Under the pieces are notes generated by a model that had not been told where the DNA came from, did not search any database, and saw only the letters and a list, made by a program, of their open reading frames with translations. From positions 1 to 39,594 of the forward strand of contig NZ_JAEPMO010000018.1 in NCBI RefSeq assembly GCF_017643905.1: a stretch of DNA of 39,594 nt, written 5' to 3'. Shown in pieces: positions 1 through 39,594 of this stretch. The translations under genes were made by a program, and so were the position numbers. The stretch's first letter is position 1. Every line of letters starts with the position of its first letter. Source of the stretch: Marivita sp. Its GTDB lineage: Bacteria; Pseudomonadota; Alphaproteobacteria; Rhodobacterales; Rhodobacteraceae.

Positions 1-232
1 CGAAATTGTCGCCAGCGACAAGGATTTCTGCGTCACGGTCCTGCGGTTTGTTCAGCACGCAATCCGGGATCTCGTTGCCGTCGTTGTCGTACCGCATTTC
101 GTCGAACAGGTTCACGCCAAGACCCGACCGCTTGATCGTTTTCAGGAACTGCTTGGGGATGGTCATGTCGGTGTCGATGTTCACCAGCGGCATCGGAGCC
201 GCGATCCCGGTGAGTTTTTCGAATTTGTCCAT
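1..232 (-). CDS. leuD: 3-isopropylmalate dehydratase small subunit, N-terminal part
   Basis: N-terminal 77 residues of LeuD, cut by the window edge. The protein starts [20 protein letters not shown] and continues with the [12 protein letters not shown] stretch that is characteristic of LeuD N-termini. With LeuC it forms the isopropylmalate isomerase of leucine biosynthesis, a cytoplasmic enzyme that converts 2-isopropylmalate to 3-isopropylmalate. The ATG shares its A with the last base of the leuC stop (TAATG), so the two subunits are probably translated in a coupled way and made in equal amounts. The identification is firm; only the N-terminal part is visible. Confidence 0.95.
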
Positions 233-1635
233 TACATCATCTCCCGCACATCGGTGAGTTTCCCAGTGATCGCCGCGGCCGCTGCCATCGCAGGCGACAT
301 CAGATGTGTGCGGCCGCCACGGCCCTGACGGCCTTCGAAGTTGCGGTTGGACGTCGCTGCGCAACGCTCCCCCGGCTGAAGCTGGTCGGGGTTCATTGCA
401 AGGCACATGGAACAGCCAGCAAGGCGCCATTCGAACCCGGCTTCCTTGAAGATATCCGCCAGACCTTCTTCCTCGGCCTGAGCGCGCACAAGGCCAGATC
501 CCGGCACGACCATCGCCCGTTTCACGGCGATCTTCTTGCCTTTGAGGATTTCAGCTGCAGCGCGAAGGTCCTCGATGCGGCCATTGGTGCACGACCCGAT
601 AAATACGGTGTCGATCTCGATATCCGACAGTTTCTGGCCCGGTGTCAGACCCATATAGTCCAGCGACCGCTGCGCTGCACCGACTTTGCCACCTTCAAAG
701 CTGTCGGCAGACGGTACTTCAGCGGTGATCGGCAGCACGTCTTCGGGCGAGGTGCCCCATGTCACAACAGGCGCGATGTCTTCGCCCTTGATCGTGACCA
801 CCTTGTCCCAATGTGCATCCTCATCCGAGAAAAGCGTCTTCCACCATGCCAGAGCGGCTTCCCACTGTGCGCCTTTCGGGGCATGCGGGCGGCCTTTGAC
901 ATACTCAAACGTCTTTTCGTCAGGAGCGATCAGGCCCGCGCGGGCACCGCCTTCGATGGCCATGTTGCACACGGTCATCCGGCCTTCCATCGACAGATCG
1001 CGGATCGCTTCGCCGCAATACTCGATGACATAGCCCGTACCACCGGCGGTGCCGGTCTTGCCGATCACCGACAGGGTGATGTCCTTAGCGGTCACACCCG
1101 GCGCAAGCTTGCCGGTGATCTCGACCTTCATGTTCTTGGATTTCTTCTGGATCAGCGTCTGGGTTGCCAGAACGTGCTCGACCTCGGAGGTTCCGATCCC
1201 GTGTGCCAACGCGCCGAATGCGCCGTGCGTCGCGGTGTGGCTGTCGCCGCAGACCACGGTCATGCCCGGCAGCGTCCAGCCCTGTTCGGGGCCAACGATA
1301 TGGACGATGCCCTGACGGACATCAGACACCGGATAGTAGTGAATACCGAAATCCTTGGCGTTCTTGTCAAGCGCCGCGACCTGAATGGCGCTGTCTTCAG
1401 TCATGTTCTTGGGGTCTTCGCGACCGGGCGTTGTCGGCACGTTATGATCCGGAACCGCGATGGTCTTGTCGGGTGCGCGCACCGAGCGACCCGCCATGCG
1501 CAGCCCTTCAAAGGCCTGCGGGCTGGTCACTTCGTGAACGAGGTGGCGGTCGATATACAAAAGGCAGGTGCCATCATCGGCTTCATGCGCGACATGGGCG
1601 TCCCAGATTTTATCATAGAGCGTTTTGGGGGACAT
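232..1635 (-). CDS. leuC: 3-isopropylmalate dehydratase large subunit
   Basis: Full-length LeuC of 467 residues, the usual length for the family (about 466). It is the aconitase-type subunit carrying the [4Fe-4S] cluster of isopropylmalate isomerase. The three expected cluster cysteines are visible: Cys349 in GSCTNGR, and Cys408 and Cys411 in LAGCSMC. Other family signatures are DHNVPT near residue 63 and [12 protein letters not shown] near residue 130. The start [15 protein letters not shown] matches the normal N-terminus. The gene is followed by leuD with a one-base overlap, and a 32-codon ORF lies 60 bases upstream on the same strand. The catalytic motifs look intact. Confidence 0.97.
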
Positions 1636-1695
1636 GGGTCCTCTCCCTTGCTTGGCGAAAATGTGGTGTTGGATGAGGTGGGCGCGGGCGCAGGA

Positions 1696-1794
1696 TTATA
1701 GCCGCGCGAGCACCGTGTGCGTCGCACCGAAGAAACGCTCCCGCAACCGCGCGCGTTCGTCCAGATCGAAAACCATTTCCATACGCGCTGCCAT
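1696..1794 (-). CDS. Candidate 32-residue protein upstream of leuC
   Basis: A 33-codon ORF beginning MAARMEMVFDLDERARLRER and ending ...HTVLARL. It has a very good Shine-Dalgarno (AGGAGGGGG) about nine bases before the ATG, better than that of leuC. The peptide is charged and probably helical, with no signal peptide or membrane segment. It has four leucines spread through the chain and no run of Leu codons, so it does not look like a classical leucine attenuator leader peptide. It ends 60 bases before leuC and could be co-transcribed with it. The ribosome-binding site makes translation plausible; the function is unknown, and I do not recognise the family. Confidence 0.5.
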   Translation of the reverse strand: MAARMEMVFDLDERARLRERFFGATHTVLARL

Positions 1795-1901
1795 ACATCA
1801 TCGCCCCCTCCTGCCGCAAGTGCGGCTCTGTGTCGGCGCATGACTTGACTCAAGTGATCCAAAGCCAACCCTTGCACGTACAGTATGTTGCGACGGGCAA
1901 A

Positions 1902-2033
1902 ATGCTGACAAAACTGAACATAATCAATTTGGGACTGATTGCGATCCTGTGTGCGGGACTGATCGTGCACGCCGCAGGTGCCGACACCGATCTGACGCCC
2001 GTTATGATCGCGCTGCCGTTCACAGGCTCTTAA
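1902..2033 (+). CDS. Possible 43-residue membrane or exported peptide
   Basis: ORF starting MLTKLNIINLGLIAILCAGL, followed by IVHAAGADTDLTPVMIALPF. The N-terminal half is one hydrophobic segment that would fit a single membrane span or a signal peptide with cleavage near AAG. The ribosome-binding site is weak, and no family was recognised. An upstream in-frame ATG at 1830 would add 24 residues of unremarkable sequence. It sits in the 299-base space between the leu genes and the MscS gene. Treat it as a weak call resting on hydrophobic pattern only. Confidence 0.3.
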   Translation: MLTKLNIINLGLIAILCAGLIVHAAGADTDLTPVMIALPFTGS

Positions 2034-2093
2034 CCTGTTGCACTGTCTGCGCTCGGGTGCGACCCTGAGCTGGAACAGTCAAACGGGATTGGA

Positions 2094-3428
2094 ATGGGCC
2101 CTGACGTCGTCTCACCGGAAGCGCTGACCGAGATCACACTCGACCTGTACGCTTGGGCAGAGACATTTCTGACAAGCCTGCTGCGCCCTTGGAATGCCTA
2201 TCAACTTTTCATCGCCCTCGGCATCTTCGTGGTCGCGCATGTACTAGCGGCGATCATCAAACCGCGCATGCATGACTGGATGCGCGGCCTCGAAGGTTGG
2301 CCCAAATGGCGCATGCGCGCACTGGTGGTGTTCCATCGCCGCTTGCGGATGGTTCTGTTCGTCGTTCTGATCTGGCTGGTCATCGCGGTCATGCGCGAAT
2401 TCACATGGCCGTCGCGCACCTACCTGCTGGCAATCATCGCGGACCTGTCGACTGCATGGCTGTTCATCGCCTTTGCCACGCGCCTGATCCAGAACGCCCT
2501 GATGCGTTCGATCGTGCGCTATGGCGCATGGATTTGGGTCACGCTCTCGATCACCGGGCTGTCCGATGAGGCGCAATCGCTTCTCGACAGTGCGGCCTTT
2601 ACCATCGGTGAAACCCGTCTGTCGCTCTGGCTGGTGATTCAAGCCATCGTGATCCTTGCTGCACTCCTCACCGGGGCGCGGTTGATCAGCAGCACAACCG
2701 CTGCCACGATCCGACGCAACGAAGATATCTCGCCCTCCATGCAGGTCCTTGCGATCAAGTTCCTGCAAGTCCTGCTGTTCGGCACAGCGTTCTTCATGGG
2801 TCTCCGCCTTGTTGGGGTCGACCTGACCGGCCTTGCCGTTCTGTCGGGGGCCATCGGCGTCGGCCTTGGGTTCGGTCTGCAAAAGGTCGTGTCGAACCTC
2901 GTGTCCGGCATCATCATCCTGCTCGACAAGTCGATCAAACCCGGCGACGTGATCTCGCTCGGCGATACGTTCGGTTGGATCAACAGCCTTGGCGCGCGCT
3001 ATGTCAGCGTCGTAACCCGCGATGGCAAGGAATACCTGATCCCGAACGAAGACCTGATCACCGGTCAGGTGGTCAACTGGTCCCACTCGAACGAATTCGT
3101 ACGGTTGGATATCTTTTTCGGTACGGCCTACTCCGACGATCCCCACAAAGTCCGCGAGATCGCGATCAACGCTGCGAAATCCGTGGACCGTGTCCTGAGC
3201 TTCAAAGCCCCCGTCTGCCACATCGTCGGCTTCGGCGACAGTTCGGTCGACTACATCCTGCGATTCTGGATCCGCGATCCCACGGGCGGGCTGACCAATA
3301 TCCGGGGCAATGTGTACCTCGCTTTATGGGATGCCTTTCAGGAACACGGCATTTCGATTCCTTTCCCGCAGCGCGAAGTCAAAGTGCTCGAAGGGTCGCA
3401 GCTTGCGACGAATTCGCTCCCCGACTGA
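2094..3428 (+). CDS. MscS-family mechanosensitive ion channel
   Basis: A 444-residue membrane protein of the small-conductance mechanosensitive channel family, which opens on membrane tension to release solutes after osmotic downshock. Several hydrophobic spans fill the first 240 residues. The pore-lining helix and beta domain of MscS follow (about 245-430), with the Gly/Ala-rich stretch AIGVGLGFGLQKVVSNLVSG, then LLDKSIKPGDVI and YLIPNEDLI, all typical of the family. The C-terminus is hydrophilic. It is longer than E. coli MscS (286 residues) because of extra N-terminal spans. ATG at 2094 is preceded by GGGATTGG. The next gene, a thiolase, starts 69 bases later and is unrelated in function. 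Confidence 0.92.
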   Translation: MGPDVVSPEALTEITLDLYAWAETFLTSLLRPWNAYQLFIALGIFVVAHVLAAIIKPRMHDWMRGLEGWPKWRMRALVVFHRRLRMVLFVVLIWLVIAVMREFTWPSRTYLLAIIADLSTAWLFIAFATRLIQNALMRSIVRYGAWIWVTLSITGLSDEAQSLLDSAAFTIGETRLSLWLVIQAIVILAALLTGARLISSTTAATIRRNEDISPSMQVLAIKFLQVLLFGTAFFMGLRLVGVDLTGLAVLSGAIGVGLGFGLQKVVSNLVSGIIILLDKSIKPGDVISLGDTFGWINSLGARYVSVVTRDGKEYLIPNEDLITGQVVNWSHSNEFVRLDIFFGTAYSDDPHKVREIAINAAKSVDRVLSFKAPVCHIVGFGDSSVDYILRFWIRDPTGGLTNIRGNVYLALWDAFQEHGISIPFPQREVKVLEGSQLATNSLPD

Positions 3429-3497
3429 CGGCACGTTGCGGCTGACAGTCCCGTTCGGCTGGCTCATACTACGCGCAACGGAACAAGGGAGGCCTTG

Positions 3498-4676
3498 ATG
3501 GCAGACGATATCGTAATCCTCGACGGCGCACGAACAGCAATCGGAACATTCGGCGGATCGCTCGCGGCAACCCCGCCCATTGATCTTGGCACAACGGTCG
3601 CCAAGGCTGCGCTGGAGCGGTCGGGCGTGGAAGGCGCACAGATCGGTCACGTCGTGTTCGGCCATGTCATCAACACCGAACCGCGCGACATGTATCTCAG
3701 CCGGGTCACTGCGATGCAGGCCGGTGTGCCCGACACGACGCCAGCCATGAACGTGAACCGTTTGTGCGGCTCGGGTGCGCAGGCCATCGTTTCGGCTGTG
3801 CAATCGCTGATGCTGGGTGATGCACAATTCGCGCTGGCGGGTGGCGCCGAAAGCATGAGCCGGTCGCCCTATATCGTGCCCGATCAGCGCTGGGGCGCCA
3901 AGATGGGTGACATCCGCACTATGGACATGATGCTGGGCGCGCTGAACTGCCCCTTCGGCACCGGCCATATGGGTGTCACGGCTGAAAATGTCGCCGCTGA
4001 ACATGACATCAGCCGCGATGCGCAGGACAGCTTTGCGCTGGAAAGCCAGCAACGGGCGGCACAGGCGATCGCGGAAGGCCGTTTCAAGAGCCAGATCGTT
4101 CCCGTTGAAGTCAGGGTCAAGCGCGACATGGTTCCGTTTGACACGGACGAGCATCCCAAAGCGACCACGATGGAGGCGCTCAGCGGTCTGAAAACCGTGT
4201 TCCAGAAGGACGGCACCGTGACGGCTGGTAATGCGTCGGGGATCAACGACGGTGCTGCAGCCATTGTCCTCGCCACGGCATCCGCCGCCCAGAGCGCGGG
4301 CTTAAAGCCAAAAGCGCGCATCCTTGGCTATGCCCATGCGGGCGTCCGCCCAGAGGTCATGGGCATCGGCCCGGTGCCAGCGGTCGAGAACCTTCTAAAG
4401 CGCACAGGCCTGTCGATCACCGATTTCGACGTGATCGAAAGCAACGAGGCCTTTGCCGCGCAGGCCCTGGCCGTAAACAAGGGTCTTGGGCTGGACCCTG
4501 CCAAGGTGAACCCAAACGGTGGGGCGATTGCCTTGGGTCATCCGGTGGGTGCGACCGGTGCAATCATCACGATCAAGGCGCTCTACGAACTTGAACGCAT
4601 CGGCGGTTCCAAGGCTCTGATCACCATGTGTATCGGCGGCGGCCAAGGTATCGCGCTGGCCATCGAACGTCTCTAA
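3498..4676 (+). CDS. Acetyl-CoA C-acetyltransferase (thiolase)
   Basis: A 392-residue thiolase, which condenses two acetyl-CoA to acetoacetyl-CoA or runs in reverse. The three catalytic residues sit at the classical places: Cys90 in RLCGSGAQ, His348 in GHPVGATGA and Cys378 in CIGGGQG. Length and spacing are those of biosynthetic thiolases of the PhaA/AtoB type; which role applies here cannot be told without context, as no phaB or phaC lies nearby. ATG 3498 is chosen over the TTG one codon upstream because the AGGGAGG site is correctly spaced and the family begins M-A-D-D-I/V-V. A stem-loop follows 24 bases after the stop. Confidence 0.93.
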   Translation: MADDIVILDGARTAIGTFGGSLAATPPIDLGTTVAKAALERSGVEGAQIGHVVFGHVINTEPRDMYLSRVTAMQAGVPDTTPAMNVNRLCGSGAQAIVSAVQSLMLGDAQFALAGGAESMSRSPYIVPDQRWGAKMGDIRTMDMMLGALNCPFGTGHMGVTAENVAAEHDISRDAQDSFALESQQRAAQAIAEGRFKSQIVPVEVRVKRDMVPFDTDEHPKATTMEALSGLKTVFQKDGTVTAGNASGINDGAAAIVLATASAAQSAGLKPKARILGYAHAGVRPEVMGIGPVPAVENLLKRTGLSITDFDVIESNEAFAAQALAVNKGLGLDPAKVNPNGGAIALGHPVGATGAIITIKALYELERIGGSKALITMCIGGGQGIALAIERL

Positions 4677-4700
4677 CACCAATTCGCGCAAAGTAATCTA

Positions 4701-4727
4701 AACCCGGCCATTCCGTTTGGCCGGGTT
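4701..4727 (+). terminator. Stem-loop terminator after the thiolase gene
   Basis: A perfect 10-bp stem AACCCGGCCA / TGGCCGGGTT with a 7-base loop lies 24 bases after the thiolase stop. The downstream tail (AATTCATTCTTC) is T-rich but has no long T-run, so it is a good but not ideal intrinsic terminator. It separates the thiolase from the kinase gene that starts at 4784. Confidence 0.75.
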
Positions 4728-4783
4728 AATTCATTCTTCACCATGATCCGGGAAAGTCCGAACCGTCGACTACGGAGGTGCGG

Positions 4784-6928
4784 ATGAGTCTTGCCAACAA
4801 GCTGTCAGAAGAACGGCGCGCACGGCTTGCGGCAGAACGTTTACTCGAACTCAAACAGGCCGAGCTTTTTGCGGCAAACCGCAAATTGGGCAATCACGCG
4901 CAACAGCTCAGCAATGAAATCGTCGAAACCCGTGCCGAAGTGGCGATGGTTCGTGGCGAAAACCAGCGGGTCAAAACCGAACTTGGCGTCGCTCACGAAA
5001 AGATCCAGATCGCGGAACGCCGCCTTTGGCATTCGATCGAGACCATTCAGGACGGGTTCGCCTTTTTCGATGCCGACAACCGCATGATCGTCGCCAACCG
5101 GTCCTATCTTGCCGTGTTCGAAGATCTGGAAGAAGTGCAGCCGGGCATCACCTATCCGCGCATTCTCCAGCTTCTCACAGAAGAAGGCATCGTCAATATC
5201 GGCAGCGAACGCCCCGCAGACTGGCGTGCACGGATGCAGGACCGATGGCAGCAGGAAGCGCCTGAACCGATAGAGATACAGCTGTGGAACGGCGAACACA
5301 TTCGCATGTTCGACCGGCGCGGCCCGTCAGGTGACGTGGTGAGCCTTGGGCTGAACATCACGGAAAGCGTGCGCTACCAGCAGGAACTCCATGAGGCCCG
5401 CCAAAAGGCCGAAGCCGCGAACCGGGCGAAATCCGCGTTTCTTGCAAATATGAGCCACGAGATCAGAACCCCGATGAATGGCGTGGTCGGCATGGCGGAC
5501 CTGCTGACCGAAACCGATCTCGACAGCGAACAGCGGCTTTTTGTCGAAACCATCAAACACTCTGGCGAAGCGCTTTTGGTCATCATCAACGATGTGCTGG
5601 ATTATTCTAAAATCGACGCGGACCGATTGGTTCTGCACCCCGAACCGTTTGACCTCGAACAAACGCTGCACGAGGTTGTTTTGCTCTTGCAGCCCAGCGC
5701 ACGGGCGAAAGGGCTCAGCCTCAGAATTGATTATGACATCCTACAGCCAACCCGATTTGTCGCCGACCCCGGACGCATCCGTCAGATTGTGACCAACCTG
5801 ATGGGCAATGCTGTCAAGTTCACGCTCGAAGGTGGGGTGGTTTTGCGTGTGGTTGGAGAGGATGCAAACGAAAACCAAACAACGCTTTGCATCACGGTCG
5901 AGGATACCGGGATCGGGATCGCAGCCGACAAGATCGAGCATGTTTTCGGCGAGTTCAATCAGGTCGAAGACGACCGCAATCGTCAGTTCGAAGGCACCGG
6001 GCTTGGCCTTGCGATCACCAGACGCTTGATCGAGATGATGCAAGGCCAAGTCTGGGTTGAATCAGAACAAGGTGTCGGCAGTTGTTTTGGCTTCAGGATC
6101 ACGCTACCGGTCGATAACGGGGATGGCGCGAATTCCCGAAAGCTTGATCCGTCCCTGCGTCGCATTCTCGTGATTGACGATACGGACGAAGATGGCACGA
6201 CGCCCCTCATCAATCAGGTCGCCGCACTGGGCGGAACGCCGATTCTGGCATCGGACCGGTCGACCCTGTCGGCCGAGTTGATTGCCTCCGTCAGCCTGAC
6301 AATCCTTGGGTTGGAGCAGGACAGCCCCGAGTTTCAACCGACGCTCGATGCATTCAACTCCATCGCCAATGACGCACCGATTTTGGTCCTGTCGCATGAT
6401 CCAAAACGGTTTACCGAAACCGGTCTGACCCGTTTGCGCATGATACAGCGCCCCTATGCGCGCGCGGCCCTGTTGGAGGCTATCACCTCGACTGCAGTTC
6501 CCTGCGCGGCACCTGAAGCACCGCAACCTCCTGCTCAAGTCGGATTACCCAAAGTGCTTTTGGCCGAGGACAACCGGACCAACCAATTGGTGTTTCGCAA
6601 GATGGTCAGCAAGCTTGCCCTTGATCTTACTCTGGCCAATGACGGGTTCGAAGCCGTCACGGCGTTCGAGACACAAAGACCCGATGTGATCTTCATGGAT
6701 ATTTCCATGCCCGGAATGGACGGCAAAGAAGCGACGGCCCGCATTCGCGCGTTAGAAGGCACCGGACCGCATGTGCCGATCATCGCTGTGACAGCGCACG
6801 CGATGGATGGCGACAAGGACATCATCCTTGATGCCGGTCTGACAGATTACCTCACCAAGCCGCTACGCAAAGACGCGTTGCTGGAAAAACTCGGGCTTTA
6901 TTGTCCGCAGGTTCAGTTGGCGTCGTAG
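4784..6928 (+). CDS. Hybrid sensor histidine kinase with PAS domain and two receivers
   Basis: A 714-residue cytoplasmic hybrid kinase. Order: an N-terminal coiled coil (about 1-85); a PAS domain (about 85-195) with SIETIQDGFAFFDADNRMIVAN; a dimerisation/phosphoacceptor domain with His225 in NMSHEIRTPMNG; and a HATPase domain with VTNLMGNAVKFT, DTGIGIA and GTGLGLAI. Next comes a receiver-like domain (about 465-580) lacking the phosphoacceptor Asp, then a full C-terminal receiver with Glu595-Asp596, Asp639 (FMDISMPGMDG) and Lys692 (LTKPL). No membrane span is seen, so it probably senses an internal signal through PAS. ATG 4784 is preferred to the GTG two codons upstream because GGAGG is five bases before it. 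No cognate regulator is adjacent. Its 3' end overlaps yaaA by 16 bases, tail to tail. Confidence 0.93.
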   Translation: MSLANKLSEERRARLAAERLLELKQAELFAANRKLGNHAQQLSNEIVETRAEVAMVRGENQRVKTELGVAHEKIQIAERRLWHSIETIQDGFAFFDADNRMIVANRSYLAVFEDLEEVQPGITYPRILQLLTEEGIVNIGSERPADWRARMQDRWQQEAPEPIEIQLWNGEHIRMFDRRGPSGDVVSLGLNITESVRYQQELHEARQKAEAANRAKSAFLANMSHEIRTPMNGVVGMADLLTETDLDSEQRLFVETIKHSGEALLVIINDVLDYSKIDADRLVLHPEPFDLEQTLHEVVLLLQPSARAKGLSLRIDYDILQPTRFVADPGRIRQIVTNLMGNAVKFTLEGGVVLRVVGEDANENQTTLCITVEDTGIGIAADKIEHVFGEFNQVEDDRNRQFEGTGLGLAITRRLIEMMQGQVWVESEQGVGSCFGFRITLPVDNGDGANSRKLDPSLRRILVIDDTDEDGTTPLINQVAALGGTPILASDRSTLSAELIASVSLTILGLEQDSPEFQPTLDAFNSIANDAPILVLSHDPKRFTETGLTRLRMIQRPYARAALLEAITSTAVPCAAPEAPQPPAQVGLPKVLLAEDNRTNQLVFRKMVSKLALDLTLANDGFEAVTAFETQRPDVIFMDISMPGMDGKEATARIRALEGTGPHVPIIAVTAHAMDGDKDIILDAGLTDYLTKPLRKDALLEKLGLYCPQVQLAS

Positions 6929-7692
6929 GGTCTGACGAAAACCGGTTTGTCCGGCTCCGACAGGTCCTCGCGATAGGCATAGCCGCCAAGATCGAAATCA
7001 AGAATACCCTCCGGATCTGTCAGGCGCCGTTGAATGACGAACCGTGCCATCGACCCGCGCGCCTTTTTGGCGAAGAAGCTGACAATCTTCGGACCCTTGC
7101 CATCGCCTTTGTCTTCCATGAAGGCGGGCGTGACGATCCGCAGTCCCAGCGGCTTGGGAGGAACCGCGCCAAAATATTCCTGACTGGCACAGTTGATGAG
7201 CGTGTCGGTGCCCAGTTCGGACGCCTGCGCCCTGAGTTCCTTGGAAATCTGGTCGCGCCAGTAATCGTAAAGGCTTCCACCCCGCCGCGTTTTCAACCGA
7301 CTGCCCATTTCAAGGCGATACGCCTGAATGCCATCCAGAGGTCGCAGAACGCCATAAAGCCCTGACAGAATCCGCAGATGGTTCTGCGCCCAGCGCATCT
7401 CGTCCGCATCCAGCGTTTCCGCCTCTAGGCCCTGATAGGTATCACCCGCAAAGGCCAAGGCGGCCGGACGGAGATCACTGTCTGAAGGCGCGTCCTCGAA
7501 GGCGCGAAACCGGTCCCGGTTCAGCTTGGCAAGGTCATCGCTCAGGTCCATCAGCGCCTTGAAATTGCCCAGCGTCAGATTGCGTGCGGATGTCGCAAGA
7601 CGGTTCGCGTCGTCCTGAAAGACCGGTGTGGTCATGGGGACATCCCGCTCGGACCAGTCAAGACGTTTGGCTGGGGAAATCACGACGAGCAT
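6913..7692 (-). CDS. yaaA: YaaA-family peroxide stress resistance protein
   Basis: A 259-residue protein of the YaaA (DUF328/UPF0246) family, the same length as E. coli YaaA, which lowers intracellular free iron during peroxide stress and binds DNA. The start MLVVISPAKRLDW and the segments AFAGDTYQGL, LRILSGLYGVLRPLDGI and NCASQEYF are family hallmarks, as is the C-terminal FFAKKARGSMARF. AAAGGT lies nine bases before the ATG. It lies 35 bases downstream of recQ on the same strand and may share its transcript. Its last 16 bases overlap the end of the histidine kinase gene on the other strand. Confidence 0.93.
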   Translation of the reverse strand: MLVVISPAKRLDWSERDVPMTTPVFQDDANRLATSARNLTLGNFKALMDLSDDLAKLNRDRFRAFEDAPSDSDLRPAALAFAGDTYQGLEAETLDADEMRWAQNHLRILSGLYGVLRPLDGIQAYRLEMGSRLKTRRGGSLYDYWRDQISKELRAQASELGTDTLINCASQEYFGAVPPKPLGLRIVTPAFMEDKGDGKGPKIVSFFAKKARGSMARFVIQRRLTDPEGILDFDLGGYAYREDLSEPDKPVFVRPYDAN

Positions 7693-7727
7693 GGCAGTAC
7701 CTTTGTTATTTGACAGTTCCGGTTGAT

Positions 7728-9782
7728 CTAGTCCGCGTTGCGAAGGACGTCCAGAAACGTCTCGGCAAACCGTTCTGCGTGCCGATCGCCGATGATGCGT
7801 GCAATCCCGCTTTCATCGCGCGGTTTGCTTTGGGCTATCTTGGCCAGCTGTCCGGCATTGCAGGACAGCGGCTTCAATGTTCCGCATGCCCCCCGGACCA
7901 ATTGGGCCTGCGATGCCAAAAGCGCATCGTAGAGTCCACCGGCCCCACTGGTGGCCAGTTTGCGACGCGCGGGATGCGTGTCAGGAACATCGCCCGCGAT
8001 GACCGCAAGAAACGCGCGTCCATAGCGTTCGAGTTTCTTTGCGCCCACCCCATTGATCCGCGCCATGTCGTCCAGTGTTTTTGGACGGGTCTCTGCCATT
8101 TCGATCAGCGTCTTGTCGGGGAAAATCACATAGGCTGGAACGGATTGCTCTTCCGCCAATGCACGACGTTTTGCCTTGAGCGCCGACAGCAGTGGCGCGT
8201 CTTCGTCGCTGACCAAGGTGCGAACCTGCGGTCGGCGTTCGCTGGCCGCTTCAAGACTGTCGCGGCGCAGATGGATCGTTGCCTCGCCGCGCAGGATCGG
8301 GCGGGCGGCTTCGGTCATGACCAAGGCTCCGTGTCGTTCGGCATCAGGGCGCATCAGGTCATGACCCATCATCTGACGAAACACCGCCTGCCATTCCCCG
8401 CGCTTCAGCTCGGTTCCGATGCCAAAGGTGGGCAGGCTGTCATGATTGCGTTGCAAGACCTTCTCGGTCTTTGTGCCCAACAGAATGTCGATCAGATGCC
8501 CTGCACCAAAGCTTTCGCCGGTGCGCAGCGCAGCGGATAATGCTTTTCGGACCGCCTCGGTGCCGTCGAACACCTCGGCCGGTTTGTCGCAAAGATCGCA
8601 GTTCCCACAGGTGATGTCTGATTCACCAAAATAGCCAAGCAGCGTCTTGCGTCGACACTCCAGCGCCTCCGCCAACCCCAACAGCGCATTCAACCGCCCG
8701 TGGTCGGCATGGCGGCGCTCGGGCGGCGCAAGTCCTTCGTCGATCTGCGAGCGGCGCAAGCGGATGTCATCGGACCCGTACAGCGTCAGCGTTTCGGCAG
8801 GCGCGCCATCACGCCCGGCGCGACCGATTTCCTGATAATACGCTTCGATGGATTTCGGCAGGTCGGCATGCGCGACCCAGCGGATGTCCGGTTTGTCGAC
8901 GCCCATGCCAAAGGCAACTGTGGCGACAACAATCAGCCCATCCTCGGTGGCAAAGCGCGCCTCGACGCTGCGGCGCGCATCAGGATCCATCCCACCGTGG
9001 TAGAAACACGCAGTATGCCCTTCGGCATTAAGCGCCTGCGCCAACGTTTCGGTCTTGGCGCGGGTGCCACAATAGATGATGCCCGACTGATCCTTGCGAG
9101 CAGCTGCGAATTGCAGAATTTGCTCACGCGGCTTGTTCTTGGGGGCGAACATCAGGTGGATGTTGGGCCGGTCAAACCCCCGCAAAAACGTCGTTGGCGC
9201 ATGTCCATCAAACAGCCGATTGACGATCTCTTCCTGCGTTTCCGCATCCGCCGTCGCCGTAAAGGCCGCCAGTGGCACATCCAGCGCGCGGCGCAATTCA
9301 CCGATGCGCAGGTAGTCGGGACGGAAATCATGGCCCCACTGGCTGACGCAGTGGGCTTCATCCACGGCAATCAGGGACACACCTGCCTGTTGCAGCATCC
9401 GCTGCGTGCCGCTTGAGGCAAGACGTTCGGGCGCAAGATAGAGCAGTTTCAACGCACCGGAATGGAGCATGTCCCAAACCGCGTCGTTTTCCTCGTCCGT
9501 GTTGGCCGAAGTCAAGGCACCGGCGTTGACACCTGCCTCGCGCAAGCCGCGCACCTGATCCCGCATCAGGGCAATCAACGGAGAGATTACAACCGTCACG
9601 CCATGGCGCACCAGCGCAGGCAGTTGGAAACAAAGCGATTTGCCGCCACCCGTTGGCATGATCGCCAACACGTTTTCCCCATGTGAGACAGCCTCTACAA
9701 TCTCGGACTGGCCGGGACGGAAACTATCGAATCCAAAGATATCGCGCAGAATGGCATCTGCGTCAGACATATCGCGGGGCAT
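7728..9782 (-). CDS. recQ: ATP-dependent DNA helicase RecQ
   Basis: A 684-residue RecQ helicase (3'-5', superfamily 2) acting in recombination and replication-fork repair. Visible motifs: Walker A MPTGGGKSLCFQLPA near residue 40, the DEAH box AVDEAHCVSQWGHDFRPDYL near 140, and motif VI EIGRAGRDG. The RQC zinc cysteines are in ITCGNCDLC and the preceding CRRKTLLGYFG. An HRDC-type helical domain lies near 520-600, where LDDMARINGVGAKKLERYG fits. A tail of about 75 residues follows HRDC. ATG 9782 has AGGT upstream; the internal ATG four codons on has no site. Two copies of a ten-base repeat lie directly upstream. Confidence 0.95.
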   Translation of the reverse strand: MPRDMSDADAILRDIFGFDSFRPGQSEIVEAVSHGENVLAIMPTGGGKSLCFQLPALVRHGVTVVISPLIALMRDQVRGLREAGVNAGALTSANTDEENDAVWDMLHSGALKLLYLAPERLASSGTQRMLQQAGVSLIAVDEAHCVSQWGHDFRPDYLRIGELRRALDVPLAAFTATADAETQEEIVNRLFDGHAPTTFLRGFDRPNIHLMFAPKNKPREQILQFAAARKDQSGIIYCGTRAKTETLAQALNAEGHTACFYHGGMDPDARRSVEARFATEDGLIVVATVAFGMGVDKPDIRWVAHADLPKSIEAYYQEIGRAGRDGAPAETLTLYGSDDIRLRRSQIDEGLAPPERRHADHGRLNALLGLAEALECRRKTLLGYFGESDITCGNCDLCDKPAEVFDGTEAVRKALSAALRTGESFGAGHLIDILLGTKTEKVLQRNHDSLPTFGIGTELKRGEWQAVFRQMMGHDLMRPDAERHGALVMTEAARPILRGEATIHLRRDSLEAASERRPQVRTLVSDEDAPLLSALKAKRRALAEEQSVPAYVIFPDKTLIEMAETRPKTLDDMARINGVGAKKLERYGRAFLAVIAGDVPDTHPARRKLATSGAGGLYDALLASQAQLVRGACGTLKPLSCNAGQLAKIAQSKPRDESGIARIIGDRHAERFAETFLDVLRNAD

Positions 9783-9787
9783 GGGTG

Positions 9788-9829
9788 ACCTGTCAGTTTC
9801 TTAACTATATCTGCTCTTTACCTGACAGT
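9788..9829. repeat. Tandem ten-base direct repeat upstream of recQ
   Basis: ACCTGTCAGT (9788-9797) and ACCTGACAGT (9820-9829) differ at one base and are exactly 32 bases apart, about three helical turns. Between them, read on the recQ strand, is TATAGTTAAG, which could hold a -10 element. The arrangement suits an operator or two half-promoter boxes, but no regulator can be named. Confidence 0.4.
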
Positions 9830-9866
9830 CTCATACTAAGGATGCGTGAACAAGCCTTTGCTCGGG

Positions 9867-10160
9867 TCAATACCCGTAGAAGAACCCGGCATTGTTCGCC
9901 AGCACGATGCGCAGGATGTACACCCCGATCAAGGCGACCAGCGGCGCGAGGTCAATTCCCGACATCGGCGGCAGGATACGCCGCAGCCGCGAATACATCG
10001 GTTCCAGAATTCGGTTCAGGCCGTCCCAGATCTGCGCGACAATCGGCTGACGCAGGTTCAAGACCTGGAAATTGATCAGCCAACTCATGATGACGTGGGC
10101 GATGATGAAGAACCACACGATATCGAGAAGCAGCATCAGGATCTGGTAGAGCGATTGCAT
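9867..10160 (-). CDS. YggT-family integral membrane protein
   Basis: A 97-residue membrane protein of the YggT family (CCB3/YggT), with two hydrophobic blocks: SLYQILMLLLDIVWFFIIAH at the N-terminus and LAPLVALIGVYILRIVLAN at the C-terminus. Between them is the family core LNRILEPMYSRLRRILPP. Function is poorly known; relatives are implicated in cytochrome b6 haem attachment in plastids and in osmotic tolerance in bacteria. The start at 10160 (MQSLYQ) is chosen over an ATG 15 codons upstream because the added residues are polar and the family starts just before the first span. It is divergent from the thioesterase gene. Confidence 0.88.
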   Translation of the reverse strand: MQSLYQILMLLLDIVWFFIIAHVIMSWLINFQVLNLRQPIVAQIWDGLNRILEPMYSRLRRILPPMSGIDLAPLVALIGVYILRIVLANNAGFFYGY

Positions 10161-10201
10161 CGGACGGATTTCCCTTGGCAGTGACGTGACAACAGGTAGG
10201 C

Positions 10202-10235
10202 GCAAGCGCGCCGAAGAACAAGTCAGAGCGCTTGC
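10202..10235. promoter_or_regulatory. Inverted repeat in the divergent yggT/thioesterase region
   Basis: GCAAGCGC (10202-10209) and GCGCTTGC (10228-10235) form a perfect 8-bp inverted repeat with an 18-base spacer. It lies in the 137-bp space between two divergent genes, where both promoters must be. It could be an operator or an RNA hairpin in either 5' leader; no regulator is suggested by the neighbours. Confidence 0.4.
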
Positions 10236-10297
10236 CGCGAGGTCGCGATTGACGTGTTTCGGCGGAAGGTCAACTACACGGGCAACAGGAGTGACCG

Positions 10298-10849
10298 ATG
10301 TATCCTATCATCCGTATGGCATTTGGCCTTTGGAAAGCCCGCAAAGCCCCACAGCTTGGGCCCTTTGCAACCTATGTCTCGCAGCATCGGTGCTGGCCTT
10401 GGGATATCGACATGTGGATGGAGTTGAACAACGGCCGGACACTGACGCTTTACGACCTCGGGCGTATCCCTTTGGCGCAGGTCACGGGGCTGATGGCAAT
10501 GATCCGGGAACAGCGGTGGGGGCTGACGATGGCCGGTGTCGTCGTAAGGTACAGACGTCGCATCCGTACGTTTGAACGCTTCGAAATGCGCAGCCGGTTG
10601 CTGTGCTGGGACGAAAGGTTTCTCTATATCGAACAGTCGATGTGGAAACGTAGCGGCGAGTGCGCGAACCACGCGGTTTACCGGTCGGCCGTCACCGATC
10701 AGAATGGAATTGTCCCGACCCATCGCGTGATCGCGGCGATGGGTTTGACAGACGTATCATCACCCAAAATGCCCGATTGGGTGGCAGACTGGCTGCGCGC
10801 CGAAGACGCGCGACCTTGGCCACCGATGCAGGACGCCATATCCGATTAA
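10298..10849 (+). CDS. Thioesterase-like hotdog-fold protein
   Basis: A 183-residue protein resembling 4HBT-type acyl-CoA thioesterases of the THEM6-like group. The hotdog core is seen in WPWDIDMWMELNNGRTLTLY followed by DLGR, where the D-x-x-x-H/E-x-N motif of this fold is expected, and in VVVRYRRRIRTFERFEMRSR, a strand pair with the family's basic pattern. The substrate is unknown. AGGAG lies eight bases before the ATG. It heads a plus-strand run, with the MFS transporter starting 54 bases after its stop. No signal peptide, so cytoplasmic. Confidence 0.75.
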   Translation: MYPIIRMAFGLWKARKAPQLGPFATYVSQHRCWPWDIDMWMELNNGRTLTLYDLGRIPLAQVTGLMAMIREQRWGLTMAGVVVRYRRRIRTFERFEMRSRLLCWDERFLYIEQSMWKRSGECANHAVYRSAVTDQNGIVPTHRVIAAMGLTDVSSPKMPDWVADWLRAEDARPWPPMQDAISD

Positions 10850-10903
10850 CGGCGCTTGCCGGTTCGGCGTTTCGCACCCATAACCTCGGCAGGGGGATTT
10901 GGA

Positions 10904-12244
10904 ATGGCGAACGTGTCACTGCGCAAACGGATATGGGGCTGGTTCTTTTTCGACTGGGCCAGCCAGCCTTATAACACGCTCCTGATCACCTTCATTTTTG
11001 CCCCCTATGTCAAGGAACTGGTCGGCGACGGCACAACGGCTCAGTCCGCCTGGGGCTTTGGCATCGGCGCTGCTGGACTGGTGATCGCGGTTCTTGCTCC
11101 AGTGCTCGGCGCATTGGCCGATACGGGCGGCAACCGGATGCGCTGGATATGGCTGTTTTCGATCATGTACGTGGTCGGGGCGGCAGGGCTTTGGTACGCC
11201 GTACCTGGCGATTTCAGTCTGATCCTCATCCTGACATTCTTTGCCATCGGCATGATCGGGATGGAATTCGCGACAACCTTCACCAACTCCATGCTGCCCG
11301 ATCTTGGGACCCCGGAAGAGATAGGTCGCATCTCGGGCAATGGCTGGGCGTTCGGATATGTCGGTGGACTGATCGCGCTTGTGATCATGCTACTGTTCTT
11401 TGCCGACAACGCCACAACCGGGCGCACCCTGATAGGGTTGGAACCTGCATTTGGCCTTGACCCGGCAGAACGCGAAGGCACCCGTTTTGTTGGTCCGCTG
11501 GTGGCGATCTGGTTTGTCGTGTTCATGATCCCGTTCTTCCTGTTCGTGCGGGAACCTCGGACGCAAAAGGCGCCCAAAGGCGCGGTCAAGCTGGCGTTGA
11601 ACGATCTCAAGACCACGCTGAAGCGCCTTCCGCAGGATCGGTCGCTCTTTGCCTATCTCGGATCTGCGATGTTTTACCGAGATGCCCTGAACGGCATGTA
11701 TGCGTTCGGTGGCATCTATGCTGCGGGCGTCCTTGGTTGGAGCGTTCAGAATGTAGGGATCTTCGGGATCATCGCGATCATCGCCGGAGCCATTGCAGCC
11801 TGGCTGGGTGGGATGGCGGATTCTCGATTTGGGCCAAAGCCTGTGATTGCGGTCTGCATCCTTGCGCTGACAGCGATGGGCATTGCCATTGTTCTGATCT
11901 CGCGCGAGTCGATGTTCGGTGTTCCCATCCCAGAAGGTTCGGCTCTTCCCGATATCGCATTCTACGTGGTCGGCGCTGTGATTGGTGCAGCAGGCGGGGT
12001 GATTCAATCCGCCAGCCGCACAATGATGGTCCGTCAGGCCAACCCGGCCCGCATGACCGAGGCCTTCGGATTGTATGCGCTGTCGGGCAAAGCGACCAGT
12101 TTTCTGGCACCTTTGCTGATCGGCATCACCACCTACGCCACCGGATCACAACAATTGGGTGTCAGCCCCGTGATAGGCCTTTTCCTGATCGGCCTTGTAT
12201 TGTTACTCTGGGTCAACCTAAACGGGAAACAGGCAGTGTCATGA
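10904..12244 (+). CDS. MFS transporter of the Atg22/UMF1 type
   Basis: A 446-residue major-facilitator protein with about 12 hydrophobic spans. The N-terminus KRIWGWFFFDWASQPYNTLL is the signature of the UMF1 family (related to yeast vacuolar effluxer Atg22), and the loop GALADTGGNRMRW is the first-half MFS motif. The middle loop is polar (REPRTQKAPKGAVK). The substrate is not known. ATG 10904 is chosen because AGGGGG lies just upstream and the first span follows directly; a start at 10856 would add 16 polar residues. Its stop overlaps the mepA start (ATGA), so the two are probably translated together. Confidence 0.88.
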   Translation: MANVSLRKRIWGWFFFDWASQPYNTLLITFIFAPYVKELVGDGTTAQSAWGFGIGAAGLVIAVLAPVLGALADTGGNRMRWIWLFSIMYVVGAAGLWYAVPGDFSLILILTFFAIGMIGMEFATTFTNSMLPDLGTPEEIGRISGNGWAFGYVGGLIALVIMLLFFADNATTGRTLIGLEPAFGLDPAEREGTRFVGPLVAIWFVVFMIPFFLFVREPRTQKAPKGAVKLALNDLKTTLKRLPQDRSLFAYLGSAMFYRDALNGMYAFGGIYAAGVLGWSVQNVGIFGIIAIIAGAIAAWLGGMADSRFGPKPVIAVCILALTAMGIAIVLISRESMFGVPIPEGSALPDIAFYVVGAVIGAAGGVIQSASRTMMVRQANPARMTEAFGLYALSGKATSFLAPLLIGITTYATGSQQLGVSPVIGLFLIGLVLLLWVNLNGKQAVS

Positions 12245-13164
12245 AACGGTTTTCGCTTATCCTAGGACTCGCTTTTCTACTGAGCGCCTGCGGAGGTGAC
12301 AGCGGTCCGCGCAACGCGGAGACAACCGCCGCCAGCGCCCCCCGCGTGACCGGCGTCTTGAGCACGCGGCAAGCCAAGCAGCTTTTTGGCGGGATGGAGA
12401 ACGCCTCCAGTCAAGCGCCGGCGGCTTATGGCAGCTACGCAAAGGGGTGTGCTGCCGGTCAGGTGCAGCTTCCGGAAACCGGGCCAACGTGGCAGGCCAT
12501 GCGCCTGTCGCGGAACCGCAATTGGGGGCTGCCTGTCACCATCGACTTCCTGCAGGACCTGTCGCGCATCGCAGCCCGCGAACCCGGTTGGAATGGTCTC
12601 TATATCGGCGATATAAGCCAACCGCGCGGCGGGCCCATGCTCACGGGTCACGCAAGCCACCAGATCGGCCTTGATGCCGATATCTGGATGCTGCCAGCAA
12701 ACCGTCTGAACCTGACCCGGACCGAGCGCGAGAATATCTCGTCCATCTCCTTGCGCCGGTCCAATGGCGCATTCACCAACGATCAATGGACGAAACAGCA
12801 TCACAACATCATCAAAGCCGCTGCCAGCGACCCGCGGGTTTCGCGTATCTTCGTTTTCCCCGGCGCAAAGGTTGCCATGTGCAATGCGGAAACCGGCGAT
12901 CGTTCGTATCTGCGAAAGATCCGTCCGTGGTACGGCCACCACTATCATTTCCACGTGCGATTGGCCTGCCCGGCAGGGATGTCCGGCTGTGTCGATCAGG
13001 ATGCCCTGCCCCGCGGCGATGGCTGTGACGACGCGCAGCAATGGGTAAACAACATCCTCAATCCGCCACCGCCCGATCCCAACGCGCCGAAACCGACCCC
13101 GCGTCGGGAACTGACACTTGCCGACCTTCCCGCTCAATGTGCCACCGTTCTGTCGGCAAATTGA
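12241..13164 (+). CDS. mepA: Penicillin-insensitive murein endopeptidase
   Basis: A 307-residue MepA, a zinc LAS-type endopeptidase that cuts D-Ala-meso-DAP crosslinks in peptidoglycan in the periplasm. The N-terminus MKRFSLILGLAFLLSACGG looks like a lipoprotein signal with the lipobox LSAC. Zinc and catalytic residues are in place: His137, His140 and Asp147 in GHASHQIGLDADIW, matching E. coli His110/His113/Asp120 spacing, and the HHYHFHVR motif near residue 235. Cysteines in the C-terminal half may form disulfides. The ATG overlaps the MFS stop by four bases. The following ORF begins in the same reading frame after the single TGA stop. Confidence 0.93.
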   Translation: MKRFSLILGLAFLLSACGGDSGPRNAETTAASAPRVTGVLSTRQAKQLFGGMENASSQAPAAYGSYAKGCAAGQVQLPETGPTWQAMRLSRNRNWGLPVTIDFLQDLSRIAAREPGWNGLYIGDISQPRGGPMLTGHASHQIGLDADIWMLPANRLNLTRTERENISSISLRRSNGAFTNDQWTKQHHNIIKAAASDPRVSRIFVFPGAKVAMCNAETGDRSYLRKIRPWYGHHYHFHVRLACPAGMSGCVDQDALPRGDGCDDAQQWVNNILNPPPPDPNAPKPTPRRELTLADLPAQCATVLSAN

Positions 13165-13188
13165 TGCGTTTCGAGTCCTGACAGCGTT

Positions 13189-14013
13189 TTGGCCGAGGAC
13201 ATACAGACGGCCCGGTTCCTGTCGTCCTATCATTGGACAAAGGAGCGCGATGGCTTTGGCGGGTATTCCGGTATTTCTCTCACACCAGATGGCGCAGGTT
13301 TTGTCATTATCAGTGATCGGGCCCATTTGATCGAAGGCACCATTTTCAGACATGGCGACCGCATCATCGGAGTGCGCAGCGCGGAAATGGCCGCGCTGAA
13401 CATACCCGACGACCTGTTTCTAGACCCGTCTGTGCAGGACACCGAAGGATTGGCGAAAGACGATCAGGGACGACTCTATATCTCGGTCGAAAGCACCAAT
13501 CGCGTTCTGTGTCGCGACATCACCGGAGAATGGACGGCGTTGCCGGATTACCCCGGTCTCGGCTCCTTGCCGCATAATCGTGGATTGGAAGCTTTGGCCA
13601 TCGATGGTGATGGTGCTCTCTTTGCCTTGCCTGAGGTTTCCGAAGGTCTTCAGGTACCCTTCCCGGTATTCCGCTACCAGCAGGGGACGGGTTGGGATCA
13701 ACCGATGTCAATCTCGCGCAATGACGGCTTTCTTCCCGTCGGGGCCGATGTCGGGCCGGATGGCAAGCTTTACGTCCTAGAACGGGGGTTCAGCGGTTTT
13801 GGCTTCTCCTCGCGCGTCCGGCGGTTTGACCTTCTGAACGGCGATAGCTTCGACGGCGAAACGCTGCTGACCACAGAACCACGCCGGCACGACAATCTTG
13901 AAGGTCTGTCTGTGTGGGCCGCCACGGACGGAACGCTGCGGCTGACGATGATCTCCGACGATAATTTCTTCTTCCTCCAGAAAACCGAGATCGTCGAATA
14001 CGCCGTCAGCTAA
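13189..14013 (+). CDS. Esterase-like activity of phytase family protein
   Basis: A 274-residue protein of the phytase-like/esterase-like family (PF13449 type), a beta-propeller group usually exported. Recognisable parts are GGYSGISLTPDGAGFVIISD near the start, then EGLAKDDQGRLYISVE and RGLEALAIDGDGALFALPE, successive propeller blades, and GADVGPDGKLYVLERGF. The start is uncertain: no ATG or GTG lies in frame near the N-terminus, only TTG at 13189 with a poor ribosome-binding site, and no signal peptide is seen although relatives normally have one. It is in frame with mepA, separated only by that gene's TGA plus eight codons. The N-terminus may be truncated, or start by coupling to mepA. Confidence 0.78.
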   Translation: MAEDIQTARFLSSYHWTKERDGFGGYSGISLTPDGAGFVIISDRAHLIEGTIFRHGDRIIGVRSAEMAALNIPDDLFLDPSVQDTEGLAKDDQGRLYISVESTNRVLCRDITGEWTALPDYPGLGSLPHNRGLEALAIDGDGALFALPEVSEGLQVPFPVFRYQQGTGWDQPMSISRNDGFLPVGADVGPDGKLYVLERGFSGFGFSSRVRRFDLLNGDSFDGETLLTTEPRRHDNLEGLSVWAATDGTLRLTMISDDNFFFLQKTEIVEYAVS

Positions 14014-14053
14014 TCGCTTGTCTGTAAGACAGCCACGCTATATGCACCGCGCC

Positions 14054-14072
14054 ATTCCCGCCTTTCGGGAAT
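14054..14072 (+). other. Hairpin in the leader of the VUT transporter gene
   Basis: ATTCCCG / CGGGAAT, a perfect 7-bp stem with a 5-base loop, 36 bases before the ATG at 14108. A smaller one, TGTCT-GTA-AGACA, lies at 14019-14031 just after the previous stop. Neither has a T-run. VUT/YhhQ genes are sometimes under preQ1 riboswitches, but I could not fit the preQ1 consensus here. Confidence 0.4.
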
Positions 14073-14107
14073 CAAGTCCCCGCAACCTTGGCAAAACGGG
14101 AGTCACA

Positions 14108-14737
14108 ATGACCCGCGCACATATTCCTGGCATTATTGCCATGGCCCTCATCGTGTTGGCCTCCAACATCCTCGTCCAATTCCTGTTCGGGAACTGGCTG
14201 ACATGGGGTGCCTTCACCTATCCGCTCGCATTTCTTGTCACCGACCTGATGAATCGCCTCTACGGCCCAAGCGCTGCGCGTAAAGTCGTGTTTGCCGGCT
14301 TCATCGTCGGCGTGATCTGCTCGTTGATCGGCACCCAGATTCAAGGCGAATTCGGCCCGCTGGTCACGCTCCGGATCGCGCTGGGATCGGGGATCGCCTT
14401 CCTGACCGCCCAACTTCTCGATGTCTCGATCTTCGACAAGATGCGCAACGGTGCATGGTGGCGTGCGCCGCTTGCGTCGACCCTGATTGGCGCGTCGGTC
14501 GACACCGCGCTCTTTTTCTCGATCGCGTTCTCGGCAACACTCAGCTTCATCGAACCTGCAAACGACGTATCCTGGGCGGGTGAGATGCTCCCGCTGCTCG
14601 GCGCAGGCCCGGTGGCGCCGCTTTGGGTGTCGCTCGCTGTGGCCGACTGGATGGTCAAGATCGCGCTCGCGCTGCTTGCACTGATACCATTTCGACTCAT
14701 CGTTCTGCGATTTCGCGAAAAAGCAGCGCTGACGTAA
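14108..14737 (+). CDS. VUT family (YhhQ-type) queuosine precursor transporter
   Basis: A 209-residue membrane protein of the VUT family (DUF165), which in E. coli YhhQ takes up the queuosine precursors preQ0/preQ1. Family features are the early span ALIVLASNILVQF, then TWGAFTYPLAFLVTDLMNRL followed by YG, and later span-rich segments with GASVDTALFFSIAF. About six spans are visible. ATG 14108 has GGGAG six bases upstream; a start at 14018 would add 30 residues of unrelated sequence. The gene ends 60 bases before the unusual leader element at 14797. Confidence 0.87.
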   Translation: MTRAHIPGIIAMALIVLASNILVQFLFGNWLTWGAFTYPLAFLVTDLMNRLYGPSAARKVVFAGFIVGVICSLIGTQIQGEFGPLVTLRIALGSGIAFLTAQLLDVSIFDKMRNGAWWRAPLASTLIGASVDTALFFSIAFSATLSFIEPANDVSWAGEMLPLLGAGPVAPLWVSLAVADWMVKIALALLALIPFRLIVLRFREKAALT

Positions 14738-14763
14738 GAAAACAGTTGCGCGACACGGAAAGC

Positions 14764-14791
14764 CTGTCACGCTGAAGATGCGTTTTATCAA
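14764..14791 (+). promoter_or_regulatory. Possible promoter of the arfB leader
   Basis: CTGTCA (14764-14769), a 16-base spacer and TATCAA (14786-14791) each match a sigma-70 consensus box at four of six positions. Transcription would start near 14797, at the first base of the extended ribosome-binding sequence. Weak by itself; placed here because the downstream element ends in a terminator and needs a promoter in this space or in the upstream gene. Confidence 0.3.
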
Positions 14792-14812
14792 CAGCTGAAA
14801 GGAGGTGATCCA

Positions 14813-14869
14813 GTGTCGAGAGAGGTATTGGAGAGAGGTGTCGGAACAGTTCGAGAGGCGCACATCTAG
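14813..14869 (+). CDS. Candidate 18-residue leader peptide
   Basis: GTG-initiated ORF encoding MSREVLERGVGTVREAHI, with the strongest possible Shine-Dalgarno (AAAGGAGGTGATC) eight bases upstream. It ends at TAG inside the structured element and overlaps the left arm of the nine-base pairing, so translating ribosomes would open that helix. It has three arginines and no obvious run of one codon. Either a regulatory leader peptide or a chance frame behind an rRNA-complementary sequence. Confidence 0.45.
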   Translation: MSREVLERGVGTVREAHI

Positions 14870-14940
14870 GGCAGCCCCTGGGTGAAAACCCCTCGAATTG
14901 GTGTGGAACCTAACCGAACCCCACCTCCGTAAGTCTCGAA

Positions 14941-14966
14941 GGGTCGCCCATGTGGCGACCCTTTTT
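14941..14966 (+). terminator. Intrinsic terminator directly before arfB
   Basis: GGGTCGCC-CATGT-GGCGACCC followed by TTTTT, a perfect 8-bp GC-rich stem with T-run: a textbook intrinsic terminator. The arfB ATG is 22 bases after the last T, leaving little room for a separate promoter. Confidence 0.9.
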
Positions 14967-14987
14967 GTATGAGCTAAGTGAACGGCG

Positions 14988-15410
14988 ATGATACAGATTT
15001 CAGAGTCCATCAGCATCGAAGACTGGGAACTGACAGAGCAGTTCATCCGCGCGTCTGGCCCCGGTGGCCAGAACGTCAACAAGGTCTCGACTGCGGTTGA
15101 ACTGCGGTTCGAAGCGGAACGATCCCCCAATCTCCCTGGTCCGGTGAAAACGCGCTTGCGTCGCATTGCCGGGCGGAAATGGACCAAGGACGGTGCAATC
15201 GTGCTTCAGGTGGATGATACGAGGTCACAGGCCCGCAACCGTGAAATCGCGCGGGATCGTTTGAAAGAGATGATCGTTGCCGCCCTGACGCCCCCCAAAC
15301 GCCGCGTGCCCACCAAACCAACACTTGGGTCCAAGAAACGCAGGCTGAAGGAAAAGAAAGTACGTGGCGAAGTCAAATCGCTGCGCGGGAAAGTCGATCC
15401 CGAAGTTTGA
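14988..15410 (+). CDS. arfB: Alternative ribosome-rescue factor / peptidyl-tRNA hydrolase ArfB
   Basis: A 140-residue protein, the same length as E. coli ArfB (YaeJ). It enters stalled ribosomes on mRNAs lacking a stop codon and hydrolyses the peptidyl-tRNA. The catalytic GGQ is at residues 26-28 in ASGPGGQNVNKVSTAVELRF. The C-terminal tail is strongly basic (KPTLGSKKRRLKEKKVRGEV), as needed to sit in the empty mRNA channel. The ribosome-binding site (AAGTGAA) is mediocre. It lies 22 bases after a strong terminator, so its expression probably depends on readthrough or on a promoter overlapping the terminator. It converges with the TIGR02302 gene. Confidence 0.93.
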   Translation: MIQISESISIEDWELTEQFIRASGPGGQNVNKVSTAVELRFEAERSPNLPGPVKTRLRRIAGRKWTKDGAIVLQVDDTRSQARNREIARDRLKEMIVAALTPPKRRVPTKPTLGSKKRRLKEKKVRGEVKSLRGKVDPEV

Positions 15411-15420
15411 TCAGGAGCGG

Positions 15421-15461
15421 ATGATGCGGCGACGCATCATACGTTTGCGTTGACCCAAACG
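15421..15461. other. Two tandem hairpins between convergent genes
   Basis: ATGATGCG-GCGA-CGCATCAT (8-bp stem, GNRA-type loop, 15421-15440), then CGTTTG and CAAACG (6-bp stem, 15442-15461), fill most of the 58-base space between arfB and the TIGR02302 gene. No T-run follows on either strand; they may protect or end both convergent transcripts. Confidence 0.5.
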
Positions 15462-15468
15462 CGCCGCA

Positions 15469-18054
15469 TCAGAACCGATCCAACAAGCGTTCAAGATATT
15501 CCAGCTCTTCCTCTGGGCGTTCGCCTTCGCCGGACCGGCGGCGGATTTCATCAAGCAATTCGCGCGCCCGGCGATAGACATCCTCACCCTGAAGCAGGTT
15601 CTCGTTCGACCCGATCTGGCCGTTCGAGCCGACATTCCGACCCAGCGGATCACGTTGCTGACCGGGGTCGGTGCCGTCGGCCATGCCTTGCTGGCCCTGC
15701 CCCTGTTGTTGCTGCTGCGCCATCGCCTCACCAAGGTTGCGCATGCCTTCGCGCAACGCTTCCATGGCTTCGGACTGGTTGTCGATCGCACCGGCAAGGT
15801 CGTTCTCGCGGAGCGCTTCCTCGGCGCCTTCCATCGCACCCTCGGCGCGGCCCAGCGCTTCTCGTGCGGCATCGCCCGCTTCGGTACCCGCTCCGGGCAG
15901 GTTTTGCGACTGGCGATTCAGTTCCTGTCGCAGGGCACGCTGACGGTCTGCAAGGCTCTCTTGGAGGCTTTGCCCCTCGCCGTTTTGGCCCTGACCCTGC
16001 CCCTGGCCTTGTCCTTGCTGTTGACCCTGACCCTGCTGACCGGGCTGTTGGCCCGGCTGCTGACCCTGTTGGCCTTGCTGACCGGGGTTGAACTGTTCCT
16101 GAAGATCACGGAACGCCTGATCCGATAGCCCCTGCTGTTCACGCAGCGTCTCGGCAAGACCTTCCATTGCCTGCTCGCCCGGAGACTGGCCCTGCTGGCC
16201 CTGACCTTGCGTGACCTGCATGTTCTCCATCATCTGGCGCAACTGTTCGAGCGCTTCCTGCGCTTCGGCCATACGGCCCTGCTCCATCAGCTCCTGGATG
16301 CGGTCCATCATTGCCTGCAGGTCGTTCTGACTCATCTCCATCATGTTCTGGTTCTGGGTCATTTCCTGATCGGGGTTGTTTTCCCGATCCTGCTGCGCCT
16401 GACGTGACAATTGCCGCAGATAATCGTCTGTGGCTTCGCGCAATTCCTGCATGAGTTCGGCGATTTCCTGATCGGATGCCCCGTTTCGCATCGCTTCAGA
16501 CAGCCGATCCTGTGCGCGCTGCAGCCGCTCCAGAGCGTCTTCCAGATCACCCTCCTCAAGCCGGATCGCCAAATCCCACATCGCTTGCGTAATCTCGGCC
16601 TGCTGATCGTCGGTCATGGTGACCTGCGACAAGGCCTCGACCCGACGCATGATCGTCCGAAGCCTCAGGAAATCCGTACTGGACCGGAACACATCGTCAG
16701 GACGGTGCGACACGGCCCGCATCAACATCGCGACATCCCCAGCATTGTCCCGGTTCCACAGCAGCGAGCGGCGCAGGTCAATGATCGCCGCGGCCATCGG
16801 ATCAAAGAACCTGCGGCCCGGCAGGGTGATCACTTCGGGCGCGGCTTCGCCGATCTGATCCGCCTCATCGGTGACGGTCATGCTCAGCGTGACGGGAAGA
16901 TTGGCCCACGGATGTTGCGAGAAATTGTCGACCAGCGTTTCGGTAAAGTCGGACCTGTCGCCAGCAATCGGCATGGGCAAAGGCAGTTCGATCACGGCGC
17001 GCGGTTCGGGATCAATCCTCAAGCCATACCGGCGATCCACGTCATTCAGGGCCAATTCGATGCGCACGACACCTGTGGCGACGGCATAGTCATCCTTGGC
17101 GGTAAACGGGATCTGCGCTTCGCCGTCGTAGCTGACATCAATCTCTCCGTCGCGCATGACCTCTGGGGCGCGGTCCGGCGTCGCGACGATTTCCCAAAAC
17201 CGACCTCCGGGTCCTTCGATCTCGAGCCGGCCGGATTGCGTGACGGTGAATTCCTGTGCTGTGCTGGTCGATGCCTCGACGATCTGTTCGGGTGTTGCGG
17301 TGGGCGCTGTCCGGTTCGAGACGGTTTCCGAAACACTCAATACGCCGACTTCGCCATAGAACCGCAAGGTGACGCGGCTGCCTTCCGGCGTCTCAAGCCG
17401 CGCGTCTCGGATGTCGTTTAGATAGATCGAGGGAAGACCCGTGTAGCGCGGCGGTTCGAGCCAGCCTTCCCAGGTCGGACCGGAGGCCAGATCAGAGCCG
17501 CTCGGCCCCATGGCAGAGACCGTCTGTACCTTGAGCACGGAGCCGAAAACCGCAGCGACCAAGAACGCGAGTACCGCGACATAGCGCAACGCAAAGGGAT
17601 CGGCCTTCGACACACGTAGATCGAGCTCCGCCGCTTTGGCGTCTTTCAACCGGGCTGCCATGCGCGCCTGATGCGCGTTCCACACGGCCAGCGATGCCGG
17701 ATCGTTAGCACCAATCGCCTGACTGTCCATTGCAGCCAGAATGGGATTGCCGGGAAGCGTCGAATCCAACCTTGCCAAAGCCGCAGCCTCGGATGGCCAC
17801 GCGATCTTGCGAAAGCCACGCACCAATGCCCAAACACACGCCAAACCGGATGCTGCCAAAACAGACCACACCGCCTCGACAGGCAAATAGTCCTGTAGAC
17901 CCAGCATCAGGAATGCCAAAAGCGCAAAAATCACTGACCACAGGGGCCAGAATGCGCGGACGATCACCTCTGCTCCCATGCCCAAACGGGTCAGGAACAG
18001 CGGCCATCTCAGGACAGCGTTGATCTCCGAGGGCAGGTCATCCCGTGCGGTCAT
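15469..18054 (-). CDS. TIGR02302 family membrane protein with Gln/Gly-rich region (DUF4175-like)
   Basis: An 861-residue protein of the alphaproteobacterial TIGR02302 group, function unknown. N-terminal membrane spans (about 25-75 and 150-175) are followed by an extracytoplasmic domain with beta-rich blocks such as YDGEAQIPFTAKDDYAVATG. A long helical region (about 430-600) rich in Met, Gln and Glu comes next, then a low-complexity stretch of Gln-Gly repeats (about 650-690), another helical part and a Glu/Arg-rich C-terminus. ATG 18054 is preferred to the ATG at 18072 because GGGAG is six bases before it. It lies 36 bases after lysA, a neighbourhood repeated in related genomes to my knowledge. 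Confidence 0.85.
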   Translation of the reverse strand: MTARDDLPSEINAVLRWPLFLTRLGMGAEVIVRAFWPLWSVIFALLAFLMLGLQDYLPVEAVWSVLAASGLACVWALVRGFRKIAWPSEAAALARLDSTLPGNPILAAMDSQAIGANDPASLAVWNAHQARMAARLKDAKAAELDLRVSKADPFALRYVAVLAFLVAAVFGSVLKVQTVSAMGPSGSDLASGPTWEGWLEPPRYTGLPSIYLNDIRDARLETPEGSRVTLRFYGEVGVLSVSETVSNRTAPTATPEQIVEASTSTAQEFTVTQSGRLEIEGPGGRFWEIVATPDRAPEVMRDGEIDVSYDGEAQIPFTAKDDYAVATGVVRIELALNDVDRRYGLRIDPEPRAVIELPLPMPIAGDRSDFTETLVDNFSQHPWANLPVTLSMTVTDEADQIGEAAPEVITLPGRRFFDPMAAAIIDLRRSLLWNRDNAGDVAMLMRAVSHRPDDVFRSSTDFLRLRTIMRRVEALSQVTMTDDQQAEITQAMWDLAIRLEEGDLEDALERLQRAQDRLSEAMRNGASDQEIAELMQELREATDDYLRQLSRQAQQDRENNPDQEMTQNQNMMEMSQNDLQAMMDRIQELMEQGRMAEAQEALEQLRQMMENMQVTQGQGQQGQSPGEQAMEGLAETLREQQGLSDQAFRDLQEQFNPGQQGQQGQQPGQQPGQQGQGQQQGQGQGQGQGQNGEGQSLQESLADRQRALRQELNRQSQNLPGAGTEAGDAAREALGRAEGAMEGAEEALRENDLAGAIDNQSEAMEALREGMRNLGEAMAQQQQQGQGQQGMADGTDPGQQRDPLGRNVGSNGQIGSNENLLQGEDVYRRARELLDEIRRRSGEGERPEEELEYLERLLDRF

Positions 18055-18090
18055 TCCGATCTCCCGGTTCATTGACCGCGGGTGAATGCC

Positions 18091-19356
18091 TCACAGCCAT
18101 GGGGGAATGGTATCTCGGTTTATGATTTCGTCAAAGTCGGGACGCTGACGAATGACAGCGAATTGATCACCCTTTGCCAAAACTTCAGGCACAAGCGGCC
18201 GTGTGTTGTATTCACTGGCCATCACGGCGCCATATGCACCAGCCGATCTGAACGCCACGAGGTCCCCTGCCTGCAAAGGCGGCATCATGCGATTCTTGGC
18301 AAAGGTATCCCCGGTTTCACAAACGGGACCCACGATATCGTAGGCCTGCTGCTCGACCCCGGCCTCAGGTTCGACGACAGGAACAATGTCGTGATGCGCG
18401 TCATACATGGCGGGACGGATCAGATCGTTCATCGCCCCGTCAAGGATCAGGAACTGCCGCCCCTCGCCCTGCTTCACGTAAATGACCCGGCTGACAAGGA
18501 TTCCTGCATTCCCAGCGATCAGGCGGCCCGGTTCGATCTCGATCTCACATCCCAGATAGCCAACTGTGCGCTTGATCAACGCTCCGTAATCCGATGGCAG
18601 CGGCGGCGCTTCGTTTGAGCGCGTGTAGGGAATACCAAGCCCACCGCCAAGATCGAGCCGCCGGATATTGTGACCGTCCGCGCGCAGCTGTTCGGTGAGT
18701 TCGGCGACTTTGCGGTAGGCCAGCTCGTAAGGCTCAAGATCGGTCAGTTGCGACCCGATATGCACGTCGATGCCAATCACGTCGATCCCGGGCAAAGCGG
18801 CTGCTTCGGCATAAACCGCGCGCGCCTTGGAAATCGGGATGCCGAATTTGTTTTCAGACTTTCCGGTCGAAATCTTGGCGTGTGTCTTGGCGTCGACATC
18901 GGGATTCACCCGAATGGTGATCGGCGCAGTCTTGCCCAGACTTGCCGCAATCTCGGAAATCACCAGAAGCTCGGGTTCGCTTTCAACGTTGAATTGCCGA
19001 ATCCCGCCTTCCAGCGCGGCACGGATTTCTGCGCGCGTCTTGCCCACACCGGAAAACACGATACGGTCGCCCGGAACCCCAGCCGCCTTGGCCCGGGCGT
19101 ATTCGCCACCGGACACAACGTCCATGCCCGCACCAAGATCGGCCAGCGTCTTCAGAATGGCCTGATTGGATGCGGCCTTCATCGCGTAGCACACCATGTG
19201 CTCCATACCGCTCAGGGCGTCATCGAACAGCTGGTAATGGCGTTGCAGCGTGGCCGTCGAATAAAGATAAAACGGCGTTCCCACTGCCGCTGCGATATCC
19301 GCAACCGGCACATCCTCGGCGTAAAGCTCGCCGTCACGATACAGAAAATGATCCAC
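18091..19356 (-). CDS. lysA: Diaminopimelate decarboxylase
   Basis: A 421-residue PLP enzyme that makes L-lysine from meso-diaminopimelate, the last step of the pathway. The PLP lysine is Lys60 in CYAMKAASNQAIL. Other signatures are DVVSGGEYARA near 80, HIGSQL near 195, LDLGGGLGIPY near 230 and, at the second active-site half, PVCETGDTFAKNR with the catalytic Cys. GTG 19356 is chosen because GGAGGCAG lies just upstream and it gives MDHFLYRDGELYAEDV, the usual family start; the ATG at 19398 would add 14 residues. It lies between the DUF2834-like gene and the TIGR02302 gene, all on one strand. Confidence 0.95.
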   Translation of the reverse strand: MDHFLYRDGELYAEDVPVADIAAAVGTPFYLYSTATLQRHYQLFDDALSGMEHMVCYAMKAASNQAILKTLADLGAGMDVVSGGEYARAKAAGVPGDRIVFSGVGKTRAEIRAALEGGIRQFNVESEPELLVISEIAASLGKTAPITIRVNPDVDAKTHAKISTGKSENKFGIPISKARAVYAEAAALPGIDVIGIDVHIGSQLTDLEPYELAYRKVAELTEQLRADGHNIRRLDLGGGLGIPYTRSNEAPPLPSDYGALIKRTVGYLGCEIEIEPGRLIAGNAGILVSRVIYVKQGEGRQFLILDGAMNDLIRPAMYDAHHDIVPVVEPEAGVEQQAYDIVGPVCETGDTFAKNRMMPPLQAGDLVAFRSAGAYGAVMASEYNTRPLVPEVLAKGDQFAVIRQRPDFDEIINRDTIPPWL

Positions 19357-19417
19357 ACCTGCCTCCAGACCAGACCGCGCTGCAGTAGCGCAGCCCAAGG
19401 ATTTGCGCCACCCCTTG

Positions 19418-19438
19418 CTTCTTCTCTTTGAAAATACG
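19418..19438 (+). repeat. Interspersed intergenic motif, copy 1
   Basis: The 21 bases begin CTTCTTCT and end AAATACG. They match the copy at 26472-26492 at 17 of 21 positions in the same orientation, and both lie between genes. The sequence resembles a pyrimidine-rich/AT motif that, from memory, is common between genes in Rhodobacterales. Confidence 0.4.
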
Positions 19439-19495
19439 CAATGAAGACGCGGCCATGGGCGGTTTCATTGGGTTCGCAGATACCTGTGATCGCCG

Positions 19496-19813
19496 TCAGG
19501 TGATCGGCTTGGACCGCAAAAACAGATAAAGCGGCAATCCGCAGCTGACACCGATGCAATAGGTGGCCGGGATGGCAATCAGCGCGACCCAATTCCGTCG
19601 CACGAAAACTTCGGCAATAATCCAGATGGTCAGTGAGACTGCAGCAATCGTGAGGTCCCAAGTCAAACCTGTGGTCGCGTCATTGACGTACCACGCATCG
19701 ATCATTGCGCCGAGATTCCAGCCGTTTTCCTGAAACCACGACACGAAATAATACATCGGATGGATGGCCCCCCAAATCGCAAGTGCGAGGTAAATCCAGC
19801 GCATTGGCGTCAT
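19496..19813 (-). CDS. DUF2834-like small membrane protein
   Basis: A 105-residue membrane protein with three hydrophobic spans, near residues 3-23, 42-65 and 72-95. The segment AIWGAIHPMYYFVSWFQENG followed by WNLG, with WVNDATTG-like spacing (here WYVNDATTGLTWDLTI), is typical of DUF2834 proteins, whose function is unknown. ATG 19813 shares its A with the stop of the lipoprotein gene (TGATG), suggesting translational coupling. A reading frame open further upstream only runs through the lipoprotein gene. Confidence 0.75.
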   Translation of the reverse strand: MTPMRWIYLALAIWGAIHPMYYFVSWFQENGWNLGAMIDAWYVNDATTGLTWDLTIAAVSLTIWIIAEVFVRRNWVALIAIPATYCIGVSCGLPLYLFLRSKPIT

Positions 19814-19986
19814 CAGAAGTTCGCTCCCACGGTTACCGGGCCCGACCGAACGGACACGCCCGTGGATGTGCGGAGGCCTTCGCTTCCGACCGAGACTGTC
19901 GTGTTGATCGAGGGTGTGATCGGTGGACCATCCGCTCCACAGGCGGCCAACAGGGTCAAACCCAAGATCAATGTGATGGGTCTCAT
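19813..19986 (-). CDS. Small lipoprotein downstream of argH
   Basis: A 57-residue peptide starting [20 protein letters not shown], a lipoprotein signal with lipobox LAAC, so the mature part is only about 40 residues and rich in Thr, Ser and Val ([19 protein letters not shown]). The ATG overlaps the argH stop by four bases (ATGA). Small lipoproteins at this place after argH are known to me from related genomes; function unknown. Confidence 0.7.
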
Positions 19987-21374
19987 CCAAGCACCTCTTT
20001 CCAACGCGCAACCTGCTCTCTCACGCGGGCGGGTGCGGTACCGCCATAGCTGGTGCGGCTGGCGACAGAATTGTGAACACCCAGCACCTCGAACACATCG
20101 GCCGTAATCGCCGCGTGCACCGACTGCATGTCCTCAAGGCTCAGATCCGGCAAATCGCATCCCTTTTTCTCCGCCATCGCCACCAAGGATCCCGTGACGT
20201 GATGCGCGTCCCGGAAAGGTAGGTCGAGTGTTCGGACAAGCCAGTCAGCAAGATCTGTCGCCGTCGAAAACCCAGCAGAGGCTGCGGCTTCAAGATTGGC
20301 GCGGTTGGCAGTCATGTCCTTGACCATGCCTTCCATCGCAGCAAGCGCCAGCATCCAGTTATCGGCGGCGTCAAAGACCTGTTCCTTGTCTTCCTGCATG
20401 TCCTTGGAGTAGGCGAGCGGCAGACCCTTCATCACCATCATCAGCGCAACATTCGCACCGAAAATGCGCCCGATCTTGGCGCGGATCAGCTCGGCCGCAT
20501 CGGGGTTCTTCTTCTGCGGCATGATGGACGAGCCGGTCGAGAACCGGTCGGACAGGGTGACAAAGCGGAACTGTGCGGAGGACCAGATCACCAGCTCTTC
20601 GGCAAATCGGCTCAGGTGCATTGCGCTGATGCTGGCGACGCTCAGAAATTCGAGAGCAAAGTCCCGATCGCTCACCGCATCAAGGCTGTTGGCCATCGGG
20701 CGATCAAAGCCCAGCGCCTGTGCTGTCATCTCGCGATCAATCGGGAAGGAGGTGCCAGCCAGCGCCGCCGCGCCCAAGGGGGATTCGTTCATTCGTTTAC
20801 GTGCGTCCTGAACTCGGGAAAGATCGCGCGCAAACATTTCGACATAAGCCATCATGTGATGACCCCATGTGACGGGTTGCGCGGTTTGCAGATGCGTGAA
20901 CCCCGGCATCACCCAATCCGCGCCCACCTCGGCCTGTACCAGAAGAGCCATGATGAGGGCCGTAAGGCCTGACGAAGCCGCATCCAGCTGATCCCGGACC
21001 CAAAGGCGGAAATCGGTCGCCACCTGATCGTTGCGCGATCGACCTGTGTGCAAGCGCCCTGCCGGTTCTCCGATCACCTCTTTCAACCGCGCCTCGACAT
21101 TCATATGGATGTCTTCCAACGCGGTCGAAAACGCGAACTTTCCTGTTTCAATCTCTGACAATACGGTGAGCAAGCCTTCCCGCATCGCCTCTGCATCGCT
21201 AGATGTCACAATGCCTTGCGCGGCGAGCATCGCGGCGTGGGCCCTTGAACCGGCAATGTCCTGAGCGGCCATACGTTTGTCGAACCCGATCGAGGCATTG
21301 ATCGCCTCCATGATGGCATCGGGTCCGGCGGCGAAACGGCCGCCCCACATTTGGTTCGAGGATTTGTCAGACAT
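19983..21374 (-). CDS. argH: Argininosuccinate lyase
   Basis: A 463-residue argininosuccinate lyase, the last enzyme of arginine synthesis, which splits argininosuccinate to arginine and fumarate. The family signature [12 protein letters not shown], with the mobile catalytic loop, lies near residue 280. Other motifs are [20 protein letters not shown] at the N-terminus, [13 protein letters not shown] near 85 and [17 protein letters not shown] near 108. The start at 21374 ([12 protein letters not shown]) has AAGGGG upstream; a longer frame to 21449 runs into the divergent tlpA gene. Divergent from tlpA with only 23 bases between the two start codons. It is followed by two coupled small genes. 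Confidence 0.96.
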
Positions 21375-21397
21375 GGTCTTACCCCTTCGGAGGGAAA

Positions 21398-21964
21398 ATG
21401 AAGAAAATTCTTGCCGTCCTCCTCTATACGGGCCTCGTGACGCTTGCAAACCCGGCGCTGGCCGATCTGGCCAAAGCCGAGGCGATGCGCGAAGGGGATA
21501 TGAAAAAGCTGACCTTCCACAGCGACACGCAACCTGCAGGGACGGCAGAGTTCACCACCTTCGACGGCGAACCCGCATCACTGGAATCATACCAGGGCAA
21601 ATGGGTCTTGCTGAACTTCTGGGCCACATGGTGTGCGCCCTGCCGCAAGGAAATGCCCATGTTGTCCGAATTGCAGACCGAATTTGGCGGTGAGGATTTC
21701 GACGTTGTCACCATCGCAACCGGTCGCAACCCACCTCCCGCGATGAAGGCGTTTTTCGACGAAATCGGTGTCGACAACCTCCCGCTATACCGCGATCCGA
21801 AATCCGCTTTGGCGCGGGAAATGGGTGTTCTCGGGCTGCCGATCACCGTCATTCTGAACCCGGACGGACAAGAAGTCGCCCGGATGCGCGGCGATGCCGA
21901 TTGGGCGTCGGACAATGCAAAGGACATTCTGCGGATGATCTTGGGGAAAGATACGGCTGGCTGA
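21398..21964 (+). CDS. TlpA-like periplasmic thiol-disulfide oxidoreductase
   Basis: A 188-residue thioredoxin-fold protein with signal peptide [20 protein letters not shown] followed by LAD. The active-site pair is Cys79-Cys82 in [15 protein letters not shown], with the TlpA/ResE-like continuation MLSELQTEF and the cis-Pro loop [14 protein letters not shown]. Such proteins reduce apocytochrome c or copper-centre thiols in the periplasm. GGAGGG lies six bases before the ATG. The 23-base separation from argH means that each promoter must lie inside the other transcript's 5' end. Confidence 0.9.
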
Positions 21965-22427
21965 AATCGACGCACAGTCAGCAGGAGCTTCGGACCGTTT
22001 TCGTCACATGATCATGGCACACGGCGCTTCACCTCGTCGAATGGTTGTAGCTGCCACCCGCGCAACCGCGCGTCCCATGACCTGTGTTCGGGTCCAAAGC
22101 TCCTCTGCCGTGTAGGTGCATCCACTCCGCGCCATGTTCCCGCGCAACGCGCAGTCCGTGAGCAAAATGAGAGAGTGGACACTATCAGAGACCTGACGCG
22201 TGGACACACCTGAGTTCGAGCCCCCGCCCGACAGGTCTGTTCATGGCAGAAATGTGGCGACCCGCAAAGCACTTTGCCTTATTTGCCCCAAAGCGCTCCA
22301 AAAACGAGAACAATGATCAGTTTCGCTCAGAGTTTGTCTGATGTACCCGCTTTAATTCCGCCACAATTCCGTCCAGTCTCACCCAGTCGCGAGATCTGAT
22401 GCGGGAATCATCTCTGGCTCTTGGAAA
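21965..22427. other. 463-base convergent gap without a convincing gene
   Basis: Between the ends of tlpA and ugd, so no promoter is required here. The longest minus-strand frame (22004-22207, 67 codons, GTG start) encodes a sequence with SGCTYTAEELWTRTQVMGRA and VARVAATTIRRGEAP that I do not recognise; an ATG inside it gives 43 residues, and neither start has a good ribosome-binding site. No strong terminator, tRNA or repeat was seen. It may be a decayed gene or contain a small RNA. Confidence 0.45.
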
Positions 22428-23744
22428 TCAGGAGAAGCCGATCCGTCCCACGGAATCATACGCAACGAATCCCGCCTCCCGCGTAACGGTCGCATTGTAG
22501 ATATTGCGTAGGTCCGCCATCGCCGGGCGCGCCATATTCTGCGCGATCCGGCCAAGATCGAGGGCGCGGAATTCGTTCCATTCGGTCAACAGAACGATGA
22601 GATCGGCATCCTTGGCCGCTGCATATGGATCGTCCAGCCATTGCACACCCGGCAAGAGCGCCTCGCCCTCGTGTTGGCCCTGCGGATCGCAGACGCGGAC
22701 CTTGGCCCCGCCCCCCACAAGCGCCGGCACGATGGTCAGCGACGGCGCATCGCGCATATCGTCCGTGTTGGGTTTGAACGTCACCCCCAGCACCGCCACT
22801 GTCTTGCCGTTGAACGTGCCGTCGCACAGGTCCTGCAGCTTTTCGATCATCCGGCGCTTGATATCTTCGTTCACCGCGATCACCGCTTCGGTGATGTGCA
22901 TCGGGCTCGCGTGTTCCTGACCAATCCGGGCCAGGGCCTTGGTGTCTTTGGGGAAGCACGATCCGCCATACCCGGGACCTGCGTGCAGGAACTTGTTGCC
23001 GATGCGGTTGTCCATGCCCATGCCTTTGGACACCTGTTTCACATCTGCACCGACCTTTTCGCAAAGGGCCGCGATCTCGTTGATGAAGGTGATCTTGGTC
23101 GCGAGAAAAGCGTTGGCCGCGTATTTGATCATCTCGGCGGATTCGAGATCGGTCGTGACAATCGGAAAATCCCGCAGGTAAAGCGGTCGATAGATCTCCG
23201 ACATCACCCCTGCGGCGCGATCCGTCTCGACACCCACCACAACGCGATCCGGTTTCATGAAATCGTCGATGGCCGCGCCTTCGCGCAGGAATTCCGGATT
23301 CGATGCCACGTCGAAATCCAGGTCGGGATTGGCGGCGGCAACAACCTCGCGTACTTCGCGGTTCGTGCCCACCGGAACGGTCGACTTGGTGACAATCACC
23401 ACGTAATCCTTGGCGGCTTTGGCGATCTCTTCGGCCGCAGCCATAACATATGTCAGATCGGCGTGCCCGTCGCCGCGCCGCGTGGGTGTCCCGACCGCAA
23501 TGAACACCGCGTCAGCCCCGTCGATCGCCGTCTTCAGATCAAGCGTGAACGACAGACGTCCCGCATCGACGTTCTTTGCCATCAGCGCATCGAGACCCGG
23601 CTCGTAAATCGGCACTTTGCCATTTTCGAGCATGTCGATCTTGCGCTGGTCCTTGTCGACGCAGACGACTTCATGACCGAAATCGGAAAAACATACCCCA
23701 GACACCAGACCAACATACCCGGTCCCGATCATCGCAATCTTCAT
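22428..23744 (-). CDS. ugd: UDP-glucose 6-dehydrogenase
   Basis: A 438-residue enzyme that oxidises UDP-glucose to UDP-glucuronate with two NAD, supplying surface polysaccharide synthesis. The N-terminal Rossmann motif is MKIAMIGTGYVGLVSGVCFS. The catalytic Cys263 sits in GPGYGGSCFPKDTKAL, and the C-terminal NAD/UDP domain has VAVLGVTFKPNTDDMRDAPS. ATG 23744 is the family start, with AGGGG upstream; the longer open frame to 23918 overlaps the cycA end and terminator and is not credible. It lies just past the end of the photosynthesis superoperon and is separated from it by the cycA terminator. Confidence 0.95.
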   Translation of the reverse strand: MKIAMIGTGYVGLVSGVCFSDFGHEVVCVDKDQRKIDMLENGKVPIYEPGLDALMAKNVDAGRLSFTLDLKTAIDGADAVFIAVGTPTRRGDGHADLTYVMAAAEEIAKAAKDYVVIVTKSTVPVGTNREVREVVAAANPDLDFDVASNPEFLREGAAIDDFMKPDRVVVGVETDRAAGVMSEIYRPLYLRDFPIVTTDLESAEMIKYAANAFLATKITFINEIAALCEKVGADVKQVSKGMGMDNRIGNKFLHAGPGYGGSCFPKDTKALARIGQEHASPMHITEAVIAVNEDIKRRMIEKLQDLCDGTFNGKTVAVLGVTFKPNTDDMRDAPSLTIVPALVGGGAKVRVCDPQGQHEGEALLPGVQWLDDPYAAAKDADLIVLLTEWNEFRALDLGRIAQNMARPAMADLRNIYNATVTREAGFVAYDSVGRIGFS

Positions 23745-23821
23745 GGAACTGCCCCTGTTCTTTGTTGGCCGTGTTTTGCGCCAGCCGCACAGATCGGTCA
23801 ACTCTGCGAGGTCAAGGGCGC

Positions 23822-23853
23822 AAAAGAAAAGGGCGCGCTGTGGCAGCGCGCCC
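23822..23853 (-). terminator. Intrinsic terminator of the photosynthesis superoperon, after cycA
   Basis: On the minus strand, GGGCGCGCTG-CCA-CAGCGCGCCC, a perfect 10-bp GC-rich stem with a 3-base loop, followed by TTTTCTTTTG. It lies 24 bases after the cycA stop and marks the end of the bchF-to-cycA transcription unit before ugd. Confidence 0.93.
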
Positions 23854-23877
23854 CGGTCAGAAACAATTGTCGCTCGT

Positions 23878-24327
23878 TTAAGAGCCGGAACCTGTGCCTT
23901 CATGCACAGTATCGGCATCCGGGCTGACGGTTACGAGATAGGCGTAAACGTCTTCCATGCCACTGCGCAGACGGAAGGACATTTTTGACCGCGCGCCGCT
24001 GTCGCCAAGAAATTCAGCAAGGTAGCCCTTGGGGTCCTGAACATAAGCAACGAATGTCTCTTCGTTCCAGACCAGACCGGCTTCACCAGCTGCAACGATG
24101 CTGTCGCCATAGCGGAAATCTGCCACGGTTCCCGCCTTGCGGCCGATGATGTTGTACAGGTTCGGACCAGTGCGGCCGCCCTTCACGATCTCCGTACCAT
24201 CATCCGCCACGATCATGTGGCAGGATTTGCACTTGTTGAATTCCTTTTCACCAGCAGCAGCATCCTGTGCAAATGCTGCGCCTGAGCCTGCAAGCACGAT
24301 GGCTGCAGTTGCGATCATCAACTTCAT
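23878..24327 (-). CDS. cycA: Cytochrome c2 (periplasmic electron carrier)
   Basis: A 149-residue c-type cytochrome closely resembling Rhodobacter cytochrome c2, which carries electrons from the bc1 complex to the photosynthetic reaction centre and to oxidases. A signal peptide MKLMIATAAIVLAGSGAAFA precedes the mature part. Haem binding is Cys33-Lys-Ser-Cys36-His37, with the axial Met116 in SKMSFRL. The segments GRTGPNLYNIIGRKAG, VQDPKGYLAEFLGD and AYLVTV match the family. ATG 24327 has GAGGAG upstream. It is the last gene of the photosynthesis superoperon and has its own 107-base leader with an inverted repeat, so it may also have a separate promoter. Confidence 0.9.
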   Translation of the reverse strand: MKLMIATAAIVLAGSGAAFAQDAAAGEKEFNKCKSCHMIVADDGTEIVKGGRTGPNLYNIIGRKAGTVADFRYGDSIVAAGEAGLVWNEETFVAYVQDPKGYLAEFLGDSGARSKMSFRLRSGMEDVYAYLVTVSPDADTVHEGTGSGS

Positions 24328-24369
24328 GGGTGAACTCCTCTCTCGTGTTCGGCGCAAACTAACGCTTTC

Positions 24370-24391
24370 TTGCATTGTTAACCAATAGCAA
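24370..24391. promoter_or_regulatory. Imperfect inverted repeat upstream of cycA
   Basis: TTGCATT (24370-24376) and AATAGCAA (24384-24391) flank GTTAACC, forming an inverted repeat with one extra base, in the leader between hemA and cycA. It lies 43-64 bases before the cycA start, where an operator could sit. FnrL-type boxes are TTGAT-N4-ATCAA and do not match; no other regulator is evident. Confidence 0.35.
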
Positions 24392-24434
24392 TCCCGTTTG
24401 GTTCCCCAATCAGGTAACTTGCGCTTAGGTTAAG

Positions 24435-25649
24435 TCAAGCAACCTGATGCGAAATAGCGCACTGTTTCCAAAGAGTTGCCAGCGCCTGAACCAGATGTTC
24501 GATATCTGCGTCCGAATGTAGCGGGCCGGGCGTGAAACGCAGGCGCTCGGTCCCTTTGGGAACAGTCGGATAGTTGATCGGCTGCACGTAGATTCCATAA
24601 TCCTGCATCAGGATGTCTGCGAGCATGCGGCACTTGACCGGATCCTTGATCATCACCGGGATGATGTGACTGGGGTTCTGCAGATGCGGGATACCCATGT
24701 CATCCAGCCGCTTGCGGAGCTTGGCAACCTGTATTTTCTGCTGCTTGCGCTCTGTGTCGCTTTTCTTGAGATGCTGAATCGACGTGCGCGCGGCAGCCGC
24801 CACTGCCGGTGGCAGCGCGGTTGTGAAAATGAACCCGGACGAGAAGGAACGGATGAAGTCGCACATCGCCTCAGATCCGGTGATATAGCCGCCCATGACG
24901 CCAAAGGCCTTGCCAAGCGTTCCTTCGATGAGCGTGATTCGGTCCGCAAGACCCTCGCGTTCGGACACGCCGCCGCCTCGCGGGCCGTACATGCCAACCG
25001 CGTGCACTTCGTCGAGATAAGTCATCGCGCCGTGCTTTTCAGCCACTTCGACGATCTCCTCCATCGGGCAGATGTCGCCGTCCATCGAATAGACCGACTC
25101 GAAAGCAACGATCTTGGTCGCGTTCGACGGCAGGGCCGCCAGCTTGCGGTCCAGATCTTCGGGATCATTGTGCTTCCAGATCACCTTGTTGCACCGCGCG
25201 TGGCGGATGCCTTCGATCATCGACGCGTGGTTCAGTTCGTCGGACAGGATCACGGCGTCGGGCAGGCGCGACCCGAGGGTCGAAAGTGCCGCCCAGTTGG
25301 ACACATAACCCGAGGTAAAGAGCAGCGCGGATTCTTTGCCATGCAGATCGGCCAGTTCGGTCTCGAGCAGCTTGTGCTGATGGTTTGTGCCCGAAATGTT
25401 GCGGGTGCCACCTGCCCCGCAACCGTTCTGACCAACCGCATCCTGCATCGATTTGATCACATCGGGATGCTGACCCATGCCGAGATAGTCGTTCGAGCAC
25501 CAGACCGTCACTTCATCCGGGCAATCGTCGTCATGCGACTTTGCCCTCGGGAACGCGCCGCATTTGCGCTCCAGCTCAGCAAATATGCGGTAGTTTCCCT
25601 CTTTTTTCAGGGTATCAAGCTGGGCGTTGAACAGGCTGTCAAAGTCCAT
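24435..25649 (-). CDS. hemA: 5-aminolevulinate synthase
   Basis: A 404-residue PLP enzyme condensing glycine and succinyl-CoA to 5-aminolevulinate (C4 pathway), feeding haem and bacteriochlorophyll synthesis. The PLP lysine is Lys247 in [17 protein letters not shown]. Other signatures: [16 protein letters not shown] near 50, [14 protein letters not shown] near 75, [15 protein letters not shown] near 210, and the C-terminal [19 protein letters not shown]. Length is that of Rhodobacter HemA (407). Its start overlaps the puhE end by 11 bases, tying its synthesis to the photosynthesis genes. The first codons read [14 protein letters not shown], as in relatives. Confidence 0.97.
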
Positions 25650-26460
25650 GGGCGTCCTCCGTTCGTATCGTCTTGTCTTGTTGTTGTGGTTTGGGCGCGG
25701 GAATCAACCAACGCCAGAGTTTCTCGTCGGGCAGCGGCAGAACCATGAACCAATGCTCGAGCAAGGCGAGCGCGGTCAGGGCAGCCAGAAGGGCAAATCC
25801 AATCGTGTCGGCGGTGGACTGTGCGGAATAAATCCGCTCAAGCCAGCAGGCGACGGCAAAGCTCAGCGCACTGACCGAAATCGGGAATAGCCAGTTCATC
25901 TTCGCGTGCCTGAAATGGCTGGGAAGATGCGCCAGCGGTCGGGGCAGGAATTCAGTGTTGATCTTGGGAACACCCAGAAACAGGTTCAGTTTGGCCGACA
26001 CTCGGGCAAAGAACAGAACCGCGAAGGTCCAGAACCCAAAGCTGTTTACAGCGTCCTGAGTGAACAGCCACAACACAATCAGTGTGCCCGCCAGCAGCAT
26101 CTCGTGATAGGCAATCGTGCCCCAGGCCCGGATGAACCGTTCCCATTCAGGCACGTCGTCACGGCAAATCAGTCGGTTCGGACCGGTGATCGTTCCTGTC
26201 AGAAATGCCAGCTCGATCCATCCCCAAAGTGCAAGAGCCGCAAGGAACGCGTGATAGGACGCGGCATGGCTGTCGAGATGCGCCGTCATTCCGATTCCGT
26301 AGACCCCGACAAAGAAGATCGGCAACGCGAGCCATGTCAGGACCTGACCGAACCGCAACCCGCGACGGTCGGCGTATTTAACGACCATCAGGATCACCCC
26401 GGTGGAAAACCACCAGAGAAAAAGCGCCAGAAGGGCGGCGATCCAAGGGTCAGTCAACAC
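25639..26460 (-). CDS. puhE: Photosynthetic complex assembly protein PuhE
   Basis: A 273-residue membrane protein of the PuhE family (DUF3623, putative photosynthetic complex assembly protein 2), with about seven hydrophobic spans. Family features are [20 protein letters not shown] at the start, [12 protein letters not shown] in the middle and [20 protein letters not shown] followed by P. Known mutants in related species alter bacteriochlorophyll level and complex assembly. The start is GTG 26460 ([11 protein letters not shown]) because AGAAGGA lies nine bases upstream; a TTG next to it is also possible. A longer frame to 26523 would run into the hairpin region. It overlaps hemA by 11 bases. 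Confidence 0.9.
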
Positions 26461-26471
26461 GCGTTTTTGTC

Positions 26472-26492
26472 CTTCTTCTTTTTTCAAATATG
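26472..26492 (+). repeat. Interspersed intergenic motif, copy 2
   Basis: Second copy of the 21-base motif, also read on the plus strand (CTTCTTCT ... AAATATG), matching 17 of 21 positions of the copy at 19418-19438. On the mRNA strand its purine-rich complement overlaps the puhE ribosome-binding site (AGAAGGA). Confidence 0.4.
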
Positions 26493-26500
26493 TCGGGGGG

Positions 26501-26522
26501 TGTGGGGGGCTGGCCCCCCACA
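26501..26522 (-). other. 9-bp hairpin between acsF and puhE
   Basis: TGTGGGGGG / CCCCCCACA with a 4-base loop (CCAG on the mRNA strand), a perfect stem. No T-run follows, so it is not an obvious terminator; it lies 41 bases before the puhE start and may set mRNA stability or slow polymerase. Confidence 0.7.
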
Positions 26523-26525
26523 TGG

Positions 26526-26545
26526 TCGCCGCCCGAAGGCGGCGA
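26526..26545 (-). other. 8-bp C(UUCG)G hairpin after acsF
   Basis: On the mRNA strand, TCGCCGCC-TTCG-GGCGGCGA, an 8-bp stem closed by the extra-stable C(UUCG)G tetraloop, eight bases after the acsF stop (TAG/TGA region at 26553). Together with the hairpin at 26501-26522 it forms a tandem structure likely to protect the upstream mRNA segment. Confidence 0.8.
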
Positions 26546-26552
26546 AACCAAA

Positions 26553-27680
26553 TCAGTAGGACGGCACCAGTCGCGTTACGGCAGGTACCTTATGTTTCTT
26601 CACCGGAATGAAGTAGAGAGACGCAAAGCATGATGCTGCCTTGACCGACCCTGCCAGTTCCTTGAGCTTGCCACCCAGACCGCCTTGCTTCTTGCCCGCG
26701 GCGATCTGCACGTTCGCGCGTTGCAGACGTTCCAATGTTGGTTGCCAACGCGGATGGTCGATATCCAGCGTGATCGGGAAGATCTGCTTGGTCAGCTCGG
26801 ATGTCTTGGTGAAGACCTCATGCGCATACCAATCCGGGTCCACCCCCAACGCCTTGTGGAAAGCGGGTCGCTGGTGATCGCGGACGTACATCGTGGCATA
26901 GACCGCCGTCAGGAAGAACTTGATCCAGTAGACATTCACGCCGCTGGTCAACTTGGGGTCGGTCTTCATCAGAAGCGCGAACGCCTCACCATGGCTGAAC
27001 TCGTCATTGCACCACTCTTCGAACCACTTGAAGATCGGGTGGAAACGGTGCTCCGGGTTCGCCTCAAGGTGCCGAAAGATCGTGATGTACCGGGCATAGC
27101 CGATCTTTTCCGACAGGTAGGTGGCGTAGTAGATGAACTTGGGCCGGAAATAGGTGTATTTCTTCGACTGCGTCAGGAAGCCAAGGTTCACCCGCAGGCC
27201 CGCTTCACGCAGCGCGTCATTGATGAATCCGGCATGCCGAGCCTCATCCCGCGCCATCAGCTGGAACAGCTGCGTGATGTCCTTGTTGTTGCCGCGCCGC
27301 TTCATTTCCTTGTAGAGGACGCAGCCCGAGAATTCGGCGGTACAGCTTGAGATCAGGAAGTCGATGAACTCCTTCTTCAGCTGCGGCTCCATGTTTTCCC
27401 AGTCGACGTGATCCCAGTCTTCGTTCTTCTTGAAGTGGCCCTTGTTCGGGTCTGCTTCCATCTGGGCAATCAATTCGTCCCATTCCGCGCGAATGCCATC
27501 GACATTGATCGCGTCCAGCTCATCGAAATCGGTGGTGTAGAAGCGCGGCGTGAGCAGCGTGTTCGCCATCGCGGTTTCGGTTGCGAAATCGTCGTCATAC
27601 TTTGCCTGCTCTTCTTGGATGGCCAGGCCTTCTTCGACGGACGTCGCATCAGCGGTGTGTTTTCCAGTATAGGCGTTCAT
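26553..27680 (-). CDS. acsF: Mg-protoporphyrin IX monomethyl ester oxidative cyclase (aerobic)
   Basis: A 375-residue diiron oxygenase that forms ring E of bacteriochlorophyll using O2. Iron ligands are expected in ARDEARHAGFINDALRE (near 145) and in EEWCNDEFSHGEAF (near 235). These are paired with earlier Glu residues in KKEFIDFLISSCTAEFSGCV (near 105). The N-terminus is hydrophilic and acidic, and the C-terminal region is basic. Presence of AcsF rather than the radical-SAM enzyme BchE at this place suits growth in oxygen. Its ATG overlaps the orf98 stop by four bases (ATGA). It is followed by two tandem hairpins before puhE. Confidence 0.96.
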   Translation of the reverse strand: MNAYTGKHTADATSVEEGLAIQEEQAKYDDDFATETAMANTLLTPRFYTTDFDELDAINVDGIRAEWDELIAQMEADPNKGHFKKNEDWDHVDWENMEPQLKKEFIDFLISSCTAEFSGCVLYKEMKRRGNNKDITQLFQLMARDEARHAGFINDALREAGLRVNLGFLTQSKKYTYFRPKFIYYATYLSEKIGYARYITIFRHLEANPEHRFHPIFKWFEEWCNDEFSHGEAFALLMKTDPKLTSGVNVYWIKFFLTAVYATMYVRDHQRPAFHKALGVDPDWYAHEVFTKTSELTKQIFPITLDIDHPRWQPTLERLQRANVQIAAGKKQGGLGGKLKELAGSVKAASCFASLYFIPVKKHKVPAVTRLVPSY

Positions 27681-27973
27681 AGCGTCACCTCTTCAGAGAA
27701 GGAGAATTCGCAAAGCTCCATCACTTCAAAATCCCCGGTCAGGCGAGTCCAAAGCTGTTCGAGCTTTGACGCGCGGACGATGATCGCTTCCCGATCCTCG
27801 GAAACAACCTCGCCGAAGGGGGCCATGATCTCGGGCCCCTGAACCCTTACCTCGTCGCCGGGGTAAATCACGGCGCCGTTGTTGAATCGCACATGCGCGT
27901 GCAGGCTTTCAAAACAGTGGCTGATTTCCACTGTGCACGGCGCCCGTTCAATCTCTTTTGTCAACAGACCCAT
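27677..27973 (-). CDS. Conserved small protein of the puh-acsF region (orf98)
   Basis: A 98-residue soluble protein placed between puhC and acsF, overlapping the acsF start by four bases. No signal peptide or membrane span. The middle, FNNGAVIYPGDEVRVQGPEI followed by MAPFGEVV, has a beta-rich PGDEV pattern like a small barrel. The end is acidic and aromatic (CEFSFSEEV). An ORF of this size at this place occurs in phototrophic Rhodobacterales to my knowledge, but its role is undescribed as far as I know. Its coupling to acsF suggests a job in the cyclase reaction or in complex assembly. Confidence 0.85.
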   Translation of the reverse strand: MGLLTKEIERAPCTVEISHCFESLHAHVRFNNGAVIYPGDEVRVQGPEIMAPFGEVVSEDREAIIVRASKLEQLWTRLTGDFEVMELCEFSFSEEVTL

Positions 27974-27991
27974 TTTCCGATTCCCTTTCGG

Positions 27992-28459
27992 TTATTTCAG
28001 AAGCCTGGCGAAGGCTGCTGAGTTGTCGGCGCCGAACCCCATCAGGTCAGCCCCCCATCCCGTGCTGGGATCAAAGATCTCAAGACGGTTATTCTCACGT
28101 GCCCGAACCATCACCGGACCGTTCAGATCGACACGTGCCTTGGTGCGCTCCCGTTGCAGGACGCGCCACATGCCGGAAATAAACCCGCCTTCTTCTGGCG
28201 CGTACTCGGCAATCACTGTGCCATCCTCGGCAAAAACTTTTGCGGCACCGCTCATGGCACCTTCGAGGAACAGCGTTTTCTCGATCACGACGGGTGAGTC
28301 CGGCGCTGTGTATTGAACCGGGCCATCCAGCCAACGATAGGCGCTGACCATGACGAGGCAGAGCATGACCATGCCGAACATCGCGCGCACGAACAGACGC
28401 GGCACGAGTTCGCGTTCGGTGGCGTGGATACGGGCTTTGTCGACGGTTTGCGTTTGCAT
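27992..28459 (-). CDS. puhC: Photosynthetic complex assembly protein PuhC
   Basis: A 155-residue protein with one membrane span (about 27-46, MFGMVMLCLVMVSAYRW) and a periplasmic domain. PuhC is needed for efficient assembly of reaction centre and light-harvesting complex 1 in Rhodobacter. Family hallmarks are the segment KTLFLEGAMSGAAKVFAEDG and FISGMWRVLQRERTKARVDL followed by NGPV, then RLEIFDPSTGWGADLMGFG. It follows puhB by 12 bases, and orf98 follows after 18 bases. Confidence 0.92.
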   Translation of the reverse strand: MQTQTVDKARIHATERELVPRLFVRAMFGMVMLCLVMVSAYRWLDGPVQYTAPDSPVVIEKTLFLEGAMSGAAKVFAEDGTVIAEYAPEEGGFISGMWRVLQRERTKARVDLNGPVMVRARENNRLEIFDPSTGWGADLMGFGADNSAAFARLLK

Positions 28460-28471
28460 GTCCGGCGCTCC

Positions 28472-29110
28472 CTATTCAGCCGCGACAGCCGAAGGTGCGG
28501 CACGGCGTGTGCGCTCCACCTCGGGCATCGACACGCGCGCTTGCGCGGCTTCGGCAATCATTGCGGCAATGGTTTCGGCGTCGGGGATGCACCGAAGCGC
28601 AGGCTGTGTCGGCGAAATACGCCACGGGCGGACATGCGGCCAGCACACAAGATAGCTGATCCGTGTATCCCCCAGAAGATCGAACGCGATGGTACCTGTA
28701 CCTGACTTGCGCAGGTCCAGATTGGCTGCACCGATCTGTTTGAAAGGCAGGTTCAAGGTGACCGTCAGCGCCGCGCCAATCCGCATGGCGACCCGGCGAT
28801 TGGTCACCGTGTAGACGGTGTAATGCGCCTGCGTCCACGCAATCCCAATCAGCAGCACACACACGATTGCGCCAAGGATCAGGAACGGCACCGATGCCCA
28901 GATCGCCTGCCCCAAAGGCATGAGATCGACCACAGCCACGAACCGCCACGACGCAAGGAAGACAAAGTATCCCGCGACCCACAGAACGTTCAGCGACTCC
29001 TTGGAAAGCGCCCACCAATCCGGTTTGCCTTGCCAGAGGATCACCTCCCCCTCGGGAGGTGTCTCTGGAAGACCTTTGACCGGTTCAACCTGGAAATCGT
29101 CGTGCGACAT
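28472..29110 (-). CDS. puhB: Photosynthetic complex assembly protein PuhB
   Basis: A 212-residue membrane protein with three hydrophobic spans (about 42-62, 68-95 region) and a bPH2-like domain seen in YTVYTVTNRRVAMRIG, followed by the segments LPFKQIGAANLDLRKSGTG and GDTRISYLVCWPHVRPWRI. PuhB helps the reaction centre assemble and is normally located directly after puhA, as here. The start MSHDDFQVEPVKGLPETPPE is the family N-terminus, with EGEVILWQGKPDWW following. The C-terminal tail is Ala- and Arg-rich and unconserved. Confidence 0.92.
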   Translation of the reverse strand: MSHDDFQVEPVKGLPETPPEGEVILWQGKPDWWALSKESLNVLWVAGYFVFLASWRFVAVVDLMPLGQAIWASVPFLILGAIVCVLLIGIAWTQAHYTVYTVTNRRVAMRIGAALTVTLNLPFKQIGAANLDLRKSGTGTIAFDLLGDTRISYLVCWPHVRPWRISPTQPALRCIPDAETIAAMIAEAAQARVSMPEVERTRRAAPSAVAAE

Positions 29111-29163
29111 GATGGGTTCCCTTTCCGAAAGCCGTGGCTGCGGCTGTTGGTCCTTAGTCTTGA

Positions 29164-29943
29164 TCAGATCTGCGGCTCTTGGCGTTCCTTGCTGGCGTAG
29201 AGCGTGCCACCGCCGTAGTAGGCACTGACTTTTTCTTCCTCGAGCTTGGTGATCTGTGTCGGTGATGCGAGCTGCGGCACACCGGCGAAATGTTCGCCAA
29301 AGATCGACCGGATCTTCACACGGTTGCCCCAGATGCGGGTAAAGGTGATCGGCACAAGGCGCGACCCACCGCCGTATTCGGCGTCGAGTTCCATCTCGAG
29401 GTAACGCACCATCTGTTCCGGTTCATCGACCCACATGTCGGTGATCTTGCCGACGATGGCCCCGTCACCGGCCACAACCGGAAGACCGCGCGGATCGCGA
29501 CCAGCGGACACGCGGAAATGTTCGCTGCCCGACATCGGGATGATCTTCGGATGACCATGGCCATCCAGTTCCGGCTCGTCCCGACGCGGCGCCCAGCTGC
29601 CCGGACCAACACCATCCGCCAGAGGATTGCCCACCGGATCGAAGGGGAAACCGCCGCTGTCGAACTGGCGGGTCAGTTTTGCGTCGATATCCGTACGCTC
29701 GGGTGTCTGGCCCGATGGAACCGTGTACTCGCCCCGGCCATGCGGCAGAAGGAATGTTTTGTCCGCAGGGTTCGGGAACACGCTGCCCGCATCAGCCTGG
29801 CTGCCGTCTTCGTCCAGAAGCGGATAGCCTTCCCGCTGGTTTTCGCGCTGAATCCAGATCACGAGTCCAACAAAGAAAATGAAAAACAACCAGAGCGAAA
29901 TGCTCGCGAGGTCGAGGTTTCCAAGGATATAGTCTTCGGTCAT
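29164..29943 (-). CDS. puhA: Photosynthetic reaction centre H subunit
   Basis: A 259-residue H subunit of the type II reaction centre. One N-terminal membrane helix (about 12-31, SISLWLFFIFFVGLVIWIQR) anchors it, with the large domain on the cytoplasmic side. This domain guides protons to the QB quinone and holds the L and M subunits. The family pattern PNPADKTFLLPHGRGEYTVP (near 57) is seen. So are GLPVVAGDGAIVGKITDMWV followed by DEPEQMVRYLEMEL, and RVKIRSIFGEHFAGVPQL near the end. It sits 26 bases after lhaA, so a promoter inside lhaA is possible, as described in Rhodobacter; none was located here. Confidence 0.97.
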   Translation of the reverse strand: MTEDYILGNLDLASISLWLFFIFFVGLVIWIQRENQREGYPLLDEDGSQADAGSVFPNPADKTFLLPHGRGEYTVPSGQTPERTDIDAKLTRQFDSGGFPFDPVGNPLADGVGPGSWAPRRDEPELDGHGHPKIIPMSGSEHFRVSAGRDPRGLPVVAGDGAIVGKITDMWVDEPEQMVRYLEMELDAEYGGGSRLVPITFTRIWGNRVKIRSIFGEHFAGVPQLASPTQITKLEEEKVSAYYGGGTLYASKERQEPQI

Positions 29944-29969
29944 CTTCAGTTCTCCTTGATGGGCCTTGG

Positions 29970-31409
29970 TCAGGTTGGGAAATCGGCAAGGCCCAGCCCT
30001 GTCGGTTTCTGGTTGAGGGGGAGGATGCTTCTGTTCTGGCTGACAAGCCGGCCCAAAACGATGAGCGTCGCAAACAGAAGTCCGATTTCGATGTGGTAAA
30101 CGACGGAGTATCCGGTCGTCGGAGTGGCCAGCGCTTCGCCCAGACTTCCGGACATCGCGACCATGTTGATGCCATCACGGGTGGCACCGCCGATCAGGGT
30201 GGACAAACCCGCTGCCGTCGCCTGCGCGGCGCCCCAAGCGCCAAGGGCAAGGCCGCGTCCGGCAAGCCCGTCAACGGGCAGCATCATGGCGGCGGTCAGG
30301 GTCGAGATGGCAAAGTAGCCGCCACCGAACCCGATCAGACCTGCACCAAGGAAAAACAAAACAGTCGAATTCATCGGCGCGGCAAAGATCACCGTGCAGA
30401 AGGCCGCAACACCAGCCAGCAATCCGACCGAAGCCATGCGGAACGTGTTGCCGCCATTGGACAGAACACGCGCCGCGAGGGCGAACCCGATCAACGCGCC
30501 CAGCGCCCAGGTCGCCGTCAGCAGAGTGGTGGACGACACGCTCAAGCCAAGGATTTCGCCGCCATAGGGCTCAAGCAGCACATCCTGCATGTTGAACGCC
30601 ATCGTGCCCAGAAAAACGACCGCAAGTAGGCGTCCTGCGGTGCCACCCGCCGTCAGATCGGCCCAAGCATCCTTGAAAGACGGCTGCGGGGCTTCGCGGT
30701 CTTCCTTGGTCATCGGACGCACGCGCTCTTGCTTCCAAAGCGCAATCACATTGAGCACCAAGGTCATGACCGCACAGCCCTGAACCACGCTGATCAGCAG
30801 CACACCCGAGAAGTCCCGCAGCAGCCAGCCGATCACGATGGCAGAAACGCCCATACCGATCAGATACATGACATAGAGCAGCGACACGACGCGCGGACGC
30901 GTCTCATCCGTCGCGCGGTCTGCGGCGAGGGCCAAACCAGCCGTCTGTGTCATGTGCATGCCAAGGCCGGTCATGATGAAGGCCAGCGCCGCGAGCACTT
31001 CGCCCGCGAATGGCACGTCGTGAGTGACATCTCCGCCAAGAACCAGAAGGCACGCGGGCATGACCGCCAGACCGCCGAACTGCCACAGCGTGCCGAACCA
31101 GAGGTAGGGAATGCGCTTCCAGCCAATGGCCGAGCGGTAATTGTCCGACTTGAAACCGAGGAGCGCCCGGAAGGGCGCGATAAGCACCGGCAGCGCGACC
31201 ATGATCGCAACCAGCGTCGCAGGAACCGAAAGCTCTACGATCATGACACGGTTCAGCGTGCCCAGCAGCATGACACCTGCCATGCCAACCGACACCTGGA
31301 ACAAAGCAAGCCGCAACAGTTGACCCAAAGGCAGATCGTCGGATGCCGCGTCCGAAAACGGCAGCATCCTCATGCCCAAGGATTTCACCTGAGAGCGGCT
31401 TACGATCAT
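29970..31409 (-). CDS. lhaA: LhaA, PucC-family light-harvesting assembly MFS protein
   Basis: A 479-residue membrane protein with about 12 spans, of the BCD/PucC family (LhaA, formerly ORF477), required for efficient light-harvesting complex 1 assembly. Signatures: GTLNRVMIVELSVPATLVAI, RALLGFKSDNYRSAIGWKRI followed by PYLW, LGMHMTQTAGLALAADRATD followed by E, and FGGGYFAISTLTAAM in the second half. The start at 31409 overlaps the bchM stop by four bases. It precedes puhA by 26 bases, the normal order in purple bacteria. Confidence 0.95.
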   Translation of the reverse strand: MIVSRSQVKSLGMRMLPFSDAASDDLPLGQLLRLALFQVSVGMAGVMLLGTLNRVMIVELSVPATLVAIMVALPVLIAPFRALLGFKSDNYRSAIGWKRIPYLWFGTLWQFGGLAVMPACLLVLGGDVTHDVPFAGEVLAALAFIMTGLGMHMTQTAGLALAADRATDETRPRVVSLLYVMYLIGMGVSAIVIGWLLRDFSGVLLISVVQGCAVMTLVLNVIALWKQERVRPMTKEDREAPQPSFKDAWADLTAGGTAGRLLAVVFLGTMAFNMQDVLLEPYGGEILGLSVSSTTLLTATWALGALIGFALAARVLSNGGNTFRMASVGLLAGVAAFCTVIFAAPMNSTVLFFLGAGLIGFGGGYFAISTLTAAMMLPVDGLAGRGLALGAWGAAQATAAGLSTLIGGATRDGINMVAMSGSLGEALATPTTGYSVVYHIEIGLLFATLIVLGRLVSQNRSILPLNQKPTGLGLADFPT

Positions 31410-32076
31410 GGGCGGAACTCCAAAGCCTGACTGATGTAAAAGCCGGAGTTGACACGTCCCAGATCGGTCAATTGCCCAATGTCAGAGACTGTTTTCGACA
31501 GGCGCTGTGGCCCATGCGGGATCATCGTCGGAGACCGGTCGGACTTTGGGAAAACCTTGCCAGCATACCACATGGTCATCAAGAGCGGGGTGCGCGGCGC
31601 GACGGTGAATGCGACCGATCCGCGTGTTCGTTCGCCAAGCTTGGCCAGGGCCGCGCGGATGTCTGCTCCCGTGTAATAGATCAGGCTGTCCATTGCGATT
31701 ACGTGGTCGAAAGTGCCGTGATCCGCCGACAGCATGTCGCCGCTGGCAAATGTCACGCGCGACTGCAAATGTTCGGGCAACCGATCCTTTGCGATCTTGA
31801 CCAGCGACGGAGAGATATCCACCGCCATCACATCGGCCCCGCGCATGGCAAGCTCTTGCGTCATCTGACCGGCACCGCAGCCCGCATCCAGTACGCGGAG
31901 GCCGTTCACGTCGGATGGCAGCGCCGACAACAGCTTGTCACGCATCTGGTCCCGGCCTTTACGGACCGTTTCGCGAATACGGCTGACCGGCGCGTCAGAC
32001 GTCAGACGCTCCCAAACCTTGGTCGCCGTACGGTCGAAATAGTGTTCGACCCGATCGCGTGTGGCGTCGTAGCTCA

Positions 32077-32077
<1 letters not shown>
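31406..32077 (-). CDS. bchM: Magnesium-protoporphyrin IX O-methyltransferase
   Basis: A 223-residue SAM-dependent methyltransferase that methylates Mg-protoporphyrin IX, the step before the AcsF cyclase. The SAM site is seen in LRVLDAGCGAGQMTQELAMR and DVMAVDISPSLV, with FDHVIAMDSLIYY downstream. The start MSYDATRDRVEHYFDRTA is typical. ATG 32077 is chosen over the TTG just before it because it forms the TGATG junction with the bchL stop. The stop overlaps the lhaA start by four bases. Confidence 0.95.
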
Positions 32078-33054
<977 letters not shown>

Positions 33055-33070
33055 TTATACGTGTTGGCGC

Positions 33071-36000
33071 TCATTCTGCGGCGATCCCCTCAAGGCGATC
33101 TTCCAGAGCGTCGGCAGCGTCTTGCAACGCGGCCAGAGTTTCGGCGTCGGGGTGCCAGTAATTGCGGTCGTGGGCTTCGAGCAGGCGGTTCGCCATGCGG
33201 CTCGATGCGGTCGGATTGAGATCGGCCAGGCGCGCGCGCATCTCGGCATCGAGAACAAACGTTTCGCTGAGCCGCTGATAGACCCAAGGCTCGACCTTGC
33301 CGGTGGTGGCGGACCAGCCCATCGTGTTGGTCACTTGCGCTTCGATCTGGCGCACGCCTTCGGCACCGTGCTTGAGCATGCCTTCGAACCACTTGGGGTT
33401 CAGGCTCCGCGCGCGGGTTTCCAGAGCGACCTGATCTTGCAGTGTGCGGATCTTGCCGTTGCCGCGCGTGGTGTCAGAGATGTAGATGGCCGCTTCCTGC
33501 CCGCCGCGCGCGCGTTTCACCGCACGGGAGATGCCGCCCAGCGTGTCGAAGTAGTGATCGACGGTTGTGACACCCAGTTCCACGGATTCGAGGTTCTGGT
33601 AGGCCACATCGACGGTTTTCAGGGTCTCTTGCAGGAGCGCCGCGTTCGAGACGGCCTTGCCATTCACACCATACGCAAACGACTTACGTGCCTCATAAGC
33701 GTCTGCCAGTTCGTCCTCGTCGCCGAACGCGCTGCTGTCGACCAGCGCGTTCACGTTGGATCCGTAGGCACCTTCAGCGTTCGAGAAAACCCGAAGCGCC
33801 GCCGTTTCGAGATCGACACCGTTTTCCTGCGCATAAACCCACGCATGTGCGCGGATGTAGTTCAGCTCTAAGGGCTCGTCTGCTTCGGCCGCTTTCTTCG
33901 CGGCCTCAGCCAGCATGCGCGTCTGCAAAGGCAGAAGATCGCGGAAAATACCCGAGAGCGTCATCACAACGTCGATCCGCGGGCGACCCAGCTCTTCCAG
34001 CGGGATCAGGTCAGCACCCGAAAGGCGGCCGAAGCTGTCAAAGCGCGGTTTGGCACCGATCAGAGCCAAGGCCTGCGCCAAGGGTGCGCCGTCGGATTTG
34101 ATGTTGTCCGACCCCCAAAGCACCAGCGCAACTGTGCGTGGCAGCGACTTGTGTGTCGCCAGCAGAAGCTCTGCCTGCTTTGCACCATCGCGGCAGGCGA
34201 ACTCGGTCGGCATGCGGAAGGGATCAAAGGCGTGAATGTTCCGGCCTGTGGGCAGAACATCGGCAGACCGGATCAGATCGCCACCTGGAACCGGCGGCGT
34301 GTACCGACCCGCCATGGCGCGCAGAAGACCGGCAAGCTCGGTTTCTTCCTGCAGCAGCGCATCAACGCGGGCTTTGGTTTCTTCGTCTGCGGTTTCGATC
34401 AGCTTGAGGTATTCGGCCCGCGCAGCATCGCTGAACGTCTTTCCGACAATATGCAGACCATCGGGGATCAGCGCATCTTCGGTCTCGAGCAGCTTTAGCC
34501 ACAGCGCATCTGGGGCGCCGCCCTCCATATCAACCGCTGCGGCCTGTTCCGCGATCAATGTCTCCAACTCGGCCCGTTCATGGTCTGCCGGATCAAGCGA
34601 GCGCCAGCGTGTCAGGCTGTCCTTCAGCTCTTGCAGTCCTTTGTAGAGACCGGATTGCGCCAGAGGAGGCGTCAAATGCGTGACGGTCACAGCGCCAGAC
34701 CGACGCTTGGCCAAGGACGCTTCAGACGGGTTGTTGGATGCATAGAGATAGACATTGGGCATCTCGCCGATCAGCCGATCCGGCCAATCACGTGCGCCCA
34801 GCCCGGCTTGTTTGCCCGGCATGAATTCCAGTGCGCCATGCATTCCGAAATGCAGCACCACATCGGCGCAGAACGTGTTGCGCATCCAAAGGTAGAAGGT
34901 GACGAAGGCATGGGTCGGTGCGAAACCACGTTCAAACAACAGGCGCATCGGATCGCCTTCGTAGCCGAAGGTTGGCTGCACACCGACAAAGACCTTGCCG
35001 AACTGCGCGCCCAGAACGAACACGCCGCGTCCGTCTGACTGGATCTTGCCGGGGGCCGGACCCCAGACCGCTTCGATGGCCTTGAGCGGGGGCGTGTTGC
35101 GCACAATGTCATCGGCGCTCACATGAGCGGCGACATTTGCCTCCTGGCCGTATTGCTTCGCATTACCCTCAAGAACAGCGGCACGCAGCGCGGAAACGGT
35201 TTCAGGCGGATCGAGGTCGTAGCCATCGGCCTTCATCGCATGCAGCGTGTTGAACAGGGATTCGAAGACGTTCAGGTAAGCCGCAGTCCCAACCGCGCCG
35301 GCATTGGGCGGAAAACCAAAAAGCACGATGCCAACATTCTTGTCAGCGTTCTGCTTGCGCCGCAGCGTGGCCTGCCGAAGGGTTTTCTCGGCCAGGCTGT
35401 CGATCCGCTCGCGGCAGGGGGCCATGGCCTTGCTTGCCGTATCACTCGGGCACCGGTAATGGCATCCGTTGCATCCTTCGGGTCCGTGACGACCACCAAA
35501 CACGGTCGGGCAGGTCGCGCCATCAAGCTCGGGCAGAGCGATGAGCATGGTTGTCTCAATCGGCCCCAGACCCTGCTCACCATTCGCCCACTGGCCCAAA
35601 GTCTGGAATTCAAGCGGGTGCGCCGCGATGTAGGGTATGTCGAGATCCTTGAGAACCGCGACCGCAGCATTGCTGTCATTGTAGGCCGGGCCACCAACAA
35701 GACTGAACCCGGTCAGCGACACCATCGCGTCGATTGTGGTGCGATTATCTGAACGGAAGAATTCAGCAATCGCCGGACGACCGTCCAGGCCACCGGCAAA
35801 TGCCGGAACCACGGCCATGCCTTTGGCCTCAAACGCACGGATGACCGCATCGTAGTGCGCCGTGTCATTCGCCAGCACGTAAGACCGCATCATCAGCAGA
35901 CCGACGGTTGCCTTCACCTCGGCTGGGCGCGGCAGATCGGACAGCTCGGTTGTGATCCGATGAGGCAGATCGGGGTGATACAGAGCCACATCCGGGTATT

Positions 36001-36629
36001 CGATAGGCGCTTCAGCCGCTGCGCCCAACCACTCGCTCCGACCCTTGGCATATTTGCCCAAGAGGTAGCGCACCATCGCTTCGATGTTGTCGTCGGACCC
36101 GCCAAGCCAATATTGCATGACAAGGAACCACGACCGCAGATCCTGTGCCTTGCCGGGGATCAGCTTGAGCATCTTGGGCAGGCGGCGCAGCTGTTGCATC
36201 CGCTTTTCACCCTTCTCGACCTCTGACTCCGTCGATTTGGGTTTGAGGGACTTGAGGATCTTCATCAGACCGGATGCGGGTTTGCTCATGTCGAGCTTGC
36301 CCAGCTTGGTCAGCTTGATGATCTCGGCATCGGCAATGACGCCAACCATGCCGTCAACCTTATCCCGAACGGCGTGCAGGTCATCAAGGATTGGCTTGAT
36401 GTGTTCTTCGAGGAACAGAAGGTTCGCGACGACCATATCAGCGCTGGCAATCGCTGCCTTGGTTTCAGTCAAGGCTTCGGGCGTTTCCGCCCATTCGGCC
36501 GCCGCGTGGACCGAAACGTTGAGACCGGGAAAGTCCCGCGCCAAGTTGACCGATGCCCGCGCCACCGGACCAGCCGAGTGGCTGTCCAGCGTGATGATGG
36601 CGATGTTATACGCCCGGGCTTCGGAGAAA

Positions 36630-36640
<11 letters not shown>
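33071..36640 (-). CDS. bchH: Magnesium chelatase subunit BchH
   Basis: A 1189-residue porphyrin-binding subunit of Mg-chelatase, which inserts Mg into protoporphyrin IX with BchI and BchD (not in this window). Cobaltochelatase CobN-like features: [20 protein letters not shown] near 80, [12 protein letters not shown] near 210, [20 protein letters not shown] near 570, [20 protein letters not shown] followed by ARDWPD near 610, and [20 protein letters not shown] near the C-terminus. ATG 36640 is chosen because it lies inside the bchB end, giving an 11-base overlap, and starts [19 protein letters not shown]; the upstream in-frame ATG at 36688 would lie far inside bchB. Confidence 0.97.

Positions 36641-39594
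<2,954 letters not shown>

Follow-up and report, generated by a model that had tools for sequence, protein, structure and literature searches.

The closest described relative of the element analysed here is rreB of the Bradyrhizobiaceae, reportedly a small mRNA with a 17-nt Shine-Dalgarno sequence (SD) and an ORF of 14 amino acids (aa), which is bound to the 30S subunit and weakly translated. An 18-aa counterpart in the Rhodobacter/Roseobacter lineage is said to have been named rreR. The long SD and the GTG start codon reportedly impede translation, and the transcript is said to be more stable when the start codon is removed. Genes of this kind are recognized by a small ORF that is immediately preceded by at least 16 nt complementary to the 16S rRNA 3' end. 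We take our element to be this rreR, which corresponds in the Rhodobacter/Roseobacter lineage to the rreB of Bradyrhizobium. CC2171, a Caulobacter small RNA (sRNA) described by the Rfam model RF01867, is also similar in part, as are attenuators of the trpL/rnTrpL type, which release a leader RNA.

The analysed window is the whole stretch of 39,594 nucleotides of a Marivita sp. contig (Rhodobacteraceae), and all features described below lie on its forward strand. A structured RNA element occupies positions 14797–14966, between a yhhQ-like gene that encodes a queuosine precursor transporter (14108–14737; PF02592; TIGR00697, 95.0 bits, cut-off 50.95) and arfB (14988–15410; PF00472; NF006718, 185.4 bits, cut-off 100). 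An earlier note on this DNA, written by a model from the letters alone, had named arfB and placed before it a perfect complement of the 16S 3' end, an 18-codon ORF and a terminator; each of these was recovered. The complement, an extended SD of 17 nt (14797–14813), is exact (GAAAGGAGGTGATCCAG) and is conserved in the alignments of relatives. Its last base is the first G of the GTG start codon (14813–14815) of the ORF (14813–14869), which encodes MSREVLERGVGTVREAHI and ends with TAG (14867–14869), about 70 nt upstream of the intrinsic terminator (14938–14966). The T-run of the terminator (14962–14966) is followed at 14988 by the ATG of arfB, and the sequence between them (14968–14987) offers arfB no clear SD.

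The 16S tail used for these comparisons, CTGGATCACCTCCTTTC, was taken from the 16S gene of a relative, in which the flanks are plainly 16S; the window's own draft assembly holds no second copy of GGATCACCTCCTT, and hence the tail is known from that relative alone. A search for AAAGGAGGTGATCC with up to two mismatches gave one match in the window, which is exact, and matches in 27 of 100 shuffled versions (mean 0.32). Since shuffled sequences also match, the evidence for the 16S complement is its conservation in relatives and not the count with mismatches allowed.

The complement thus extends over 17 nt directly before the ORF, where rreB and rreR call for at least 16. The ORF is 18 aa long in 84 of the 87 best-matching Rhodobacteraceae loci and 14 aa long in all four named Bradyrhizobium loci checked, and these lengths agree with those reported for rreR and rreB. 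The element is most probably rreR, a gene already known. Accordingly, the remark in the earlier note that no leader of arfB had been described overlooks rreR, which, if this identification is right, is published. With rreB and rreR the element shares the 17-nt extended SD, the GTG start, the 18-aa ORF of the Rhodobacter/Roseobacter lineage and a predicted short transcript; the synteny with arfB, the locking of the SD and start codon by two helices (P1 and P2, below) and the free peptide of fixed length are results of the present analysis, which may or may not already be in print. The paper concerned (Hahn et al. 2017, RNA Biol 14:1353-1363) appears by title in the reference list of PMC7298713. 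Our literature search, whose reach did not extend to Hahn et al. 2017, found no arfB leader in these bacteria and nothing linking rreR to arfB or to CC2171.

In order to place the element in its family, we searched 295 Rhodobacteraceae genomes with it by BLAST, of which 242 matched, and kept the best 90 of the listed matches. Three of these loci (L032, L043 and L079), in which the anchor AAAGGAGGTG..RTG is missing, were set aside, which leaves 87 loci; L043 and L079 carry GGAAGGAGGTG..GTG instead. A further nine, five of which had no called 3' end and four of which were truncated, were removed to give an alignment of 78 rows. The rows were selected with AAAGGAGGTG as the anchor, which qualifies its conservation in them. 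Adjacency was defined as an arfB start 100–800 nt, or a yhhQ end within 400 nt, from the motif, and for loci L031–L090 the sequence reaches only some 300 nt beyond the BLAST match in either direction, so that the synteny counts are lower bounds.

By these definitions yhhQ lies upstream in at least 81 and arfB downstream in at least 78 of the 87 best-matching family loci, six having no yhhQ match and nine no arfB match. The order yhhQ–RNA–arfB is conserved in the Rhodobacteraceae. The distance from the called RNA 3' end to arfB is at most 30 nt in 33 of the 74 family loci measured (median 37), and would often leave too little room for a promoter between the terminator and arfB. Given gaps this short, transcription of arfB in such loci probably has to cross the element, and often it would come from readthrough or from a promoter within or upstream of the RNA. 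Ahead of arfB, an SD-like tetramer is present in only 24 of 78 best-matching family loci, a count made with approximate starts (22 of the 78 assigned starts are not ATG). In three Rhodobacteraceae genomes the RNA lies beside yhhQ with arfB 2.6–2.8 kb further on (G287, G115) or on another contig (G221).

We also checked 15 of the 53 family genomes without a BLAST match, and 12 of them contain arfB. A AAAGGAGGTG motif lies 190–976 nt upstream of arfB in nine of these 12, always with yhhQ. Seven of the nine diverged motifs are shortened to AAAGGAGGTGCC and do not reach the full 17-nt match, and two are full. The ORF has exactly 18 codons in six of the eight diverged loci that were read, with peptides unlike that of the window. 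Since these loci keep yhhQ and arfB, most of them with a shortened AAAGGAGGTGCC, the locus order is old and the long SD dispensable. Six loci (L274, L275, L276, L279, L281 and L284) combine AAAGGAGGTGCC with an ATG start and a 16S complement of about 10–12 nt, and five of the six have an 18-codon ORF; such natural variants could be compared with the other loci to learn what the long SD does. In another locus, L277 (genome G015), the 3' part contains GGATCACCTC, which copies the 16S tail in cis over a greater length and would pair with GAGGTGATCC in the SD region of the same locus.

The element of the window has a computed folding energy of −75.3 kcal/mol (z −4.86), and 0 of 200 shuffled versions were as low. 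The consensus fold of the 78 Rhodobacteraceae sequences comprises 43 pairs, at which 94.8% of the cells can pair, compared with 89.1% in shuffled alignments. Both sides have changed in 23 of the 43 pairs, against a shuffled mean of 13.7 and 13–17 in slid versions of the structure, and the covariation score is 0.322 against 0.209 for shuffled and at most 0.118 for slid versions; since this alignment also supplied the structure, the comparison with the slid versions is tilted in its favour. The 9-bp helix that the earlier note had described, CAGTTCGAG with CTCGAATTG, is present in the minimum-energy fold, but the GNRA hairpin next to it (GGGTGAAAACCC), although present as a sequence, is absent from the minimum-energy and consensus folds and is not conserved; the minimum-energy fold instead puts the stop codon in a competing hairpin.

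In helix P1, seen both in the minimum-energy fold and in the alignment of 78 sequences, the SD core GGAGGTG (14801–14807) pairs with a cis anti-SD, CACCTCC (14922–14928), which belongs to a conserved CRCCUCC about 115 nt downstream. The consensus pairs of P1 are kept in 99.1% of cases, with one-sided G-U changes only. The start codon is enclosed in hairpin P2 (14809–14832; 96.8% paired, one-sided changes only). Such one-sided variation is what a fixed strand would lead one to expect, and covariation therefore leaves P1 and P2 unproven. Downstream of the start codon, helix P4, which pairs roughly GTTCGA with TCGAAT and spans 14849–14898 from end to end, shows the strongest covariation of all interior helices in the 78-sequence alignment, with both sides changed in 5 of 6 pairs and 90.0% paired. 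Hairpin P5 (14865–14882) contains the stop codon and has changes on both sides in all 4 of its consensus pairs (84.6% paired), and the terminator has them in 10 of 12 pairs (97.4% paired).

The 17-nt complement of the 16S tail covers the 5' arms of both P1 and P2. The computed duplex of the 17 nt with the 16S tail amounts to −31.0 kcal/mol, compared with 10.0 needed to open the site, and that of the 7-nt SD core to −12.6 compared with 7.7; the calculated energies would thus favour full invasion much more than they favour pairing of a 7-nt SD. The likeliest partner of the SD is CACCTCC, CGCCTCC or CATCTCC in 71 of the 87 best-matching family loci. Pairing of the SD core exceeds 0.5 in 82 of the 87 real family sequences, but also in 77% of shuffled ones, and for 148 loci from outside the Rhodobacteraceae its mean, 0.56, falls below the 0.70 of shuffled versions. 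Because shuffled sequences pair the SD as well and loci outside the family pair it less, an SD lock is a trait of the Rhodobacteraceae at most. A class-wide cis anti-SD had been considered from locus L091, whose ORF contains a mimic of the 16S tail (TGGATC..CCTCC); it was dropped when the SD pairing of the 148 loci fell below that of shuffles.

In 84 of the 87 best-matching family loci the ORF ends with a stop at codon 19, and all three stop codons are used (41 TAG, 25 TGA and 18 TAA). TGG was never found there, with about 12 expected if the two purine positions were independent, by our own arithmetic and with kinship ignored. Each clade has its typical ORF length: Rhodobacteraceae share 18 with most Sphingomonadales, whereas Bradyrhizobium has 14 and Mesorhizobium 23. 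Residue 2 is serine in 84 of the 87 family loci and in 147 of the 148 others. Over codons 2–18 of the Rhodobacteraceae ORF, pN/pS is 0.78 in frame and 0.71 and 0.78 in the other two frames; over codons 2–13 it is 0.56 in frame versus 0.83 and 0.84. Four other clades gave 0.99–2.55 in frame versus 0.62–1.01 in the other frames. A conserved leader peptide, as the first alignment had suggested, was rejected, since the comparison with the other two frames lent it no overall support. What seems to be maintained is translation that stops at a defined point, and the peptide itself appears to be hardly constrained, if at all.

In the family, TTGAC occurs at −62 to −36 from AAAGG in 50 of the 87 best-matching loci, versus 0–3 of 87 in six upstream control windows and 1–4 of 87 in three downstream ones, and the RNA probably has its own promoter there. 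The candidate in our window (14746–14773; −35-like TTGCGC, −10-like CACGCT) is weak, and its counterparts in relatives are stronger; a sigma-70 scan of the window found no promoter before the RNA, where TTGCGC, a weak match, is all that it offered. The conserved −35-like box of the relatives, together with the terminator, would fit a separate short transcript, the promoter match in the window being weak. In the window genome the RNA probably lies in the transcription path of arfB.

Beyond the family, RF01867 aligns with the element from end to end at 35.7 bits (E 3.2e-6), below its gathering cut-off of 75, and the window contains no match at the Rfam gathering cut-off. The element and CC2171 share the 5' block around GAAAGGAGGUGAUCCAGUGUC and the 3' terminator, and differ in the interior and in the ORF. 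RF01867 matched 61 of 289 class genomes, nine of them over the cut-off, and among 14 control genomes Caulobacter vibrioides alone. Six genomes (G306, G332, G452, G536, G562 and G569) gave more than one match each, which may be paralogs or weak chance matches. All of the 30 class-level RF01867 loci have an RTG start (ATG or GTG), which is not part of the RF01867 search. A model built here, R1, matches the same place and strand in 30 of these 30 loci (E 2.2e-10 to 0.0035); R1 also gives wrong-strand matches of up to 23.8 bits, and its weak matches may rest on the 5' block and the terminator. Across the class, R1 found matches at E ≤ 0.001 in 49 of 240 genomes, many of them weakly supported and some with short or terminator-like matches, so that this is not a family count. 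The strict motif followed by RTG was found in 79 of 135 alphaproteobacterial genomes, and was missing in the other 56, compared with 2 of 263 genomes of other Pseudomonadota (totals counted by hand). Among the matches listed are Sphingomonas, Methylobacterium, Bosea, Bradyrhizobium, Mesorhizobium and many Rhodobacteraceae. One motif match falls in a metagenome-assembled genome (MAG) labelled Gemmatimonadota (L150, CP070812.1) and may reflect chance, transfer or a mixed assembly. Perhaps CC2171, which Rfam classes as an sRNA, forms one family with the rre small mRNAs.

In none of the 30 class-level RF01867 loci does arfB or yhhQ lie within about 1.5 kb of the RNA, and the neighbours vary in kind and in strand. 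Occurrence of the RNA beside unrelated genes is what the earlier note had named as speaking against its reading, and outside the Rhodobacteraceae this is the case. In one genus among the class-level loci (L100, L101 and L103), a gene that by eye resembles dnaX follows the RNA on the same strand. The claim about adjacency outside the family rests on these 30 loci, because the 148 other loci are, by construction, what remains of 179 after removal of the 31 with an arfB or yhhQ match. Among those 31, arfB is on the same strand in 18 and on the opposite strand in three, and ten have yhhQ only, some at the edge of the locus. The three with arfB on the opposite strand, L178 (a Hyphomonadaceae MAG), L249 and L250 (two genomes of another family), have it upstream, with starts 174, 853 and 845 nt before the motif, and for this reason readthrough from the RNA cannot serve arfB there. 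To judge from these gene orders, the neighbourhood with arfB may be older than the Rhodobacteraceae.

Taking this evidence together, we consider it likely that the element, as rreR, represents the Rhodobacterales in a family of alphaproteobacterial mini-mRNAs, and that it is gated by the ribosome, whose occupancy and not the peptide matters. The members (rreB, rreR and the CC2171 RNA) would be short mini-mRNAs with a long SD, their own terminator and probably their own promoter. In the Rhodobacteraceae RNA the cis anti-SD would hold the SD core in P1 and the start-codon hairpin would hold the GTG in P2, until a 30S subunit with a free 16S tail displaces both helices by strand invasion through the 17-nt complement. 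The ribosome would then read 18 codons and stop inside hairpin P5, its occupancy setting the fold, the translation and the stability of the RNA. The terminator would end the RNA, with some polymerase reading on into arfB. Occupancy is probably what matters because the peptide is hardly constrained. A more specific form of this, a ribosome meter that works independently of the peptide, with the SD and start opened by the 30S tail, the stop placed on a particular hairpin by the fixed ORF length and a coupling in cis to ArfB in the Rhodobacteraceae, is a tentative possibility that we hold to be doubtful.

The earlier note had suggested that arfB is read only through this element. As an attenuator or leader, the RNA would respond to ribosome availability or to stalling on the 18-codon ORF with a shift of its fold and thereby of the readthrough into arfB. 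What stood of this is the family context: RNA and terminator are conserved upstream of arfB in at least 78 of 87 loci, often at 30 nt or less, with yhhQ on the other side; nine of the 12 unmatched genomes with arfB keep motif and yhhQ; and a minority of arfB genes are preceded by an SD-like tetramer, as far as their approximate starts allow. Against it, the RNA is away from arfB in 30 of 30 class-level loci, lies on the opposite strand from it in three others, and persists within the family where arfB is 2.6–2.8 kb off or on another contig. The earlier note had found no clear antiterminator; the minimum-energy and consensus folds contain none and place P1 and the terminator side by side, and the ORF stop is some 70 nt short of the terminator. 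The trpL/rnTrpL type has the same short ORF, terminator and co-directional downstream gene, whereas our element has neither a terminator/antiterminator pair in its predicted folds nor a fixed downstream gene across the class. Such an attenuator is in our view unlikely. Because relatives of the RNA are found in many Alphaproteobacteria, mostly away from arfB, it would not be a dedicated arfB leader, and the leader idea, partly supported, survives only as an addition specific to the family.

The conserved blocks outside the ORF (CCTAACCG and TCTCGAA), the cis anti-SD and the filing of CC2171 as an sRNA would fit an RNA that acts in trans, in which the ribosome opens P1 and the freed CRCCUCC and loops pair with the SDs of other mRNAs; we regard this as quite unlikely, the cis anti-SD not having been seen as a general feature outside the Rhodobacteraceae. 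That the 18-aa peptide is a functional microprotein seems highly improbable: the lower in-frame pN/pS of codons 2–13 and the nearly invariant Ser2 speak for it, but over codons 2–18 and in the four other clades the ratio gives it no such advantage, and the diverged relatives keep the length alone. We think it just as improbable that the RNA is a pure 16S decoy, titrating 30S tails (in stationary phase, for example) with translation incidental. The strong computed 17-nt duplex, which when fully paired covers the first base of the start codon, would suit a decoy, but start, stop and ORF length are maintained and members without the full extension exist.

If the gating of rreR by the ribosome is true, the element would be a natural case in which 16S complementarity far beyond a normal SD serves as a key for strand invasion, and in which an ORF is kept for the place where the ribosome stops and not for its product. 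The conserved order yhhQ–rreR–arfB offers a simple handle on whether ribosome rescue in the Rhodobacteraceae is tied to ribosome availability.
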